This document shows, piece after piece, positions 1-64,000 of a DNA stretch of 64,000 nt. The translations under genes and the position numbers were made by a program. The notes below the pieces were generated by a model that was not told where the DNA came from, ran no database searches, and saw only the letters and a program-made list of their open reading frames with translations. How positions within the stretch are numbered: the first letter of the stretch is position 1; each line of letters starts with the position of its first letter. This DNA comes from Pseudoduganella violaceinigra DSM 15887 (lineage in GTDB: Bacteria; Pseudomonadota; Gammaproteobacteria; Burkholderiales; Burkholderiaceae_D): NCBI RefSeq assembly GCF_000425385.1, contig NZ_AUDI01000004.1, forward strand, positions 124,001 through 188,000, read 5' to 3'.

Positions 1-285
1 ATCGCCGGTGCTGTGCCGGCGTTGAGAAAGTGGCTGAGCGTGCCGCCCGATCAACTGCCCGGCGATAGCAATATGCCGCGTGTGGCGGGGCCGGCGTACG
101 GGCAGTCCGAACGCATGGCCGTGTCGCCGGGGCGCGAGGAGCAAGGCTTGTTCAATATGCCGGGCGGCCAAAGCGGCCACCCGCTCTCGCCATTCTTCCT
201 GGCCGGCCATGCCGACTGGGTGGCGGGCAAGCCAATGCCTTTTTTGCCGGGACCAGCAAGGCACACACTGACATTCGTTAAATAG
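1..285 (+). CDS. Penicillin acylase family protein, C-terminal fragment
   Basis: Only the last 94 codons are inside the window; the reading frame is open at base 1 and ends with TAG at 283-285. The fragment carries the typical C-terminal end of the Ntn-hydrolase penicillin/acyl-homoserine-lactone acylase family: a Gly-Pro-x-Tyr segment followed by the GGQSGHPLSPFF block and a Trp-x-x-Gly motif. Family members are periplasmic enzymes that cleave amides and mature by self-processing. The catalytic Ser lies in the missing part, so substrate (beta-lactam, AHL or other amide) cannot be judged. Confidence 0.8.
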   Translation: MAGAVPALRKWLSVPPDQLPGDSNMPRVAGPAYGQSERMAVSPGREEQGLFNMPGGQSGHPLSPFFLAGHADWVAGKPMPFLPGPARHTLTFVK

Positions 286-286
286 T

Positions 287-314
287 TTGCATGCACTTGT
301 TTGGGGTGCATAAT
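287..314 (+). promoter_or_regulatory. Candidate sigma70 promoter of the GGDEF gene
   Basis: TTGCAT (287-292) is followed by a 16-nt spacer and CATAAT (309-314), about 30 nt upstream of the first possible start codon of the diguanylate cyclase gene. This is a motif match only. Confidence 0.4.
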
Positions 315-345
315 GGAGTTTCGACTCCGAGCAGGTCCGCTATAG

Positions 346-1287
346 ATGAGGCAAGCAATGATGAACGATTTTGCGGCCGCTTCCAAGGCTACCATGCAGT
401 TCTTGCGGCAACGCCTGGGCTTCAAGCTTTGGATGGTCACCCGCACCGACGGGAAAGACTGGATTGTGCTGTTTGCCGACGACCATGGTTATGGCGTCAA
501 GGCAGGCGACGTTTTCAATTGGGCCGAAACATTGTGTTCGCGCATGGTGGAAGGGCAAGGTCCGCACATCGCTCCCGACATCGCGAGCGAACCGGCCTAT
601 GCCCAGGCCCCGATTACCGGAAAGATCGCGGCGGGCGCGTATGTCGGCGTGCCGCTGCGGCGGGCCGACGGCACCCTGTTCGGTACCTTGTGCGCCGTCG
701 ATCCCGAGCCGCAGCCAGAGCGCATCCGGGAAGACCAGGATATGGTCGTTCTAATGGGCGAGCTGCTTGGCGGCCTGCTGGAAGCCGAATTGGCCAATAC
801 CGAGGCGGTGCGCAAGGTGGAACGGCTGGATGTCGACAGTACACGCGATGAACTGACCGGCCTATACAACCGCCGCGGCTGGGAAATGCTCATGTTGCGC
901 GAGGAGGAACGCTGCCGCCGCTACGGCCATCCGGCCTGCGTGGTGTCGATCGACCTGGACGACCTCAAGTTTTACAACGATACCCAGGGCTTCGCTTCCG
1001 GCGACGCGTTGTTGATCCGTTGCAGCAAGGCCTTGAAGGAAGTCACGCGCGGCTCCGATGTGGTGGCGCGCATGGGGGGCGACGAGTTTGCCATGCTGAT
1101 GGTGGAGTGCGACTATTTCGATGCCCAGGCCATGCTGCTGCGCGTGCAGGAAACGCTGGCCGGCTACGATGTGCGGGCCTCGATCGGCATGGCGATGCGC
1201 AAACCCGGCATCGACATGGAGGAAGCCCTCGCCATTGCCGATGCCGAGATGTACCGCGCCAAGCGCTCACGCAAGGTGCTGAACTAA
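346..1287 (+). CDS. GAF-GGDEF diguanylate cyclase
   Basis: The 313-residue product has an N-terminal GAF-like sensor domain (about residues 20-155) and a C-terminal GGDEF domain (about 165-313) that starts with the usual LTGLYNRRGW segment. The active-site GGDEF motif is intact. An RxxD motif (RGSD) stands five residues before it, the position of the inhibitory c-di-GMP I-site, so the enzyme is probably active and product-inhibited. No membrane segment is seen; the protein should be cytoplasmic. In-frame ATGs at 358 and 361 are alternative starts. The 3' end overlaps the convergent acyltransferase gene by 21 bp. Confidence 0.9.
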   Translation: MRQAMMNDFAAASKATMQFLRQRLGFKLWMVTRTDGKDWIVLFADDHGYGVKAGDVFNWAETLCSRMVEGQGPHIAPDIASEPAYAQAPITGKIAAGAYVGVPLRRADGTLFGTLCAVDPEPQPERIREDQDMVVLMGELLGGLLEAELANTEAVRKVERLDVDSTRDELTGLYNRRGWEMLMLREEERCRRYGHPACVVSIDLDDLKFYNDTQGFASGDALLIRCSKALKEVTRGSDVVARMGGDEFAMLMVECDYFDAQAMLLRVQETLAGYDVRASIGMAMRKPGIDMEEALAIADAEMYRAKRSRKVLN

Positions 1288-2436
1288 TCCTTCCTGCGCG
1301 GCGGGCTTCGCGCCCGCCGTCTTCCCGACGCCGAGCAGCGGCTGCAGCAGCGGTACGCGGCGTACTATTTCAAACACCCCGAAGCTGATCGCCAGGGTCA
1401 GTACGACGATCAGCACGCCTTCCGTGGCCGGCGGCAGGCCGGCGGCGCGCAAGCCCATCGCCAGGCAGACGATCAGGGTCTGGTGCAGGATGTAGACCGG
1501 GAACACGGCCTGGGTCAGGTAGCGGCGCTTGGCGCTGTCGAAATTCAGGTGGCGATGACCGAAACCGCATGCGGCGGCGATGCCGCTCCACTGGCACAGG
1601 GCGTAGCAGGTGCGGGCCAGCGGCAGCCAGTTGGCGAATTCCTCGCCGACCGCGGAGTAGCAGACGATGGCGGCCCAGCTTGCGAGGAAGAAGCCCAGTG
1701 CGGCGAAGCGGGCGTCTTCCAGGCGTTGCCAGAAGTCGCCTTGGCGCGCCATGGCGGCGCCCAGCAGGAAAGCCGGCAGGCTCATGGCGTGGTTATGCCA
1801 GTCCGCCGTCAGGTTGTGCGTGTGCGGCCAGTGCGACAGCAGCAGAATGCGGCCCAGTGCTAGAAAGACGACGGGCAGGGCGAACAGCTTCCAGCCTTGC
1901 AGCTGGTTCAACAGCCAGTTGCCCGCGGCCTGCATGCGGCGGCTGCCGATGGCGGCCAGGATCAGGGTGTAGACCCAGAGGTAGGGCAGGAACCAGAGAT
2001 GGTTCCAGGTCGGCAGGTCGAGGCAGCCGTTGTGGTCGCAGAAGCCGTGATAGGCGCGCAGGTACAGTTGCATGAAGTCGATGTAGCTGCCCTGATAAGC
2101 CACGTCCGATACCACCTCGAAATAAGACTGGGGCGGAACGATGAAGAACATGCCGAAAATGAGGGGAATGAGCAGGCGTTTGCTACGTTCCTTTGCCAAG
2201 CCTTTACCGCCCAGTTTCTCGAGCAGGAAGGCGGCCGCCGCGCCGCCGATCAGGAACAGCAGCGACATGCGCCAGGGCGATGAGAGCATCATGAACGGTT
2301 CGATGGCTTCGCTGGGGTGGGGCGTTTTCACATGCCAGTCCCAGCTTACGTAGTACATGCCGGTGTGGTACAGCACCAGGAGGAAGAAGGCGCCAATGCG
2401 CAGCCAGTCAAGGAAATACAGGCGTTTGTTTTGCAT
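1267..2436 (-). CDS. Acyltransferase-3 family membrane protein (OpgC/MdoC-like)
   Basis: The product (389 residues from the ATG at 2436) begins with the YFLDWLRIGAFFLLVLYH segment typical of membrane acyltransferases that modify surface glycans, followed by about ten hydrophobic segments. The resemblance is closest to OpgC/MdoC, which succinylates osmoregulated periplasmic glucans, but no opgGH genes are nearby, so the substrate is open. An ATG nine codons upstream (2463) is possible; the inner ATG is chosen because family members start right before the first membrane segment. It converges with, and overlaps, the GGDEF gene. Confidence 0.75.
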   Translation of the reverse strand: MQNKRLYFLDWLRIGAFFLLVLYHTGMYYVSWDWHVKTPHPSEAIEPFMMLSSPWRMSLLFLIGGAAAAFLLEKLGGKGLAKERSKRLLIPLIFGMFFIVPPQSYFEVVSDVAYQGSYIDFMQLYLRAYHGFCDHNGCLDLPTWNHLWFLPYLWVYTLILAAIGSRRMQAAGNWLLNQLQGWKLFALPVVFLALGRILLLSHWPHTHNLTADWHNHAMSLPAFLLGAAMARQGDFWQRLEDARFAALGFFLASWAAIVCYSAVGEEFANWLPLARTCYALCQWSGIAAACGFGHRHLNFDSAKRRYLTQAVFPVYILHQTLIVCLAMGLRAAGLPPATEGVLIVVLTLAISFGVFEIVRRVPLLQPLLGVGKTAGAKPAAQEGLVQHLA

Positions 2437-2613
2437 GATAAATTGGCAATCAGGGTTGGACATGCACCCAGATTAAGGCGACGGACCTTGCCAAGCCAGC
2501 AATAGGTGGCGAACGGCAACTGGCCGGGGCGAACGTCAAACCAGCATCCATTTCAACCAGCAGGCGTGCGGAATGCAATATGGCTGTATTGAGTGTTCCT
2601 ATGGGAGTTTTTG

Positions 2614-4146
2614 ATGGGTATTCCGGCGCCGGCGAAGAATTTTCTCGACTACGAGCCCGTGCTGTGGCGCGTATTGAGCAAGCTTGCGCGCGACGGTTAT
2701 GTCATCCAGCCGCACGATGCGCGCGACCTGATACATGACTTTTTCCTGGAATGGGCTCCGCTCAATAGCCGCTTTGATGCCGGCAAGGGCGAATTCGGCC
2801 CCTATCTTGCCACTTCTTTCTACCGCTTCGGGCGTCGCCGGCAATTGAAATTGCACCGCTTGCGCTCGCGTGCAGTGGATATTGAGGAATGCATCGAGCT
2901 GGCGTCGGCAGACCCGTTGCCGCTGGAAAGCGTCGAGATGCAACAGCAAACCGCGCAACTGCACACCGTTCTGGGGCAGATGCCTGCGGCAGAACAGGCC
3001 TTGCTGGCCGATTTCCTGTCGGATCAGGCACCTGGCGAGCGTGAACTTGCGGAAAAACACCATCTCACGCGTTATCGATTGCGCGAGCAACTGGCTGCTT
3101 CAGTCAGCCGCGTCGCGTTGCAAATGATGGAGGCCGGGCCGAAGTCGGGTGACGCCGATGTCGCTTACCGGATCTGGGTGATGGGCCAATCTCCGCGAAC
3201 GGTCGCTGCCCAGTTTGGAATTTCAACAGAACAGGTGAACCAGGCCAAGACGCGCTTTGCGCAAGCTTTGCTGAGCTCCATACGGGGTACGGAACAGCCG
3301 GTTCGCCAGGGGAAGATCATCATGATGAATCTCGAGATACTCAAGAATGCGCTGACCGCATTCGACAATAGTTCGGCATTGGACTGCCTGCGCGCGCATG
3401 CACCCCAAGTTCGGGCTACGCTGGAGCAGCAGGATATCGTGTTGGATGATGCCATCAGCCAGGCCTTGGACCAGCACCCGGAATGGCTGGCGAGCGTGTA
3501 TGCGGCGCTGGCCGGGCCCGATGCGCTGAAGCCTGGGGCGAGCGACGATCAGCGTGCTATTGCCGAAATCCTTGCCAATGAGGACATTGCCATTGCCGAG
3601 GCATGGGCGGCCTTGCTCGATAAACTGGACGGGGCGACCGCGTGGGAGCAGCCCTTGCAGGAGGTGGGTACGCCGGACCCGGCCTTTATTGAGTATTTAC
3701 GCCAGCAACGTCTGGTGCAGGGATGCGGCCTGGCGGAAGAGCGCCTGCTGCGCTATGGCTTGACACCCGCCATGCTGTTCGAGGCACTGCATCTGATGGA
3801 GCTGCTGTTTGACCGCTCCCTGCGCCGGGCCGGCAGCGAGTCCGCGCCGCTGCGCAGCAAGGACGAGGGGATTATCCTGCAGGACGGCCGAAAGACTGCA
3901 AGCGTTGGAACCCTTGCGCTGCATCGCCAGCTCGCGGGGACGCTGGACCTGCAGCCAGGGATGGCGGCGCCGCTGGCACGCAGCTTGTCGTGTATGTTGC
4001 AGTGGTCGCCGCTCCTGATAGACGGGTATCGCCATGTGGCGCCTGGCCGGTTCACTAAATTGCCGGCGAGCGCCCGGCAACCGGGCTTCCTGCAATCCGA
4101 ACAGCTCGTTCGAAGGTGGTGCGCCAGCGATTGCGATCTTCCCTAA
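2614..4146 (+). CDS. Sigma-70-like protein with large unknown C-terminal region
   Basis: The 510-residue product starts at ATG 2614, preceded by GGGAG six bases upstream; a GTG at 2593 is less likely. Residues about 10-220 look like an ECF-type RNA polymerase sigma factor: a region-2-like stretch (DLIHDFFLEW, followed by SFYRFGRRRQ) and two helix-turn-helix-like segments. The remaining roughly 270 residues match nothing I recognise. An in-frame ATGATG at 3322 preceded by GGGGAAG suggests that two genes may have fused or that a second product starts internally. The role may be transcriptional, but true sigma activity is unproven. The stop overlaps the convergent phosphoesterase gene by 4 bp. 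Confidence 0.55.
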   Translation: MGIPAPAKNFLDYEPVLWRVLSKLARDGYVIQPHDARDLIHDFFLEWAPLNSRFDAGKGEFGPYLATSFYRFGRRRQLKLHRLRSRAVDIEECIELASADPLPLESVEMQQQTAQLHTVLGQMPAAEQALLADFLSDQAPGERELAEKHHLTRYRLREQLAASVSRVALQMMEAGPKSGDADVAYRIWVMGQSPRTVAAQFGISTEQVNQAKTRFAQALLSSIRGTEQPVRQGKIIMMNLEILKNALTAFDNSSALDCLRAHAPQVRATLEQQDIVLDDAISQALDQHPEWLASVYAALAGPDALKPGASDDQRAIAEILANEDIAIAEAWAALLDKLDGATAWEQPLQEVGTPDPAFIEYLRQQRLVQGCGLAEERLLRYGLTPAMLFEALHLMELLFDRSLRRAGSESAPLRSKDEGIILQDGRKTASVGTLALHRQLAGTLDLQPGMAAPLARSLSCMLQWSPLLIDGYRHVAPGRFTKLPASARQPGFLQSEQLVRRWCASDCDLP

Positions 4147-5165
4147 TGCAAGGCGAACTGGCGTGGTGGGGAAAGGGGATTGAAGCCTTGCCTCGACCGG
4201 ATGTAACTTGTCGCCATCCATTCAAGCCGGCCATCGACGTCGAAGATCCTATGCACGAACAAGGAATTCGGATTCGGCTTGATACGGCCGGGGTCGCGCA
4301 ATTTCAGGCGCCATTTGAAGGGTACCGTATCCAATTGGGTCGTGGTGCCGGCCCCGAACTCCCAGCATTCGTGCACGCCGGAATAATGGCGTCGCGCGCT
4401 GGAAAGATGGGTGTGGCCGCACAAAATGACGGATACGTCCTGCCGCTGGATGAAGGCGTCCAGGTCCTGTTTGGCCTTGCCGGCCATGCCGAGCTCGAAG
4501 CCTGGCCAGGTGCGGGAATGGTGGATGAGTAGCGTGCGCACTTCGCGTTCGGGGCGGGGTTCGAGTTGCGTATCCAGTTTTTTCAGCTGCGAGGAAAAAT
4601 TTCCCCTTGCATAGATCCGCTGGATCGAGTTCGGCAAGACGTCCGCGTCGGAGTCGATTTCAATCAGCCTGAGCGTGCGGCCGTGGGACCCCAGTGGAAA
4701 GCAGGTCATGTGCGGGAGCTCTTCGATGAAGCGGCTGTAGTAGCTGGATGGCGTTGCGCCGACCGGGCCCGCGTTGCCCGCCCAGTGGTCGTGATTGCCA
4801 GGGATCGTGAGGAGCCTGCCTGCCGCGCAGAGTCCGACCGTATCGCCCGATGCGGGATCGAGGTCGATCTGCCGTTCAAGAAAGCGCTGGGCCAGCGCGA
4901 GCTCCTGCCAATCGCCAAAACGGCTCACATCGCCCGAGACTAAAATATGGAACTTCTCGTCGCGATCGCGCAAGTCGTCCACGAATTTGGCCAGGTGCTG
5001 CAACGCCAGGCCGCGGTGGCCGAGCAATCCGTCGAACACGGGGAAATTATCCAGTCCAAATTGCACGCCTGGGCTGATGTTCGCGTCGCCCGTATCGGGA
5101 TCGATACTTCCGATATGCAAATCGGAAATATGCACGAATGTGGCAAGCAGTTTTTGTTTTTGCAT
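4143..5165 (-). CDS. Calcineurin-like metallophosphoesterase
   Basis: The 340-residue product shows all five blocks of the binuclear metallophosphoesterase family in order: DLHIG near residue 15 (metal ligands Asp and His), SGDVSRFGD, the GNHDHW catalytic block, an HHS segment, and GHTH near the end. The architecture resembles CpdA/Icc phosphodiesterases, but substrate specificity cannot be read from these motifs. There is no signal peptide. It is convergent with the sigma-like gene and may or may not be functionally linked to it. Confidence 0.85.
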   Translation of the reverse strand: MQKQKLLATFVHISDLHIGSIDPDTGDANISPGVQFGLDNFPVFDGLLGHRGLALQHLAKFVDDLRDRDEKFHILVSGDVSRFGDWQELALAQRFLERQIDLDPASGDTVGLCAAGRLLTIPGNHDHWAGNAGPVGATPSSYYSRFIEELPHMTCFPLGSHGRTLRLIEIDSDADVLPNSIQRIYARGNFSSQLKKLDTQLEPRPEREVRTLLIHHSRTWPGFELGMAGKAKQDLDAFIQRQDVSVILCGHTHLSSARRHYSGVHECWEFGAGTTTQLDTVPFKWRLKLRDPGRIKPNPNSLFVHRIFDVDGRLEWMATSYIRSRQGFNPLSPPRQFALH

Positions 5166-5333
5166 GGTGACCTCCCGGGTTAGTCCGCTTTGGACAGACG
5201 GGCAAGGAGAAAGTTCAAAGCTTTTGGCGATAATGGAAGCCGTGCGGCTTCAACATCGACGGACAGTCCTGGCCGTTGCGTCAAGCCTGAGCTTCACAAA
5301 GGCAGGGTAAGCCGGTGCGAGCGGTGATCGCAG

Positions 5334-6059
5334 CTATCGGGACTGGCGATGCGCGAGGGCTTCGAGAATGGCGGTCTTGAAATTGCGGCCAAGCGGGACG
5401 ATGGCGCCACCACGAAGCAGCAATTGGCCGTCGTGATCGATCTTGTCGACCAGGGACAGGCGGACGGCGGCACGCCGGTGGCAGCGCACGAACTCTCCAC
5501 CCAGGCTCTCCAGCAGGTCGGTCAGGGTTTGCCGCAGCAAGGGCGCGCCTTGTGCTGTGTGCAGCATGACGTAGTTATCGGCGGTCTCGAGCCATTGGAT
5601 CTCGGCGACTGGTACCACACGGGTTCCGCCCCGTTCGCTGATTAGTAGTTGCTGCAGTGGCAGTCCAGGAACAACAGCCGGGCGGTCAGCCTGTACGGAG
5701 CGTGCCGCCAGCCGCTCGCGCAGGCGCTGCAAGGCGCGCTGCAGGCGCGTTGCGTCAAAGGGTTTCAGCAGGTAGTCGATCGCATTGGCGTCGAAGGCTG
5801 GCACTGCGTATTCGTCGAAGGCGGTGGCGAACACGACCAGGGGCGCGGGCTGGGGCAGGGAGGCTGCGACCTCGAGGCCGCTTACCTCCGGCATCTGCAC
5901 GTCGAGGAAGACGGCGTCCGGCATAAAGCTGGCGACTTTCTCCAGCGCTTCCACGCCGTCGCGCGCTTCCTCAATGGCGCTTACGCCGGATTCCTGCAGC
6001 AGCATGCGGCGCAGTTTGTCGCGCGCAGGGCGCTCGTCGTCCACGATCAGGATACGCAT
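5334..6059 (-). CDS. LytTR-family response regulator (AlgR/LytR type)
   Basis: The 241-residue product has an N-terminal receiver domain with acidic residues DDE at 7-9, phospho-acceptor Asp53 (FLDVQMPE) and Lys99, and a C-terminal LytTR DNA-binding domain (about 135-235). It should bind DNA when phosphorylated by the kinase encoded just upstream, whose 3' end it overlaps by 13 bp. The arrangement implies translational coupling and a cognate pair. Target genes are unknown; the antiporter at the head of the operon is one candidate for functional linkage. Confidence 0.9.
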   Translation of the reverse strand: MRILIVDDERPARDKLRRMLLQESGVSAIEEARDGVEALEKVASFMPDAVFLDVQMPEVSGLEVAASLPQPAPLVVFATAFDEYAVPAFDANAIDYLLKPFDATRLQRALQRLRERLAARSVQADRPAVVPGLPLQQLLISERGGTRVVPVAEIQWLETADNYVMLHTAQGAPLLRQTLTDLLESLGGEFVRCHRRAAVRLSLVDKIDHDGQLLLRGGAIVPLGRNFKTAILEALAHRQSR

Positions 6060-7093
6060 GGCAGCCTCATTTCAGCCCGTACACCGGCCGGTTCTGTTTG
6101 CGACAACGCCAGACTGGCGGCGTCGCCGTGCAGCGCTTGCAGCCGCTCGCGCAAATTGCGCACGCCGATTCCGCTCGCTGGCTTGTCGGCAGCGTCCGGC
6201 GTGAGGCGGCCCGCGTCGTCGGCCACGGCGAGGAGCAGCTTGTCGCCATCGCGCCGCGCACTGATGGCGATCCTGGTTACCCCTCGCCGCCTTTCGACAG
6301 TGTGTTTGAACACGTTCTCGAGCAAGGGCTGCATGCTCATCACCGGGACCAGGCATTCGCCGCATGAGGCGTCGATGTCCCAGTCGATCTGCACGCGGTC
6401 CACAAACCGCTCCTCCATCAGCCTTGCATAGCCGCGCAATAAGCGAAGCTCGGTGGACAGCGGCGCCTGCTGCTGCCCGCTGACGTCCAGCGTGGCACGC
6501 AGTACGTCGGCCAGTTGAACCAGGGTTGCGTCCGCCCGCTCCACATCCGAATGCATGAGGGAAGAAATCGTGTTCAGGGCATTGAACAGGAAGTGCGGCT
6601 GCATCTGCTGCGTCAATTGATGCAGCTGCGCCGTGCGCAACTGTGCATTGGCCTGCTCCGCCGCGCGGAAGGACAGTACGCCGAAAATGATCAGCGTGAA
6701 GATCACCACGAAGATGGAGATCTTGATGTTTTCGTACAGGAGGGTTTCGCCCCAAGGCTCATGCCGGTATTCCAGCCCGAGCGCGGCATAGACCGCATGC
6801 CGGATGCCGAAGGCCAGCGGCGTGAACAGGATCCACCAGACCGGCAGCCATTGCGCTTGCTGCAGGAACCAGCGGGCCGGCGTGGCGATCAGCCCATCGT
6901 GGCGGCGCGAACCCAGGCGCTGCATGGCCAGCAGCAGCGTCGCCACCGCCATGGACGACGACTCCCACAGGATGGGCTGCCATAAAGGCCCATGATCGTC
7001 GTGGCGCAGGAAGTCCTGCACCGCGGTGGCCACCATCATGGCCCAGAACAGCAGCCATGCGGCCAGGAGCGACAGCGTGGCGCGCTTGTTCAT
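6047..7093 (-). CDS. Sensor histidine kinase of the LytS/AlgZ family
   Basis: The 348-residue membrane protein has about four hydrophobic segments in the first 145 residues, then the His_kinase-family block QPHFLFNALN with phospho-acceptor His167, and a C-terminal ATPase domain with an N-box (PLLENVFKH) and a GIGVRNLRERL G-box. No extracellular sensor domain is visible, so it probably senses through its membrane segments. It sits between the antiporter gene (4-bp ATGA overlap) and the LytTR regulator gene (13-bp overlap). Confidence 0.9.
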   Translation of the reverse strand: MNKRATLSLLAAWLLFWAMMVATAVQDFLRHDDHGPLWQPILWESSSMAVATLLLAMQRLGSRRHDGLIATPARWFLQQAQWLPVWWILFTPLAFGIRHAVYAALGLEYRHEPWGETLLYENIKISIFVVIFTLIIFGVLSFRAAEQANAQLRTAQLHQLTQQMQPHFLFNALNTISSLMHSDVERADATLVQLADVLRATLDVSGQQQAPLSTELRLLRGYARLMEERFVDRVQIDWDIDASCGECLVPVMSMQPLLENVFKHTVERRRGVTRIAISARRDGDKLLLAVADDAGRLTPDAADKPASGIGVRNLRERLQALHGDAASLALSQTEPAGVRAEMRLPCVS

Positions 7094-8736
7094 TTTTTCT
7101 GGTGACGTGCTTCGACGAGGTCGATCTCGCGCACCAGCTTGCGCGCCGTTTCGTCGGAAATGTGGTGGTGGCGCGCCAGTTCGAAGATGGCCTGGCGCTC
7201 CGCTTCCATGGCCGCCAGGCGCAGTTCGCGCTCGGCGCGGTCAAGTTTGCGGAAATGTTCCTTGCTCTGGTCTTCCGATGACCAGGCCACGTTCAGCCGG
7301 TACTCATACAGTGCGATCACGCGCGCCGCGGCCTGCGGCAGCACGTCCGGGTGATGGTTGTCGGCCAGTGCCAGTTCAGCGCGCTCGATGGCTGCAATCG
7401 CGGCCGAAGCGGCCTGGCGGCGCGCCATGTCTTCCTGTTGGCGCTCGGCCGGCTCCTCCAGGAATTTCATGCCGCCCAGCAGGCGCGGCAGCCCGATGCT
7501 GGCCGCCAGCAGGGAAATAAGGATGACCGAGCTGGCCAGCAGGATGGTCAGGTCGCGCGCCGGGAATGGCTCGCCATTCGGTAGGGCCAGCGGCAAGGTC
7601 AACACACCGGCCAGGGTAATGGCGCCGCGCGCGCCGGCCAGCGCCGTTGCCAGCAGCAGGCGCCAGTGCGGCCTGCCGCCCTGGGCGGCGCTGCTGCGGC
7701 GGCTGCGGCGGTAAAGCGTCACCCGCAGGGTGGCCCAAACCCAGACGAAACGCAGGGCAATCAGGCCGAAGCTGATGGCGAAGGCATACAGCACCAGCCA
7801 CCATGCATTGATATGGCCGCTCTGTTCCAGCGATTCGCTGGCGCCGCGCAGGATATCGGGCAACTGCTCGCCGAGCAGCACGAACATGATGCCATTCAGC
7901 GCGAATTGCACCGTGTCCCACACGGCGGTGCGCTGGATGCGGGTCGCCGCCAGCGACTGGCCGCTCAGTTCCACATAGCTCATGGTGATACCTGCCGCCA
8001 CGGCGGCCAGGATGCCCGAGGCATGCATGCGTTCCGCCACCAAGTAGGCGCCGAAGGGAATCAGCAGGCTGACCAGGATGGGCGAGCCGGAAGGTTCGCC
8101 ATAGCGCCTGGTCAAGGGCCCTTGCAGCCAGGCGATGGCGGCCGTGATCGCAACGCCGGCGGCGATGCCGGCGGCGGCCAGCCAGACAAAGGTCAGCGAC
8201 GCCTCAGTCAGCGAAAAGGTGCCGGTCAACGCCGCCGCCACGGCAAAGCGGAAGCACACCAGGCCGCTGGCGTCGTTCAGCAGGGCTTCGCCTTCCAGGA
8301 TATGCATCAGCCGCTTGGGAATCGGCGCGCGCGAAGCGATCGAGCCGACGGCAATCGGGTCGGTCGGCGAAAGAATGGCCGCCAGCGCGAACGCCACCGG
8401 CAGCGGCATGGCGGGAATCAGCCAGTGAATCAGGTAGCCGGCGCCCAGCACGGTAAAGATTACCAGGCCCAGGGCCAGTTCCAGGATTACCACGCGGTCG
8501 CGGAACAGGCCCGTGTTCGGGATGCGCCAGCCATCCAGGAACAGCAGTGGCGGGATGAACAGCAGGAAGAACAATTCCGGGTCGAGCTGGATGCCGTGGC
8601 CGGACCACGCGGCAATGCCGGCGCCAAGCCCGATCTGCACCAGGGGGAGGGGAATGCTGGCGCTCAGCATCCGCTTCAGGTACGCGCTGGCGATCACGGC
8701 CAGCAGCATTGCTAAAACTATCTCAATAGAATCCAT
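7090..8736 (-). CDS. CPA1-family Na+/H+ antiporter
   Basis: The product (548 residues) has about 12 membrane segments with the family hallmarks DPELFFLLFIPPLLFLDGW and SPTDPIAVGS, whose acidic residues form the ion site, and a hydrophilic C-terminal tail of about 130 residues. It should exchange Na+ or K+ for protons across the inner membrane. ATG 8736 is preferred over ATG 8760 because a perfect TATAAT on the same strand (8743-8748) would place transcription start at this ATG, a leaderless arrangement. It is first in an operon with the kinase/regulator pair. Confidence 0.88.
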   Translation of the reverse strand: MDSIEIVLAMLLAVIASAYLKRMLSASIPLPLVQIGLGAGIAAWSGHGIQLDPELFFLLFIPPLLFLDGWRIPNTGLFRDRVVILELALGLVIFTVLGAGYLIHWLIPAMPLPVAFALAAILSPTDPIAVGSIASRAPIPKRLMHILEGEALLNDASGLVCFRFAVAAALTGTFSLTEASLTFVWLAAAGIAAGVAITAAIAWLQGPLTRRYGEPSGSPILVSLLIPFGAYLVAERMHASGILAAVAAGITMSYVELSGQSLAATRIQRTAVWDTVQFALNGIMFVLLGEQLPDILRGASESLEQSGHINAWWLVLYAFAISFGLIALRFVWVWATLRVTLYRRSRRSSAAQGGRPHWRLLLATALAGARGAITLAGVLTLPLALPNGEPFPARDLTILLASSVILISLLAASIGLPRLLGGMKFLEEPAERQQEDMARRQAASAAIAAIERAELALADNHHPDVLPQAAARVIALYEYRLNVAWSSEDQSKEHFRKLDRAERELRLAAMEAERQAIFELARHHHISDETARKLVREIDLVEARHQKK

Positions 8737-8742
8737 GCGCGC

Positions 8743-8748
8743 ATTATA
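8743..8748 (-). promoter_or_regulatory. Candidate -10 box of the antiporter operon
   Basis: A TATAAT hexamer on the minus strand lies seven bases before the ATG at 8736. No good -35 element is visible 16-18 nt upstream. If used, it gives a leaderless mRNA. Confidence 0.4.
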
Positions 8749-8813
8749 GGGGGATGCCATTCGAAAAAGAACTTGTCACTTCTAACAGTGGCTGTCATAA
8801 TAGCGCCTCCTCT

Positions 8814-8889
8814 GCGGGAATAGCTCAGTTGGTAGAGCGCAACCTTGCCAAGGTTGAGGTCGAGAGTTCGAGACTCTTTTCCCGCTCCA
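8814..8889 (+). tRNA. tRNA-Gly (GCC)
   Basis: A 76-nt cloverleaf can be drawn. The acceptor arm GCGGGAA pairs with TTCCCGC, the D-arm is AGCTCAGTTGGTAGAGC, the anticodon stem CAACC/GGTTG encloses loop TTGCCAA with anticodon GCC, and the T-loop TTCGAGA is present. The encoded discriminator T and CCA end complete the gene. Confidence 0.97.
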
Positions 8890-8897
8890 GAATTCTT

Positions 8898-8930
8898 AAA
8901 AGGACGCCAATGTGCGTCCTTTTTTTGTTG
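8898..8930 (+). terminator. Rho-independent terminator after tRNA-Gly
   Basis: A 10-bp stem (AAAAGGACGC-type arm at 8898-8907 pairing with GCGTCCTTTT) with a six-base loop is followed by a run of T residues, nine bases after the tRNA CCA end. Confidence 0.85.
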
Positions 8931-9031
8931 TTTCTGCCCCTCATCGTTCGCGGCACTGAAAAAAAGGCCGGTATACTGCCCAAACATTCCATATCAAAGG
9001 GAATGCTTCTCAAAGCAGACTGGAGCGATCG

Positions 9032-9985
9032 ATGAATTCGGTTCAACAAGAAGTTGACGAGCGCAGTAATCTCACAAACTCCAACAAATTCGAGCTGCTG
9101 CTATTCCGCCTGGGCGTCGACGACACCAGCGGAAATTCCGAGCTGTACGGCATCAACGTCTTCAAGATCCGCGAGATTGTTGCGATGCCGACCGTGACCG
9201 CCGTCGCCGGCTCGGAGCCGCATATGCTGGGCGTGGTCAACCTGCGTGGCCAGATCATTCCTGTCATGGACCTGCCGGGCATCGTCGGCGTCAAGCCGAA
9301 GACCGGCCTGAATATCATGCTGGTCACGGAATTTGCCCGCACCACCCAGGCCTTTGCGGTGGAATCTGTGGATGAAATCGTGCGCCTCGACTGGAGCCAG
9401 GTGCTGAGCGCGGAAGGCAGCCACGGCGGCGGCATGGTGACCTCCATCGCCCGCGTCGACGGCGACGTGCAGAACACCCGCCTGGCGCAGGTGCTGGACG
9501 TGGAAACCATCCTGCGCAACCTGAGCCCAAGCGATGGCAAGGAAATCGATGAGACCGCGGTCGGGCGCCTGCCGCTGAAAGCCGGCACCTTCATCCTGGC
9601 CGCGGACGATTCCGTGGTGGCGCGCAACCTGATCGAACGCGGCCTGGAGGCCATGCACGCGCCATTCGTGATGATGAAGACCGGTAAGGAGGCGTGGGAT
9701 AAGCTGAACCACATTGCCGAAGGCTGCAAGGCCGAAGGCATTCCGGTGGAGGACCGCGTGGCCCTGGTGCTGACCGACCTGGAAATGCCGGAGATGGATG
9801 GCTTTACGCTGACCCGCCTGGTGAAGCAGGATGCCCGCTTCTCCAAGATCCCGGTGGTGATCCACTCTTCGCTGTCGGGCAAGACCAACGAAGACCACGT
9901 GAAAGGCGTCGGCGCCGACGCTTACGTGGCCAAGTTCGTCGCGGAAGAACTGGCGGAAACCATCCGCAAAGTCCTTATGAAGTAA
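9032..9985 (+). CDS. cheV: Chemotaxis coupling protein CheV
   Basis: The 317-residue product joins an N-terminal CheW domain (about 20-165; hallmark LGVVNLRGQIIPVMDL) to a C-terminal receiver domain (about 185-317) with acidic residues near 191, phospho-acceptor Asp249 (LTDLEMPEMDG) and a Lys near 299. CheV links chemoreceptors to CheA, and its phosphorylation helps adaptation. A GGAG lies six bases before ATG 9032. No other che gene is adjacent, so it is an orphan locus. Its 3' end overlaps fghA on the opposite strand by 11 bp. Confidence 0.93.
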   Translation: MNSVQQEVDERSNLTNSNKFELLLFRLGVDDTSGNSELYGINVFKIREIVAMPTVTAVAGSEPHMLGVVNLRGQIIPVMDLPGIVGVKPKTGLNIMLVTEFARTTQAFAVESVDEIVRLDWSQVLSAEGSHGGGMVTSIARVDGDVQNTRLAQVLDVETILRNLSPSDGKEIDETAVGRLPLKAGTFILAADDSVVARNLIERGLEAMHAPFVMMKTGKEAWDKLNHIAEGCKAEGIPVEDRVALVLTDLEMPEMDGFTLTRLVKQDARFSKIPVVIHSSLSGKTNEDHVKGVGADAYVAKFVAEELAETIRKVLMK

Positions 9986-10826
9986 TTGCCTTCAACTGCC
10001 GGCTGTGCAACTTCACATGGTCGGCAATGAAGCTCGAAATAAAGTAGTAGCCATGATCGTAGCCCGCATGCCGGCGCAGCTCCAAAGGCTGGCCGGCGGC
10101 GCGGCAAGCGTCCTCGAACACTCCCGGATATAACTGCTCCTCCAGGAACTTGTCGGCCAGGCCCTGGTCGATCAGGATGCCATTGGGGAAGGGCGCTTCG
10201 TCCTGCATGGACATCAGCGCGCTGGCATCGTGCCGCAGCCAGGTCTGCTTGTCCGCTCCCAGATATCCCGCGAAAGCTTTCTGACCCCATGGGCAGCGCG
10301 CCGGCGACGCAATCGGCGCGAAGGCCGAGACGCTGCGGAACAGGTCCGGCCGGCGCAAGGCCAGCGTCAGCGCGCCATGTCCGCCCATCGAATGGCCGAA
10401 GATGCCGACGCGGTGTGCATCGACCGGCAATTCATCGATCGCCAGCTTGCGCAGTTCGTGGATATAGCTCTCCATGCGGTAGTGCTGCGACCACGGCGCT
10501 TGCGTGGCATCGAGGTAGAAGCTCGCGCCTTCGCCGAAGTCCCAGCTCGCCGCTTCGCCTTCAATGCCGGTGCCGCGCGGGCTGGTGTCGGGCGCGATGA
10601 GGATGATGCCTTCCTGCGCCGCGTGCTGCTGCGCGCCGGCCTTGATGGCAAAGGTCTCCTCCGTGCAGGTCAGGCCCGCGAGGTAGAACAATGCGGGCAC
10701 TGGTCCGGCCGCAGCTTGCGGCGGAATGAAGATGGAAAAGCGCATTGGCAAGCCAATCGCTTCCGACTCATGGCGGTAGAAGCGTTGCACTCCACCATGG
10801 CAAACGTGTTCGCTGATCATGTCCAT
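9975..10826 (-). CDS. fghA: S-formylglutathione hydrolase
   Basis: The 283-residue alpha/beta hydrolase matches the FghA/FrmB/esterase D family: N-terminal ISEHVCHGGVQRFYRHES, the LAGLTCTEETFAIKAG block, and the nucleophile elbow GHSMGGHGAL. It hydrolyses S-formylglutathione to formate and glutathione in formaldehyde detoxification. The start at 10826 (M-D-M-I-S-E-H) aligns with known family starts; 10835 is an in-frame alternative. The formaldehyde dehydrogenase partner is not adjacent. The formate produced could feed the formate dehydrogenase encoded 10 kb away; that link is inference. Confidence 0.92.
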   Translation of the reverse strand: MDMISEHVCHGGVQRFYRHESEAIGLPMRFSIFIPPQAAAGPVPALFYLAGLTCTEETFAIKAGAQQHAAQEGIILIAPDTSPRGTGIEGEAASWDFGEGASFYLDATQAPWSQHYRMESYIHELRKLAIDELPVDAHRVGIFGHSMGGHGALTLALRRPDLFRSVSAFAPIASPARCPWGQKAFAGYLGADKQTWLRHDASALMSMQDEAPFPNGILIDQGLADKFLEEQLYPGVFEDACRAAGQPLELRRHAGYDHGYYFISSFIADHVKLHSRQLKAITS

Positions 10827-10900
10827 GCATGGCATTGTAGCGGAGTTGAGTGCGACACGTTTTTCATCAATGCAATATAGTGAGGGTCGGAGGTAAGTCT

Positions 10901-12085
10901 ATGACCGATATGTTAGTCATCTCTGACGAACTCGCGTGGCCTTGCGCCATGCTGCTTGCATGGCTCGCAGGTGAGTTCGTTCATCGTTGGACCAATCTGC
11001 CGCGCATCAGTGTGTACGGCGTAGTGGGCTTCCTGCTAGCGCAGGCTGTGCCCGATCTTCTCGTGCCGGATGGCAGCAGCCAGGTAACGCTGCTCGCCAA
11101 TATCGCTTTCGGCCTCATCCTGTTTGAATTTGGTTACCGCATCAACCTGCGCTGGCTGCGCGTCAATCCCTGGATTGCGGTCAGCGGCCTCGCGGAATCC
11201 GCGCTGACTTTCGGCGCCGTGTATTTGATCGCGCACTGGCAAGGCATGCCGCCGTTGACGGCTTTGCTGCTCGCTTCATTGGCCATGTCCACATCGCCTG
11301 CCGGCGTGCTGCGCGTGATCAATGAGGAACGCAGCTCGGGCCAGGTCACGGAGCGCTTGCTGCACCTGGTGGCGATGAACTGCGTGCTGGCGCTGTTCGT
11401 GTTCAAAGTGGTGGTCGGCTTCTGGGTATTCCAGACGTCCGGCAGCCTGACGCAAGCGGTGTCCCACAGCCTGATCGAGTTGCTCGCTTCGGCCGTGCTG
11501 GGTGCGGTGGCGGGCATGCTGGTGCCGGCGTTGCTACGCAGCCTGGGAACGCTGGCGCGCGATGGCAGTGTGGCCTTTGCCATGGTGGTGGTGCTGCTGG
11601 TGTCGATCACGCAGGCAGCCGATTTGTCGCCGGTGCTCGCCACGCTGACGTTCGGCCTGATGGCGCGCCATCGCCGCGTCACGTTCACCCGTACCCAGCG
11701 CAATTTCGGCGCCATGGGCGAGTTGTTGACGGTGCTGCTGTTCGTGTTTGCCGTGTCCACCCTGGACTGGCAGCGCGTGGTGTTCGGCGCTTCGCTCGGC
11801 CTGCTGCTGGTGGTGGTGCGCTTTGCCACCAAGATCATTGCGGTGGCGGTGTTCTCGCATGTTGCGGGCATCTCGTGGCGCAAGGGAGCCTTGATCGGTC
11901 TGGCGTTGTCGCCGATGTCGGTGTTCGCCATCCTGCTGCTGGAACAGACGCGCTATATGGGTATTGTGCTGGTTGATGAATTGGCCGCACTGGCCGCCAT
12001 GACGCTGTTCATGGAAGTGCTGGGACCTGTCATCACGCAGCGCGCGCTGATTTATGCGCGCGAAACGGCGAAAGAGGAGGGCTGA
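10901..12085 (+). CDS. CPA2-type cation:proton antiporter
   Basis: The 394-residue membrane protein has about 11-12 hydrophobic segments and features of the Kef/Nha-like Na_H_Exchanger fold, including [12 protein letters not shown] near the start and a conserved [16 protein letters not shown] segment. No C-terminal RCK/TrkA nucleotide-binding domain is present, so it is shorter than KefB/C. The start at 10901 is set by GGAGGT six bases upstream; an upstream in-frame ATG at 10850 lacks a ribosome site. The next gene begins 1 nt after the stop, indicating an operon. Confidence 0.8.
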
Positions 12086-12086
12086 T

Positions 12087-13205
12087 ATGCCGTTGGAAGA
12101 ATTCAAATCGTCGCAGCCATTGACCATGGGTGTGGAGCTGGAGCTGCAGCTGGTCAGCCTGTCGGACTTCGACCTGACCGCGTCGAGCCCGGACTTGCTG
12201 CACCTGCTGGCGCGCAAGCCGTTCCCCGGCCATGTCACGCCGGAGATCACTGAAAGCATGATCGAGATCAACAGCGACGTGCACACGAGGCACGGCGAGC
12301 TGCTGGCCCAGCTGCGCGAAACGCGCGACACGCTGGTGCGCGCAGCCGATACGCTGAACATCGGCATCTGCGGCGGTGGCACGCACCCATTCCAGCGCTG
12401 GTCGGAGCGCAAGATCTTTTCAAAGCCTCGCTTCAAGGAAGTGTCGGCGCTGTACGGCTATCTGGCCAAGCAGTTCACCATCTTCGGCCAGCACGTGCAC
12501 ATCGGCTGCAGCAGCGGCGACGATGCGCTCTACCTGCTGCATTCCCTGAGCCGCTATGTGCCGCACTTCATCGCCCTGTCGGCTTCGTCGCCTTATGTTC
12601 AGGGTAACGATACCCTGTTCAATTCGGCGCGCCTGAACAGCGTGTTCGCCTTCCCCATGAGCGGCCGCGCGCCGTTCATCCTGAAATGGGATGAATTCGA
12701 GCACAGCTTCTTCTCCAAGATGGAGCATACGGGCGTGATCAAGTCGATGAAGGACTTCTATTGGGACATCCGCCCCAAGCCCGAATATGGCACCATCGAG
12801 CTGCGCGTGTGCGACACGCCGCTGACGGTGGAACGGGCCGCTGCCCTGGCCTGCTATCTGCAGGCCTTATGTTCCTACCTGCTGGAGCGCAAGGAGGATC
12901 CGCCGGCCGAAGACGACTACCTGGTTTACAATTACAACCGCTTCCAGGCCTGCCGTTTCGGATTGGATGGCACGGTAGTGCACCCAAAGACATACGAAAG
13001 CCTGTCCCTGCGCGAAGATATCCTCACCACGCTGCGCCGCATGGACCTGCACGCGGAAGGTCTCGGCGGCAGTGCGGCACTGAACCACCTGATGCAGGTG
13101 ACGCACATGGGCAGCGATGCCCACTACCTGCGCGCGGAGTTTGATGCATCGGGCAGTGTGGAGGGCGTCGTCGATGCTGCGATTGCTCGTTTCAGAGGAA
13201 GTTAA
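12087..13205 (+). CDS. ybdK: YbdK-type carboxylate-amine ligase (glutamate-cysteine ligase 2 family)
   Basis: The 372-residue product has the family length and the ATP-grasp-like hallmarks of GCS2/YbdK enzymes: [10 protein letters not shown] at the start, [19 protein letters not shown] and [12 protein letters not shown]. The E. coli homologue has weak glutamate-cysteine ligase activity; the physiological substrate is uncertain. AAGAGGAGG just before ATG 12087 defines the start. The stop TAA overlaps the next ATG by one base. Confidence 0.9.
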
Positions 13206-13612
13206 TGAAGGCAGTTTTCATTGTCGCTAGCTTGATGGCGGCCGAACTCGCAGGTAACGCCGCGGCATGCACGTGTGCCGCGCCAACATTGGCGGAAGAG
13301 GTGGCAGAGTCGAAGTACGTCTATGTCGGCACAGTCATGCGTGTGCGCCTCATCAAGGGAAGCGAATCGCCGCATACCGAGTCGACCATCCTGGTACATC
13401 GCATCGCGAAGGGGGAAATGCCGACAAGTGAACGTGTCGTGACAACGCCTAGGAATATGTGCAGCACTCCGCTGTTAGTAGGGAGAACATACTCCATTTT
13501 TGAGGATGAAAATGGAAACGTGGATGCCTATTGCGGCAGAACGTCGCCCCTACATCGTGCGAACGAGGATGAATTCATTCGGAAGGTGAAAGAGGCAAGC
13601 GATGAAAAGTAA
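13205..13612 (+). CDS. Secreted Cys-rich protein with NTR/TIMP-like N-terminus
   Basis: The 135-residue product has a signal peptide (about residues 1-21) and a mature N-terminus ACTCAAP followed by a beta-rich segment YVYVGTVMRV. A Cys-x-Cys directly after the cleavage site, with further Cys residues in the body, resembles netrin-like/TIMP-type domains, where the free N-terminal Cys can chelate metal. This is pattern resemblance only. It is coupled to ybdK by a TAATG junction and overlaps the next small secreted-protein gene by 11 bp. Confidence 0.6.
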   Translation: MKAVFIVASLMAAELAGNAAACTCAAPTLAEEVAESKYVYVGTVMRVRLIKGSESPHTESTILVHRIAKGEMPTSERVVTTPRNMCSTPLLVGRTYSIFEDENGNVDAYCGRTSPLHRANEDEFIRKVKEASDEK

Positions 13613-13967
13613 GCAGTTGGTCGCTGGCTTTCTGTGCCTGATTGCGGTCGTAGCTCACTCCGCACCACTAGCGCCGCCTCACTCTCCACCACAAAAAAGA
13701 TATAGCGCCATCTTGCAGGAGGCGAAGGTGGTGCCGTCTCCGATTTGGGAACACGGCATTGAGTTTGAGGTCGTCGTGGAAGTGGCACCCAGCGGCGAAC
13801 ACAAGACGCTTCGATTATCCGGTGACGACGGCATGCGGATAGCGCTGTATCCAGGGGATTACTACAGCGTGAGCGAATATCGCGGTGGGAGCGCCAGCCT
13901 GGATTATTTGAGCTTTGCTGAACGGGAGGCATTCTCTAAGCCAACGAAAAAGAAGGCGAAACGATGA
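13602..13967 (+). CDS. Small secreted protein of unknown function
   Basis: The 121-residue product has a clear signal peptide (hydrophobic core at about 6-19, Ala-rich cleavage region), a Pro-rich linker and a lysine-rich C-terminal tail. I recognise no family. It overlaps the preceding secreted-protein gene by 11 bp, so the two are probably co-translated and may act together in the periplasm. Confidence 0.6.
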   Translation: MKSKQLVAGFLCLIAVVAHSAPLAPPHSPPQKRYSAILQEAKVVPSPIWEHGIEFEVVVEVAPSGEHKTLRLSGDDGMRIALYPGDYYSVSEYRGGSASLDYLSFAEREAFSKPTKKKAKR

Positions 13968-14023
13968 GGAATCGCCTGCGCTTGCGTTGATATCGCCTGT
14001 TTTCCGCCCGCTGTTCCAGGCAA

Positions 14024-14050
14024 TGGACGGTCATAAGACCGCTGTATAAT
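14024..14050 (+). promoter_or_regulatory. Candidate sigma70 promoter
   Basis: A perfect TATAAT (14045-14050) is preceded at 15 nt by TGGACG, a partial -35 match. It lies about 30 nt upstream of the 104-residue hypothetical gene and could drive that gene and the PhyH gene. Confidence 0.45.
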
Positions 14051-14078
14051 CAGGCACGTCCTTTAATTCGAATAGCTC

Positions 14079-14393
14079 ATGAGCGATAACAGTTTCCTGG
14101 GAATTTACACCTTCGAAGGCGTTTTTGAAGGGAAGCCGGTCTACGAGTACGCACATCCGCAGGAGCATGCGCTGCATAAGTGCATGCTGTTCCTGTTGCA
14201 GGAGGGGGCGGAGGCCTTGTGGGATTCTGCAATTATCGAATGCAGCAAGTTCGGGTTCGAAGAAGTGGCGATGGATGCATTCAGCATTTTGCAGACTGAA
14301 ATGCTGGAACAGGCGCCGTTCAAGGACCTTCACGCACATATTGAAGAATCGCTTTCCCTGGGCAGTTCGTTGGTCTATTACGCCAAACCATAA
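14079..14393 (+). CDS. Hypothetical cytoplasmic protein
   Basis: The 104-residue acidic product has no signal peptide, membrane segment or motif that I recognise. It contains two His and several aromatic residues near the N-terminus and a predicted helical middle part. It lies 3 nt upstream of the PhyH-family gene, so the two are probably co-transcribed. Codon use looks like that of neighbours, which supports a real gene. Confidence 0.55.
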   Translation: MSDNSFLGIYTFEGVFEGKPVYEYAHPQEHALHKCMLFLLQEGAEALWDSAIIECSKFGFEEVAMDAFSILQTEMLEQAPFKDLHAHIEESLSLGSSLVYYAKP

Positions 14394-14396
14394 TTC

Positions 14397-15056
14397 ATGC
14401 AAGTCGCTGATTCATTCCAGCGGCAAGGCTTCGCAATCCTGGACGGCTTGCTCGATGCCGTCGAATGCCGGCAGTTGATTGAGCAGCTTCCTTCGGCCAA
14501 CGGCCCCGGATCGCGCACTTTGCTTGGGCAACCGTGGTGCGCCAGCCTTGCCAACCGTCTTCTGTGTTCCGATGCATTGGTTGGTATTCTGCCGGCCGGT
14601 CACATCGCCGTGCAATGCACTTTCTTCGAGAAGTCTGAAACCATCAATTGGCTGGTGCCGGTGCACCAGGACCTGAGCATACCGGTACGCGAACGTAGTG
14701 ATGCGCCGGGTTTGCGCGGATGGTCGCGGAAAGAGGATGGCTGGTACGTCCAGCCTCCCTTGGAAGTATTGGAGCAGTTGGTCGCCGTTCGCGTCCATCT
14801 CGACGAGTGCGGAGCCGATGATGGTCCCCTCTACGTGGTGCCGGGTTCGCACGCCCAAGGCGTCATTGGCGCTGGCGAGGCAGCGGAAATGAGGGGCGGC
14901 GAACAGGCTTGCCTTGCGGAGGCTGGCGATGCTTTGGTCATGCGGCCGTTGTTGCTGCATCGTTCGTCCAAATCGACTGGCGCCAGCAGGCGCAGGGTGC
15001 TGCATTTCCTTTTTGGTCCAGCTAGCATGCCGCTAGGTATAGAATGGCGAGAGTAA
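14397..15056 (+). CDS. Phytanoyl-CoA dioxygenase (PhyH) family protein
   Basis: The 219-residue product carries the Fe(II)/2-oxoglutarate oxygenase metal triad as seen in PhyH proteins: His90-x-Asp92 (VHQDLS) and His188 (LLLHRSSK), with an Arg about ten residues later to hold 2-oxoglutarate. The double-stranded beta-helix core spans about 65-205. Such enzymes hydroxylate diverse small molecules; the substrate is unknown. The gene follows the 104-residue hypothetical at a 3-nt gap and probably depends on coupling, since no ribosome site is visible. Confidence 0.8.
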   Translation: MQVADSFQRQGFAILDGLLDAVECRQLIEQLPSANGPGSRTLLGQPWCASLANRLLCSDALVGILPAGHIAVQCTFFEKSETINWLVPVHQDLSIPVRERSDAPGLRGWSRKEDGWYVQPPLEVLEQLVAVRVHLDECGADDGPLYVVPGSHAQGVIGAGEAAEMRGGEQACLAEAGDALVMRPLLLHRSSKSTGASRRRVLHFLFGPASMPLGIEWRE

Positions 15057-15069
15057 GGAGGAGTGCGGT

Positions 15070-15543
15070 ATGAAACTTGTCGTCGCAATAACGGGCTTGG
15101 CCTTGTGCCAAGTCGCAATGGCCGGAATTAAACTGTCTGCCGCAGATGAAGCTGCCGCATTCAAGGCCGCTGGATTCAAGCAGCATGGAAAACAATGGAA
15201 GTCTTGCAAGGATTCCGGCTCCAGTTACGTGCCAGGGGCGATCGAGCAAGTCGTGGACCTCAATGGTGACGGACGTCCTGAAGTTGTGATCACCGAGGGT
15301 GGCACCGCTTGCTATGGCGATACGGGTGTCGGATTTAACCTGGTCAGCCAGCAGGCCGATGGCAGCTGGAAGCTGATGACGAATGGTATTGGTCTGTTAA
15401 TGGTGCAAAAGACCAAAGGCAAAGACAACTGGCCCGATATCGTTATCGGCGGCCCCGGCTTCTGCTTCCCCATCCAGCGTTGGAACGGCAGCGAATACAG
15501 GGTCGTAGGCAAGGAATACGAAGGCAAGCCCTGCCAGCGCTGA
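15070..15543 (+). CDS. Secreted protein with a VCBS/FG-GAP-like DxNGDG segment
   Basis: The 157-residue product has a signal peptide (about 1-18) and one DLNGDGRPEVV motif, the calcium-loop signature of VCBS/FG-GAP repeats, at about residues 60-70. Only one repeat is clear. Four Cys residues could form disulfides in the periplasm. AAGGAGGAG upstream sets the start. Function unknown. Confidence 0.65.
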   Translation: MKLVVAITGLALCQVAMAGIKLSAADEAAAFKAAGFKQHGKQWKSCKDSGSSYVPGAIEQVVDLNGDGRPEVVITEGGTACYGDTGVGFNLVSQQADGSWKLMTNGIGLLMVQKTKGKDNWPDIVIGGPGFCFPIQRWNGSEYRVVGKEYEGKPCQR

Positions 15544-15640
15544 CGTATTGAGTGAGCTCAATGCATCAGTATCTCGGGAGACTTCTCCTGCGAGAACGGT
15601 CTAAGATAGCCATATGGGTTTGACCGTAAGGAGCTGGCTC

Positions 15641-15802
15641 ATGAAATCCCAGAAAGACGCGGTTGAGGAGCACGATTCGAAAGTCGTTGAGTTCGAACGA
15701 AAACAGGTGGTCACGGAAATGTTTGCTCGCCTGCGCAAATATCGTGGCCGGTTGCCTCCCAACTTCAAGTTCAATCGCGAAGACGCCAATGAACGGCGCT
15801 AG
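15641..15802 (+). CDS. Probable antitoxin of a PIN-domain toxin-antitoxin pair
   Basis: The 53-residue, highly charged product has the size and position of a type II antitoxin. It begins at ATG 15641 after an AAGGAG seven bases upstream; an in-frame ATG at 15614 has no such site. Its last 14 bp overlap the start of the PIN-domain gene. No ribbon-helix-helix or AbrB motif is obvious, so the family assignment rests on context. Confidence 0.6.
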   Translation: MKSQKDAVEEHDSKVVEFERKQVVTEMFARLRKYRGRLPPNFKFNREDANERR

Positions 15803-16202
15803 GCCTTTCATCGACACCAACGTTTTGCTCTACCTCGCGTCATGTGAGCTTGCCAAAGCGCAAACTGCCGAAGACGTCCTCTCATTCGGCGGCACAGTAA
15901 GTGTTCAAGTGCTTAATGAGTTTGTTTCGGTAGCACGGCGAAAAATGTTGCTTTCGTGGCCAGAGATTGCGGATTTCACTCGTTCCATTCGTAATCTCTG
16001 CCAAGTTACTCCTCTTACTCTCGCGTTGCACGACCATGCCTTACAGCTCGCGGAGCGGTATCGTTTGCCTATTTACGATGCTGCAATCGTGGCTGCCGCC
16101 CTTGAAGCGGGGTGTGATCTCTTGTTGACCGAAGACTTTCAACCTGGGCAGATGTTTGAGCGGCGCCTGCGGGTTCACAATCCTTTCGCTGCCGCGCGCT
16201 AA
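15789..16202 (+). CDS. PIN-domain ribonuclease toxin (VapC-like)
   Basis: The 137-residue product is a single PIN domain: FIDTNVLLY with the first catalytic Asp, a Glu in the second block (LNEFVSV), and YDAAIVAAA plus LLTEDF carrying the remaining acidic residues. The catalytic set appears complete, so it could cleave RNA. The start at 15789 (MNGARPFIDTN) overlaps the antitoxin gene, a usual arrangement for coupled expression. Its stop overlaps the convergent amidotransferase gene by 4 bp. Confidence 0.8.
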   Translation: MNGARPFIDTNVLLYLASCELAKAQTAEDVLSFGGTVSVQVLNEFVSVARRKMLLSWPEIADFTRSIRNLCQVTPLTLALHDHALQLAERYRLPIYDAAIVAAALEAGCDLLLTEDFQPGQMFERRLRVHNPFAAAR

Positions 16203-17152
16203 AAACGCGTCTCGCGGGCCGCGCGCAGGAAGCTGTCGAGGATGCCGGTGCAATCCAGTAGTTCCACCCCTCCAGCGCGGTGGAATTCGGGGTGCCATTG
16301 CAGGCCCATGACGAAAGGCGCCCGCTGGTAGCGGATCGCTTCGATCATATTGTCCGGGTACGAAAGCGCTTCCACCTGCATGTCCTTGCCCAGGGACTTC
16401 ACCGCCTGGTGGTGAATGGAGTTCACCAGTGCCCGTTGCGGGCCGCGCACCATGGCCGGCAGGGACGACCCGGGCGGGAATGTGACTTCGTGCCGGTGGC
16501 GGTCGTAATCGTCCGATACGTGGGCATGGGCATCCGGCACGTCGGTTGCAATATCCTGGTAGAGGGTACCGCCGAAAGCGACATTGAGCAGCTGGCAACC
16601 GCGGCAGATGCCCAGTACCGGCTTGCCCGCTTCGACAAATTCATGCAGCAGCTCCAGCTCGTACATATCGCGCGCGCGGTCGCCGTTCCACTCCGGCTTG
16701 GTTGGCGCTTCGGCATAGCTTTGCGGCGAGACGTCGGCGCCGCCTTGCAGTACCAGTCCGTCGAGGTGCTTGGCGTAGTCGCGCAGGCGGATATTGGACG
16801 GGTGCAGCAGGCCGGAGGTATTCACGGTCGGGATCATGAACACCAGCACGTCGCGCGACATGACCCACTGGGCCACCGACTCTTCGAGGTATTGCAGGTT
16901 CTTGCTGCGCAGGCCCGTGGCGCCGGGCTCGGGGTGGTAGATGCGGGCTGAGACCCCGATGTGCAAAGGGCGCTGGATGATGTGACGAGTCGCCGCCGCC
17001 GCCCAGCGCTTGTAGCGCGCCAAGATCACGCGGCCCCACAGGGTAAATACAGTCTCGCCGGGATCCAGATAGCGCGGTGCGTCGCCGGCGCGCCGCCGTT
17101 GTCCTTTGTCGCTTTCGCGCCGATCGTGCTTGCGGGGATCGTGGTCGGTCAT
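16199..17152 (-). CDS. Gamma-glutamyl-gamma-aminobutyrate hydrolase family (peptidase C26)
   Basis: The 317-residue product is a class-I glutamine-amidotransferase-type hydrolase with nucleophile block GICRGCQLLNV, a downstream GTLYQDI and a catalytic His-x-Glu region (GLQWHPEFH). PuuD relatives hydrolyse gamma-glutamyl-GABA in putrescine breakdown, but no other puu gene is near. The first about 60 residues are a basic, polar extension not seen in PuuD. It could instead be a related gamma-glutamyl hydrolase. Confidence 0.8.
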   Translation of the reverse strand: MTDHDPRKHDRRESDKGQRRRAGDAPRYLDPGETVFTLWGRVILARYKRWAAAATRHIIQRPLHIGVSARIYHPEPGATGLRSKNLQYLEESVAQWVMSRDVLVFMIPTVNTSGLLHPSNIRLRDYAKHLDGLVLQGGADVSPQSYAEAPTKPEWNGDRARDMYELELLHEFVEAGKPVLGICRGCQLLNVAFGGTLYQDIATDVPDAHAHVSDDYDRHRHEVTFPPGSSLPAMVRGPQRALVNSIHHQAVKSLGKDMQVEALSYPDNMIEAIRYQRAPFVMGLQWHPEFHRAGGVELLDCTGILDSFLRAARETRF

Positions 17153-17206
17153 GCTCGGGCTGCCTCCTCAGGGCGAGTGTCGCATACACGGCGCTTCAAA
17201 GTCGCA

Positions 17207-17848
17207 CTACTGGCTGGTCAGCAGGTCCAGGACGTCCTCCTCTGAAACCTGCGGGAAGCTGCGGTAATGGCGGCTGACCGACGTGAAGTTCATGGGCGCC
17301 GCCAGGTAGACGATGTCGTCGCACAGCGGGGCGATGACTTCCAGCGAATCGGGGGCCGCGACCGGGATGGCGGCAATCAGCTGCCTGGGTTTGCGGGCTC
17401 GCGTCGAACGCAGGGCGGCGGCCATGGTGGAGCCGGTTGCCAACCCGTCGTCGACCACGACCACGATACGGCCTTCGGGGGCTGCCGGCGGCCGTTTGGC
17501 GCCATAGGAGGACCGCCGGCGGCGCATCAGTTCAATCTGCTCAAGGGTTTGCAGCTCGACCCACTCCATGCTGGTGCGGGTGCGGTTGAAGTAGGACGCC
17601 AGCTCGCGATTGCCATGTTCGTCGACGGCGCCGACCGCCAGTTCGGGATCGATTGCGGATGGGATTTTCCGCACCAGTACGACATCCAGCTCGCCTTCCA
17701 GGCGGTCGGCAATGATGCGGCCCATCAGCACCGCGCCGCGGGGAATGGCGAGGATCAGCGGATTGCTGCCGCGCAGATGCGACAGCCTTTCCGCCAGCAG
17801 CTCGGCGGCCTGTTTGCGGTCCTGAAGGGGGAGATCGATGTCGTCCAT
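17207..17848 (-). CDS. Phosphoribosyltransferase-fold protein
   Basis: The 213-residue product has the PRPP-binding loop VVVVDDGLATGSTM (about residues 125-140) of type I phosphoribosyltransferases, preceded by an AIPRGAVLMG segment typical of the ComF/stand-alone Pribosyltran proteins that accompany dienelactone-hydrolase or stress genes. Substrate unknown. GGAGG upstream of ATG 17848 fixes the start; ATG 17863 is less likely. Confidence 0.82.
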   Translation of the reverse strand: MDDIDLPLQDRKQAAELLAERLSHLRGSNPLILAIPRGAVLMGRIIADRLEGELDVVLVRKIPSAIDPELAVGAVDEHGNRELASYFNRTRTSMEWVELQTLEQIELMRRRRSSYGAKRPPAAPEGRIVVVVDDGLATGSTMAAALRSTRARKPRQLIAAIPVAAPDSLEVIAPLCDDIVYLAAPMNFTSVSRHYRSFPQVSEEDVLDLLTSQ

Positions 17849-17902
17849 GCAAGCCTCCGCCACGCTGCCAATACGACAGCATAGCGCGGGACGGGGCCGG
17901 CG

Positions 17903-18238
17903 TTAAGCCTTGATATCGAGCAGTGTACCGATGCGCTCGTCCGCAGCCTGGACTACCTTGGCGGACAGGTCGAAGTTGGCCTTGTAGACCAGGGAATTGG
18001 TGATGGAACTGGCCGGGTCGGTGCCCGACGGCGCTGCACCGGCCGTGTCGGCTGCCGACAGGTTGCGCGCGGCGGTGGAAATGGTGACGCTGGTCCCGCC
18101 TTGCGTTTCCTGGAACTTCGCCTGCTGCGGCTGGAAGTTCTGCGTGGCCAAATTGGCCACATTGTGCGCTTCCACGCCCAGCGCTTGCTGGTTGGCTTGG
18201 AGGCCGGAGAGGCCGGCCTGGAGTGCGGAGATTGTCAT
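17903..18238 (-). CDS. Short flagellar basal-body-rod-like protein
   Basis: The 111-residue product has both ends of axial flagellar proteins: an N-terminal ISALQAGLSGLQANQQALGVEAHNVANLATQNF segment in parts (Flg_bb_rod domain, with the conserved Asn-x-Ala-Asn pattern) and a C-terminal LVYKANFDLSAKVVQAADERIGTLLDI helix. It lacks the middle domains of FlgE/FlgF/FlgG and is shorter than FlgB or FlgC. No other flagellar gene is adjacent. It may be a small rod-like accessory or a relic. Confidence 0.7.
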   Translation of the reverse strand: MTISALQAGLSGLQANQQALGVEAHNVANLATQNFQPQQAKFQETQGGTSVTISTAARNLSAADTAGAAPSGTDPASSITNSLVYKANFDLSAKVVQAADERIGTLLDIKA

Positions 18239-18493
18239 GGCGCCAGTCTACATGATTCCGTATGGCAATGCTTGAGCGTGCTTAAAAAATGAGCGCTTCA
18301 CGCAACAGCTGCCTCGACTGCCATCCGGGCGGCTTGGGCCGACCGCATCCCAGTGTCGCGGAATGTCTACAGTTCCCGCCCCAATCTTGCCGATGAAGTA
18401 TTGAATCGCTGCATTCCTTGCTCTTAAACATGGGCTAATTGCTACGGTTAATGTTTTGGGATTGCTTTCCCGAGCGGTGCGCATAAGAATCTG
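18239..18493. other. Intergenic region without clear features
   Basis: This 255-bp gap between the rod-like gene and the secreted hydrolase gene contains no convincing gene, hairpin or promoter that I can support. Confidence 0.4.
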
Positions 18494-19681
18494 GTGTATT
18501 GCCCAAACGCATTCAACGTTCCGGAGAGCATCATCAAACCCTTCGCCGCCCGCATCGCCGCTGTATTGCTGGCCTGTGCAAGCCTGCCATTCGCGCAGGC
18601 TGGTGAGGGAGCGCTCGATGCACGCCTGAATGAGCAAGTCATCATGGTGCCGGCTGGCCGTGCCCAATCGGTGCAGCTGGAGACGACGATATTCCGTCCG
18701 TCCGGCCCCGGTCCTTTCCCGCTCTTGATCGTCAATCACGGCAAAGCGCCTGGCAATCCCAAAATGCAGGCGCGCGACCGCTTCATTTACCTGGCCACGG
18801 CCTTTGTCCGGCGCGGCTATGCCGTGATGGTGCCGATGCGCACCGGCTTTGCCCACTCCACCGGCAAATTCGTCGAATACGGCTGCAATATGACGGCCAA
18901 TGGATACGAGCAGGCTGGCGATATCGCCGACGTTGTGCGTTTCGCGCGCACCCAGCCCTGGATCGACAGCGACCGTATCGTGCTGGCCGGCCAGTCGTTT
19001 GGCGGCCTGGCGAGCATGGCGGCCGCCACCCAGGAATTGCCGGGCGTGCGCGGCATCATGAACTTCGCCGGCGGCCTGAAGGTGCATGGCGACTTGTGCG
19101 ACTGGCAGGGCGCCCTGGTGAAGGCTTTCGGCGAATATGGGCATCGCAACAAGCTGCCCAGCATGTGGATGTACGGCGCCAACGACAGCTATTTCGGGCC
19201 TGAGCTGGTGGCGCGCATGCATGGCGCATTCACCGCGGCGGGCGGCAAGGCTGACCTGGTCGCCTATGGCGCCTTCAAGAAGGACGCGCACGGTTTGCTC
19301 GGCAATCGCGACGGTGCAACGGTATGGCTGCCGGAAGTGGAACGCTTCCTGAGCGGCCTTGGCATGCCGACCCGCGAGGTCTATGCGGTGGCCGAACCGC
19401 CGCCGCAGCGCGCGACGCATTATGCGGCGCTGGATGACGTGAATGCGGTGCCGTTTGTTCCACAGCGTGGCCGTGAGCAGTACCGTGAATTCCTGAAGAA
19501 AGCAACGCCGCGTGCGTTTGCGATTTCGTCCACCGGTTCTTGGGGCTGGGCGGAAGAGGGGGAGAACACCAACGAGAAGGCGGTGGCGGCCTGCCAAGCG
19601 GCGAGCAAGGAGCCGTGCCGTCTGTATTCGGTCGATAACGATATCGTCTGGACCGAGCGCGGCTCCGCTGGCCGCAATTGA
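18494..19681 (+). CDS. Secreted alpha/beta hydrolase (dienelactone hydrolase-like)
   Basis: The product (395 residues from a GTG start) has a signal peptide (hydrophobic core about residues 20-35, AQAGE cleavage region) and an alpha/beta hydrolase domain with an oxyanion-side NHG motif, nucleophile elbow AGQSFGGLAS, and a candidate catalytic His in KKDAHGLLG. The C-terminal about 90 residues are outside the core fold. The start is uncertain: GTG 18494 has no good ribosome site, while a GGAGAG lies near 18523 without an ATG at the expected place. Substrate unknown; ester or lactone hydrolysis in the periplasm is likely. Confidence 0.72.
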   Translation: MYCPNAFNVPESIIKPFAARIAAVLLACASLPFAQAGEGALDARLNEQVIMVPAGRAQSVQLETTIFRPSGPGPFPLLIVNHGKAPGNPKMQARDRFIYLATAFVRRGYAVMVPMRTGFAHSTGKFVEYGCNMTANGYEQAGDIADVVRFARTQPWIDSDRIVLAGQSFGGLASMAAATQELPGVRGIMNFAGGLKVHGDLCDWQGALVKAFGEYGHRNKLPSMWMYGANDSYFGPELVARMHGAFTAAGGKADLVAYGAFKKDAHGLLGNRDGATVWLPEVERFLSGLGMPTREVYAVAEPPPQRATHYAALDDVNAVPFVPQRGREQYREFLKKATPRAFAISSTGSWGWAEEGENTNEKAVAACQAASKEPCRLYSVDNDIVWTERGSAGRN

Positions 19682-20092
19682 TCAAGTAAGCGTCACGGCG
19701 GCCACGATGGTGAGGCCGGCACTCAGGTAGCCCAGCGGGCGCTGGGCCCAAAGCATGAGATACGCCATGACGGCGCTGGGCCGGTGCAGGTGGACGAAGG
19801 CGTAGCTGGCCAACAGGTTTTGCAGCGCTACCCAGCCATGCATCACAATCGCGGCGCCCAGCAGGGCAATGGCGCCGCCGTGCGCGATGGCGCTATATTC
19901 AACTGCGGTGAAAACGACCGTACCCTGTCCGATTCCCAGGATCATTCCGAGCATGGCCACGCGCAGCAAACGCGGGTTGAAGTAATGGCGCTGCCATTGC
20001 GGCACCAGGCTCAGGGCGTGGAGGACGAGTATCGTCGTCAAGCAGAGCTGGTAGAGGTCTAACATGGACGCCAGGGATTGCAGATTTTCCAC
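19682..20092 (-). CDS. Small membrane protein, four predicted helices
   Basis: The product (136 residues) has about four hydrophobic helices and no recognised domain. The GTG at 20092 is chosen because GGAGG lies six bases upstream; an ATG at 20115 is an alternative. It is transcribed divergently from the formate dehydrogenase operon across a 108-bp gap. A related regulatory role is not evident. Confidence 0.55.
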   Translation of the reverse strand: MENLQSLASMLDLYQLCLTTILVLHALSLVPQWQRHYFNPRLLRVAMLGMILGIGQGTVVFTAVEYSAIAHGGAIALLGAAIVMHGWVALQNLLASYAFVHLHRPSAVMAYLMLWAQRPLGYLSAGLTIVAAVTLT

Positions 20093-20118
20093 GGGCTGTC
20101 CTCCGTGCTGTGGCATCC

Positions 20119-20136
20119 TTATGTTGAAATTAACAT
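20119..20136. promoter_or_regulatory. Inverted repeat between divergent genes
   Basis: TATGTT and AACATA are separated by six bases in the gap between the small membrane-protein gene and the formate dehydrogenase operon. The site could be an operator for a metal- or formate-responsive regulator; no regulator is encoded next to it. Confidence 0.35.
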
Positions 20137-20200
20137 ATTCCTTCCCAGGGCTACGCATGATACCCTGAGGTAACCGCCATTTCGCGAGGTGAATCAGCCG

Positions 20201-21856
20201 ATGATTCCAATTGCAGCGCAGGGTGCCAGCCGGGAACGGAAACGCCAGCGGCCGAAGGGCCGGCAGGTCGATGCTGCGGCGCTGCAGCAAGTACGGGCTT
20301 TGCTGGGCGAGGCGCCGCGCAGGCGGGATTTGCTGATCGAATATCTGCATCTGATCCAGGATGCGCATGGTTGCCTGTCGGCGCCGCACCTGGCGGCCTT
20401 GGCTTTTGAGCTGCGGCTGGCGCAAGTTGAAGTCTTCGAGGTTGCCTCCTTCTACCACCATTTCGACATCGTTCGTGAAGACGAACCACGGCCGCCGGCG
20501 CTGACGGTCCGGGTGTGCAACGGCTTGTCGTGCGAGATGGCCGGTGCTTCACATCTTCTGGAACGTCTGCCCGCGCTGCTTGGTCGTGAGGTGCGCGTGC
20601 TTGCGGCGCCTTGCATTGGACGCTGCGACCAGGCGCCAGCGGCGCTGGTCGGCCAAGCTGCGCTTGGGCAGGCCAGTTGCGAGAGCGTGGCGGCTGCGGT
20701 CGCCGCTGGACAGATTACGCCAGCTACCGCTGCCGTGAAGGCCGATACGAAGTTCGCTGTGTTGGAAGCATGCCTTTCCGGCGAACGGACAGTGGACGCG
20801 GTGATCGCGGAGCTGGAGGGTTCCGGCTTGCGCGGGCTGGGCGGGGCAGGTTTCCCGGCTGGGCGCAAATGGCGCATCGTGCGCAAGGAACCGGGCCCCC
20901 GGCTGATGGCGGTCAATATTGACGAGGGGGAGCCAGGCACTTTCAAAGACCGCTTCTACCTCGAACGCAATCCGCAGCAGTTCATCGAAGGCATGTTGAT
21001 CGCTGCCTGGGCTGTGGAGATCGATGAAATCTATGTTTACCTGCGCGACGAATATCACGACTGCCGCAAGCTGCTGGAGCGGGAGCTTGCGCGGCTTGAC
21101 GGGCGGGCGCCGCGCATACACCTGCGGCGCGGTGCCGGCGCCTATATCTGCGGCGAAGAGTCGGCGATGATCGAGTCGATTGAAGGCAAGCGTGGCATGC
21201 CGCGTTTGCGCCCGCCTTATGTCGCGCAAAAGGGCTTGTTCGGCAGGCCAACGCTGGAGCACAACTTCGAGACGCTGTACTGGGTGCCTGAAATCCTTGC
21301 AAAAGGAGCTGCCTGGTTCAACAGCCATGGGCGGCATGGCCGCCAAGGTTTGCGTTCGTTTTCCGTTTCAGGCCGCGTTAAGCAGCCCGGCGTGAAGCTG
21401 GCGCCGGCCGGTATCACGGTGCGGGAACTGATCGAGGAGTACTGCGGCGGCATGCAGGAGGGGCACCAGCTGTATGCCTACCTGCCGGGCGGCGCGTCCG
21501 GCGGCATTCTGCCCGCCAGCATGAGCGATATACCGCTCGACTTCGACACGCTTCAGCCGTACGGATGTTTCATCGGTTCCGCCGCTCTCATCGTTTTGTC
21601 GCAGTGCGATAGCGCGCGCGCCGCTGCCAGCAATATGATGCGCTTCTTTCAACATGAATCGTGCGGGCAGTGCACGCCATGCCGCGTCGGCACGGCCAAG
21701 GCGGCGGCTTTGATCGGGCAGCCTGTGTGGGATGCTGGCCTGCTTGGCGAATTGTCGCAAGTGATGCGCGACGCGTCGATCTGCGGCTTGGGACAGGCAG
21801 CGCCCAATCCGGTGGAGTGCGTGCTGAAGTACTTCCCGCATGAGGTGGCGCGATGA
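20201..21856 (+). CDS. fdsB: NAD-dependent formate dehydrogenase beta subunit (NuoE-NuoF fusion)
   Basis: The 551-residue product fuses a NuoE-like thioredoxin-fold domain (first about 165 residues; 2Fe-2S ligands in CNGLSC and CIGRCD) to a NuoF-like domain with the NADH-binding GLGGAGFPAG, FMN-binding NIDEGEPGTFKDR and GAGAYICGEESAMIESIEG segments, and a C-terminal 4Fe-4S site (SCGQCTPCR and a later Cys). It passes electrons from the alpha subunit to NAD+. ATG 20201 is preferred; GTG 20189 is possible. Its stop overlaps the alpha-subunit start (ATGA). The fusion matches the beta subunit of the tungsten enzyme FDH1 of Methylobacterium. Confidence 0.9.
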   Translation: MIPIAAQGASRERKRQRPKGRQVDAAALQQVRALLGEAPRRRDLLIEYLHLIQDAHGCLSAPHLAALAFELRLAQVEVFEVASFYHHFDIVREDEPRPPALTVRVCNGLSCEMAGASHLLERLPALLGREVRVLAAPCIGRCDQAPAALVGQAALGQASCESVAAAVAAGQITPATAAVKADTKFAVLEACLSGERTVDAVIAELEGSGLRGLGGAGFPAGRKWRIVRKEPGPRLMAVNIDEGEPGTFKDRFYLERNPQQFIEGMLIAAWAVEIDEIYVYLRDEYHDCRKLLERELARLDGRAPRIHLRRGAGAYICGEESAMIESIEGKRGMPRLRPPYVAQKGLFGRPTLEHNFETLYWVPEILAKGAAWFNSHGRHGRQGLRSFSVSGRVKQPGVKLAPAGITVRELIEEYCGGMQEGHQLYAYLPGGASGGILPASMSDIPLDFDTLQPYGCFIGSAALIVLSQCDSARAAASNMMRFFQHESCGQCTPCRVGTAKAAALIGQPVWDAGLLGELSQVMRDASICGLGQAAPNPVECVLKYFPHEVAR

Positions 21857-24636
21857 TCGCCTTTGAACTCAATGGCCGCGCAGTGCAGGCCGCGGAGGGC
21901 GAAACGCTGCTGCAGGCCGCTCGACGTGAAGGCGTCGATATCCCGCATCTTTGCTATATGGACGGAATGGCCGCCGCTGGCAACTGCCGGGCGTGCATGG
22001 TGGAGATTGATGGCGAGCGAGTGCTGGCGCCTTCCTGCTGCCGTTATCCTTCAGATGGAATGAAGGTGCAAAGCACCAGCGCACGCGCGCTTGCCGCGCA
22101 GAAGATGGTGCTCGAACTGCTGCTGGCCGACATGCCGGAACAAATCCACACGCGGCACAACGAAGTCGAGCAATGGGCGGTGCGGCTGGCCGTTGGCAAG
22201 CCTCGCTTCGGAGCACGCCAGCAGCCCGCGCGCGATCTTTCGCATGCCGCAATCGCGGTCAACCTCGACGCCTGCATCCAGTGCACCCGCTGCCTGCGCG
22301 CCTGCCGCGACGAGCAGATGAACGACGTGATCGGCCTGGCCTGGCGCGGCGAGCAGGAGAAGATTGTCTTCGACATGGATGACCCGATGGGGGCGTCGAC
22401 CTGCGTGGCCTGCGGTGAATGCGTACAAGCCTGCCCGACCGGTGCGCTGATGCCGGCGCGCGATGCGGCGCTGGCGGTGCCGGACAAGCGTGTCGATTCG
22501 GTTTGCCCCTATTGCGGGGTTGGCTGCCAGCTGACCTACAACATCAAGGACAACAAAATTTTGTTCGTGGAGGGGCGCGACGGGCCGGCCAACCAGGGCA
22601 GGCTGTGCGTGAAGGGCCGCTATGGTTTCGACTACGCCCATCATCCGCATCGTCTGCTCAAACCGCTGGTGCGCCGTACCGACGCCCCGCCTAAATCGGG
22701 CGATTTCGCCATGGATCCCGCGCGGGTGCAAGACGTTTTCCGCGAAGCGAGCTGGGAAGAGGCGCTGGCGCTGGCTGGTGGAAAGCTGGCGGCCATTCGC
22801 GATACGCATGGCCCAAGGGCGCTGGCCGGATTCGGTTCTGCCAAAGGCAGCAACGAGGAAGCCTACCTGTTCCAGAAGCTGGTGCGTACCGGCTTTGGCA
22901 GCAATAATGTCGATCACTGTACGCGGCTGTGCCATGCCTCTTCGGTAGCGGCGCTGCTGGAGGGCATAGGGTCGGGAGCCGTTTCCAATCCGGTCAAGGA
23001 CGTGATGAAGGCGGAGGTGGTGATCCTGATCGGCGCCAATCCGGCCGTCAACCATCCGGTCGCCGCGACGTGGATCAAGAACGCCGTGCGGAATGGAACG
23101 AAGCTGGTGGTCTGCGATCCGCGCCGCTCCGACCTATCGCGGATTGCCCATCGCTTCCTGCAATTCAAGGCTGACAGCGATGTCGCGCTGCTGAACGCCA
23201 TGATGAACGTGATTGTGGCTGAAGGATTGGTGGATAAGGACTTCATCGCCAGCCGCACCATCGGCTACGACGAACTGGCAGCCAATGTGGCTGATTACAG
23301 TCCGGAAGCGATGGCGCCGGTTTGCGGCATCGAGGCCGCGACCATCCGCGAGGTGGCGCGGCTGTATGCCACATCCCGCGCGTCGATGATTCTGTGGGGG
23401 ATGGGAATTTCGCAACACGTCCACGGCACCGACAACGCGCGCTGCCTGATTGCGCTATCGCTGATGACGGGGCAGATCGGCCGGCCTGGGACGGGGCTGC
23501 ATCCATTACGTGGCCAGAACAACGTGCAGGGCGCATCGGACGCTGGCCTGATTCCGATGATGTATCCGGACTACCAGCGCGTGACCGAGCCGGCCGCCCA
23601 GGCCCGCTTCGAAAATGCGTGGGGTCTGGCGCCGGGAGCGCTGGACGACAAACCGGGGCTGACCGTGGTGGAAGTGATGGATGCAGCGGCGGCGGGCCGG
23701 GTCAAAGGCATGTACATCATGGGCGAAAATCCGGCCATGTCGGATCCGGACGCCAGCCACGCGCGCGCAGCCCTGGCTTCGCTGGAGCATCTGGTGGTGC
23801 AGGATATCTTCCTGACCGAGACGGCCTACCTGGCCGATGTCGTACTGCCCGCCAGCGCCTTTCCGGAGAAGACCGGGAGCTTTACCAACACCGACCGCCT
23901 GGTGCAGCTCGGGCGCCAGGCCCTTGATCCGCCGGGAGATGCGCGGCAGGATCTGTGGATCATCCAGCAGATGGCACTGCGGCTCGGGCTCGACTGGCAG
24001 TACGGTGGCGCGGCCGACGTATTTGCCGAGATGCGGCGTGTGATGCCCAGTATCGCCGGGATCACCTGGGAGCGCCTGGAGCGCGAGCATGCCGTGACCT
24101 ATCCCTGCCATGAGGAAGGCGATCCCGGCACGCCGGTGGTCTTTACCGAGATCTTTCCGCGCGAGTCGGGCCGGGCGCGCTTTGTACCGGCCGATATCAT
24201 TCCGGCCGATGAACGTCCGGATGCCGAGTACCCGATGGTGCTGATCACCGGCCGCCAGCTCGAACATTGGCATACCGGCAGCATGACGCGCCGCACCGCG
24301 GTGCTGGATGCGATCGAGCCGGATCCGGTAGCGCTGGTGCATCCGCTTGATCTGGCGGCGATGGGCGGCAAACCGGGCGAGGTGGTGACTATTGCTTCGC
24401 GCCGCGGCCAGGTCGCGCTGTATGCGCGGGCGGATGAAAGTTCGCCGCGCGGTGCGGTGTTTGTGCCTTTCTGCTACTACGAGGCGGCGATCAACAAGCT
24501 GACCAATCCCGCGCTCGACCCGTTTGGCAAGATCCCTGAATTCAAATACTGTGCGGTCAAGGTCACGCTGGGCGGCACGGTCGCAGCCCAGTCCAGTTTT
24601 GGCGGCGGCAAGGCGACGGAGGCGGCGGGCGCATGA
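21853..24636 (+). CDS. fdsA: Formate dehydrogenase alpha subunit (Mo/W-bis-MGD enzyme)
   Basis: The 927-residue product has an N-terminal 2Fe-2S ferredoxin domain (Cys pattern around residues 35-60), two 4Fe-4S motifs (CIQCTRCLRAC, CVACGECVQAC), a further 4Fe-4S site (CPYCGVGCQ) and the molybdopterin oxidoreductase domains. Cys360 in HCTRLCHASSV occupies the position of the metal-ligating selenocysteine of E. coli FdhF, so this is a Cys-type enzyme. It oxidises formate to CO2 in the cytoplasm. Both neighbours overlap it by 4 bp. The linked Tup transporter suggests tungsten rather than molybdenum in the active site. Confidence 0.93.
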   Translation: MIAFELNGRAVQAAEGETLLQAARREGVDIPHLCYMDGMAAAGNCRACMVEIDGERVLAPSCCRYPSDGMKVQSTSARALAAQKMVLELLLADMPEQIHTRHNEVEQWAVRLAVGKPRFGARQQPARDLSHAAIAVNLDACIQCTRCLRACRDEQMNDVIGLAWRGEQEKIVFDMDDPMGASTCVACGECVQACPTGALMPARDAALAVPDKRVDSVCPYCGVGCQLTYNIKDNKILFVEGRDGPANQGRLCVKGRYGFDYAHHPHRLLKPLVRRTDAPPKSGDFAMDPARVQDVFREASWEEALALAGGKLAAIRDTHGPRALAGFGSAKGSNEEAYLFQKLVRTGFGSNNVDHCTRLCHASSVAALLEGIGSGAVSNPVKDVMKAEVVILIGANPAVNHPVAATWIKNAVRNGTKLVVCDPRRSDLSRIAHRFLQFKADSDVALLNAMMNVIVAEGLVDKDFIASRTIGYDELAANVADYSPEAMAPVCGIEAATIREVARLYATSRASMILWGMGISQHVHGTDNARCLIALSLMTGQIGRPGTGLHPLRGQNNVQGASDAGLIPMMYPDYQRVTEPAAQARFENAWGLAPGALDDKPGLTVVEVMDAAAAGRVKGMYIMGENPAMSDPDASHARAALASLEHLVVQDIFLTETAYLADVVLPASAFPEKTGSFTNTDRLVQLGRQALDPPGDARQDLWIIQQMALRLGLDWQYGGAADVFAEMRRVMPSIAGITWERLEREHAVTYPCHEEGDPGTPVVFTEIFPRESGRARFVPADIIPADERPDAEYPMVLITGRQLEHWHTGSMTRRTAVLDAIEPDPVALVHPLDLAAMGGKPGEVVTIASRRGQVALYARADESSPRGAVFVPFCYYEAAINKLTNPALDPFGKIPEFKYCAVKVTLGGTVAAQSSFGGGKATEAAGA

Positions 24637-25526
24637 GACTACCGGAGATGACGCAGGCCAGCGTGCCGCTGACGCAGGAGGTGGAGGCGATCGACGAGAA
24701 GGGGCGCCGCTCGCAGATTCACATTCCCGCCGAGCGGCCGTTGACGGTGTATGTGGATAAGCGCGAACTGGTTACCCTGATGACGCTGGGCGGTGCGCCG
24801 GAGGCCCTGGTGCTGGGCTACCTGCGCAACCAGCGCCTGGTGCGCTCGGTGGAGGAGGTGGAATCCATCCATGTCGATTGGTCGGTTGCTGCGGCTGCCG
24901 TGAAGACTCGCGGCGGCGTGGCCGATATCGAGGAGCGCACCGCGCGCAAGGTGGTTACTACCGGCTGCGGCCAGGGATCGGTGTTTGGCGATTTGATGGA
25001 CGAGGTGGACGAGATCGTTCTCCCGCCTGGCGCGCGGCTGAAGCAATCTGGCGTGTACCGCATCGTTGAAACCATTCGCGGCCTGCAATCGATTTATAAG
25101 CAGGCTGGCTCGGTGCATGGCTGTGCCTTGTTCACGCAGGCTGGTGAGCTCCTGTACTTTGTTGAAGACGTGGGCCGGCACAATGCGGTTGATTCGATCG
25201 CTGGGAAAATGTGGCTGGATGGGATGGATGGCGGCGACAAGGTGTTCTATACCACGGGCCGGCTGACGTCGGAAATGGTGATCAAGGGCGCGCAGATGTC
25301 GATTCCTTTTCTGCTGTCGCGCTCGGGCACCACGCAAATGGGCCATAGCGTCGCCAGCCGCCTCGGCATGACCTTGCTGGCGCGCTGCTCCGGGCGCCAC
25401 TTCCTGCTGCTCTCTTCGCCCGAACGTTTGATCGCTGAACCTGAACTCGCTACGGTCGCGCCCGTGGCAAGCAAAGAGCCTGACCCCAAGGTTGCCACGG
25501 GCGCGGCTGTAGGCGGGGGGGCGTGA
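24633..25526 (+). CDS. fdhD: Formate dehydrogenase sulfurtransferase FdhD
   Basis: The 297-residue product has FdhD hallmarks: ERPLTVYVDKRELVTLMTLG, FVEDVGRHNAVDSIAGKMW and a C-terminal GRLTSEMVIKGAQMSIPFLLSRS block. FdhD passes sulfur to the Mo/W cofactor before insertion into the alpha subunit. The reactive loop here reads TTGCGQGS with one Cys (Cys112), not the two-Cys motif of E. coli. The last about 25 residues are encoded partly by a palindromic repeat found elsewhere in the window (25462-25500) and look like a non-conserved tail. Confidence 0.92.
   Translation: MRLPEMTQASVPLTQEVEAIDEKGRRSQIHIPAERPLTVYVDKRELVTLMTLGGAPEALVLGYLRNQRLVRSVEEVESIHVDWSVAAAAVKTRGGVADIEERTARKVVTTGCGQGSVFGDLMDEVDEIVLPPGARLKQSGVYRIVETIRGLQSIYKQAGSVHGCALFTQAGELLYFVEDVGRHNAVDSIAGKMWLDGMDGGDKVFYTTGRLTSEMVIKGAQMSIPFLLSRSGTTQMGHSVASRLGMTLLARCSGRHFLLLSSPERLIAEPELATVAPVASKEPDPKVATGAAVGGGA
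25462..25500. repeat. REP-like palindromic element, copy 1 (inside fdhD)
   Basis: CCGTGGCAA (25462-25470) and TTGCCACGG (25492-25500) are perfect 9-bp inverted arms around a 21-base loop. The loop, read on the minus strand, shares 18 of 21 bases with the copy at 43857-43895 in the same order, including CCTTGGGGTCAGGC. It lies in the C-terminal codons of fdhD. Confidence 0.75.
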
Positions 25527-26233
25527 TGGGGTTGTGCGATGCGGTGCGCGGGGCGTTTGGCTTGCTGTTCAACGGCGATCCCGTGCTTTGGCGGATTGTT
25601 TGGGTTTCCGTCAGCACCAGTGTGATTGGATTGATGATTGCTGCGCCGTTCGCGGTGATGGGCGGCTATGCCATTGCGATGAAGGAATTCCGGGGGCGCC
25701 GCGTCGTGATCTGGCTGGTGCAGGCGGCTTTGTCGTTGCCGACGGTGCTGATTGGGCTGGTGCTCTACATGATGTTGTCGCGCCATGGGCCGATGGGCGG
25801 TTTGCAGTGGCTGTTTTCGCAGCCGGGCATTGTGGTGGGCCAGGTGGTGATCGCCTTGCCGGTCTTGCTGGCCTTTACGCTGGCGGCGGTGCAGGCGGCC
25901 GATCCGCGGCTGGCGGAAACCGCTATCGCACATGGTGCTTCGTCCTGGCGGGTGATGTCGACCTTGCTTTACGAGGTGCGTTTTGGTGTGATGGCTGCTG
26001 TCATCAGCGGCTTCGGGCGGGTGATTTCCGAGGTCGGCTGCGCCATGATGGTCGGCGGGAATATCGCCGGTGAGACCCGCACCATCACCACGGCGATCGC
26101 GCTGGAAACCAGTAAGGGCGAGTTCGCGCAAGGCATCGCCCTTGGCGTGGTGCTGGTCGCTCTCGCCCTGGCTATGAACGGGGCGATGATGGTGCTGCAG
26201 GGCGATGCCCATGCGGCAAGGGGGCGGGGATGA
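25526..26233 (+). CDS. tupB: Tungstate ABC transporter permease
   Basis: The 235-residue product has about five to six membrane segments and the ABC-permease EAA-type loop (AAVQAADPRLAETAIAHGAS region), with strong resemblance to TupB. ATG 25526 overlaps the fdhD stop (TGATG). It forms the membrane channel of the Tup system with TupC and TupA. Confidence 0.88.
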   Translation: MGLCDAVRGAFGLLFNGDPVLWRIVWVSVSTSVIGLMIAAPFAVMGGYAIAMKEFRGRRVVIWLVQAALSLPTVLIGLVLYMMLSRHGPMGGLQWLFSQPGIVVGQVVIALPVLLAFTLAAVQAADPRLAETAIAHGASSWRVMSTLLYEVRFGVMAAVISGFGRVISEVGCAMMVGGNIAGETRTITTAIALETSKGEFAQGIALGVVLVALALAMNGAMMVLQGDAHAARGRG

Positions 26234-26883
26234 ACCCTATGCTGTCCATCGATCGTCTGACCAAGCGCTATGGCGGGCATCTGGTGTTCGATCTGAGGGC
26301 CTTCGAGCTGGAGGCGGCGCGCGCTTATGTGCTGACCGGGATGAATGGCGCCGGCAAGAGTACGCTGCTGCGGGTGCTGGCCGGCTTGGCGCCGGCCGAT
26401 GCGGAAGGCGTGCGGTTCGCGGGGGAGCCGGTGCGGCTTGCACCTTACGCCGCTGCCCTGCGGCGCGACATCGTCTATGTGCACCAGCACCCCGTGATGT
26501 TTTCGACCAGCGTTGCGGCTAATATCGGCTATGGCTTGAAGGCGCGCGGTATGGCGCGCGAGGAGGCCGCCCGGCTGGTCGATGAGGCCATGCGATGGGC
26601 TGGCGTGGAGCATTTGCATGCCAGCCGGCCCGCGACCTTGTCCGGCGGGGAAAAGCAGCGGGTGGCGCTGGCCCGCGCCAAGGTGCTGCATCCGCGTTTG
26701 CTGTTGCTGGACGAGCCGACCGCCAGCCTGGATGGCGAGGCGAGAGAGCAGGTGCTGGCATTGATTCCTTCGCTGACTCTTGCGGGCAGCACCGTTGTCA
26801 TGGCTTGCCACGACCGCGACTTGATCAACCTGCCCGATGTGCGGCGCCTGAAGCTGCGCGAGGGGCAACTTGAGGAGAAGTGA
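26230..26883 (+). CDS. tupC: Tungstate ABC transporter ATP-binding protein
   Basis: The 217-residue ATPase has Walker A GMNGAGKST, signature LSGGEKQRVALARA and Walker B LLLLDEPTASLDG. It overlaps tupB by 4 bp, and tupA starts directly after its stop. It lacks the C-terminal Mo-binding TOBE domain of ModC, which fits TupC. Confidence 0.9.
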   Translation: MNPMLSIDRLTKRYGGHLVFDLRAFELEAARAYVLTGMNGAGKSTLLRVLAGLAPADAEGVRFAGEPVRLAPYAAALRRDIVYVHQHPVMFSTSVAANIGYGLKARGMAREEAARLVDEAMRWAGVEHLHASRPATLSGGEKQRVALARAKVLHPRLLLLDEPTASLDGEAREQVLALIPSLTLAGSTVVMACHDRDLINLPDVRRLKLREGQLEEK

Positions 26884-27714
26884 ATGAAACGGCGGCTCCT
26901 GCTTGCTTTTGCCGCGGTCTTTGCGCTGTCGGGGACCGCTTACGCGCAGCAAATCATCCGCTTGTCGACGACGACGAGCACAGAAAATTCCGGGCTGCTG
27001 GCCTATCTGCTGCCCGCTTTCGAGGCGCAGACCAACACCAGGGTGCATGTGATCTCGGTCGGTACCGGCAAGGCGCTGGAGTTGTCGAAAAACGGCGACG
27101 TCGACGTGACCCTGGTGCATGCGCGCTCCGCGGAGGACAAATTCGTGGCGGAAGGCTGGGGCGTCGACCGGCGCGATGTGATGTACAACGATTTCATTGT
27201 CGTTGGCCCGGTTGGCGATCCGGCCGGCATCAAGGGCGGAAAGGATGTGCTGGCGGCTTTCCGCAAGCTGGCCGGCGGTCCGGCGAAATTCATTGCGCGC
27301 GGCGATAACTCGGGCACGGACATCATGGAAAAGACTTACTGGAAGCAGCTGGGGACGCAGCCGGCCGGCGCGCAGTATGTTTCGGCGGGTCTTGGGATGG
27401 GCGAAGTATTGACCATGGCCTCCGAAATGGGCGGCTATACGCTGACCGATCGCGCGACTTACGGCGCGTACCATGCCAAGACCGATCTTGCCCTGATGGT
27501 GGAGGGCGATGCGCGCATGTTCAACCCTTACGGCATCATCGCCACCAATCCGGCAAAGCATCCGGGCATCAACTATAAGGGCGCGCGCCAGCTGATCGAG
27601 TGGATCACCTCGCCGGAAGGGCAGGCCAGGATCGCGCAGTTCCGTCCCGCCGGCCAACAGTTGTTTTTCCCGAGCGCGAAGACCGATTTAAGCGCGCTGG
27701 AGCCAGGCAAGTAA
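26884..27714 (+). CDS. tupA: Tungstate-binding periplasmic protein
   Basis: The 276-residue product has a signal peptide (about 1-21, AYAQQ cleavage) and the TupA hallmark STTTSTENSGLL at the mature N-terminus, which contacts the oxyanion in TupA structures, plus a GTGKALEL motif. It delivers tungstate with high selectivity over molybdate in characterised homologues. It closes the formate dehydrogenase/Tup operon. The 3' end overlaps the convergent hydrolase gene by 27 bp. Confidence 0.93.
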   Translation: MKRRLLLAFAAVFALSGTAYAQQIIRLSTTTSTENSGLLAYLLPAFEAQTNTRVHVISVGTGKALELSKNGDVDVTLVHARSAEDKFVAEGWGVDRRDVMYNDFIVVGPVGDPAGIKGGKDVLAAFRKLAGGPAKFIARGDNSGTDIMEKTYWKQLGTQPAGAQYVSAGLGMGEVLTMASEMGGYTLTDRATYGAYHAKTDLALMVEGDARMFNPYGIIATNPAKHPGINYKGARQLIEWITSPEGQARIAQFRPAGQQLFFPSAKTDLSALEPGK

Positions 27715-28569
27715 GGCGTCGGCAACGGCGCCAGGGTTTTCTCGCTGCGGGAAGTGGCCGACACCGGCAAGCAGCGCGCGGTGATATGGCCCGCTGAACA
27801 AGTGTTCCTTGTGCTCGGAAGTCTGCGGGCTGTTGGCGCCGTCCTCGCTGCCATGCAGGGTGAGCGTGGGCACGCTGATGACGGAGTTATGCCGCAAGCG
27901 CTCTTCCTGTACGGCGTAGAACGGATCGGGCGGTGCCAGGCCCCAGTGGTGGCGGTAGGAGTGCAGGGAGACCTCCACCCAGTCCGGATTGTCCCAGGCA
28001 TGCATGGTGTCGTGGAACAGGCCCTCGCCGAAATGCCAGGAGGGCGACCATGTGCGCCAAAGCAGCAGGGCGAATTCGCGCCGTTCCTTGCGCAGCGCGT
28101 CGGCGCCCCGTTCGATGGACATATACCACTGGTACCAGTGATTGCGCGCCTGGTGCAGGCTCAGTTGCTGGCGCGTGTCATTGGCGCCCCAGCCGACCGA
28201 TAGGGCCATGCACCGCTGCACGCGCTCGGGCGCCAGGAGGGCGGCGTTGTAGGCCGCGCGCGCGCCCCAGTCATGGCCGACGACGTTGAAGCGTTCGATA
28301 CCGAGGGCGGTGGCAAAGTCCAGCAAATCCTGGGCCATGGCCACCAGTTGGCCGCTGCGCGGGGTGGCGGGATCGAGGAAGCGGGTTTCGCCGAAACCGC
28401 GCAGGCTGGGCACAATCAGGCGGTAGCCGGCCGCCGACAGCGCCGGGATCACGCCGTCCCATGTGTGCATATCGTCCGGCCAGCCGTGCAGAAGGAAAAT
28501 CGGTTCGCCGTGCATGTCGCCATGCTGGCGGAAGGCGATGCGCAAGCGGTCGGTGTTCACGTATTCCAT
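27688..28569 (-). CDS. Epoxide-hydrolase-like alpha/beta hydrolase
   Basis: The 293-residue product has the oxyanion motif HGWPDD, the nucleophile elbow GHDWGAR (Asp nucleophile typical of epoxide hydrolases and haloalkane dehalogenases) and catalytic His in GVGHFPQRENP. A cap-domain Tyr pair cannot be placed with certainty. ATG 28569 follows a GGAG site. Reaction is most likely epoxide opening; dehalogenation is an alternative. Confidence 0.82.
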   Translation of the reverse strand: MEYVNTDRLRIAFRQHGDMHGEPIFLLHGWPDDMHTWDGVIPALSAAGYRLIVPSLRGFGETRFLDPATPRSGQLVAMAQDLLDFATALGIERFNVVGHDWGARAAYNAALLAPERVQRCMALSVGWGANDTRQQLSLHQARNHWYQWYMSIERGADALRKERREFALLLWRTWSPSWHFGEGLFHDTMHAWDNPDWVEVSLHSYRHHWGLAPPDPFYAVQEERLRHNSVISVPTLTLHGSEDGANSPQTSEHKEHLFSGPYHRALLAGVGHFPQRENPGAVADALLAWLQRA

Positions 28570-28630
28570 GAGGTCTCCTGGCTGGCGAAGCGTGCCCTCG
28601 GGATTATAAGCCTGCGTTATACTTGTCCGC

Positions 28631-29065
28631 ATGGAAAACCTGCATATCGTTTGCCCCCATTGCGACGCTGTCAACCGCGTCCCGTCGGTGCGCCTGGAAG
28701 AGGAGGCCACTTGCGGCACCTGCAAGCGCCCTTTGTTCACCGGCCATCCTACTGACCTGTCGACCGAACGCTTCCTCAAGCATATCCAGCGTAGCGATAT
28801 TCCTGTGCTGGTCGATTTCTGGGCGCCGTGGTGCGGCCCTTGCCGGACCATGGCGCCGTTTTACGAGGAGGCGACCCGCCACCTGGAGCCTTACTTCCGG
28901 GTGGTGAAGGTGAATACGGAAGCCGAGCAGCAGCTGGCGACGCGCTTTGCCATCCGCAGTATCCCAACCCTGGCCGTGTTTAAAGGCGGCCGGGAACTGG
29001 CGCGCCAGCCGGGTGCCATGGATAGCAAGAGCATCATTGCGTGGGTGCAGCAGCACTTGCGCTAA
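28631..29065 (+). CDS. trxC: Thioredoxin 2 (zinc-binding)
   Basis: The 144-residue product has an N-terminal zinc ribbon with Cys8, Cys11, Cys28 and Cys31, then a thioredoxin domain with WCGPC active site (Cys68, Cys71) and cis-Pro in SIPTLAVF. This is the TrxC layout. It reduces protein disulfides in the cytoplasm, and E. coli trxC is under oxidative control; no OxyR site could be confirmed here. The stop overlaps mdcH on the other strand. Confidence 0.95.
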   Translation: MENLHIVCPHCDAVNRVPSVRLEEEATCGTCKRPLFTGHPTDLSTERFLKHIQRSDIPVLVDFWAPWCGPCRTMAPFYEEATRHLEPYFRVVKVNTEAEQQLATRFAIRSIPTLAVFKGGRELARQPGAMDSKSIIAWVQQHLR

Positions 29066-29955
29066 ATGCGCGCCAGCCAGCTGCGAATTCCGTCCACTGA
29101 GCGGAAGTCGGCCACCGAACGGCAGGCAATGCCGGGGTGGCGCGCCGACAACATCTTCGATAAAGCGCTGCCAGGGCCGAGCTCCAATGCCGCGGTGATG
29201 CCTTGTTCGGCGCAAGCATCCATGCATTCCGTCCACAATATCGGTTCGGCCAGTTGGCGTGCGAGGTGGGCGATCGCGGCTTCCGCCCCGCGCACCGTCA
29301 TGGCGTCGATACCGCCCAGCACTGGCGTGCGCAAGCTGCCGAAGGATTCTTCCGCGAGCCTTGCCGCGAAGGCCGCTGCCGCCGCTTTCAGGTAAGGCGT
29401 GTGGGAGGCGACAGTCACCGGCAGCGGTGCAATGCGCGCTCCCGGGATCGCTATGGCGTTTGCCATGGCGGCCAGGCCGCCGGCAATGCAGCTGTCCTCG
29501 CCGGTTTCAATTGCGATGTGGAAGCCATGCGCGGCCAGTTGCTGGCGCAGGCTTGCGATGCGCCGGCCGCTGATGGCCAGCATCGCGTGCGGGCTGCCGG
29601 GCGCGACGCAAGCGTCCATCAAGGCGGCACGCTGTGCTGCCAGGGCGACGGTGCGCTCCGGACTGAAGGCCCCGGCCACGCCGTAGGCGGCCAGTTCGCC
29701 GACGCTGTAGCCTGCCACCAGCGCTGGCGCCGGGCATTCGCCGCGCAGCGCTTCCCACATAGCGAGGCTACTGGCGACAACGGCGGGTTGGGCGGCGCGG
29801 TTGTTGAACATAGTCTCCGGCATGGACAAATCGGGCAGCCATGGCGCCAATTGATCGAGCAGGGCGGCGCCGCGCGGGTCGCTGCGGGCCAGGTCGTACA
29901 TCGCGGCGTGTTGGCCGCCCTGGCCTGGGCAGAGGATCAGCAGGCGGCTTTTCAT
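29062..29955 (-). CDS. mdcH: Malonate decarboxylase epsilon subunit (malonyl transferase)
   Basis: The 297-residue FabD-like acyltransferase has the CPGQGGQ start, nucleophile Ser84 in GYSVGELA and His185 in VASHTPYL. MdcH loads malonyl onto the malonate decarboxylase acyl-carrier subunit MdcC to start the catalytic cycle. It is the last gene of the mdc operon and overlaps mdcB by 4 bp. Confidence 0.92.
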   Translation of the reverse strand: MKSRLLILCPGQGGQHAAMYDLARSDPRGAALLDQLAPWLPDLSMPETMFNNRAAQPAVVASSLAMWEALRGECPAPALVAGYSVGELAAYGVAGAFSPERTVALAAQRAALMDACVAPGSPHAMLAISGRRIASLRQQLAAHGFHIAIETGEDSCIAGGLAAMANAIAIPGARIAPLPVTVASHTPYLKAAAAAFAARLAEESFGSLRTPVLGGIDAMTVRGAEAAIAHLARQLAEPILWTECMDACAEQGITAALELGPGSALSKMLSARHPGIACRSVADFRSVDGIRSWLARI

Positions 29956-30854
29956 GGCGGCGGCATGGTGGACAGGCTGTGCACCAGACAGGTGGCGGCC
30001 AGCAGGTCGGCGGCGCCGCCGGGCGAGAGGCGCTGGGCGACGAATTGCCGGTGGCAGGCCAAGGCGTGGTCATGCCAATGCGGGTTGGCCGTGGCGCCCT
30101 GGCGCAGGAATTGACTGGCTGCGTGGCGTACGGTTGCGGCACCTTCCGCCCCGCCGCGATGGTAAGTATTGGTATCGCTGATATGGGCCATGAGGGCGAA
30201 GATGGCATCGACGCGCGCGTGCTGTATTGTTGCCCCGCGCGCCAGCGCCGCTTGCATTGCGGGCAGACCAATCTCGAAGACGGACGGCAGACCGAGGGTG
30301 CCTTCTTCGCGCGCGCCGCTCGCTGCGTGGCGGGCGGCGGCGCGCAGGCCGTGGGAATCGCCGTCGGCGCGGGTGTGTCCGGCGAGTTCTTCACCCCAAT
30401 GCAGAAGCAGGGCGGTGCGCAGGGTGGCCGGTGTCAGTGTCATGCGCAGCGCTCGTACGCGGCCCGCGGCGGCGCATAACAGGCCGAGTGCGAAAATGGC
30501 GCCGCGATGCGTGTTGATGCCGCGCGTGGCGGCCAGCATGCGCTGTTCGGCGGCGATGCCAAGCTTTTTCAGGTCGGAGAACGGCGCGCCGTCGTAACCG
30601 GCCTTGCAGATGCGGGCATAGTAATGGCGCAGGGAGAACAGGCTGCGCATGAAGGTCCTCGCATCCATGTCGGTATGGCTGCCGTTGTCGATCAAGGAGA
30701 CCAGTCCGGGCTTTGGGTAGAGCGCCAGCTCCTGGTACAGGCTGCGTACGGCGCGCACGGCGACTTCGCGGGCGAGTCCCTGCGCCGGGTGGCGGCGCTG
30801 GTTGATGCGCGGGACTGGCCGGGCGTTCCGGGCGGTGGATGCAGACAGGTTCAT
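29952..30854 (-). CDS. mdcB: Triphosphoribosyl-dephospho-CoA synthase
   Basis: The 300-residue product belongs to the CitG/MdcB family: LYQELALYPKPGLVSLIDNGSHTDMD-type segment near residue 40-60, and later Asp/Glu/His-rich helices (GDSHGLRAA, ISDTNTYHRGG). It makes the prosthetic-group precursor of MdcC from dephospho-CoA and ATP. ATG 30854 overlaps the mdcG stop (ATGA); upstream in-frame ATGs lie inside mdcG and are rejected. Confidence 0.92.
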   Translation of the reverse strand: MNLSASTARNARPVPRINQRRHPAQGLAREVAVRAVRSLYQELALYPKPGLVSLIDNGSHTDMDARTFMRSLFSLRHYYARICKAGYDGAPFSDLKKLGIAAEQRMLAATRGINTHRGAIFALGLLCAAAGRVRALRMTLTPATLRTALLLHWGEELAGHTRADGDSHGLRAAARHAASGAREEGTLGLPSVFEIGLPAMQAALARGATIQHARVDAIFALMAHISDTNTYHRGGAEGAATVRHAASQFLRQGATANPHWHDHALACHRQFVAQRLSPGGAADLLAATCLVHSLSTMPPP

Positions 30855-31519
30855 GCCGGCTCCAGTTCGGCGCGTAGTTCGGTGCAGGCACGAAGCGTTA
30901 CGCCGCTGTGCGATTTGACCAGGACGCGCCCGGACTGCCCGCGTGCTGAAAACCATTCCTTCCATGCCACCGCTTGCCCGCTGGGGAAGACGATCTCGCC
31001 ATCCAGGGGGAGTTCCGCGAGATGGCCGGCGAGGAGTGCGGTGCCTTCATCCAGTTCGGCCGCGCTGCGGGGGCGGAACAGCAGGTCGATGTCGGAGCTC
31101 GCGCGCAGATAGATCTGGCCGGTCAAGACCTGCAAGGCAAGTGAACCGAAGACGCGCAAGCCCAGGTTGGCGCCGGATTGCTGCAGGCGGGCGAACGGCG
31201 CTTGCCAGCGTGCCGGCAAGGCGCTTGCGACGTCCTCCAGCGCCAACGGGGCGCGCCTGCGTTCAATGTGCCTTGCCGGTACGCGTAGTGGAAGGCGCAT
31301 CCGGGCGCCGCTGCCTGTATCGGGCGGGGCGGCAAGGCCGAGAAAAACATCGTCCAGGCCTGCTCCGGGATCCGGCTCGCGCCGGCGCACAACCAGGGGC
31401 CAGCCGGCAGCCGCCCAGCGCTCGATCGCGGCGTGCGCAGGCGTATTCGTCGGCGCGGTCGCCAGCAAGTCCAGCCAGCCGGCGGATGTCAGCCATGCCA
31501 GGTCATGCCGTGCGTACAT
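30851..31519 (-). CDS. mdcG: Malonate decarboxylase holo-ACP synthase (phosphoribosyl-dephospho-CoA transferase)
   Basis: The 222-residue product has a nucleotidyltransferase-type core with GLRVFGSLALQVLTG and a SSDIDLLF motif whose Asp residues bind metal. MdcG attaches the prosthetic group made by MdcB to apo-MdcC. ATG 31519 overlaps the mdcE 3' end by 17 bp and matches the N-terminus of the family (short polar start before HDLAWL). Confidence 0.9.
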   Translation of the reverse strand: MYARHDLAWLTSAGWLDLLATAPTNTPAHAAIERWAAAGWPLVVRRREPDPGAGLDDVFLGLAAPPDTGSGARMRLPLRVPARHIERRRAPLALEDVASALPARWQAPFARLQQSGANLGLRVFGSLALQVLTGQIYLRASSDIDLLFRPRSAAELDEGTALLAGHLAELPLDGEIVFPSGQAVAWKEWFSARGQSGRVLVKSHSGVTLRACTELRAELEPA

Positions 31520-32225
31520 TACCGCCGCCAATGACTGCCTGGATGACCGGCTGCGCGGCCTTGCGGCCGCCGCGCAGCAGGCCGAGTGCGCTGCGCTGGT
31601 CCTCAGTGGGCGCGTTGGCAATTGCGTGCGCCAGGTGCGCTGCGAGGTCGCCTTCCCAGATCGCTTGCAGCCCGCCCATGCGAACGTAATTCTCCGGGCC
31701 GGGAGCAAAAACCGGATTGCTGCGCGCCAGTTCCACCAGCTTTTCCTCGGACACCTTGGTGATGCGGGCCATGGCCGGCAGGCCCATGACGCGGATGGTG
31801 GCATCCGGTAGCGCATAACAGGCATCCGCCATCAAGCCGCTGGTGATGAAGCCGCCCGACAGCGCCTGGTCGTACACCAGTCCGACGATGCGATGGCCCT
31901 GGCGGCGTGCCAGGTCGATGCACTTTCCCAGGTGGGCCATATAGCTGTTGATGCCGAGCATTTCGTCGCGGTGGCGCAGGCGCTGTCCCTGGGTGTCGAC
32001 CAGCAGCACGATGGCGCGGCCGGGATGACTGCGCACCGTGGCCAGTACGGCCTTCGCTTGCGCCAGTGCGATCTCCACACCGATCGGTGCATGGCCGGTG
32101 GTGCCGATCACGCAGACGGTCTGCCCGTCCACGTGCGCGCTACCGCTCAGGAATTGCTCATGCTCCGCAATATCGTGCCCGCCCGGGAACAGGGCATCGG
32201 CCAATACTTTCCAGTCCATCGTCAT
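31503..32225 (-). CDS. mdcE: Malonate decarboxylase gamma subunit
   Basis: The 240-residue product is one half of the carboxyltransferase/decarboxylase core (crotonase-like fold): IVLLVDTQGQRLRHRDEMLG, GLVYDQALSGGFITSGLMAD and VMGLPAMARITKVSEEKL are characteristic. With MdcD it decarboxylates malonyl-ACP to acetyl-ACP. It overlaps mdcD by ATGA. Confidence 0.93.
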   Translation of the reverse strand: MTMDWKVLADALFPGGHDIAEHEQFLSGSAHVDGQTVCVIGTTGHAPIGVEIALAQAKAVLATVRSHPGRAIVLLVDTQGQRLRHRDEMLGINSYMAHLGKCIDLARRQGHRIVGLVYDQALSGGFITSGLMADACYALPDATIRVMGLPAMARITKVSEEKLVELARSNPVFAPGPENYVRMGGLQAIWEGDLAAHLAHAIANAPTEDQRSALGLLRGGRKAAQPVIQAVIGGGNVRTA

Positions 32226-33106
32226 GCTCCCTGGCGGTGCGGCGCGGCTGCCGCGATGAATGAAGCGGCATCCAGCATCGGGATGTCCTGCGCTGCTGCG
32301 ATGCCGAGCGCGGCCCAGATATCGGCCGGGTCGCGCAGGCTGCCAAAGCGTTCGATACGCTGTTCCAGCATGGCGTGTTCCGCTTCCAGCCCGGCCAGCG
32401 TCAGTTCGACGGTCTCGTCGCGCGCCTGGATGATTGCTTCCTGCGCCGCCTGGCGGAATGCGGGAATACTGTCGTCCACGATGAGTTGCACGTCGCCCAT
32501 CAGGTAGCGGTGCTTGCCGCCCGTGGTGCGCCAGACCAGGGCGCGGTCGCGCGAGTCGAATTCCTCCACGCCGTTGGCGGTCTCGATCACTTCCGGCCCC
32601 GACATGGCCAGGCGGCCTTCTTCGGAAATCACCAGGGAATTGGCGCAGCGCGCCACGATGCCCATGCCGCCGAAGGCTCCGTTCGAGCCGCCGATCAGGG
32701 CTACGACCGGAATGCCGGCCGCGCGCACATCGAGCACGGCGCGCATCACTTCCGATACGGCGATCAGGCCGGCATTGGCCTCGTGCAGCCGCACTCCGCC
32801 CGTTTCCAGCAAGAGCAGCACGGCCGCGGGACGTTCAATCAGCGCGCGGCGCAGCAAGCCGGTCAGCTTGGCGCCGTGCACTTCGCCTACGGCTCCGCCC
32901 ATGAAGCCGCCTTCCTGCGCGGCCGCGAAGACGGCCAGGCCGCCCAGTGAGGCGCGGCCCACGACCACGCCGTCGTCGAAGGCCACCGGTGCATTGAGTT
33001 GGCCGAGATGCGGGCTTACGACGCGTTGTGCCGGGCCGACGAATTCTTCAAAACTGTCGAAGAGGGCAAGGCGCTCGCGCGCGGTGGCTTCCAGGTAGCT
33101 GCTCAT
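32222..33106 (-). CDS. mdcD: Malonate decarboxylase beta subunit
   Basis: The 294-residue product is the other half of the decarboxylase core, with VLLLLETGGVRLHEANAG, a Gly-rich oxyanion region GGSNGAFGGMGIVAR and AMSGPEVIETANGVEEFDSRD in overlapping parts. It pairs with MdcE. It overlaps mdcC by ATGA. Confidence 0.93.
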   Translation of the reverse strand: MSSYLEATARERLALFDSFEEFVGPAQRVVSPHLGQLNAPVAFDDGVVVGRASLGGLAVFAAAQEGGFMGGAVGEVHGAKLTGLLRRALIERPAAVLLLLETGGVRLHEANAGLIAVSEVMRAVLDVRAAGIPVVALIGGSNGAFGGMGIVARCANSLVISEEGRLAMSGPEVIETANGVEEFDSRDRALVWRTTGGKHRYLMGDVQLIVDDSIPAFRQAAQEAIIQARDETVELTLAGLEAEHAMLEQRIERFGSLRDPADIWAALGIAAAQDIPMLDAASFIAAAAPHRQGA

Positions 33107-33417
33107 GTGGCGCCTCCGAGCATTTCTTGCACTGCCTGGTCCAGGCGCAGGCTGACCACGGCGGGCGTGGCGCCCATGTCGTTAATGGCGATGCGTGTGT
33201 CGGCCAGCTGCCAGCGCTCCTGGAAGTCGCTGATCACCGCCTGCCAAATCTGGCCGAAGCCCTCCGCGGCAGTCTGGATGCCAACCTCGCAGGCTCCTCC
33301 CAGCGGCGTGCTTTCGATCAGCACTTCCAGGTTGCCGGAGCTGACCACGCCAACGATGCGCGGCTCCGCCGACAGCGGGCGCCGGCCTTGTTCGAAACGG
33401 TAATTGAGTGTTTCCAT
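33103..33417 (-). CDS. mdcC: Malonate decarboxylase acyl-carrier (delta) subunit
   Basis: The 104-residue product is the carrier protein that holds acetyl/malonyl on a 2'-(5''-triphosphoribosyl)-3'-dephospho-CoA arm. By alignment with the Klebsiella protein, the attachment residue is Ser27 in VVSSGNLEVL. TAGGAG upstream of ATG 33417 sets the start; 8 nt separate it from mdcA. Confidence 0.92.
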   Translation of the reverse strand: METLNYRFEQGRRPLSAEPRIVGVVSSGNLEVLIESTPLGGACEVGIQTAAEGFGQIWQAVISDFQERWQLADTRIAINDMGATPAVVSLRLDQAVQEMLGGAT

Positions 33418-33425
33418 CTTGGCTC

Positions 33426-35093
33426 CTACCAGTTGCGGAAGCGTTTGGGCGGATCGTACAGTCCGCCCGATGCCCGCACCAGGTCTTTCATGTTTTTTGC
33501 CGCCAGCAGGTCGCGCGTGGCTTGCCGTTTGTCGATGCCCAGGTCTTCGGCGCGGGTAATGATGCCGCGGTCGCGCAGATTTTCCACCATGCGCCTGTCG
33601 CGCTGCAAGCCGACCGGGGTGTAGCCGGCGACCCCGCGTATGGCCTGCTCGCGCTCCTCGGCGCTGCGGCACAGCAACAGGTTGGCGATGCCTTCCTCCG
33701 TCAGGATGTGCGTCACGTCGTCACCGTAGATCATGACAGGCGGGATCGCCATTTTCGCCTGTTCGCCCAGTTCCCACGCATCGAGCCGTTCCACGAAGGC
33801 GGGCTGCATATGTTCGCGGAAGGTTTCCACCATCTGCACCACCAGCTTCTGGCCGCGCGGGATGGCGCCGCTGCCCCTGCGCGCCTGTTCCCCGGCCTTA
33901 AGCCATGCCGGGCTGGCGTGGCGCCGGCCGCGGGCATCGGCACCCATATTCGGTGCTCCGCCGAAGCCGGAAATGCGGCCCAGCGTGGCGGTCGACGAAT
34001 TGCCGGTCAGGTCGATCTGCAGGGTCGAACCGATGAACATGTCGCAGGCATAATGCCCGGCAGCCTGGCAATAGGCGCGGTTGCTGCGCATGGAGCCGTC
34101 CGGGCCCACCGCGAAGACGTCGGGGCGGGCGCGGATGTAGTTTTCCATGCCCAGCTCCGAACCGAAGGAATGGACCGATTCGACAAAGCCCGCCTCGATC
34201 GCGGGGATCAGGGCCGGATGGGGATTCAGTGCCCAATTGGTGGCGATCTTGCCGCGCAGGCCGAGCGAGGCCCCGTACGTCGGCAGCAGCAATTCAATGG
34301 CGGCGGTGTCAAAGCCGATGCCATGGTTCAGTCGCTGCACCTGGTACTCGGCGTAGATGCCTTTGATTGCCATCATCGCCATCAGCACCTGGATCTCGGA
34401 AATCTGGGCCGGGTCGCGCGTGAAGAGCGGCTCGATATAGTAGGGCGTCGGCGACTGCACCACGAAATCGACCCAGTCGCCTGGCACATCGATGCGCGGC
34501 AACTGGTCCACAATGCGGTTGACCTGCACGATCACGATGCCGTTCTTGAAGGCGGTGGCTTCCACGATCGGCGGCGTATCCTCGGTATTCGGACCGGTGT
34601 ACAGGTTGCCATGCCGGTCCGCCGCTTCCGCCGCAACCAGGGCAACACGCGGCGGCAGGTCGATGAAGTAGCGGCTGAACAGCTCCAGATAGGTGTGGAT
34701 GGCGCCGATATTCAGCTTGCCCGCTGCGGCCAGCTTCGCCACGCGCGCTGCCTGCGGGCCGGAGAAGGAGAAGTCCAGTTTTGACGCGATGCCGCGCTCG
34801 AACACGTCCAGGTGTTCGGGCAGGGCCAGCACCGATTGCAGCATATGCAGGCCGTGCACGCGCTGCGGATCGAGTCCCGCCAATGCCTGCGCCAGAAAGT
34901 CGGCCTGCTTCTGGTTGTTGCCTTCAATGCAGACGCGGTCGCCGTTTTCCAGCACGGCATGCAGCAAGTCGGCGATGCGCCCGGCTGGCAGCGCCTTGCC
35001 GGCCAATTCAGCGCCCAACACGCCGCGGGCGCGTGCCAGGCGCTCGTTGCGGTTGCGCTGCAGGCGGTCCCACACGCGGACAGGGGCCGTCAT
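33426..35093 (-). CDS. mdcA: Malonate decarboxylase alpha subunit (acetyl-ACP:malonate transferase)
   Basis: The 555-residue product has the CoA-transferase-like MdcA layout, including ADLLHAVLENGDRVCIEGNNQKQADFL in the N-terminal part and FGGAPNMGADARGRRHASPAW in the C-terminal half. It exchanges acetyl for malonyl on MdcC. It overlaps the TRAP permease gene dctM by ATGA, tying transport and metabolism in one message. Confidence 0.94.
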   Translation of the reverse strand: MTAPVRVWDRLQRNRNERLARARGVLGAELAGKALPAGRIADLLHAVLENGDRVCIEGNNQKQADFLAQALAGLDPQRVHGLHMLQSVLALPEHLDVFERGIASKLDFSFSGPQAARVAKLAAAGKLNIGAIHTYLELFSRYFIDLPPRVALVAAEAADRHGNLYTGPNTEDTPPIVEATAFKNGIVIVQVNRIVDQLPRIDVPGDWVDFVVQSPTPYYIEPLFTRDPAQISEIQVLMAMMAIKGIYAEYQVQRLNHGIGFDTAAIELLLPTYGASLGLRGKIATNWALNPHPALIPAIEAGFVESVHSFGSELGMENYIRARPDVFAVGPDGSMRSNRAYCQAAGHYACDMFIGSTLQIDLTGNSSTATLGRISGFGGAPNMGADARGRRHASPAWLKAGEQARRGSGAIPRGQKLVVQMVETFREHMQPAFVERLDAWELGEQAKMAIPPVMIYGDDVTHILTEEGIANLLLCRSAEEREQAIRGVAGYTPVGLQRDRRMVENLRDRGIITRAEDLGIDKRQATRDLLAAKNMKDLVRASGGLYDPPKRFRNW

Positions 35094-36442
35094 TGCTTGG
35101 CCCCCATGATCGCGTCTGGCAGGCCGGTGGCAATGCCGGGGAAGACGCAGAGCAGGATCACCGCAAGCACCATCAGCAGCAGGAAGGGCATCACGCCCCA
35201 GATGACATCCTTCAGGGGAATGTCCGGTGCGATGTTCTTAATGACGAAGATGTTCAGTCCTACCGGAGGATGGATCAGCCCCATTTCCATCACCACCGTC
35301 ATGACGATGCCGAACCAGACCAGGTCGAAGCCCGCCTCGCGCAGCGGCGGCAGGATGATCGGCGCGGTCATCAAGATGATCGACACCGGCGGCAGGAAGA
35401 AGCCGAGCACCACCACCAGCACCAGGATGGTCGCCAGCAGCACCCATTTGGACAGGTGCATGCCGACCACCCAGCTCGCCGCCGCCTGGCTGATGTGCAG
35501 GTAGCTCATGACGTAGGAGTACAGCAGCGACATGCCGATGATCAGCAGCAGCATGGTCGACTCCCTGATGGTGGACGACAGGATTGGCGACATGTCTTTG
35601 GGCCGCCACGCTCCGTACACCACGGCGATCAGGATCAGGGCCAGCAAGGCGCCAAGGCCCGCGGTCTCGGACGGCGTGGCAAAGCCGCCGTACAGTGCCA
35701 CCATCACGCCGATCAGCAGCACGATGAAGGGCAGCACGCGCGGCAGCATTTCCACTTTTTCGCGCAAGGTGAAATGCTCGTCTTCCAGGTAGGCCGATTT
35801 GACGCCGCCATTCTGGTATGCCGCAAGCGCCAGCCGGTATTCGGCACGAGCGCGATAGACCGCATAGCCGGCAAACAGCAGCACCAGCAGCACGCCGGGC
35901 CCGATCCCTGCCAGGAACAGGCGGCCCAGCGATTGCTCCGCCGCGACTGCGTACAGGATCATGGTGATGGACGGCGGCAGCAGGATGCCCAGCGTGCCGC
36001 CCGCAGCGATAATGCCGGCCGCGAAACCGGGCGAGTAGCCGCGCTTGCGCATTTCCGGAATGCCCGCCGAGCCGATGGCCGAGCAGGTTGCCGGCGACGA
36101 GCCGGCCATGGCCGCGAACAGGGCGCAGGCAAACACATTGGCGATACCCAGCCCGCCCGGCACCTTGTGCAGCCAGGTGTGGATGGCCGAATACAAATCC
36201 TTCCCGGCCGGCGACTTGCCGATGGCCGCTCCCTTCAGGATGAACAGCGGAATCGACAGCAGGGTGATGGAAGCCATTTCCTCGTACACGTTCTGGGTGA
36301 TCGTGTCGAGCGAGCTGGCGGGCATGAAGAAGTACATGAAGGTGGTCGCCACAATGCCAAGCGCGTAAGCGATCGGCATACCGGAGAACATGACCACCAG
36401 CGTGGCGATGCCGTACAGGGCGCCCAAAGCCAGTTCGCTCAT
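35090..36442 (-). CDS. dctM: TRAP transporter large permease (probable malonate uptake)
   Basis: The 450-residue product has about 12 membrane segments and DctM signatures: SGMPIAYALG near the start and GSSPATCSAIGSAGIPEMRKRGY, plus a repeated GGTLGILLPPSI/FFLPPVSIILMTAPIILPPL pattern. ATG 36442 overlaps dctQ by 4 bp; the upstream in-frame ATG lies within dctQ. Position in the mdc operon indicates malonate as substrate. Confidence 0.92.
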   Translation of the reverse strand: MSELALGALYGIATLVVMFSGMPIAYALGIVATTFMYFFMPASSLDTITQNVYEEMASITLLSIPLFILKGAAIGKSPAGKDLYSAIHTWLHKVPGGLGIANVFACALFAAMAGSSPATCSAIGSAGIPEMRKRGYSPGFAAGIIAAGGTLGILLPPSITMILYAVAAEQSLGRLFLAGIGPGVLLVLLFAGYAVYRARAEYRLALAAYQNGGVKSAYLEDEHFTLREKVEMLPRVLPFIVLLIGVMVALYGGFATPSETAGLGALLALILIAVVYGAWRPKDMSPILSSTIRESTMLLLIIGMSLLYSYVMSYLHISQAAASWVVGMHLSKWVLLATILVLVVVLGFFLPPVSIILMTAPIILPPLREAGFDLVWFGIVMTVVMEMGLIHPPVGLNIFVIKNIAPDIPLKDVIWGVMPFLLLMVLAVILLCVFPGIATGLPDAIMGAKQ

Positions 36443-36993
36443 TTTGCGGCTCCCTTGTCGGTGATACGGGCCAGCAACTGCACCAGGATCTGCAAGGTCA
36501 GCAAGGTCATTCCTGCGGCCATCATGGCGTAGGGTATCCACAGCGGCGGTGCGAACGTGGACGTGGTGGTCTGGCCGTCGACCCAGGCCTCATGCCACAG
36601 CGTCCAGGATTTCCAGGAGAAGAAGGCGCAGAAAATGAAGGACAGCAGGTCGACAATGAACAGCCTTACCGCGTTTGCCTTCGGCGGCAGGATGGCGGCG
36701 AGCGCCTCGATGCCGATATGTCCGCGGAAGCTCTGCACATAGGCGCAGCAGGAAAAGGTGACGCCCACCAGCATGAAGATGGACGCTTCATCCTGCCAGT
36801 CGGTCGGCGCATGGAAGAAGTAGCGCGAGACCACGGAATAAGTCAGGACCAGGGCTGTGCTGACCATCGCCACCATGGACAGGATCAGCAGGCCCTGGTT
36901 CACTTTCGCCAGCAGTGCCGCGACCGGCCCCAGTCCAGGCGTCTGCGGCAAGGCCGCTTCCTTGGGCGGATTGAGTTCGACGCCGTGGCTCAC
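36439..36993 (-). CDS. dctQ: TRAP transporter small permease
   Basis: The 184-residue product has four membrane segments and the DctQ pattern SRYFFHAPTDWQDEASIFMLV in its middle part. GTG 36993 overlaps the dctP stop (GTGA), which supports this start over distant upstream codons. It joins DctM to form the membrane part of the transporter. Confidence 0.88.
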   Translation of the reverse strand: MSHGVELNPPKEAALPQTPGLGPVAALLAKVNQGLLILSMVAMVSTALVLTYSVVSRYFFHAPTDWQDEASIFMLVGVTFSCCAYVQSFRGHIGIEALAAILPPKANAVRLFIVDLLSFIFCAFFSWKSWTLWHEAWVDGQTTTSTFAPPLWIPYAMMAAGMTLLTLQILVQLLARITDKGAAK

Positions 36994-38006
36994 AGCGTCT
37001 TCTCCGCGAGCGCCAGCAATTTGGCGCAGCTGTCGTTCTTTTCGCCGTAGTCCTTCCAGGCGGTGGTGCGGGCGATCGCCTGCCACTTCTTGACCGAGGC
37101 GGCGTTCAGGTCGACCACCTTGGCGCCGGCTTTCTGGTAGACCGCCGCGACCTGCGAATCGTCCGCCTGCGCCGCGGACTTGGCGAAGGCTTCCAGCTCC
37201 GCGCCCACGGCCATGATAGCTGCCTGCTGGTCCTTCGGCAGGCGTTCGTAGGTGGAGCGCGCCATCATCAGCGGTTCGAACATGAACCAGTAGGCATTGC
37301 CGCGCCCCGTGGTCAGCGCTTTCGACACTTCCTCCAGGCGGAAGGAGATCAGGGACGTGGAGGAGGTCAGCGCGGCGTCCATGGCGCCGGTCTGCATGGC
37401 GGCATAGATTTCGTTGGACGGCAGCGAGACGACGGCGGCGCCGGCAGCCTTCAGGATCAAGTCCATTTCGCGCGAACCCCCGCGGATCTTCATGCCCTTG
37501 GCGTCTTCCGGATCGACCACCGGCTTCACGCGCGAAGCGACGCCGCCGGCCTGCCAGATCCAGCTCACCAGCACCACGCCTTTGTCCCATAGCAGCTGGG
37601 TCAGGGCCTTGCCGATGTCCTTGTTCTTCCAGCCGTAGCCCTGCTCATAGGAGGTGACCAGGCCGGGCATCAGGCCGATGTTCACTTCCGGGACTTCGCC
37701 TCCGGCGTAGGACAGCGGCACCAGCGACAGGTCCAGGGCGCCCTTGCGCATGGCGGAGAACTGCGCGTTGGTCTTCATCAGGGACGAGCCGGGATAGATG
37801 GAGAACTTCAGTGCTCCCTTGGTGCGCTTTTCCACTTCCGCCGCGAACATGCGGGTCAGCCGGTCGCGGAAGTCGCCCTCGGTCAGGGTGCCGCCGGGGA
37901 ACTGGTGGGAAATCTTCAGGGCGCCGCTCTGGCCCCAGGCGGACTGCAGCCACAGCGGGCTGGTGGCGAGCGCGGCTACTACGGACCTGCGGGTCATCTG
38001 GGTCAT
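36990..38006 (-). CDS. dctP: TRAP transporter solute-binding protein (probable malonate)
   Basis: The 338-residue product has a Tat-like or Sec signal (TRRSVVAALATSPLWLQSAWGQ region, cleavage near residue 26) and DctP family features, including a conserved Arg in KGMKIRGGSREMDLILKA and SLPSNEIYAAMQTGAMDAA. GGAGG before ATG 38006 sets the start. It is the first gene of the ten-gene malonate operon. TRAP-type malonate carriers are known in Sinorhizobium (MatPQM). Confidence 0.9.
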   Translation of the reverse strand: MTQMTRRSVVAALATSPLWLQSAWGQSGALKISHQFPGGTLTEGDFRDRLTRMFAAEVEKRTKGALKFSIYPGSSLMKTNAQFSAMRKGALDLSLVPLSYAGGEVPEVNIGLMPGLVTSYEQGYGWKNKDIGKALTQLLWDKGVVLVSWIWQAGGVASRVKPVVDPEDAKGMKIRGGSREMDLILKAAGAAVVSLPSNEIYAAMQTGAMDAALTSSTSLISFRLEEVSKALTTGRGNAYWFMFEPLMMARSTYERLPKDQQAAIMAVGAELEAFAKSAAQADDSQVAAVYQKAGAKVVDLNAASVKKWQAIARTTAWKDYGEKNDSCAKLLALAEKTL

Positions 38007-38043
38007 GTCATCCTCCAAGGGTAAGTATGCAGCATTGATATTT

Positions 38044-38053
38044 ATGTATACAA
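38044..38053. promoter_or_regulatory. Candidate operator of the GntR/FCD regulator
   Basis: ATGTATACAA centres on GTATAC, close to the TTGTATACAA-like palindromes bound by many FCD-type GntR repressors. It touches the -10 region of the malonate operon promoter. A second inverted pair GTAT/ATAC occurs at 38056-38072. Confidence 0.5.
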
Positions 38054-38080
38054 GAGTATCTTTACCGAATACATTGTCAA
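38053..38080 (-). promoter_or_regulatory. Candidate promoter of the dctPQM-mdc operon
   Basis: On the minus strand a perfect TTGACA (38075-38080) is followed by a 16-nt spacer and TACTCT (38053-38058), a weak -10 box. Its -35 box overlaps the -35 box of the divergent gntR promoter. Confidence 0.45.
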
Positions 38081-38101
38081 GCGAAATATGCGTCTTATAA
38101 T
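38074..38101 (+). promoter_or_regulatory. Candidate promoter of the GntR regulator gene
   Basis: TTGTCA (38074-38079), a 16-nt spacer and a perfect TATAAT (38096-38101) place transcription start about 27 nt before ATG 38135. Confidence 0.65.
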
Positions 38102-38134
38102 GAAGCCTCATATACACACCGAATATCTCGTTCC

Positions 38135-38797
38135 ATGGCGAAACATTCCTCCACCCTGCGGGAAACCATCGAAGAAATGATCGCGATGGGCGAGCTTCGG
38201 CCCGGCCAGCACCTCGACGAGACCGAGCTGGCCACGCGCTTCGGCGTCTCGCGCACGCCGATCCGCGAGACGCTGATCCAGCTGGAGTCGATGGGCCTGG
38301 TGGTGATCCGCCCGCGCCGCGGCGCGATCGTGGCGGAGCTCGGGCCGCAGCAGCTGCTGGAAATGTTTGAAGTGATGTCGGAACTGGAGGCGACTTGCGG
38401 GCGCCTGGCTGCGCGCCGCATGACGCCGGAGGAGCAGCAGGTGCTGCTGGCGGCGCATGAAGCCTGCAAGGCGGCGGTGGAGGCGCAGGAGCCGGACGAG
38501 TACTACTACCGCAACGAAGCCTTCCACGAAGCCATCTACGCGGGCAGCCATAACCGCTTCCTGTTCGAGCAGACGCGGGGCCTGTACCGGCGCCTGCGGC
38601 CATACCGCCGCTTGCAGCTGCGCGTACGCAACCGCATCGGCCATTCGTATGCCGAGCATGACGGCGTGGTGCAGGCCATCCTGGCAGGCGACGGCGACAA
38701 AGCCGCGGAACTGCTGCGCAGCCATGTGATGATCCAGGGGCAGCGCTTTTCCGACCTGATGGCATCGCTGCCGCAATTGAGCCAATCCGCCGCCTGA
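38135..38797 (+). CDS. GntR/FCD-family transcriptional regulator
   Basis: The 220-residue product has an N-terminal winged helix-turn-helix (ETELATRFGVSRTPIRETL) and a C-terminal FCD ligand domain with the metal-binding pattern Asp/His-x3-His plus two later His residues (YRNEAFHEAIY, SHNRF, HSYAEHDGVV, RSHV). It is divergent from the dctPQM-mdc operon and is the likely malonate-responsive regulator of it. Repression relieved by malonate is the usual mode, but this is inferred. Confidence 0.9.
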   Translation: MAKHSSTLRETIEEMIAMGELRPGQHLDETELATRFGVSRTPIRETLIQLESMGLVVIRPRRGAIVAELGPQQLLEMFEVMSELEATCGRLAARRMTPEEQQVLLAAHEACKAAVEAQEPDEYYYRNEAFHEAIYAGSHNRFLFEQTRGLYRRLRPYRRLQLRVRNRIGHSYAEHDGVVQAILAGDGDKAAELLRSHVMIQGQRFSDLMASLPQLSQSAA

Positions 38798-38822
38798 TAA
38801 GTAAATCTTTTCGTTTACTTAT
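38797..38822. repeat. AT-rich perfect inverted repeat between gntR and MFS gene
   Basis: ATAAGTAAA and TTTACTTAT are 9-bp arms around an 8-base loop, starting within the gntR stop codon. No T-run follows, so it looks more like an operator for the MFS gene than a terminator. Confidence 0.5.
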
Positions 38823-38849
38823 TTGGCGGCCCTGGCTATATTGCTGGGC

Positions 38850-40082
38850 ATGAACAACGCCCTCCTGATTGCTGCCACCTGCCTGCTTGGCCTGCTGTCC
38901 ACCACGGGCGCCTCGCTCCCGTATCCGATCCTGCCGCCGCTGTTTGCCGCGGAAGCCCACAACTCGCTGAATAATTTCCTTGGCCTGCCGCCCAAGCTCT
39001 TGTTCGGGATCGCGCTGACGGTGAACCCGATCGGACTGGTGATCGGCTCGGCGCTGCTTGGCCCGCTGTCGGACCGATATGGGCGCCGGCCTATCCTGCT
39101 GGCGACCGCACTCGGCGCCGCCGCCGGCCATGCTCTGACGGCGTGGGCGCTGGTGATGCAGTCCTACCCGCTGTTCATCCTGGCCCGCTTCGGCACCGGC
39201 CTGCTGGAAGGGAATGGCGCCGTGGCGCGTGCCCTGGTGGCGGAAAAACTGCAAGGCCCGCAGCGTTTGCGCGCGCTGTCGCTGGTGAACGGTTCGCTGC
39301 ACCTGGGCTGGCTGGTGGGACCGGTGCTGGCCGGCTTCACGCTCGGTTTTGGCATCACGGTACCGTTCTGGGTAGCCGTGGCGGCATTGATACTGGCGGC
39401 GGCGCTGGTGGCGATGACCGTGCCGCGCGCCGCACAAGCGCCGGACGATGGCGCTTCCTGGTGGCAGGTGGCACGCTCCCACCACGCCATGAACCTGCTG
39501 CGCTTTCCTGAATTGCGCACGCTGTTCATCGTGCAGCTGGCGCTGACCTGCGGGATCACGGGCTTCTACGAATACTACCCCTTATGGCTGGTGGAGCAGG
39601 GCGGCTACGATGCGCGCGGCATTGCGACCATCAATATGGCTATGTGCGCGATCATGACCCTGGCCGCCATCATCGCCGGACGTCCTAGCCGCATGGAGCC
39701 TCTGCACCGCGCCAGCTGGCTGGCATTCGGACTGGCGGCCGCGGTGGCCGGCGTCGCGCTGGGCAACCTGTGGGTCGGCATGGTGGCGATCTGCCTGTTC
39801 GGGCTTCCCAATGCCTTTTACAACGCGACGGTGCAATCCTGGGCCGCAGACCGCTTTGCCGCGCATGGACAGGGCTCGGTCATGGGCTTGCTGTCGATGA
39901 CTTTCTGTTTCGCGAACATTGCCATGGCGGCCATTGGCTCGGTATTGACGCTGCTCGATACGCGGCTGATCCTGCTGCTCGGGGCGGTGCTGGCGACATG
40001 GGCAGCATGGCGGCTGCGCGGCTGGCGCCGCGAGCTGGCCGCCCCATCGGCCGCGATGCCGGCAGAAGGCGCCGGCGCATGA
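38850..40082 (+). CDS. MFS transporter
   Basis: The 410-residue product has about 12 membrane helices and the MFS loop motif GPLSDRYGRRPILL between helices 2 and 3. It most likely exports a small molecule using the proton gradient. ATG 38850 is chosen because it precedes the first helix; an upstream TTG at 38823 is possible. It overlaps the following regulator gene by ATGA, so the two form an operon. Confidence 0.85.
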   Translation: MNNALLIAATCLLGLLSTTGASLPYPILPPLFAAEAHNSLNNFLGLPPKLLFGIALTVNPIGLVIGSALLGPLSDRYGRRPILLATALGAAAGHALTAWALVMQSYPLFILARFGTGLLEGNGAVARALVAEKLQGPQRLRALSLVNGSLHLGWLVGPVLAGFTLGFGITVPFWVAVAALILAAALVAMTVPRAAQAPDDGASWWQVARSHHAMNLLRFPELRTLFIVQLALTCGITGFYEYYPLWLVEQGGYDARGIATINMAMCAIMTLAAIIAGRPSRMEPLHRASWLAFGLAAAVAGVALGNLWVGMVAICLFGLPNAFYNATVQSWAADRFAAHGQGSVMGLLSMTFCFANIAMAAIGSVLTLLDTRLILLLGAVLATWAAWRLRGWRRELAAPSAAMPAEGAGA

Positions 40083-40699
40083 ATACCGCGGACCAGATCC
40101 TCTTCCTGCTGAAAACACGGGGACCGCGCACGGCGCAGCAGCTGGCCGACCTGCTGGGCCTGACCTCGATGGGGGCGCGCCGCCATCTGGAGGCGGCCGA
40201 GGTTGCCGGGCTGGCAAGCCACGAAGACGTCGCCGAAAAAGTCGGCCGGCCATCGCGCCGCTGGCTGCTGACCGATGCCGGCCATGCGCGCTTTCCCGAC
40301 CGCCACGCCGACCTGACGCTGCAGCTGATCGCGCAAGTCCGTGCCCTGTTTGGCGAAGACGGCATGGACAAGCTGATCATCGCCCGCGAGCAGGCCAGCG
40401 AGGCCTTCTACCGCGAGGCCATCGGCGCCGGCGCAGCGCTGCACGAGCGCGTGCAGGCCCTGGCGCTGGCGCGCGACGTGGAAGGCTATATGGCGGAGGT
40501 GGAAGCGCACGGCGACGGTTCGCTGCTCCTGGTCGAAAACCATTGCCCGATCTGCGCGGCGGCGCGCGAATGCCAGAACTTCTGCCGTTCGGAACTGGAG
40601 GTATTCCAGCGCGTGCTGGGCCCGGGGTGCGAGGTGCGGCGCGAAGAGCACATCCTGTCCGGCGCGCGCCGCTGCGCCTACCGCATCAAGCAGGTGTGA
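40079..40699 (+). CDS. SufR-like ArsR-fold regulator with Cys cluster
   Basis: The 206-residue product has an N-terminal winged helix-turn-helix (TAQQLADLLGLTSMGARRHLEAAE) and a C-terminal CPICAAARECQNFCRSEL block with Cys156, 159, 165 and 169, plus Cys184 and Cys199. This is the layout of COG2345/SufR-type regulators, some of which bind an Fe-S cluster and sense redox state. No suf gene is nearby. ATGA coupling to the MFS gene suggests it controls that exporter. Confidence 0.82.
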   Translation: MNTADQILFLLKTRGPRTAQQLADLLGLTSMGARRHLEAAEVAGLASHEDVAEKVGRPSRRWLLTDAGHARFPDRHADLTLQLIAQVRALFGEDGMDKLIIAREQASEAFYREAIGAGAALHERVQALALARDVEGYMAEVEAHGDGSLLLVENHCPICAAARECQNFCRSELEVFQRVLGPGCEVRREEHILSGARRCAYRIKQV

Positions 40700-40749
40700 C
40701 AATCATTCCATTACTGGTGTAGAGTGGGGGAAACCCAATGGAGGCGGCA

Positions 40750-41007
40750 ATGGACGATGAAACCCGGCGGAAATTTGTCACCGACGTATGGAAACGCTAT
40801 GTCGAGGTGCAGAACTGGGCCATTGCCAACTGGCCCGACCATGATCATCCGCTCAGCTCTTCCGACTTTGTCGAAGGCCGGAAAGAAATCCTCGGTCTAG
40901 GCTTGCCGTCCCACCTGAAACTCTCGCATGAGCCGCCGGCGCCGGCACCCGAGCCTGCGCAGGGCGGTCCGCAATATCAGGAAGTGACGCCGGCACCCTG
41001 GCCGTGA
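40750..41007 (+). CDS. Small hypothetical protein
   Basis: The 85-residue product has an N-terminal helical part (ETRRKFVTDVWKRYVEVQNWA) and a Pro-rich C-terminus. No domain is recognised. GGAGG six bases before ATG 40750 supports translation. Its 3' end overlaps the convergent Bcr/CflA gene by 31 bp. Confidence 0.55.
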   Translation: MDDETRRKFVTDVWKRYVEVQNWAIANWPDHDHPLSSSDFVEGRKEILGLGLPSHLKLSHEPPAPAPEPAQGGPQYQEVTPAPWP

Positions 41008-42167
41008 GTGGCGCCGCGGTAGGTGGCGTAGCTCACCGCCAGGCAAGCCACCAGGCCGAAAGCCAGGTGCAGGGCGCTGCCGAACAGCAGCGGCGCCACC
41101 AGTCCGGACACCAAAGCAAACAGCATCATCTGCAGGAACGACTGCATGGAGGCGGCCAGCCCGCTATGCTGCGGGAACAGGTTCATGCCGGCCAGCGTCA
41201 GCGGCGGCATCGCCAGCGCGAGCGAGAATGAGAACAGGAATAGCGGCAGCACGGCCCACGGCACGGTCGCCGCGAAGAACCAGTTGTATGCCACATTGAT
41301 CGACGCGGCAATCGCCATCAGGCCGTAGCTCAGGCGGATCAGCTGCGGCGGCGCCAAGCGATGCGCCAGTTTGCCGCTGGCGCTGGCGCCCAGCACGTGG
41401 CCGCTGATCAAAGGGATGAACAGCCAGGCGAAGGCGGTCTCCGGCAGCTTCAGGATATGCATGATGAAGTAGGCCGCCGAGCCAATGTACAGCGCAAAGC
41501 CGCCGAAAGCCGCGCCCAGCGCAACGGACAGCAGCAGGAACTGGCGGTGCTTGAGGACCATCCAGTAGTTGCCGGCAATGGCGCCCAGGTGCAGCGGATG
41601 GCGCTTCTCTTTCGGCAGGCTTTCCGGCAGCCAGCGCCAGACCGCGATAAACATCAGCACCCCGAAGCCGGCCAGGAACCAGAAGATCGAACGCCAGCCG
41701 AAGGAGACCTGCAGCCAGCCGCCCAGCACCGGCGCAATGGCGGGCGCCAGGCCGAACACCATCATGATATTACCGAGGATTTTCTGCGCTGCCAGACCTT
41801 CAAAACGGTCCTGCACGATGGCGCGGCTGATCACCGAACCGGCGCCCGAAGCCAGGCCCTGCAGAATGCGCGCGCCGAGCAGGAAGCCGAAGGAACCGGC
41901 CAGCGCGCCGCCCAGCGACGCCAGCACATACAGCACCAGCGACCACAGGATGATGGGGCGGCGGCCGAAGCTGTCCGACAAGGTGCCATAAAACAGCATC
42001 ATGAAGGCGAAGGTGAACAGGAACAGGCTCAGGGTCTGCTGGATCGCCATCGGACTGGCGCTGAAGGTGTCGGCGATCGCCGGGAAAGAGGGCAGGTAAG
42101 TGTCGATCGCCAGCGGGCCGACCATGGTGAGGCCGGCGAGCAGCAGTGTAAGCAGGATGTTTTTCAT
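40977..42167 (-). CDS. Bcr/CflA-family multidrug MFS exporter
   Basis: The 396-residue product has 12 membrane helices and Bcr/CflA hallmarks: LAIDTYLPSFPAIA in helix 1, GTLSDSFGRRPIILW in loop 2-3 and SRAIVQDRFEGLAAQKILG. It exports drugs or other compounds in exchange for protons. ATG 42167 starts right before helix 1; the long upstream open frame covers the divergent epsC gene and is not coding. Confidence 0.9.
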   Translation of the reverse strand: MKNILLTLLLAGLTMVGPLAIDTYLPSFPAIADTFSASPMAIQQTLSLFLFTFAFMMLFYGTLSDSFGRRPIILWSLVLYVLASLGGALAGSFGFLLGARILQGLASGAGSVISRAIVQDRFEGLAAQKILGNIMMVFGLAPAIAPVLGGWLQVSFGWRSIFWFLAGFGVLMFIAVWRWLPESLPKEKRHPLHLGAIAGNYWMVLKHRQFLLLSVALGAAFGGFALYIGSAAYFIMHILKLPETAFAWLFIPLISGHVLGASASGKLAHRLAPPQLIRLSYGLMAIAASINVAYNWFFAATVPWAVLPLFLFSFSLALAMPPLTLAGMNLFPQHSGLAASMQSFLQMMLFALVSGLVAPLLFGSALHLAFGLVACLAVSYATYRGATHGQGAGVTS

Positions 42168-42284
42168 GTAAAGTCTATGCAGTGAACCTGACATTCTAAG
42201 GCAAAGCCTATATGCTTGCAGGGCATAAGCTAGTGCGAATAGTTTCTTTCGTTTTGGGACGGAGGCTCGATATGCTTGTGCCTT

Positions 42285-43184
42285 ATGGCTAACGATTTCA
42301 CCGGCGCCGACAGCGGCGCAACACGCTGGGACCTCGACCAAGTGGTCCACCAGCTTCGCGTATCGCGCGAAGCGACCCACAATATCCGCCACCAGCGCCG
42401 CGTGCGCGAACTGCCGTCGCGCGCGGAGCTGCAGCAGATCCTCGAAGGCCTGGCGGCGGCGCTGTTCCCAACGCATTACGGGCGCCCGAACCTGACCGAC
42501 GAAAGCATCGACTACTTCGTCGGCGACACGCTGAACACCACGCTGGGCCGCCTGCACGAACAGATGCGGCGCGGCCTGCAGTTCGGCGGCGAGCGCGATG
42601 CCTATGCCATCACGCGGGATTTCGCGGCCTCGCTGCCGGCAATCCGCGCCCTGCTGGTATCGGACCTGCAGGCCGCCTTCGCGGGCGACCCTGCCGCCAC
42701 CTCGATCGCGGAAATCCTCCTGTGTTATCCGGGCATGGTGGCGATCCTGCATTACCGCCTGGCGCACAGCCTGCACAAGCTCGGCGCGCCCTTCATCGCC
42801 CGCATGGTGAGCGACATCGCCCATTCGCGCACCGGCATCGACATCCACCCCGCGGCGCAGATCGGCGCCAGCTTCTTCATCGACCACGGCACCGGCGTGG
42901 TGATCGGCGAGACCACCATCATCGGCGAACGCGTGCGCCTGTACCAGCACGTAACGCTGGGCGCCAAGCGCTTCCCGGCCGATGAAACGGGCCAACTGAT
43001 CAAGGGCACGCCACGACATCCGATTGTCGAGGACGATGTTGTCATTTATGCTGGCGCTACGGTGCTGGGACGTATCACCATTGGCGCCGGGTCGACGATC
43101 GGCGGGAATGTGTGGCTGACCCACGGCGTGGCTCCCGGCAGCAATGTGTCCCAAGTCCCTAATATCGAAAAATTCGATAAGTAG
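42285..43184 (+). CDS. epsC: Serine O-acetyltransferase (EpsC/CysE type)
   Basis: The 299-residue product has an N-terminal helical domain and a C-terminal left-handed beta-helix with hexapeptide repeats. Catalytic-site segments SRTGIDIHPAAQIG, DHGTGVVIGET and YQHVTLGAK are present. It acetylates L-serine with acetyl-CoA in cysteine synthesis. GGAGG at 42261-42265 lies too far for ATG 42285 but is ideal for an out-of-frame ATG at 42272, which opens a six-codon reading frame ending inside epsC; TTG 42276 is another possible start. Confidence 0.88.
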   Translation: MANDFTGADSGATRWDLDQVVHQLRVSREATHNIRHQRRVRELPSRAELQQILEGLAAALFPTHYGRPNLTDESIDYFVGDTLNTTLGRLHEQMRRGLQFGGERDAYAITRDFAASLPAIRALLVSDLQAAFAGDPAATSIAEILLCYPGMVAILHYRLAHSLHKLGAPFIARMVSDIAHSRTGIDIHPAAQIGASFFIDHGTGVVIGETTIIGERVRLYQHVTLGAKRFPADETGQLIKGTPRHPIVEDDVVIYAGATVLGRITIGAGSTIGGNVWLTHGVAPGSNVSQVPNIEKFDK

Positions 43185-43191
43185 TGCGCAC

Positions 43192-43229
43192 ATTATGCGT
43201 TTTACACTGATCAATCATCGCCGCATAAT
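43192..43229 (+). promoter_or_regulatory. Promoter of yceI with flanking inverted repeat
   Basis: TTTACA (43201-43206), 17 nt and CATAAT (43224-43229) form a good sigma70 promoter. An 8-bp inverted repeat ATTATGCG (43192-43199)/CGCATAAT (43222-43229) brackets the -35 box and includes the -10 box, as expected for a repressor site. Confidence 0.6.
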
Positions 43230-43263
43230 GCGGGCACCATTTCCCCACATTGGAGCCTAGATA

Positions 43264-43830
43264 ATGAAAAAACTGATCGCATTCGTCCTCGCCGCCGGTT
43301 TCTCCCTCGCCGCGTTCGCAGCGCCGGAAACCTATAACATCGATCCGACCCACTCCTATTCCCGCTTCGAATACAGCCACTTCGGCTACTCGACCCAGGT
43401 GAACAAGTTCAATAGCACCACCGGCAAGATCCAGATCGACCGCGCAGCGAAGACCGGTTCGGTGGAAGTGAGCATCGACCCAAAATCGGTCAACACGGGC
43501 TACGACACCTTCAACGACCACCTGCAAGGCCCTGACTTCTTCGACTCGGCGAAATACCCTGCCATCACCTACAAGTCCACCAAGTTCGTCTTCAACGGCG
43601 ACAAGCTGGTCGGCGTGGAAGGCAACCTGACGATCAAGGGCGTCACCAAGCCGGTCAACCTGGAAGTGACATCCTTCTTCTGCATGCCGCACCCGATGCT
43701 GAAGAAAGACGCCTGCGGCGCCAACGCGATTGCCAAGATCAAGCGCTCCGACTTTGGCGCCGGCAAATACGCCCCGCACGTGAGCGACGACGTAACCCTC
43801 GGCTTCTCGGTCGAATCGGTCAAAGAATAA
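43264..43830 (+). CDS. YceI-family periplasmic protein
   Basis: The 188-residue product has a signal peptide (1-19) and a YceI lipocalin-like beta-barrel starting YNIDPTHSYSRFEYSHFG and ending ITYKSTKFVFNG/ SDDVTLGFSVE. YceI proteins bind long amphipathic molecules such as polyprenoids; two Cys residues in FFCMPHPMLKKDACG could form a disulfide. A well-formed promoter precedes it. Confidence 0.92.
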   Translation: MKKLIAFVLAAGFSLAAFAAPETYNIDPTHSYSRFEYSHFGYSTQVNKFNSTTGKIQIDRAAKTGSVEVSIDPKSVNTGYDTFNDHLQGPDFFDSAKYPAITYKSTKFVFNGDKLVGVEGNLTIKGVTKPVNLEVTSFFCMPHPMLKKDACGANAIAKIKRSDFGAGKYAPHVSDDVTLGFSVESVKE

Positions 43831-43856
43831 GCGTCAGAGCAGGCCAACAGCTGAGC

Positions 43857-43895
43857 CTGTGGCAACCTTGGGGTCAGGCCCGTAGCTTGCCACGG
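43857..43895. repeat. REP-like palindromic element, copy 2
   Basis: GTGGCAA (43859-43865) and TTGCCAC (43887-43893) enclose a 21-base loop that shares 18 of 21 bases with the element at 25462-25500 in reverse orientation. Outer CTGAG/CTCAG arms (43851-43855, 43897-43901) extend the palindrome. It lies 27 nt after the yceI stop. Confidence 0.75.
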
Positions 43896-43986
43896 ACTCA
43901 GCTGTAGTAGTTGCGGGCCGGCCATTGACTTCTGGGCGCCATGGTCAATACTTCCTTGACCGCCCATCCCGCCAGAAGGTGTTCCC

Positions 43987-44190
43987 ATGGATTTGCTGCA
44001 ATACCTCCCACGCGTCGATGCGGCGCGCAGTGCAATTGTCGACCGTGGTATTGAGGTGCAAGCCAGTTTCAGCACCGTGTGCGCCGTCGAATACATGAAG
44101 TCCCAGAATATCGCCCCCCATATCATCCAGCGCGTGCTGCTGCAGCCGGAACAACGGCGCCAGGCAGTTCAGGTTATGCACAAGAATTAA
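43987..44190 (+). CDS. Small hypothetical protein
   Basis: The 67-residue product looks helical and has a helix-turn-helix-like middle part (CAVEYMKSQNIAPHIIQRVLL), but no family is recognised. GAAGGTG about six bases upstream of ATG 43987 supports translation. The similar composition to neighbouring genes argues for a real gene. Confidence 0.55.
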   Translation: MDLLQYLPRVDAARSAIVDRGIEVQASFSTVCAVEYMKSQNIAPHIIQRVLLQPEQRRQAVQVMHKN

Positions 44191-44239
44191 CGACAAGTAA
44201 CGCGCGACTTTATTTAGTTAAAGAACCCGCGTGAGAATC

Positions 44240-44395
44240 GGTGATTTTGTAAGTCGTTGATTTTCAATGCACTTTTCTCTGCACATTGAAGAGGCAGTTT
44301 GTTGGAAATGGCGTCGTTGAGGGCTGTTTGCCATGTCAAGCCCCCCTTATCAACAAAGATATCCACAAACAATGTGGATAATCGGAAAAGCCCTT
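44240..44395. repeat. DnaA-box-bearing block A
   Basis: This noncoding stretch holds TAAGTCGTTGATTTT (44250-44264), TGTCAAGCCCC (44334-44344) and three DnaA-box-like 9-mers: TTATCAACA (44347-44355), ATATCCACA (44359-44367) and a perfect inverted TGTGGATAA (44373-44381). The same elements occur in the same order and spacing in block B. The rest of 44191-44475 holds only a 7-bp hairpin (44456-44473) after the response-regulator stop. Confidence 0.65.
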
Positions 44396-44475
44396 TCCAA
44401 TCCGCCACTTACGGTGTTTTGGCCGGAATTCGAAGACTTTAGTGGTGAAATAACTACTGTATATGGATACAGTGC

Positions 44476-45174
44476 TTATTTGACGATGTGTCCGGACGCC
44501 TTGAAACTGCCCGGTTCCGCCCCCGGATGGACCTGGATATCCACAGTTGAGGCCGGCTGACCGATGACCAGCTGGCCGGACCAGTCCTCACCGCGCTGCA
44601 AACCCTGCAGAATGGACGCAAATTGTTGGCGGTGCTGGTTGTACTTGGCCAGCTGGGATTGCAGGACAATCAGGTCGGAGTAATTGCGCAGCGAAGAAAT
44701 CACGGTCGTAAACAGCTTGCGCGTGGTGAGGTCGGTCTTGCACCAGAAATCGTTGATGTCGTAGTCGAGGATGATGCTGTGTTCGAGCGCCTGGCCGGGC
44801 TGGCCGGTACGCAGGACGATGCGCACCAGTTCGTTCTTCAGCTCGGTGCGGATCTGGTTGGCGACGCGCAAGCCGGCATCGCTGGTTTCCATGATCACAT
44901 CGAGCAACACCAAGGCCACATCGGGGTTGTTGCGCAGGGTGGTCAGCGCCTCTTCGCCCGAATAGGCGTGCAGGAAACTGAGGCGGCGCCCCATGAAGCA
45001 TGCGTTGCTGAGCGAAAATTTGGTCACCACATGGACGTCGACATCATCATCGACGATCAGCACCCGCCAAGGGGCGGGATTAGCGCCTGGGGCTTGCTCG
45101 GACGCGCTGGCCTGCGCCTCGTCGTCGATCATCCAAGCTTCGCTTGCGTCGTCCTCAGGAACTTTCACGTCCAT
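44476..45174 (-). CDS. Orphan response regulator (receiver plus short DUF3369-like tail)
   Basis: The 232-residue product has an acidic N-terminal leader, a receiver domain with VLIVDDDVDVH and LVLLDVIMETSDAG (phospho-Asp), and LRTGQPGQALE followed by DYDINDFWCKTDLTTRKLFT. This combination is typical of receivers fused to DUF3369 and an HD-GYP phosphodiesterase, but here the protein ends soon after. No kinase is adjacent. AAGGA before ATG 45174 sets the start. It is framed by related noncoding blocks A and B. Confidence 0.82.
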   Translation of the reverse strand: MDVKVPEDDASEAWMIDDEAQASASEQAPGANPAPWRVLIVDDDVDVHVVTKFSLSNACFMGRRLSFLHAYSGEEALTTLRNNPDVALVLLDVIMETSDAGLRVANQIRTELKNELVRIVLRTGQPGQALEHSIILDYDINDFWCKTDLTTRKLFTTVISSLRNYSDLIVLQSQLAKYNQHRQQFASILQGLQRGEDWSGQLVIGQPASTVDIQVHPGAEPGSFKASGHIVK

Positions 45175-45271
45175 GCATTTTCCTTTGTCGGTTGTGGACA
45201 CGTTATTCTGCGGCGGAACATTTGTCAAAATAATTTCCAGACGCTTAGTGAGTTGCATAATGGCATACGCA

Positions 45272-45420
45272 CTGATTCGCTAAGTCGTTGATTTTATTCA
45301 TACAATTTACCTGCCAAAGAAATGGGCAATTTATTGTAAGCCGCGCCGTTAAAGGCAAAACCGCCTGTCAAGCCCCGCTTTTCCACACGCTTATCCACAG
45401 TGGAAGTGGATAACTCAAAT
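45272..45420. repeat. DnaA-box-bearing block B
   Basis: This stretch upstream of the orphan response regulator repeats block A: TAAGTCGTTGATTTT (45281-45295), TGTCAAGCCCC (45366-45376) and DnaA-box-like 9-mers TTTTCCACA (45379-45387), a perfect TTATCCACA (45391-45399) and inverted AGTGGATAA (45405-45413). The spacing between the first two motifs is 85 nt here and 84 nt in block A. Confidence 0.65.
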
Positions 45421-45464
45421 TTCGTCTTTAAAAACTTCGCATTAGAGCAATTTTATCATCCGGT

Positions 45465-46085
45465 TTAGGAGGCTGCCGCCTTCAGACGGTTGAGCTCGTC
45501 CAGGAAGCGCTCGCAGGCTAGCCCCGGCGGCCAGGGCTCCCAGGCCGGCGCCCCGTACAATGCCTGCAATGGATCTTCATTCAGCGGCACTGCCGTAATC
45601 TTCAATGTGCGCCGCACTTCGTCGCCGCTCCAGCCCACCACATGCACGGCTTCACTGGCCGCCGCCAGGCGGTCGGCGCGCTTGTGAACCTGGTATTCCT
45701 TCGGGGTCCAGGCCGGCAGGCCGTAGCGCAGGAAGACCGCCTGCTCGAGCCGCTGGCTCAATTCGCGGAAACTGTCGCCGAGGAAGGGCTTGAGCACGGA
45801 AATGCAGTCGAAGCCCAGCAACCCTTCTTCCGCATCATGCAGCAGCTCGCGCAAGGCGGTGAGGGGATCGAGCGGGGCGGGCGACCACAGGCGGCGCAAT
45901 TGCAGCACGGTGATCGAATGCTGGGCCACCGACAGCGGCAGGGGCCAGGCCGAATGGCCGCCCCAGCGATAGGTCCGGGCCAGGCCGAGCGCAAGGTCGT
46001 CATCGTCCCAATCGAAGGGCGTGGGGTCCAGCAGGTCCAGCCGGCGGCCGGAGGGCATGCGCACCCAGGCGCGTTGTGTCGTCAT
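45465..46085 (-). CDS. HD-domain phosphohydrolase (YfbR-like)
   Basis: The 206-residue product has HD-domain ligands in SVAQHSITVLQL and LLHDAEEGLLG and a later Asp in KRADRLAAASE. The small single-domain layout resembles 5'-nucleotidase YfbR or similar dNMP hydrolases. It overlaps the hybrid kinase gene by ATGA and is probably co-translated, which suggests a signalling link that is otherwise unsupported. Confidence 0.8.
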   Translation of the reverse strand: MTTQRAWVRMPSGRRLDLLDPTPFDWDDDDLALGLARTYRWGGHSAWPLPLSVAQHSITVLQLRRLWSPAPLDPLTALRELLHDAEEGLLGFDCISVLKPFLGDSFRELSQRLEQAVFLRYGLPAWTPKEYQVHKRADRLAAASEAVHVVGWSGDEVRRTLKITAVPLNEDPLQALYGAPAWEPWPPGLACERFLDELNRLKAAAS

Positions 46086-47836
46086 GCAGCTATCGTATCG
46101 TCGCGGCGCAGGTCAGCGCAAGCTTGCACGATGAGTGTCTCCAGTTCCGGCAACAGGGCGCTGGCGCTGGCCAGGTCGCCGCTGGCGCTGGCTTTTTCCA
46201 GCTGATGGCACAGGGTGTGCAATTCGGGGGCGCTCAGGTAGCCGCAGCTGCCTTTCAGGGCGTGGAAAGCGCTGCTGGCGCCTTCGCCATCGCCATTCAG
46301 CAGGGCCAGGCGGCCTTCGTCCAGCCGGCGCGGCGCTTCGTCCAGGAAGGCTTGCGCAATGCGCTTCTGGTGGCGCGCCGAGATGCCGCTGATGGGCAGG
46401 ATATGGATGGCCGGCGATGCCGGTTCGACCCCGAACATATCGTCCAGCTCGGCCAGGGTCGGCGCGGTGCGCGGCAGCTCGCGCCCGCGGCTGATCAGCT
46501 GGGCGATGGTCTTTTCCAGCTGATCGTACAGCAGCCGCTCGTCGACCGGCTTGCTGAGGAAACCATCCATCCCGGCCGAGAGGTAGCGGGCGCGGTCTCG
46601 ATCGCTGGCGTTGGCGGTCAGGGCGATGATGGGCACCAGCGGGTCGCGCACCGGCAGGTCGAGGCTGCCGCCCCGGCGGATCAGGCGTGCCGCCTGCTCG
46701 CCATCCATTTGCGGCATGCGGCCGTCCATCAGGACCAGGTCGAAGTCGCGTTCGTGCAGCGCGCGCAGGGCTTCCAGGCCGTTCGCGGCCACCGATACCT
46801 CGTGTCCCATGCCTTCCAACAAGGTGCCGATGATGAGCTGGTTGGTGCGCACATCTTCCGCGCACAGCACGCGCAGGCGATGGGTATGGCGCAGGTGGGT
46901 GGGGATGTTCTGCGGCGGCTCCTCCGGCGGCGCGCCCAGGGCCAGCGGCAGCGAGAAGCGCAGCGTGCTGCCCTTGCCCAGGCGGGTGTCGGCTTCGATA
47001 TGGCCGCCCATCAGGTCAACCAATTCCTTGCAGATCGCCAGTCCAAGACCGGGCCCGTCGGCGCGGCGCGTCGAGGACAGGTCGGCCGGTTCGAATTTAC
47101 GGAACAGGCGCGGCAGCATTTCAAGCGGAATGCCGGGGCCGGTATCGGTGATGCTGAAACTGACGCGCGCCAGGCCGTCCGCCGTTTCGCCCGAGGCGCG
47201 CAGGCGCACTTCGCCGCGCTCGGTGAACTTGATGGCATTGCCCAGCAGGTTGAGCAGGATCTGGCGCAGGCGGTTGGGATCGCCCTGCACATGGCGCGGC
47301 AGACCCGGCGCCAGTTCGCAGCGCAGCAGCAGGGCCTTGGCATCGGCCTGTGGACGCAGGATGGTGATGGCTTCGTCGATGATGTCGATCAGGTCCAGGT
47401 CCTGGGTATTGATCGACAGACGGCCCGCGTCGATACGGGAGAAATCGAGCAGGTCGTTCAGGATGGCGAGCAGGGCTTCGCTGTTTTTCAGGCCGATGCG
47501 CAGGTATTCGCCGGTCCGGTCGGCAATGGTGCGGTCGCGCAAGGCGAATTTGAGCATGCCGATCACGCCCGCCAGCGGGGTGCGGATATCGTGGCTCATG
47601 GCGGCCAGGAAATCGATGCGGTGGCGGCCCAGTTTCTCATTTTGAATCTGGGTTTGCTTCAAGGCGTTTTCACGCGCCTCCAATTGCTTTTTTAAGCGGC
47701 GGTTCTCCAATATCAGCAGGATAAGCGCTGCCAACCCCGCAATTATTAATAGGGGCGTGGCAAATTGAATCAACGATGCAAACGAAGAAAGCAAAATATT
47801 AATGATCTCCCCAATAGTTCTGATTGTAATGGACAA
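46082..47836 (-). CDS. Hybrid histidine kinase with receiver and HPt domains
   Basis: The 584-residue product has one N-terminal membrane segment (about 20-43), a coiled-coil linker, a HisKA domain with His82 (MSHDIRTPLAG), an ATPase domain (N-box LLGNAIKFTERGEV, DTGPGIP, GLGLAICKELV), a receiver with phospho-Asp in LVLMDGRMPQMDG, and a C-terminal HPt domain with phospho-His in FHALKGSCGYL. It is a complete phosphorelay up to HPt. No sensory domain is visible outside the membrane segment. Confidence 0.92.
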   Translation of the reverse strand: MSITIRTIGEIINILLSSFASLIQFATPLLIIAGLAALILLILENRRLKKQLEARENALKQTQIQNEKLGRHRIDFLAAMSHDIRTPLAGVIGMLKFALRDRTIADRTGEYLRIGLKNSEALLAILNDLLDFSRIDAGRLSINTQDLDLIDIIDEAITILRPQADAKALLLRCELAPGLPRHVQGDPNRLRQILLNLLGNAIKFTERGEVRLRASGETADGLARVSFSITDTGPGIPLEMLPRLFRKFEPADLSSTRRADGPGLGLAICKELVDLMGGHIEADTRLGKGSTLRFSLPLALGAPPEEPPQNIPTHLRHTHRLRVLCAEDVRTNQLIIGTLLEGMGHEVSVAANGLEALRALHERDFDLVLMDGRMPQMDGEQAARLIRRGGSLDLPVRDPLVPIIALTANASDRDRARYLSAGMDGFLSKPVDERLLYDQLEKTIAQLISRGRELPRTAPTLAELDDMFGVEPASPAIHILPISGISARHQKRIAQAFLDEAPRRLDEGRLALLNGDGEGASSAFHALKGSCGYLSAPELHTLCHQLEKASASGDLASASALLPELETLIVQACADLRRDDTIAA

Positions 47837-47883
47837 AACCCGGCCAAATCATAACGAATTGTTACGGCGCGACGCTGTCGTGT

Positions 47884-48525
47884 ATGATCCTGGCTATGCT
47901 AATTTCTCCTGAACAAGGGCTGGCCTTCCTGGCCGCCGCCATGCTGATCACCGTCTCCCCCGGGCCCGATAACCTGATGGTTTTAAGCATGGGCATGGCG
48001 CGCGGGCGCAAGCAAGGTGTGGTATTCGGCCTCGGCTGCGCGCTGGGCTGCCTCAGCCATACTTTGCTGGCCGCCCTCGGCGTGGGCGCGCTGATCGCCG
48101 CGTCGCCAACCGCCTTCACCGCGCTCAAGATAGCGGGGGGACTCTACCTCATCTGGATGGGAATCGGCGCACTGCGCAGCAAGGGGGGCGCACAGGTGGG
48201 GCAAGCGGCCTTGCCGGAAGAGTCCTTGGGCAAGTTGTTTGCCAAGGGGCTGTTTGCGAATGCGATCAATCCGAAGGTGGTGCTGTTCTTCCTGTCCTTC
48301 CTGCCGCAGTTCGTGGTGGCGGGACGGGGCGATGCCAGCTGGCAGACCGCCCAGCTGGGCCTGATCTTCACGATGCAGGCTTGCCTGCTGTTCGGAACAC
48401 TGGGCTATTTTTCGGGCGCCGTGGGCAAGTGGATCAACCGCAACCCGCGCGCCGGCCTGTGGCTGGACCGCGGCGCGGGCGCGATCTTTGTCGGCCTGGG
48501 CTTGCGCCTTATCGTCGCGCGCTGA
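47884..48525 (+). CDS. LysE/RhtB-family amino acid exporter
   Basis: The 213-residue product has about six membrane helices and LysE family motifs: ITVSPGPDNLMVLSMGMARGRKQG, KIAGGLYLIWMG and LFANAINPKVVLFFLSFLPQF. It exports amino acids or derivatives. ATG 47884 and ATG 47896 are both possible; neither has a clear ribosome site. The 3' end overlaps the convergent lipoprotein gene by 17 bp. Confidence 0.9.
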   Translation: MILAMLISPEQGLAFLAAAMLITVSPGPDNLMVLSMGMARGRKQGVVFGLGCALGCLSHTLLAALGVGALIAASPTAFTALKIAGGLYLIWMGIGALRSKGGAQVGQAALPEESLGKLFAKGLFANAINPKVVLFFLSFLPQFVVAGRGDASWQTAQLGLIFTMQACLLFGTLGYFSGAVGKWINRNPRAGLWLDRGAGAIFVGLGLRLIVAR

Positions 48526-49180
48526 TCGCGAAACGCAGTTCCAGCTCGTCTTTCACGGCCAGCGCGCCGCCGAAGACGGCGAACGGCGTGATCCCGAAAT
48601 CGCTCTGTTTGACGGTGAAGGCGCCGCTGGCCTGCACGGTTCCACCATCCTCGCGCACGCTCACCGGAACACGGTATGCCCGTGTCACGCCATGCAGGGT
48701 GATTTCGGCGCGCAGCATTTCCCGCGAATCCGCCTCGAAGGCCGCGCGCACCAGCACCCACGGATAGGCCTCGGCCCGCAACACCTTGCCGAACATATTG
48801 CGGCGCGTTCCGTCGACGGCGTCGACGGAGGGCTGGGTATCCAGGCCCGCCTCCTTACGTAGCGCGGCGTCGTCCACCATGAGTTGGTCCAGGCGGAAGC
48901 GCAATTCAGTGCGGCCCTGACCCAGATCCACAAAACCTTCGAGCTGGCGGGTGGCGACCACGTGGTCGTGCCCCATGCGCGCCAGCGGGCCGCTGCGGCG
49001 AACGGTGATGGCGACGAGCGATTCGCCGGCCACAATGCGATGCGCTGACTGGATCGCTTGCAGCGCCGGCGCCGGCTCGGTGGCCGCTGGCGGGACGGGC
49101 GCGGTGCTGCAAGCCGAAATGCTCAATCCCGCCGCCAGCAAGGCGGGTTGAAATATCCATTTACAAATTTTTTTTTGCAT
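48509..49180 (-). CDS. YceI-like lipoprotein
   Basis: The 223-residue product has a lipoprotein signal with lipobox LSISAC (Cys at about residue 24), a Pro/Ala-rich linker and a YceI-type barrel (RMGHDHVVATRQLEG, EITLHGVTRAYRVPV, SDFGITPF). It should be anchored to the outer membrane. A TATAAT on the minus strand at 49202-49207 lies 22 nt before the start. Confidence 0.8.
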   Translation of the reverse strand: MQKKICKWIFQPALLAAGLSISACSTAPVPPAATEPAPALQAIQSAHRIVAGESLVAITVRRSGPLARMGHDHVVATRQLEGFVDLGQGRTELRFRLDQLMVDDAALRKEAGLDTQPSVDAVDGTRRNMFGKVLRAEAYPWVLVRAAFEADSREMLRAEITLHGVTRAYRVPVSVREDGGTVQASGAFTVKQSDFGITPFAVFGGALAVKDELELRFAISARR

Positions 49181-49201
49181 TGTGACTATTGGATAGTTTC
49201 C

Positions 49202-49207
49202 ATTATA
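49202..49207 (-). promoter_or_regulatory. Candidate -10 box of the YceI-like lipoprotein gene
   Basis: A perfect TATAAT on the minus strand is preceded at 17 nt by TTCCTA, a three-of-six match to the -35 consensus. Confidence 0.45.
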
Positions 49208-49265
49208 AAAATTGTACTATCTTATAGGAAGTCGTGATGTTTTGTTCTTGGATAATCACCGCGCC

Positions 49266-49353
49266 ATATTCGCATGTGAATATCCCCCTTGCACTTTCAA
49301 ATCTCTCCCGATTTGAAATCCCTTCGCCCGCGCAAAGACGCGGGTATTTTTTT
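49266..49353 (+). ncRNA. Candidate small RNA with three hairpins
   Basis: Three perfect hairpins follow each other: ATATTC/GAATAT (49266-49283), TTTCAAATC/GATTTGAAA (49295-49318) and the terminator CCCGCG/CGCGGG with a T-run (49327-49353). No convincing protein-coding frame covers them. The promoter is not identified, so the 5' end is unknown. Confidence 0.45.
49327..49353 (+). terminator. Rho-independent terminator
   Basis: A 6-bp all-GC stem (CCCGCG/CGCGGG) with a six-base loop is followed by TATTTTTTT. It ends the candidate small RNA and no known plus-strand gene. Confidence 0.75.
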
Positions 49354-49450
49354 GCCCGCATGATTAAGTTCCTTAATGAACTCCTAAGCCTTAATCGGCG
49401 GAAAGCTGGCAAAGTAGCTCCATAGCGTACAGCATCCCTGTGCGCCGGGT

Positions 49451-49546
49451 TGCCGGATTCCTCAATCCGGCACGGATTCTTCGTCTATCCCCGCGCCCTA
49501 AAAAGCGTTTTTCACCGGCCCCCTCCAACTCGGCCGGTTTTTTTTT
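49451..49546 (+). ncRNA. Second candidate small RNA ending in a terminator
   Basis: A perfect 9-bp hairpin TGCCGGATT/AATCCGGCA (49451-49472) is followed by a Rho-independent terminator at 49514-49546. The gap 49181-49593 has no other supported gene. It may be a leader or attenuator of the glutathione transferase gene rather than an independent RNA. Confidence 0.4.
49514..49546 (+). terminator. Rho-independent terminator
   Basis: ACCGGCC (49514-49520) and GGCCGGT (49532-49538) form a 7-bp stem with an 11-base loop and a following run of nine T residues, 48 nt upstream of the glutathione transferase start. Confidence 0.8.
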
Positions 49547-49593
49547 GCCTTCCGGGTTATTCTGTGCGCCACGAAGCGACCTGGAGATGCTCG

Positions 49594-50292
49594 ATGATCG
49601 ACCTGTACACCGCGCCCACGCCCAATGGCTACAAGATTTCCATTGCGCTGGAAGAGCTGGAACTGGATTACGAACTGCATGCGCTCGACCTGGGCAAAAA
49701 TGAGCAAAAGGAGCCCTGGTTCACCGCCATCAATCCGAATGGACGGATACCGGCCATTATCGACCGCGCCAACGACGATTTCGCGGTGTTCGAATCGGGC
49801 GCCATCCTGGTCTACCTGGCCGAAAAGTGCGGCCGCCTGTTGCCGCTGGATCCCAAGGGCCGCTCGCTGGTGATGCAATGGCTGATGTTCCAGATGGGCG
49901 GGATCGGCCCCATGATGGGCCAGGCCAATGTCTTCCATCGTTATTTCCCCGAAAAGATCCAGCCCGTCATCGACCGCTACCAGGGCGAGTGCCGGCGCCT
50001 GTTCCGCGTGCTGGACGGCCGGCTGGCGCAGCATGAATTCCTGGCGGGCGACTATTCGATCGCCGACATCGCCAACTGGGCCTGGGTACGCACCCACCGC
50101 TGGTCCGGCGTGGAGACCGACGACCTGCCGCATCTGCGGCGCTGGATGCGCCAGCTCCGTGAGCGCCCCGCCGTACAGCGCGGCATCGAGCGGCCGCCGA
50201 GCAATGTGTTGGATCGTGCCGACAGCCGGGAGAAAGTGGAGCAATTTGCCGCCGAAGCCCGCAAAATGCTGGAAACCGGCCAATCGCGCTGA
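49594..50292 (+). CDS. Glutathione S-transferase family protein (YfcG/Nu-class-like)
   Basis: The 232-residue product has an N-terminal thioredoxin-fold domain with [13 protein letters not shown], the YfcG/YghU-like active site segment, [10 protein letters not shown] with the cis-Pro, and [13 protein letters not shown] for glutathione binding; the helical C-terminal domain follows. YfcG relatives have disulfide reductase activity. GGAG lies seven bases before ATG 49594. A second transferase gene follows after 19 nt. Confidence 0.88.
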
Positions 50293-50311
50293 ATTCCAAT
50301 CAGGAGACCCA

Positions 50312-50935
50312 ATGAAGCTGTACACCGCCCCTCGTGCCCCCAATCCGCGCCGCGTCGCCATGTTCATGGCGGAGAAGGGGATCGACATGGACCTGCAGCT
50401 GGTCGACCTGGGCAAGGGCGAGCATCGGAGCGAGGCCTATCTGGCGGTGAATCCCTTCGGCCGCTTGCCTGCGCTGGAGCTCGACGATGGCCGCATCCTG
50501 TGCGAGACGCGCGCCATCTGCACCTACCTGGAAGGCCTGCACCCCGGGCCGAACCTGATGGGCGAAGGCTACGAGGAGCGCGCCTTCATCGAAATGGCCG
50601 ACCGCCGGGTGGAGCTGCACTTGCTGGCCATTGCAGCGAACTCGATCCGCCATTCCCATCCAGGCTTCGCCGCCCTCGAGAACCCGCAATTCCAGGACTT
50701 TGGTGCCTCGCAGGCCGGCAAGTTCCGCGACAATGCGCTGTGGCTGGACGGCGTGCTGGCCGGCCAGCCGTATGTGGCGGGCGGGCGCTTCACGATCGCT
50801 GACATCACGGCGTTCTGCGGCATGGAATTCGCGCGCGGGCTGATGAAATTCCGCCCGGCCGAACACGGGATGGCGCATCTGCAGGCCTGGCGCGACCGCA
50901 TCGCGGCGCGCACTAGCGCCACCGCCGGGACCTGA
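50312..50935 (+). CDS. Glutathione S-transferase family protein
   Basis: The 207-residue product has the GST N-domain (KLYTAPRAPNPRRVAMFMAEKG, VNPFGRLPALEL, CETRAICTYLEG) and a helical C-domain with FTIADITAFCGMEFA. AGGAG before ATG 50312 supports the start. It is only distantly like its upstream neighbour, so the pair is not a recent duplication. Substrate unknown. Confidence 0.88.
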   Translation: MKLYTAPRAPNPRRVAMFMAEKGIDMDLQLVDLGKGEHRSEAYLAVNPFGRLPALELDDGRILCETRAICTYLEGLHPGPNLMGEGYEERAFIEMADRRVELHLLAIAANSIRHSHPGFAALENPQFQDFGASQAGKFRDNALWLDGVLAGQPYVAGGRFTIADITAFCGMEFARGLMKFRPAEHGMAHLQAWRDRIAARTSATAGT

Positions 50936-50938
50936 TGC

Positions 50939-51697
50939 ATGGATGCGCCGCTGCGCCGGCGCGTGCTGGCCTGCTTGCCGGGCTGGCTGGTGTTTCTCTG
51001 TCCGTTGCCGGCGGCCGGCGCCGGACCGCTGCGCGCCGCCGTCATCCAGGTCGAGCCCTACGGCGTGATCGACGCCGATGGGCGGCAGTCGGGCGCTTAC
51101 ACGGAAATCTTCGGTTTGCTGGCAAGCCAGCTTGGGCGCCCGATCGACGTGGTGGTGGCGCCGTATGCGCGTTCGCTGGCGCTGCTGCGTTCGGGCGGTG
51201 TGGAGATGATGATGGCCATGCCCAGTCCCTTCATCGCGGAAGTGGCCGTCCCTGGGGGCGGCGTGTGGGCGCTGGAAGCCATTGTGATCGGCCGTTCCGG
51301 CCAGGACCTGCGCGGATCGGGCGACCTGCACGGTTTGACGGTGGCCCGCATCCGGGGCACGGATTACGGCCCTTCGTTCATGCAGGATCCGGCCATCCGC
51401 CATTACGAGATGACCAGCCATGTACAGGGCTTGCAGATGCTGCTGGAAAAGCGCGTCGATGCCGTTGTCGGCGGCCGGCCCGGCATTTTCCACGCGATGC
51501 GCAAGCTGGGTATCCGCCGCGCGCAGCTGGGAGCGTCCTTCGTCGTGCAGGTAAAGGAGGTGCAGTTGCACCTGTCGAAGCGCAGTGCGGAACCGGAGCT
51601 GGCCGCCGAGCTGCGGCGCGGCATCGCGGCGCTGCGGGCCGCCGGCCGGATCGACGCCGTGCTTGCTAAGTACTCGGCAGGCTTGCCGCGCGATTGA
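50939..51697 (+). CDS. Periplasmic solute-binding protein (SBP_bac_3-like)
   Basis: The 252-residue product has a signal peptide (about 1-28) and a type II periplasmic-binding fold: an early PYGVIDADGRQSGAYTEIFGLLA segment and DAVVGGRPGIFHAMRKLG later. No permease or ATPase gene of this type is adjacent, so it may act as a sensor or orphan binding protein. It starts 3 nt after the second GST gene. It overlaps the convergent livM by 32 bp. Confidence 0.75.
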   Translation: MDAPLRRRVLACLPGWLVFLCPLPAAGAGPLRAAVIQVEPYGVIDADGRQSGAYTEIFGLLASQLGRPIDVVVAPYARSLALLRSGGVEMMMAMPSPFIAEVAVPGGGVWALEAIVIGRSGQDLRGSGDLHGLTVARIRGTDYGPSFMQDPAIRHYEMTSHVQGLQMLLEKRVDAVVGGRPGIFHAMRKLGIRRAQLGASFVVQVKEVQLHLSKRSAEPELAAELRRGIAALRAAGRIDAVLAKYSAGLPRD

Positions 51698-52733
51698 GCT
51701 TTCCAACGATCCCGTTGGGGAAGAAATAGATGGCGAGGATGAACAGGATGCCGAGCCACAGCAGCCAGCGGTCCGGATGCAGCGCCGCTTCCAGCAGCGG
51801 GATGCCGGCGGCGGCGCCCGCAGCCTGGGCCATCAATGCCTTCAGGTAGTTATTGGCCAGGATGAACAGGGCGGCACCGATCACCGCGCCGTACATGGTG
51901 CCCATGCCGCCGATGACAACGATCAGCAGGATATCCGTCATGACTTCGAAGCCCAGCGTGGTTTTCGGGCCGACGTAGCGCAGCCAGAGCGCCATCAGCG
52001 CGCCGGCCAGGGCGGCCGCCAAGGCGCCAATGCAGTTGGCTGCGATCCGGTAGGCGACGGTGCGGTAGCCCAGCGCCTCGGCCCTGAATTCGTTCTCGCG
52101 GATCGCCTGCAGCACGCGGCCGAAAGGCGAATTCACGACGCGCAGCAATGCCAGGAAGATCAGCGCCGCGCCGCAGAACACGATGTAGTAGGTGAGCACC
52201 TTGCCGTCCACGATGCGTCCCATGAATTCGCCGAATTCGTTGGCTGGCGAGAGCAGTTCGGGCACATCGAAGGTCTTGCCGTCTTCGCCGCCGGTCCATT
52301 CGGACAGTTGCGATGCCAGTACAGCAAACGAGGAAGCCACCGCGAGCGTCACCATGGAGTAGAAAATGGCACGCACGCGCAGTGCAAACAGTCCGATGAG
52401 CAGCGCCAGGACCAGCGTGAGCGCCAATGCCGCGGCCAATCCCAGCGCCATGCCGCCCCATCCGGGCGTCTCGCCCGCGAAGCCGAGGCCGACGCCGTAA
52501 GCGCCGATGCCGAAGAACATGGTGTGGGCAAAGGAAACGATGCCGGTATAGCCCAGCAGCAGGTCGTAGGAGGCGACCAGCACGATGTAGACGCAAATGG
52601 TGGCGGCGGTGTTCAGCGGCCGGGCGCCGCTGGTGATGAACGGGGCGAGCGCGAGGCCCAGCACGACCAGGAGCAGCAGGGCGGACATGGCGCGGCTGCG
52701 CGGCGCCGCGCCGGAGAGAAGGCGGTTCAGCAT
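51666..52733 (-). CDS. livM: Branched-chain (HAAT-type) ABC transporter permease LivM-like
   Basis: The 355-residue product has about ten membrane segments and LivM features: YDLLLGYTGIVSFAHTMFFGIGAY and a conserved GGMGTMYGAVIGAALF loop. It is the last gene of a hydrolase-liv operon, 1 nt after livH. Such transporters also carry amides, urea and aromatic acids, so the name does not fix the substrate. Confidence 0.9.
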   Translation of the reverse strand: MLNRLLSGAAPRSRAMSALLLLVVLGLALAPFITSGARPLNTAATICVYIVLVASYDLLLGYTGIVSFAHTMFFGIGAYGVGLGFAGETPGWGGMALGLAAALALTLVLALLIGLFALRVRAIFYSMVTLAVASSFAVLASQLSEWTGGEDGKTFDVPELLSPANEFGEFMGRIVDGKVLTYYIVFCGAALIFLALLRVVNSPFGRVLQAIRENEFRAEALGYRTVAYRIAANCIGALAAALAGALMALWLRYVGPKTTLGFEVMTDILLIVVIGGMGTMYGAVIGAALFILANNYLKALMAQAAGAAAGIPLLEAALHPDRWLLWLGILFILAIYFFPNGIVGKLNRAASLPST

Positions 52734-52734
52734 A

Positions 52735-53724
52735 TCATTTCCTCGACAGGCCGGCCGGGCGCCACAGCAGGATGGCGATCATCAGCACGATGTGGGACAC
52801 GAGCGCCAGCTTGGGCGCCAGGAAGCCGGCGTAGTTGGCCGTGAGCGCCATCAGCAGCGCGCCGATGAAACAGCCGCCGACCGAACCGAGGCCGCCGATG
52901 ATGATGGTGATGAAGACCATGACCATCACCTCGCCGCCCATGGATGCGCTCAGCGTTTCCTTGTACAGCCCCCACATCACGCCGCCCAGGCCCGCCAGCG
53001 CGGAGCCGGCGGCGAACACCGCGACGAACAGGCGGCGGATGCGATAGCCGAGCGCTTCGACCATTTCGCCATTCTCGACGCCGGCGCGTATCAGCAGGCC
53101 AAGCTTGGTGCGGTTCAGTACCAGCACCAGCGCCACGAATACCAGCAGGCCGACCGCGATTGCCAGCAGCCGGTATTTTTCGATGGCGGCGTCACCCAGC
53201 ATGACGGCGCCGCGCAGGGCGGTTGGCAGCGGCATGGGTTGATGGTCGGCGCCCCAGATCACATGGATCAATTGTTCGACGACGATCATGCCGCCCATGG
53301 TGATCAGGATCTGCTTCAGGTGCTGTCCGTAGACCGGCATGATGATGACGCGCTCGAAGGCCCAGCCCAGCAGGGCGGTGACGGCCATGGCCAGCGTAAT
53401 CGCCAGTCCGAGCGCCGCCAGGTTCATGCCCAGCGAATCGGCTTGCATCCAGCCTTGCATCGGCACCAGCACCAGTGTCGCGGCAAAGGCGCCGACCGAA
53501 ACGAAGGCGCCGTGGCCGAAGTTCAGCACGTCCATCAGGCCGAACACCAGGGTCAGGCCGCTGGACATGATGAAGATCATCATCCCCATCGCCAGGCCGG
53601 CAACGGTCAGCGTGACCCAGGTCGGCGTGCTGCCCACCAGCGGGATCACGGCCAGCATCAGCGCGGGCGCCAGCAGCGACGGGATATAGTCGCGCGGCAC
53701 GGAAGGCAGTGTCGTATCGCTCAC
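52735..53724 (-). CDS. livH: Branched-chain (HAAT-type) ABC transporter permease LivH-like
   Basis: The 329-residue product has about eight to nine membrane segments with SSGLTLVFGLMDVLNFGHGAF near the start and IIIGGLGSVGGCFIGALLM near the end, as in LivH. It pairs with LivM as the channel. Confidence 0.9.
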   Translation of the reverse strand: MSDTTLPSVPRDYIPSLLAPALMLAVIPLVGSTPTWVTLTVAGLAMGMMIFIMSSGLTLVFGLMDVLNFGHGAFVSVGAFAATLVLVPMQGWMQADSLGMNLAALGLAITLAMAVTALLGWAFERVIIMPVYGQHLKQILITMGGMIVVEQLIHVIWGADHQPMPLPTALRGAVMLGDAAIEKYRLLAIAVGLLVFVALVLVLNRTKLGLLIRAGVENGEMVEALGYRIRRLFVAVFAAGSALAGLGGVMWGLYKETLSASMGGEVMVMVFITIIIGGLGSVGGCFIGALLMALTANYAGFLAPKLALVSHIVLMIAILLWRPAGLSRK

Positions 53725-53733
53725 TGTCGCTCC

Positions 53734-54456
53734 TTATTGGTGTGAGTCGAGGGCCAGGCCAAGCAGGCGTTCCTGCAAGGCCCGGTCGGCGGCCAGTTCG
53801 GCCATCCAGCCGCTGTGGACGATGCGGCCGTCGTCCATCACGGCCACGCTGTCGCCCAGCTGGCGCACGAAGTTGAAGTTCTGCTCCACCAGCAGGATGG
53901 TGGTTTGTCCCTTCAGCTGGCAGATTGCCTCGGCAAGGTTCTGGATAATGGCCGGCGCCAGGCCCTTGGTCGGTTCGTCGATCAGCAGCAGCTGGCGCGG
54001 TTCGACGATTGCGCGCGCGATGGCCACCATCTGTTTCTGGCCGCCCGACAGATTGCCAGCCGGGTAATTCCAGAATTTCTTCAGGGCGGGGAAGAAGGAG
54101 AAGATCCAGTCCAGCCGCCCGGTATCCATCGGTCCGCTGCGCGCGGCCAGATACAGGTTTTCGCGCACGGTCAGCTCGCTGAACACGGCCATGGATTCGG
54201 GCACGTAAGCGATGCCTGCCTGGGCGATATCCGGGGTGCGCAGCTTGCCGATGTCGCGGCCATCGAATTCGACTTTGCCGGCACTGGCCTGCCATAATCC
54301 CATGATGGTGCGCAGGGTGGTGGTCTTGCCGGCGCCGTTGCGGCCCAAAAGGACGGTCAAGCCGCCGCGCGGCACGGCCAGGTCGACTCCCTGCAGGATG
54401 TGGTATTCGCCGATGTGGGTGTGCACGCCGGATAGTTTGAGCAAGGCCTCAGTCAT
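53734..54456 (-). CDS. livF: Branched-chain (HAAT-type) ABC transporter ATPase LivF-like
   Basis: The 240-residue ATPase has Walker A LGRNGAGKTTTL, signature LSGGQKQMVAIARA and Walker B LLLIDEPTKGLAP. ATG 54456 overlaps the livG end by 8 bp; codons upstream lie in livG. Confidence 0.92.
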   Translation of the reverse strand: MTEALLKLSGVHTHIGEYHILQGVDLAVPRGGLTVLLGRNGAGKTTTLRTIMGLWQASAGKVEFDGRDIGKLRTPDIAQAGIAYVPESMAVFSELTVRENLYLAARSGPMDTGRLDWIFSFFPALKKFWNYPAGNLSGGQKQMVAIARAIVEPRQLLLIDEPTKGLAPAIIQNLAEAICQLKGQTTILLVEQNFNFVRQLGDSVAVMDDGRIVHSGWMAELAADRALQERLLGLALDSHQ

Positions 54457-55207
54457 GGATTGCCCTTCCCAGGTAGGCTTCCTGCACGATGTCCGACGCC
54501 ATGACGGCGGCCGGGTCGCCATCGGCCACCAGGGCGCCGTTGTGCAGCACGATGATGCGGTCGGCCAAGGCGCGCACCACGTCCATCTTGTGTTCGACCA
54601 GGAGGACAGCCTTGTTGCGCCCGGCCTTGACCTGCTGGATCAGGTCCAGCACTACCGGCACCTCGTCCACGCTCATGCCGGCGGTGGGTTCGTCGAACAT
54701 CATCACCTCCGGCTCCAGCGCAAGCATGATGGCCACTTCCAGCTTGCGCTTGTCGCCGTGCGAGAGCGCCGCAACCGGCGCGTCGCGCCGGGCAGCCAGC
54801 GCCACGCGTTCGAGGTAGTGGCCGGCGCGCTCCACCAGCTCCTTGTGGCTGGACCAGATCGACCACAGGTTCATTCCCGCGTTGGCGCGCGCCTGCACGG
54901 CAAGCCTGACGTTCTCGTGCACCGACAGGCGCGGGAACAGGTTGGTCAGCTGGAAGGCGCGGCCGATGCCTTTGCGGGTGCGGGCGGCGGGGCCGCTGCG
55001 GGTGACGTCCTCGCCGCGCAGCAGCACCTGGCCGCTGGTCGCAGGCAACTGGCCCGACACCAGGTTGAAATAAGTGGTCTTGCCGGCGCCGTTGGGGCCG
55101 ACGATCACCGTCAACTGGCCCGCATGGAAGTCGGCGCTGACGTTGTCGACAGCCGTATGGCCCCCGAAGCGGATGCTCAGGCCGCGCGTGGACAGCAAAG
55201 GAGTCAT
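54449..55207 (-). CDS. livG: Branched-chain (HAAT-type) ABC transporter ATPase LivG-like
   Basis: The 252-residue ATPase has Walker A VGPNGAGKTTYF and Walker B VMMFDEPTAGMS, but the signature region reads LSHGDKRKLEVA, as in LivG/UrtD-type ATPases. It forms a heterodimer with LivF. It starts 4 nt after the binding-protein gene. Confidence 0.92.
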   Translation of the reverse strand: MTPLLSTRGLSIRFGGHTAVDNVSADFHAGQLTVIVGPNGAGKTTYFNLVSGQLPATSGQVLLRGEDVTRSGPAARTRKGIGRAFQLTNLFPRLSVHENVRLAVQARANAGMNLWSIWSSHKELVERAGHYLERVALAARRDAPVAALSHGDKRKLEVAIMLALEPEVMMFDEPTAGMSVDEVPVVLDLIQQVKAGRNKAVLLVEHKMDVVRALADRIIVLHNGALVADGDPAAVMASDIVQEAYLGRAIHD

Positions 55208-55211
55208 CGGC

Positions 55212-56381
55212 TCAACGCTTGTTCTTGACGGGAACCGGCAGTTCCGCGGCCGGGATTTCGCGCACCAGCTCCAGCAGGTCCCATTCGTTCTTCTGGTCCT
55301 TTTTGATGCGGAAGTGGTACATCGGCTGCATGGCTTGATGGTCTTCCTTGCGGAACTTCATCGTGCCCTTCGGCGTCTCGAATTCCATGCCTTCCATGGC
55401 CGCGATCATTTTCTGCGTGTCGCCGCCGCCGGTCCTGGCCAGGGCGTTGTAGACCGCGCTGGCCGCGGTGAATCCGCCGGCGGTGAACATGTCCGGCGGC
55501 GACTTGAAGCGCTTCTGGTGTTCGGCCACGAACCAGTCGTTCATCGTATTGCGCGGGAAGGCGTAGTAGTAATAGATTGTTCCCTCGGTGCCGGCGAAGG
55601 ACTTCCAGGTCTTGAGCACCGGCAGGATATTGCCGCCCGGCGCCAGCGAGATGCCGTAGCGCTCAGGCTTCATGTCGGCGATCTTGTTCATCGGATTGGG
55701 CCCGGCCCAGATGATCTGCAGGATGCGGGGCTGAGGCGCATCCTTCAATTTGTCGAACAGCCGCTGCGCCGAGGCGGTGAAGTCGGTCGCATTCTGCGGC
55801 GCGTATTCCTCATGCACGATAATGGCTTTGGAGCCGGTCAGCTTGAGGGCTTCGCGCGCGGCCGCCACCGCGTCCTTGCCGAAGGCATAGTCCTGCGCCA
55901 GGAAAGCCACGCTGCCTTGTTTGAAAGTGGATGCGGCAGCCAGGCCGTCCTGCATGGAATTGCGGGCAGTACGGAAAATATACCTGTTCCACTTGGCGCC
56001 CGTGATCGCATCGGCGACCGCCGGTTCCACGAGAAGGATCTTTTTGTACTCGGCCGCGATGGGCAGCATGGCGATGGCGGAACCCGAAGAGCTGGTGCCA
56101 ACCGCGATGTCGACCTTGTCGTCGCCATAGGCTTCGGCCAGCAGGGTGCGGCCCAGGTCCGGCTTGCTCTGGTCGTCCTTGACGATGACTTTCAGTTTGC
56201 GGCCGTTGATTTCCATCTTGCCGCCGGTAAGGTACTCAAGTCCCATCATGAAGCCGGTCTCCGTCTCCCTGGCATACGGTTCCAGGATGCCGGTCTTGCC
56301 GGCGATGAGCGCGACTTTCAGTTCCTGCGCTACCGCAAGGACCGGCGCCAGCGCGATGAGGATTGGTAGTAGTTTTTTCAT
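55212..56381 (-). CDS. HAAT-type ABC transporter substrate-binding protein
   Basis: The 389-residue product has a signal peptide (about 1-19) and a type I periplasmic-binding fold (KVALIAGKTGILEPYARETETGFMMGLEYL, VDIAVGTSSSGSAIAMLPIA). Closest in style to binding proteins for aromatic or organic acids rather than LivJ itself. An extra ATG stands one codon upstream (56384). It follows the hydrolase gene by about 25 nt in the same operon. Confidence 0.88.
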   Translation of the reverse strand: MKKLLPILIALAPVLAVAQELKVALIAGKTGILEPYARETETGFMMGLEYLTGGKMEINGRKLKVIVKDDQSKPDLGRTLLAEAYGDDKVDIAVGTSSSGSAIAMLPIAAEYKKILLVEPAVADAITGAKWNRYIFRTARNSMQDGLAAASTFKQGSVAFLAQDYAFGKDAVAAAREALKLTGSKAIIVHEEYAPQNATDFTASAQRLFDKLKDAPQPRILQIIWAGPNPMNKIADMKPERYGISLAPGGNILPVLKTWKSFAGTEGTIYYYYAFPRNTMNDWFVAEHQKRFKSPPDMFTAGGFTAASAVYNALARTGGGDTQKMIAAMEGMEFETPKGTMKFRKEDHQAMQPMYHFRIKKDQKNEWDLLELVREIPAAELPVPVKNKR

Positions 56382-56409
56382 CAATGTCTCCGTGCCCGCC
56401 GAATATAGA

Positions 56410-57276
56410 TCAATCCACGCCGGCCAGGAAGCCGCGCAGCGCTTCCTGTGCGGCGGGTTCGCTCAGCATCGGCGCGTGGCCTACGCCGGGTACTTCGGCA
56501 TACAGCATGCGCGGTGCGGCGGCGCGCATGGCATTGGCCTGCGCCGGCTCGATCAGGTCGGACAGGGCGCCGCGCACCAGCATGGTCGGGCGGCGCCGCG
56601 CCAGGCGCCGGAAGGCGAAATGCGCGGCCATGGAGGTGGCGCGCAGCTTGTTGGCGCGGATCGGCACGGCGATATTCGGGTCGTAGCGCAAGGCCAGGCT
56701 GCCGTCGGCCTGCTCGCGGAAGGCGCGGCGCGCCCAGCGCTCCCATTCCTGCGGCGTATTGCCGGGGAAGGCGATGGTGTTGATACTGGCGATGTACTCG
56801 GCCGCCTGCTGCCAGCTGGTGAAGCGCTCGCCTTTGCCGGTGTAGTTCCGGATGCGGGAAAGGCCGCGTTCGGACAGCGCCGGCCCCACGTCGTTCAGGA
56901 CGGCGGCCGCCACTAGGCTGGATTTGCGCACGGCGAGCGTCATGGTAATCAGGCCGCCCATCGAGGTGCCGATAAAAACGGCGCGCTCGATGCCCAGGTC
57001 GAGCGCCAGCTTGACCATGTCGTTGGCGTAGACCATGGTGGTGTAGCGCTCGGGCCGGGCATCGTATTCGGAGTTGCCGCGCCCCCGCACATCGACGGCG
57101 AGCACGCGCCGTCCCTGGGCCGCGATCCACGGCGCGACGTCTTCGAAGTCCGCAGAATTGCGCGTCAGGCCGTGGATGCAGATCACGGGCAAATGGGCCT
57201 GTCCGCTGGCGGCAGGGTAGTCGCGCGCATACAGGCGCAAGCCATCGTCGCTGGTGTAGCTGATCTCGGAAAACAT
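56410..57276 (-). CDS. Alpha/beta hydrolase leading the liv-type operon
   Basis: The 288-residue product has an HG oxyanion motif (CIHGLTRNSADFE), nucleophile elbow GTSMGGLITM and catalytic His in VPGVGHAPML. It is cytoplasmic. As the first gene of an operon with a HAAT transporter and under a divergent LysR regulator, it probably hydrolyses the imported compound (an ester or lactone). Known relatives include 3-oxoadipate enol-lactonase-like and esterase proteins; no specific activity can be named. Confidence 0.82.
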   Translation of the reverse strand: MFSEISYTSDDGLRLYARDYPAASGQAHLPVICIHGLTRNSADFEDVAPWIAAQGRRVLAVDVRGRGNSEYDARPERYTTMVYANDMVKLALDLGIERAVFIGTSMGGLITMTLAVRKSSLVAAAVLNDVGPALSERGLSRIRNYTGKGERFTSWQQAAEYIASINTIAFPGNTPQEWERWARRAFREQADGSLALRYDPNIAVPIRANKLRATSMAAHFAFRRLARRRPTMLVRGALSDLIEPAQANAMRAAAPRMLYAEVPGVGHAPMLSEPAAQEALRGFLAGVD

Positions 57277-57357
57277 GGTCCTCGTGGGCAGCGTTGCAGG
57301 AGCGTGCAGTGTGCAAGAAATGCATCAAACGTGGAACCGTTGGCGGCGCCCACTGTG

Positions 57358-57373
57358 TGTGCAAATTTGCACA
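57358..57373. promoter_or_regulatory. Perfect 16-bp palindrome, candidate LysR operator
   Basis: TGTGCAAATTTGCACA lies 40 nt upstream of the lysR start, within the 137-bp divergent promoter region. A further TGCA-rich stretch occurs near 57305-57323. LysR proteins bind such imperfect or perfect dyads to control the divergent operon and themselves. Confidence 0.6.
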
Positions 57374-57413
57374 GCAATACTACGGCACTGGAAAATGATG
57401 CACAATAAGGCGT

Positions 57414-58316
57414 ATGAAAACACTGCCCGAATGGACCGACTTGCGCTTCTTTCTGGAGCTGGCCCGCGCCGGAACCTTGTCCGGCGCCTCGCGCCGTCTG
57501 GAAGTGGAGCACACCACCGTCTCGCGCCGCATCGACCGGCTGGAGCAGCAGCTCGGCGCCACGCTGTTCGACCGCTCGCGCGAGGGGTATGAACTGACGG
57601 AGATGGGCCAGGCGGTGCTGCCGCATGCGGAGGCGATGGAAAGCGCGGTGCTGGCGGCGCAAGGCCAGTTGTCCGGCACCGAGGTCGCCATCCGCGGCGT
57701 GGTGCGCCTGGGCGTGCCGGAGGCGCTGGGCGTGCGCTTCATCACGCCGCTGCTGGCGCAATTTCTGAAGGACTATCCGGACCTCTCGGTCGACCTGCTG
57801 GTGCAGCCGCGCTTCGCCAACCTGGCCAGCCGCGAGGCCGACCTGGGCGTGACGCTCGACGCGCCCCATACGGGCCGCTATATGGTGACGCGCCTGACTT
57901 CCTTCCGCCTGTATGTGTACGGTTCGCCGGACTACCTGGCGCGCCACGCGCCGATCCACAAGCGCAGCGACCTGGCGGGACACGATTTCGTCGACTATGT
58001 GCAGGACCGCCTGGCCAGCAATGAGCTGAACTTCCTCGATGAACTGGGCATCAATCCGCGCCGCCGCCTGTGCTGCACCGGCATGCTGGCGCAGGCGGAA
58101 GCGGCGGCCGCGGGCCTGGGCCTGATGATGGCGCCGCCGTATATGGCGACCGACGGCCGCCTGGTGCCGGTGCTGCAGGACGAAGTCTTCGTCGAGCGTG
58201 CTTACTGGCTGGTGGCGCCGGTCGACCTGTACCGCTTGCCGTCCGTCAGGGCGGTATGGAACCTGCTGCGCGAGTTCGCCGAATCGCGCGCCACACTGTT
58301 TATCGCGAACAAATGA
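57414..58316 (+). CDS. LysR-family transcriptional regulator
   Basis: The 300-residue product has an N-terminal winged helix-turn-helix (LRFFLELARAGTLSGASRRL and TTVSRRIDRLEQQLG) and a C-terminal two-lobed effector domain (about 90-295). It is divergent from the hydrolase-liv operon and probably activates it with an imported ligand as inducer. The 3' end overlaps the MNIO partner gene on the other strand by 115 bp. Confidence 0.92.
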   Translation: MKTLPEWTDLRFFLELARAGTLSGASRRLEVEHTTVSRRIDRLEQQLGATLFDRSREGYELTEMGQAVLPHAEAMESAVLAAQGQLSGTEVAIRGVVRLGVPEALGVRFITPLLAQFLKDYPDLSVDLLVQPRFANLASREADLGVTLDAPHTGRYMVTRLTSFRLYVYGSPDYLARHAPIHKRSDLAGHDFVDYVQDRLASNELNFLDELGINPRRRLCCTGMLAQAEAAAAGLGLMMAPPYMATDGRLVPVLQDEVFVERAYWLVAPVDLYRLPSVRAVWNLLREFAESRATLFIANK

Positions 58317-58810
58317 GGCAGGTCGCGCCGGATCTCGGTCCGGTGCGGTTCCAGCCTGGGCGAGGCCGGCAGCGGCGCCCCTTGCGCCAGCGCGTGCAGG
58401 ATGGGGGCCGGGTCATGGCTCCAGTCCACGATATGGCAGCCCGGATCGCCCTCGCGCACTTTCATCAGGGCCAGTTCGAACTGCGACACCGATACCACCA
58501 GCGCATCCCCGTGCCCGGCAAGGAAATCGAGGAAAGCCAGCGGCTGGTATTCGCGGAAAGGCGAGATGTTCTGCTGCCGGATGAATGCCTGCAGCGCTTC
58601 TTCCAGCATGCCGCGCCGCCGCAGCAGTTCGACGGTCAGGACGCAGCTTCGTTCCAGCACATAGACCCGCCACAGGTAGACATTGCCGCGCGCCTCGCGT
58701 AAATCCACCGAGCCTGCGACGCGGTGGTAGTAGGGCGCGTCGCCGGGGCCGGGCTGGTAGGTGGCGCGCATCAGGCCGAGCAGGATGCGCTGGTGGGTTG
58801 CCAGGTCCAT
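58202..58810 (-). CDS. Putative MNIO partner protein
   Basis: The 202-residue product is cytoplasmic and mostly helical, with an HRILLGLMRATYQPG start and HPAPILHALAQG-like C-terminal region. It matches no family I can name with confidence. Its position, 2 nt after the MNIO gene with GGAG at the junction, and its size fit the partner or recognition proteins (DUF2063/MbnC-type) that bind precursors for MNIO enzymes. The last 115 bp overlap lysR on the opposite strand. Confidence 0.6.
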   Translation of the reverse strand: MDLATHQRILLGLMRATYQPGPGDAPYYHRVAGSVDLREARGNVYLWRVYVLERSCVLTVELLRRRGMLEEALQAFIRQQNISPFREYQPLAFLDFLAGHGDALVVSVSQFELALMKVREGDPGCHIVDWSHDPAPILHALAQGAPLPASPRLEPHRTEIRRDLPHLFAINSVARDSANSRSRFHTALTDGKRYRSTGATSQ

Positions 58811-58812
58811 GC

Positions 58813-59694
58813 TTATCTCCAGTCCCGTTCCCGCATCTGCCGCAGGGTGCTGGCGATGGCGGCATTTCCCAGGCCGGGCACCGCTTCCGGCATGAATTCG
58901 AAGACGATGACTTCCGCCTGCGTGGCAAAGTCGCGCAGGACTTGCTGCGCCAGGTCCATGGTGCAGGGGCGCGGCAGGCGCGAATGCACATCGAGCATCA
59001 GGCCGTTGTGCTTCACCCCGCAAGCGACGTGCAATTCCCGGACATGGCCGCCATCCAGCTCCGCCAGGAAGGCCTGGATATCGAGCGCATGGTTATGCGC
59101 ATCGCATTCAAGGTTATAGACGTCCAGGATCAAGCCGCAGCCGCTGTGCTCCGCAATCGCATTCAGGAACCCGGCATCCGTGTAGTCTCCCGGACAATCG
59201 GAGACCACGTGCACGATATTCTCGAGCAGGAAGGGCAGGCCGTAGCGCTGCTGCAGACACCAGGCGCGCTGCGCGACCAGTTCGGCCGCCTGCTCGGTGC
59301 GCGGCATGGCCAGCATGATGCCGAGATGCTCGCCGTCGACCCGGGTATAGCCCAGGTGCTCGCTGTGCCAGCGCACCCGTACCTGGTCCATCAGTTCATC
59401 GAGCAGCTGCAGATAGGTCGGCGACCAGCCGTCATGCGATCCGATGGACAGGCTGACCCCGTGCACGACGATGGTCTTTTCACGGTCGATGTTTTTCAGC
59501 TCCGCCAGGATTCCCTTGTCCAGTGAAATCCGGTCGCCGTCGGCCACCGACATGGTTTCCGGCGTCACCTCGATGATGTCCACATGCGGCAGCATCATCT
59601 CGAGCAGCGCCGGATCGCGCCCCTCGTAGCTGACGCCCACGCCCAGCGGCGGGCATGGGGCGGCAGACGGCAGCCTAGCGGACGCCGATTTCAT
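58813..59694 (-). CDS. DUF692/MNIO-family multinuclear iron enzyme
   Basis: The 293-residue TIM-barrel protein shows the MNIO ligand pattern in order: His79 (VHGVSLSIGS), His113 (SEHLGY), Glu158-Asn159, Asp191 with Asn194 and His200 (LDVYNLECDAHNH), His222, Asp235-x-His237 (LMLDVHSR) and Glu266 (FEF). Family members modify Cys or other residues of small precursor peptides using two or three iron ions and oxygen. The first 16 residues precede the GVGVSYEGRD start of the barrel. It overlaps the small upstream gene by 20 bp. Confidence 0.85.
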   Translation of the reverse strand: MKSASARLPSAAPCPPLGVGVSYEGRDPALLEMMLPHVDIIEVTPETMSVADGDRISLDKGILAELKNIDREKTIVVHGVSLSIGSHDGWSPTYLQLLDELMDQVRVRWHSEHLGYTRVDGEHLGIMLAMPRTEQAAELVAQRAWCLQQRYGLPFLLENIVHVVSDCPGDYTDAGFLNAIAEHSGCGLILDVYNLECDAHNHALDIQAFLAELDGGHVRELHVACGVKHNGLMLDVHSRLPRPCTMDLAQQVLRDFATQAEVIVFEFMPEAVPGLGNAAIASTLRQMRERDWR

Positions 59695-59938
59695 TTTCCA
59701 GCACCGCGCCTTCGATGTGCTGCACCTCGCGCAGCAGGCGGCCGACGGACGGGTCGCCGCGCAGGAACGACAGATCGAATCCGGTCAGGCCGCAATTGCA
59801 GCCGCCCTTGGGCACCATCTGGCTGACGGCGATGTCGAGGGCCTTGTGCAGTTCTTCCAGGGTGACCTTGCCTTCGCTGACAATGATCTTGATATGGTTT
59901 TTCTTGGGGGCGGCGTTGCGCAAGCTTTGCTCTTCCAT
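59675..59938 (-). CDS. Candidate MNIO substrate: small protein with Cys-Asn-Cys motif
   Basis: The 87-residue product starts at ATG 59938 (GGAG seven bases upstream). Residues 1-40 form a charged leader-like helical part; Cys47 and Cys49 sit in KGGCNCGLTGFD, followed by a compact C-terminal part. It has no signal peptide. Its size, the clustered Cys pair and its overlap with the MNIO gene make it the likely precursor or carrier modified by that enzyme. It could instead be a small accessory protein. Confidence 0.65.
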   Translation of the reverse strand: MEEQSLRNAAPKKNHIKIIVSEGKVTLEELHKALDIAVSQMVPKGGCNCGLTGFDLSFLRGDPSVGRLLREVQHIEGAVLENEIGVR

Positions 59939-59951
59939 GACGATCTCCAAT

Positions 59952-59988
59952 TGGTCCGCGACTCAAGAAGGACGGGTCTTCCGGACCA
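59952..59988. repeat. Inverted repeat in the leader of the MNIO operon
   Basis: TGGTCCG (59952-59958) and CGGACCA (59982-59988) are 7-bp arms with a 23-base spacer just upstream of the candidate precursor's ribosome site. It could form an mRNA hairpin or be a regulator site. The rest of the 149-bp gap 59939-60087 shows no clear promoter. Confidence 0.4.
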
Positions 59989-60087
59989 TTGTTCGACTCC
60001 GCCCCTTGCTTTCCATGGAGCTCACTTTACGTGGCGGACCGGCGCAGCGAATTGGTACTGGCACCCAGATTCCGGCGCAGGCAGCAC

Positions 60088-62730
60088 CTAGTTTTTGCGC
60101 AGGGAGGTGGACGTGCGGCGCAGCAGGTCGAGGCGCGTGGTGGCGCCCATTTTGCCGAGCAGGGTGGAGACGTGATGTTCGACGGTGCGTTCGGAGCGGC
60201 ACAGCCGCTGGGCAATTTCAAGATTGCTCAGCCCATCGAGCAGCAGTTCCAGCACTTGCGCTTCGCGCCGCGTCAAGCCGCTTGGATGCTCGCGCGCTGC
60301 CGCGTAGGGGCCGCGGCGCGCCTTGGGCAACTGCGCCTGGGCGCCGCATGCGCGCGCCCGCTGGCGGGCAAGGGCCGCCGCCGGGGCGGCGCCGATCTGT
60401 TCCAGCAGGGCGACGGCTTTCGGCATGGCCTGCGCCGCCGCGTCGCCCGGGATGTCGAGCAAGGCGAGCGCCGCCTCGAAGGGCAGCCCGAGTGCCAGCC
60501 AGGCATCGCAGGCCGCCTGCGCCTGGCCGGTACTCTCAGCGGCCCGTGGCGCCGGTACCTGGCACTGCCCGGCTGGGAGCGAGGGCAGTGCCGCGCGACG
60601 CCGCCAAGCGGCAAGTTCCGCCAGATCCCATTCGTTGACTTCGGACAGGTCGAACTGGCCGGCTTCTTCAAGCCAGCGCCGGCAGCTGTCGGGTTCCTGC
60701 GCCTGCCATGCCGCTTCGGTCAAGGCCAGCAGCACCGGCAGCAGGCGTTGGGCCTCGCCCGTGGCGCGCGCCCATTGCAAGGCCTCCAGCAGGCAGCGCA
60801 TGGCTTCCGCCTCGCCCTGGCGCGACAGCGTGCGTCCCAGCACAGTCAACGCGGGCAAGCGCATGATCAGGCTCAAGGCCGGCAAGTCGAGCACTTGCCG
60901 CGCCAGCGCCGCCGCCGCAGCGAATTCGCCCTTTTCCAAATGAAGTTGCGCCTGCCAGCCGGTCAGGTAATGCACCCAGGCGTCCAGTTCGTGCTCGTGA
61001 TGGTAGGCCAAGCCTTCGTCCAGCAAGCGTTCGGCCAGGGCGAAATGCTTGAACACGACGGCATACTCGATCCAGTTGCTGTAGATGCGGGCCGCGTGCT
61101 CGTGCAAATGCTGCTCCAGCGCGCATTGCAAGCCTTCCGCCAATTCCTGCTGGCCGCTGTCGTCGCCCTTGAACAGTTTGGCGCTGCCGATATTGGTCAG
61201 CGCATGCACGCGCGTGTCCTGGTCGTCCAGCGCACTGGCCAAATCCAACGCCAGCCGGCCCCACTCGATGGCGGAGTCGGGGTGATTTTGCAACAGCTGG
61301 TGCTGGGAACGCATGCTGTACGCCATGGCCAGCTCTTTGCTGTTGGGGAGCTGTTCCAGCGTACGTATCGCTTCCAGCCCATAGCGCTCGGCTTCTTTCG
61401 CTTCGCCGCGGTACCAATGGGTGCGCGCCAGCCAACGCAGGTTCAGGCCCACCTTGTCGGGCCGGTCGACGCTTTGCCACAGCGCGATCGCTTGCTGGCG
61501 GGCCTCGATCAGGCGTTCATCGATGCGCAGCAAACCCGCTTCATAGGCCCAGTCCTCGTACAGCTGGGCCGCTTCGCCGGTCCAGCTGACGGCATCGACG
61601 AAATGCAGGGCGCTCGCCAGGTGGGCCGCCGCCTGGCGGTGCGCGCCCAGCCGGGCGGCCTGGCGCGCCGCCCGGGGCGCGAGCTGCAGGACCATATGCG
61701 CATCCTGCGCGCCGGTCGCGTGGTGCACCAGGCGTGCCAGTTCCACCCGCGCATGGGTGGGCGCCTGCTCGGTCAAGGCCTTGCACAGGCGCTTGTGCAG
61801 GGCGCGCGAAGCGGCCGGACGCAGCCCGCTTAACACGGCCTGGCGCGCAAGTTCGTGCCGGAATGATAAGTGGCCGGGACTGGCGCGCTGCAGCAGGCCG
61901 CTGTCGGTGCTGCCGTCGATGGCGTCGTGGCCATCCTCGCCCAGCACAGCTTCCAGCAGCCACTCTTCCAGCGCGACAGGGCTGACGCTGACCAGTTCCA
62001 GCACCGTGCGCACCTGGGCATCGAGCCGCGACATGCGGGCCCACACCGCGTCGCGCACAGAAGCGGGCAAATGGCCGGGCGTCGTGTCGCAATCCGTCAA
62101 CAGTTCGGAGAGGAAGAAGGGATTGCCGCCGCTGACCCGGTACAGTTCCTCCGGATCGCAGGCGGCGTCGCGCGCCAGCGTCGCGACAGCTTGCGGCGAC
62201 AGCAATGGCAGCGTGAGGCGCTGGGTGCTGGCGGCGGGCAGGTCGCCGGCCCAGCGCCAGAAGGCATGGTCGGGCGGCAGCTCGTCGTTGCGGGCGCTCG
62301 CCAGCAGCAGGATGTGCTGGCCGGCGATGCGCCGCGCCAGATACTTGAGCAAATCCAAGGTCGCCTGGTCGGCCCAATGCAAATCTTCGCACAGGACCAG
62401 CACAGGGCGCGGCTGGGCGGCCAGATGCCCCAGCAGCATGGGCATCAGCACGTCGGGACTGGCGGCGTTGTCGATCGCCGACACCACGTCCGCCCCCAGT
62501 TCAGGGGCGAAGTCGCGGAAGGGGCCGAGGACGCGCGGCGTGGACAGGTCTTCGCAAGCGCCCTGCAGAACCAGAAACTGGCCCTTCAGCGGTGCGGTGA
62601 AGGTTTGCAGCAGGGACGACTTGCCGATGCCCGCTTCGCCCAGCACGAGGGCCATGCCGCCCGCGCCAGAGCTCACGCGGCCGGCAAGGCGCTGCAATGA
62701 TTCCAACTCTTTTTCGCGCTCGAGCAACAT
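60088..62730 (-). CDS. LAL-type LuxR transcriptional regulator
   Basis: The 880-residue product has an N-terminal AAA-type ATPase with Walker A GEAGIGKSS and Walker B-like VLVLCEDLHWAD, a long TPR-like helical middle and a C-terminal LuxR helix-turn-helix (LTRREAQVLELLLDGLSNLEIAQRL). This is the large ATP-binding LuxR (MalT-like) layout. GGAGGAG before ATG 62730 fixes the start. It lies just upstream of the MNIO operon on the same strand and is a plausible activator of it or of the TonB receptor gene. Confidence 0.9.
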   Translation of the reverse strand: MLLEREKELESLQRLAGRVSSGAGGMALVLGEAGIGKSSLLQTFTAPLKGQFLVLQGACEDLSTPRVLGPFRDFAPELGADVVSAIDNAASPDVLMPMLLGHLAAQPRPVLVLCEDLHWADQATLDLLKYLARRIAGQHILLLASARNDELPPDHAFWRWAGDLPAASTQRLTLPLLSPQAVATLARDAACDPEELYRVSGGNPFFLSELLTDCDTTPGHLPASVRDAVWARMSRLDAQVRTVLELVSVSPVALEEWLLEAVLGEDGHDAIDGSTDSGLLQRASPGHLSFRHELARQAVLSGLRPAASRALHKRLCKALTEQAPTHARVELARLVHHATGAQDAHMVLQLAPRAARQAARLGAHRQAAAHLASALHFVDAVSWTGEAAQLYEDWAYEAGLLRIDERLIEARQQAIALWQSVDRPDKVGLNLRWLARTHWYRGEAKEAERYGLEAIRTLEQLPNSKELAMAYSMRSQHQLLQNHPDSAIEWGRLALDLASALDDQDTRVHALTNIGSAKLFKGDDSGQQELAEGLQCALEQHLHEHAARIYSNWIEYAVVFKHFALAERLLDEGLAYHHEHELDAWVHYLTGWQAQLHLEKGEFAAAAALARQVLDLPALSLIMRLPALTVLGRTLSRQGEAEAMRCLLEALQWARATGEAQRLLPVLLALTEAAWQAQEPDSCRRWLEEAGQFDLSEVNEWDLAELAAWRRRAALPSLPAGQCQVPAPRAAESTGQAQAACDAWLALGLPFEAALALLDIPGDAAAQAMPKAVALLEQIGAAPAAALARQRARACGAQAQLPKARRGPYAAAREHPSGLTRREAQVLELLLDGLSNLEIAQRLCRSERTVEHHVSTLLGKMGATTRLDLLRRTSTSLRKN

Positions 62731-62807
62731 CTGGCTCTCCTCCATGCCATGATATTCCTGTCAGCGCAAAAAGATTCTCACCAATCGTAACGTGCCTGGC
62801 TAGCTGC

Positions 62808-64000
62808 TTAGAACTTATACGAAGCAGTCAGCTTGTACGTGCGCGGATCGCCGTAGTAGGTGGTGACCGTGTTGAAGAAACCGCCGAAAGCATAGCCGGC
62901 CGTTTTGTAGCGTTTATCCGTCAGGTTGCGTCCATGCAGGCCGATTTGCAGGCGGCGGTCGGCGCTGGTCCATACCAGTCCTGCATCCCATAGGGTAAAG
63001 CCGCCTTGCGCCAGCATCTGGTTCTGCGCCACGAGGGCGTCCAGCGAGGCCACGCCGGTCAGGCGCACAATCTCGGCCTGGTACACCTTGTCCTTGTAGG
63101 ACAGGCTGTTGTTGAAGCTCATGCTGCCGCCGCGGCCGAACAGGCTGACCGGCCATTCATACGTCGCCCCCAGGTTGGCGGCCTTCTTCGGCGTGTTCTG
63201 GAACTCGGCGCTGTGGGCGACATTGATCAGGTTAGCGCCACTGGCCACCATCCATTCCTTGTAGTCGGCATTGACGAAGCTCAGCATGCCGTTCAGGGAC
63301 AGGCCGTCCGTCACGCGGGCAATCGCTTCCAGCTCCAGGCCCTTGATCTTGGCTTTGCCCGCATTGGTGAGCGTTCCGGCGAAACCATTGACCTGGCCCT
63401 GCGCATTGAAGGTCGGGATCGAGCCCGGAATCTGCACGTTCTTGTAATCGGTGTAGAACAGGGCGGCATTGGTTTGCAGGCGGCCGCCGTGCATCGACGA
63501 TTTCAGGCCCAGCTCAATGGCGTCGACTTCTTCGGGCTTCACGCCCTTGCGTTTTTCTAGCGATGCCGGGGTGTTAGGGCCGCCGGAAGCGGTCAAGTCC
63601 ATGCGCGGATCGAACATGCCGCCCTTGAAGCCGCTCTGGTAGCTGCCGTACAGGTTGTGCTCCGGCGCCAGCTTCCAGCCAAAGCCCAGTTTCGGCGTGA
63701 ATTTCTTGTCCTTGCGATGCAGCGCGTCCTTGCCCAGGTCCGTGTTCGGCGCCAGGCCGATGGCGGCGGGGTTGCCCAGATTCGGCGAGCCGGCCAGGCC
63801 CAGATAGGTGCGCTTGAAGATGGCGGCTTCGCGCTCGTCATCGGTCCAGCGCGCACCCACGCTCACATTGAACGTATCGGAAACGTTGTAGCTGGCATCG
63901 GCGTACACTGCCCAGGTCTTCGAATCGATGTCGTCGCGGGTCAGCAGGGACAGGCCGGCACCCGCCCCGTACAGCACATCGAATTCATTGAAGGCATTGG
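62808..64000 (-). CDS. TonB-dependent receptor, C-terminal part
   Basis: The frame is open to the window edge; about 397 codons are present, ending in the outer-membrane signature with C-terminal Phe (YKLTASYKF). The segment is beta-barrel rich (YGSYQSGFKGGMFDPRM, ALFYTDYKNVQIPGS, GLHGRNLTDKRYKTAGY) and matches the NLTDKRY block of TonB-dependent receptors. TonB box, plug domain and signal lie outside the window. The ligand is unknown. The LuxR gene follows after 77 nt. Confidence 0.9.
   Translation of the reverse strand, partial: NAFNEFDVLYGAGAGLSLLTRDDIDSKTWAVYADASYNVSDTFNVSVGARWTDDEREAAIFKRTYLGLAGSPNLGNPAAIGLAPNTDLGKDALHRKDKKFTPKLGFGWKLAPEHNLYGSYQSGFKGGMFDPRMDLTASGGPNTPASLEKRKGVKPEEVDAIELGLKSSMHGGRLQTNAALFYTDYKNVQIPGSIPTFNAQGQVNGFAGTLTNAGKAKIKGLELEAIARVTDGLSLNGMLSFVNADYKEWMVASGANLINVAHSAEFQNTPKKAANLGATYEWPVSLFGRGGSMSFNNSLSYKDKVYQAEIVRLTGVASLDALVAQNQMLAQGGFTLWDAGLVWTSADRRLQIGLHGRNLTDKRYKTAGYAFGGFFNTVTTYYGDPRTYKLTASYKF

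Follow-up and report, generated by a model that had tools for sequence, protein, structure and literature searches.

Two candidate DARS2-type DnaA-reactivating sequences flanking a response regulator gene in Pseudoduganella violaceinigra

Why would a bacterium keep two copies of a noncoding block with DnaA-box-like sequences, one on either side of a single response regulator gene? The layout was noticed in a 64-kb window (the whole stretch of DNA that was analysed, 64,000 nucleotides) from Pseudoduganella violaceinigra DSM 15887, and a first-pass annotation made from the letters alone had offered three readings: a DnaA titration site, replication-coupled control of the regulator, or remnants of an origin-like or mobile module. 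Judging from the arrangement of their predicted sites, we consider it probable that a DARS2-type DnaA-reactivating sequence is present here twice, as blocks A and B.

Two blocks with the same arrangement of sites

Each block combines three predicted DnaA boxes with an exact match to the IHF-site consensus and with a Fis-like dyad, the consensus sequences (TAAnnnnTTGATW for IHF, GnnYAnnnnnTRnnC for Fis) being those given in the legend to Fig. 1 of PMC8682772. Block A (44250..44381, minus strand) has its IHF site TAAGTCGTTGATT at 44250..44262 (plus strand), within the 15-mer TAAGTCGTTGATTTT (44250-44264); there follow the dyad GCACATTGAAGAGGC with one mismatch to the Fis consensus (44281..44295, no strand), TGTCAAGCCCC (44334..44344, no strand), box III TTATCAACA (44347..44355, plus strand) and box II ATATCCACA (44359..44367, plus strand), both from a 9-mer scan, and box I TTATCCACA (44373..44381, minus strand), which is perfect and opposed to the other two. 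Block B (45281..45413, minus strand) repeats this geometry, with IHF site TAAGTCGTTGATT (45281..45293, plus strand) inside TAAGTCGTTGATTTT (45281-45295), dyad GCCAAAGAAATGGGC (45313..45327, no strand, again one mismatch to the Fis consensus), TGTCAAGCCCC (45366..45376, no strand), box III TTTTCCACA from the 9-mer scan (45379..45387, plus strand), the perfect box II TTATCCACA (45391..45399, plus strand) and box I TTATCCACT (45405..45413, minus strand), opposed to II and III. In the minus-strand reading, box I is oriented against boxes II and III, and the box starts are spaced 14 and then 12 bp apart; the IHF site lies 97 bp (A) or 98 bp (B) before box III, which places it at 105/106 bp from the start of box II in blocks A/B. 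The features first described at this locus all stand: TAAGTCGTTGATTTT and TGTCAAGCCCC are shared at nearly equal spacing (84 nt start to start in A, 85 in B), each block has three DnaA-box-like 9-mers of which one is perfect, and the blocks lie in direct orientation about 1 kb apart (1,031 bp start to start) around one gene. They can be aligned with each other (75% over 48 nt). The IHF site, the Fis-like dyad and the likeness to DARS went unnoticed in the first-pass annotation.

Two further stretches of the blocks deserve mention. The TGTCAAG within TGTCAAGCCCC, a few bases from box III, is kept at the regulator locus and does not appear in the consensus of 142 elements collected from many loci. 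Beyond box I (44382-44440 and 45414-45455) there is a partly conserved stretch, AAAA..cgCTT...aATCCg..ACTTAg in the relatives of block A, and this may be a further binding site.

The two-block observation is confirmed as real and beyond chance. Matches to AAGTCGTTGATTT with at most two mismatches number five in the window, two of them the blocks, against 0.72 expected, and TTATCCACA with at most one mismatch occurs 14 times against 4.6 expected; none of 100 shuffles reached either count. TGTCAAGCCCC taken alone (at most one mismatch) is in no excess in the window, its count being equalled by 42 of 100 shuffles. Three-box cores with 14-then-12 spacing occur twice in the window, as blocks A and B only, while 440 other spacings gave a mean of 0.014 cores each and 20 Markov-simulated windows gave no core at 14/12. 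The search for further copies was fruitful, and the concern that similar sequences might recur at random frequency across the genome was not borne out: a pattern made of all the parts matches three places in the genome (A, B and a copy near priA), its reversed version none. A plain-DNA similarity search of the same genome with block A returned block A itself alone, so similarity by itself misses this family of elements. No structured RNA was matched by Rfam at gathering scores between 43800 and 46200. A 27-nt inverted repeat (81% complementary) at 43847-43905 directly follows a YceI-family gene, in a terminator-like position.

Likeness to E. coli DARS2 and spread of the pattern

A scan for the (14,12) core, allowing at most four mismatches in total and two per box, was run on the E. 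coli K-12 DARS1, DARS2 and datA loci, on the window and on the dnaA locus of the genome itself. Among the E. coli loci it found one core in DARS1, one in DARS2 and none in datA; there was also none in the genome's own dnaA locus. In both DARS1 and DARS2 the boxes read I (plus), II (minus) and III (minus), with starts 14 and 12 bp apart, and an excerpt of PMC5742627 likewise gives the box spacing as common to the two, with box I opposite II and III. Blocks A and B each carry predicted boxes I to III and, by the terms of that excerpt, the same opposed box I and the same 14/12 spacing. Core spacing and orientation are identical to those of DARS1 (bioD-uvrB), which differs from the blocks in that no IHF consensus match (at most one mismatch) was found in the DARS1 stretch scanned.

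The closer likeness is to DARS2 (rppH-mutH), with which the blocks share not only the three boxes, the opposed box I and the 14/12 spacing but also a predicted IHF site on the box III side, oriented like IBS2, and, more tentatively, a Fis-like site. There are differences. The IHF site lies 105/106 bp from the start of box II in the blocks and 95 bp in E. coli K-12; the blocks measure about 132 bp, compared with the 455 bp stated for E. coli in the portion of PMC8682772 used here; and the blocks come as two copies 1 kb apart in another gene context. The Fis arrangement also differs, since the functional sites FBS2-3 of E. coli DARS2 lie, in the partial account that we rely on, beyond the IHF sites, whereas the Fis-like dyad of the blocks lies between core and IHF site. 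The dyad recurs: at offset 31-33 from the IHF start, 71 of 142 elements (partly related and so not independent) match the Fis consensus of the above legend with at most one mismatch and 34 match it perfectly, compared with means of 6.1 (maximum 21) and 0.4 (maximum 3) in other three-offset windows. In the other half of the 142 the conserved offset carries no Fis-like match. As for the proteins, the genome encodes IHF-alpha, above the family cut-off, and a small Fis homologue that is 40% identical to E. coli Fis.

Could the geometry have been imposed by the search? When the core alone was sought in 200 genomes of the order, with the two gaps allowed to vary (13 x 11 values) and an IHF site not required, 16 genomes (own included) gave matches, and the reversed-pattern control gave none in the same 200. 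Exact DARS gaps were found in 14 of the 17 distinct cores. In eight of these 14 the best IHF-like match (0-2 mismatches) falls 97/98 bp from box III, the eight including block B itself and one case where a second position does equally well; in the other six it falls elsewhere, two of the six overlapping as a palindrome. The combined pattern matched 29 of 40 same-genus genomes and, in looser forms, 16 genomes out of 300 in the order and 35 out of 274 in the class (own included each time), with nothing from the reversed controls; the figure of 16 in 300 means that the element is not universal in the order or that the pattern is too strict.

A scan of named species matched at least 119 stretches. 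MutH is encoded at 15, and MutH together with RppH at 13, of the matches listed, the latter including loci of Vibrio, Photobacterium, Enterovibrio, Pseudoalteromonas, Edwardsiella, Buttiauxella and an E. coli strain. By clustering of neighbour genes (named by NCBIfam on one representative per cluster), the recurring setting has MutH on the IHF side and RppH with PtsP on the core side. DARS2 of E. coli lies in just this setting; the pattern, built from the window with no information on DARS2, recovers it nonetheless. Also recurrent as neighbours are PriA with HemE, XseA with a TolQ-like protein, RNase PH, DNA polymerase I and PyrD, and the neighbour gene (priA, mutH, xseA, rph, polA or pyrD) may stand on either side of the element. 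In gammaproteobacteria, again with names from one NCBIfam representative, elements lie by rph (L106, L123, L127, L132, L157, L171, L180), by polA (L082, L143, L165) and by pyrD (L112, L114, L146, L152). Several of the neighbours found across lineages are DNA-metabolism genes.

Among the matches listed, the total length is 125-127 bp in 89 of 126 elements (120 distinct cores), and 124-128 bp in 93 of the 109 whose IHF site has at most one mismatch. By an equal measure E. coli DARS2 comes to 115 (in an E. coli strain; K-12 by arithmetic), being shorter because IBS2 is about one helical turn nearer. Helical phasing of the minority distances was considered and rejected: for the 13 minority lengths, p was about 0.85, 0.24, 0.02 and 0.002 at periods of 10, 10.5, 11 and 11.5 bp, which gives no support at the usual repeat and the low value only at the unusual 11.5 bp. 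DARS1- and DARS2-like sequences are described as conserved in many proteobacteria (PMC10380432, in part), and given that DARS-like sequences of other proteobacteria are in print (passages of PMC10380432 and PMC5742627), the element would be a variant and not a new kind. Among the titles listed, a limited literature search found none on DARS in Oxalobacteraceae, on a twin layout around a regulator or on a DnaA-box array at xseA.

The regulator locus and related copies on the chromosome

Of the 40 same-genus genomes drawn, 18 (the own genome among them) were searched for the regulator protein; 11 of the 18 matched the strict pattern somewhere and seven did not. Both blocks flank the regulator gene in 18 of 18, in unchanged orientation; the idea that block A is confined to a subset of genomes was rejected, both blocks being present throughout in the relaxed scan. 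Core spacing was fixed in that scan and the IHF distance was free over 60-130 bp. In all 36 same-locus elements the IHF site nevertheless lies 97/98 bp before box III, 35 having no mismatch and one having a single mismatch; one extra, unrelated weak match turned up in one genome. At this locus, the boxes and IHF site hold 1.6-2.0 bits per column, values inflated because the scan selected for these very sites, and the spacers hold 1.1-1.3 bits, so other factors may bind there; the flank beyond the IHF site falls to 0.8 (A) and 0.4 (B) bits, and that beyond box I to about 1.0-1.1 bits. The block pair is also present at no fewer than five loci of the named-species scan (Janthinobacterium, two Pseudoduganella, Duganella and a Burkholderiaceae metagenome bin); the closest named locus among the matches listed is that of Duganella sp. 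Root1480D1 (85.9% identity over 1.57 kb), which points to a Duganella-like member of Oxalobacteraceae as the source of the window.

The gene between the blocks (44476..45258, minus strand) encodes a response regulator with a receiver domain (PF00072, E 7.7e-06, 26.5 bits, under the curated cut-off of 30.2 bits). Its start may be at codon 29 (about 45174); alignments begin at residues 24-35 in 12 of the 18 best matches. It had been called an orphan, which is doubtful: a single gene separates it from a hybrid histidine kinase gene (46082-47836) of the same strand. This kinase, with receiver and Hpt domains, belongs to the same-strand stretch upstream (45465-47836), and it is a possible partner of the regulator. 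For the protein encoded between the two genes, Pfam and NCBIfam gave nothing at E 0.001; it looks HD-like by eye. A TTGACA read on the reverse strand of TGTCAAGCCCC was tried as a promoter and set aside, no fitting -10 being visible by eye and the promoter scan being negative.

Related copies lie elsewhere in the genome. One is upstream of priA (contig C2, position 532871), where one element was seen. At priA loci of the same genus, elements are twinned in 22 of 26, 360-450 bp apart and in direct orientation (L031, 1066-1633; L032, 1494-2048; 20 further loci), and all 26 priA-type loci adjoin PriA and HemE. Of each such pair, the main copy has its IHF site at 106; the second copy has it at 105 in 21 loci and at 104 in one.

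Upstream of xseA (contig C1, about 130.8-131.5 kb) the genome carries a six-unit array of DARS-like cores (L242, G000:C1, about 660-1430; other arrays are L243-L271). In each unit a 14/12 core with a weak box III is combined with an IHF site whose start lies 37/38 bp past box II. Arrays of four to eight units were present in 29 of the 30 same-genus genomes read (of 40 searched), and a single unit in the remaining one. Over 183 units, the IHF match (at most one mismatch) is at 38 bp in 149 and at 37 bp in 15, with nine matches in total at the remaining offsets between 20 and 124. In 19 of the 30 genomes the unit adjacent to xseA has an extra reverse IHF site at 105 bp, which is the geometry of blocks A and B. 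Twelve xseA loci of other genera, all found via the DARS2-type pattern, show three array units plus a DARS2-type unit in two (one Undibacterium and one member of the window's family), one array unit plus a DARS2-type unit in one, two cores in one and a single DARS2-type unit in eight. An early guess that the xseA region (L005/L006) is oriC proved wrong.

Positions were taken from five single-contig relatives, the genome itself being in 41 contigs, with dnaA standing in for oriC; for the xseA array, as distinct from the gene, three of the five were read. The priA element lies 96-215 kb from dnaA in all five. The regulator lies 2.31, 2.13, 2.15, 2.14 and 3.27 Mb from dnaA on one side and xseA, in the same order of genomes, 2.25, 2.02, 2.15, 1.80 and 1.44 Mb away on the opposite side. 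In E. coli, datA is near oriC, with DARS1 and DARS2 on opposite arms (PMC4585315, in part); the layout seen here resembles this, a resemblance that is suggestive only, coming as it does from five related genomes of which one is clearly asymmetric.

Competing explanations and proposed function

What else could such blocks do? The simplest of the earlier proposals, that the boxes merely soak up DnaA while IHF and Fis only shape the DNA, has in its favour the six DnaA-box-like 9-mers of the two blocks and the further clusters beside priA and xseA; since no special geometry is required for titration, the boxes of the blocks would titrate too. For a site whose box number would suffice, the architecture is more specific than needed: the 14/12 spacing was favoured with the gaps left free and is common to the E. 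coli DARS, and the IHF distance was constant in 36 of 36 elements under a scan that left it free. We thus regard titration as the main role as unlikely. A datA-like site, which would promote hydrolysis of DnaA-bound ATP together with IHF, is made of the same ingredients, DnaA boxes and an IHF site, and the related priA copy, at 0.10-0.22 Mb from dnaA in the five single-contig genomes, is ori-proximal as datA is. The datA locus, however, is without a (14,12) core and, in the PMC5742627 excerpt, has its IHF site between the DnaA boxes, an arrangement that the blocks lack, their IHF site being outside the core; a datA-like function appears quite improbable.

Regulation of the neighbouring gene fares no better. 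Block B is directly upstream of the regulator start, with TTGACA on the gene's strand, and could form a promoter controlled by DnaA, IHF and Fis, block A being a downstream copy. Yet block A lies on the gene's 3' side, the promoter scan returned one site, on the opposite strand to the gene, against 0.7 expected by chance, and like elements stand beside the six quite different genes named above, on either side of them. Replication-coupled control of the regulator keeps weak support at best, and we hold the promoter reading to be very improbable. A chance cluster, or a remnant of a mobile or origin-like module, would fit the fact that A and B are alignable duplicates, but the simulated windows and alternative spacings speak against chance, and conservation already contradicts a remnant: blocks found at an unchanged place in every same-genus genome searched lend no support to a mobile module. 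An origin-like remnant finds no support either. The genome's own oriC/dnaA locus does have DnaA boxes near an IHF-like site (one mismatch), but it lacks the (14,12) core and dnaA is on another contig (C22); the blocks have neither the dnaA-locus position nor the box arrangement of oriC. Chance or remnant is the least credible account, with hardly any probability left to it.

The broader link that had been drawn to DnaA and replication control gains support from the box geometry and the match to DARS, which point to the DARS2-type reading. From these features we infer that DnaA, IHF and Fis bind the blocks and that the ADP-release reaction takes place there. The three boxes would be occupied by ADP-DnaA, with a head-to-head pair of DnaA molecules on the opposed boxes I and II. 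A bend made by IHF about 100 bp away, with help from Fis at the intervening dyad, would favour a DnaA assembly that releases ADP; the freed DnaA could then take up ATP and become able to start replication. The dosage of the reactivating activity would be determined by the two copies together with those beside priA and xseA.

A wider proposal can be put forward tentatively, at somewhat less than even chances: the Oxalobacteraceae may possess a chromosome-wide, multi-copy system for DnaA reactivation, made of the twins at the regulator, the oriC-near and often twinned elements at priA, and the xseA array (four to eight units, IHF at 37/38 bp), with regulator and xseA on opposite arms. If this is true, DnaA would be controlled at xseA by an architecture that is new, a reactivation site amplified into an array, and the regulator might link the reactivation system to a signal.

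To our knowledge, little is known about how DnaA is regenerated outside the E. coli group. An element of about 132 bp with fixed geometry, set beside genes that differ between lineages and duplicated or arrayed in one family, offers a test bed: it separates what is essential (the core and the IHF distance) from what is free, and the effects of DARS dosage and position would be testable by deletions. For Pseudoduganella violaceinigra itself, the arrangement suggests a bacterium that may time the copying of its DNA with duplicated versions of a known switch.
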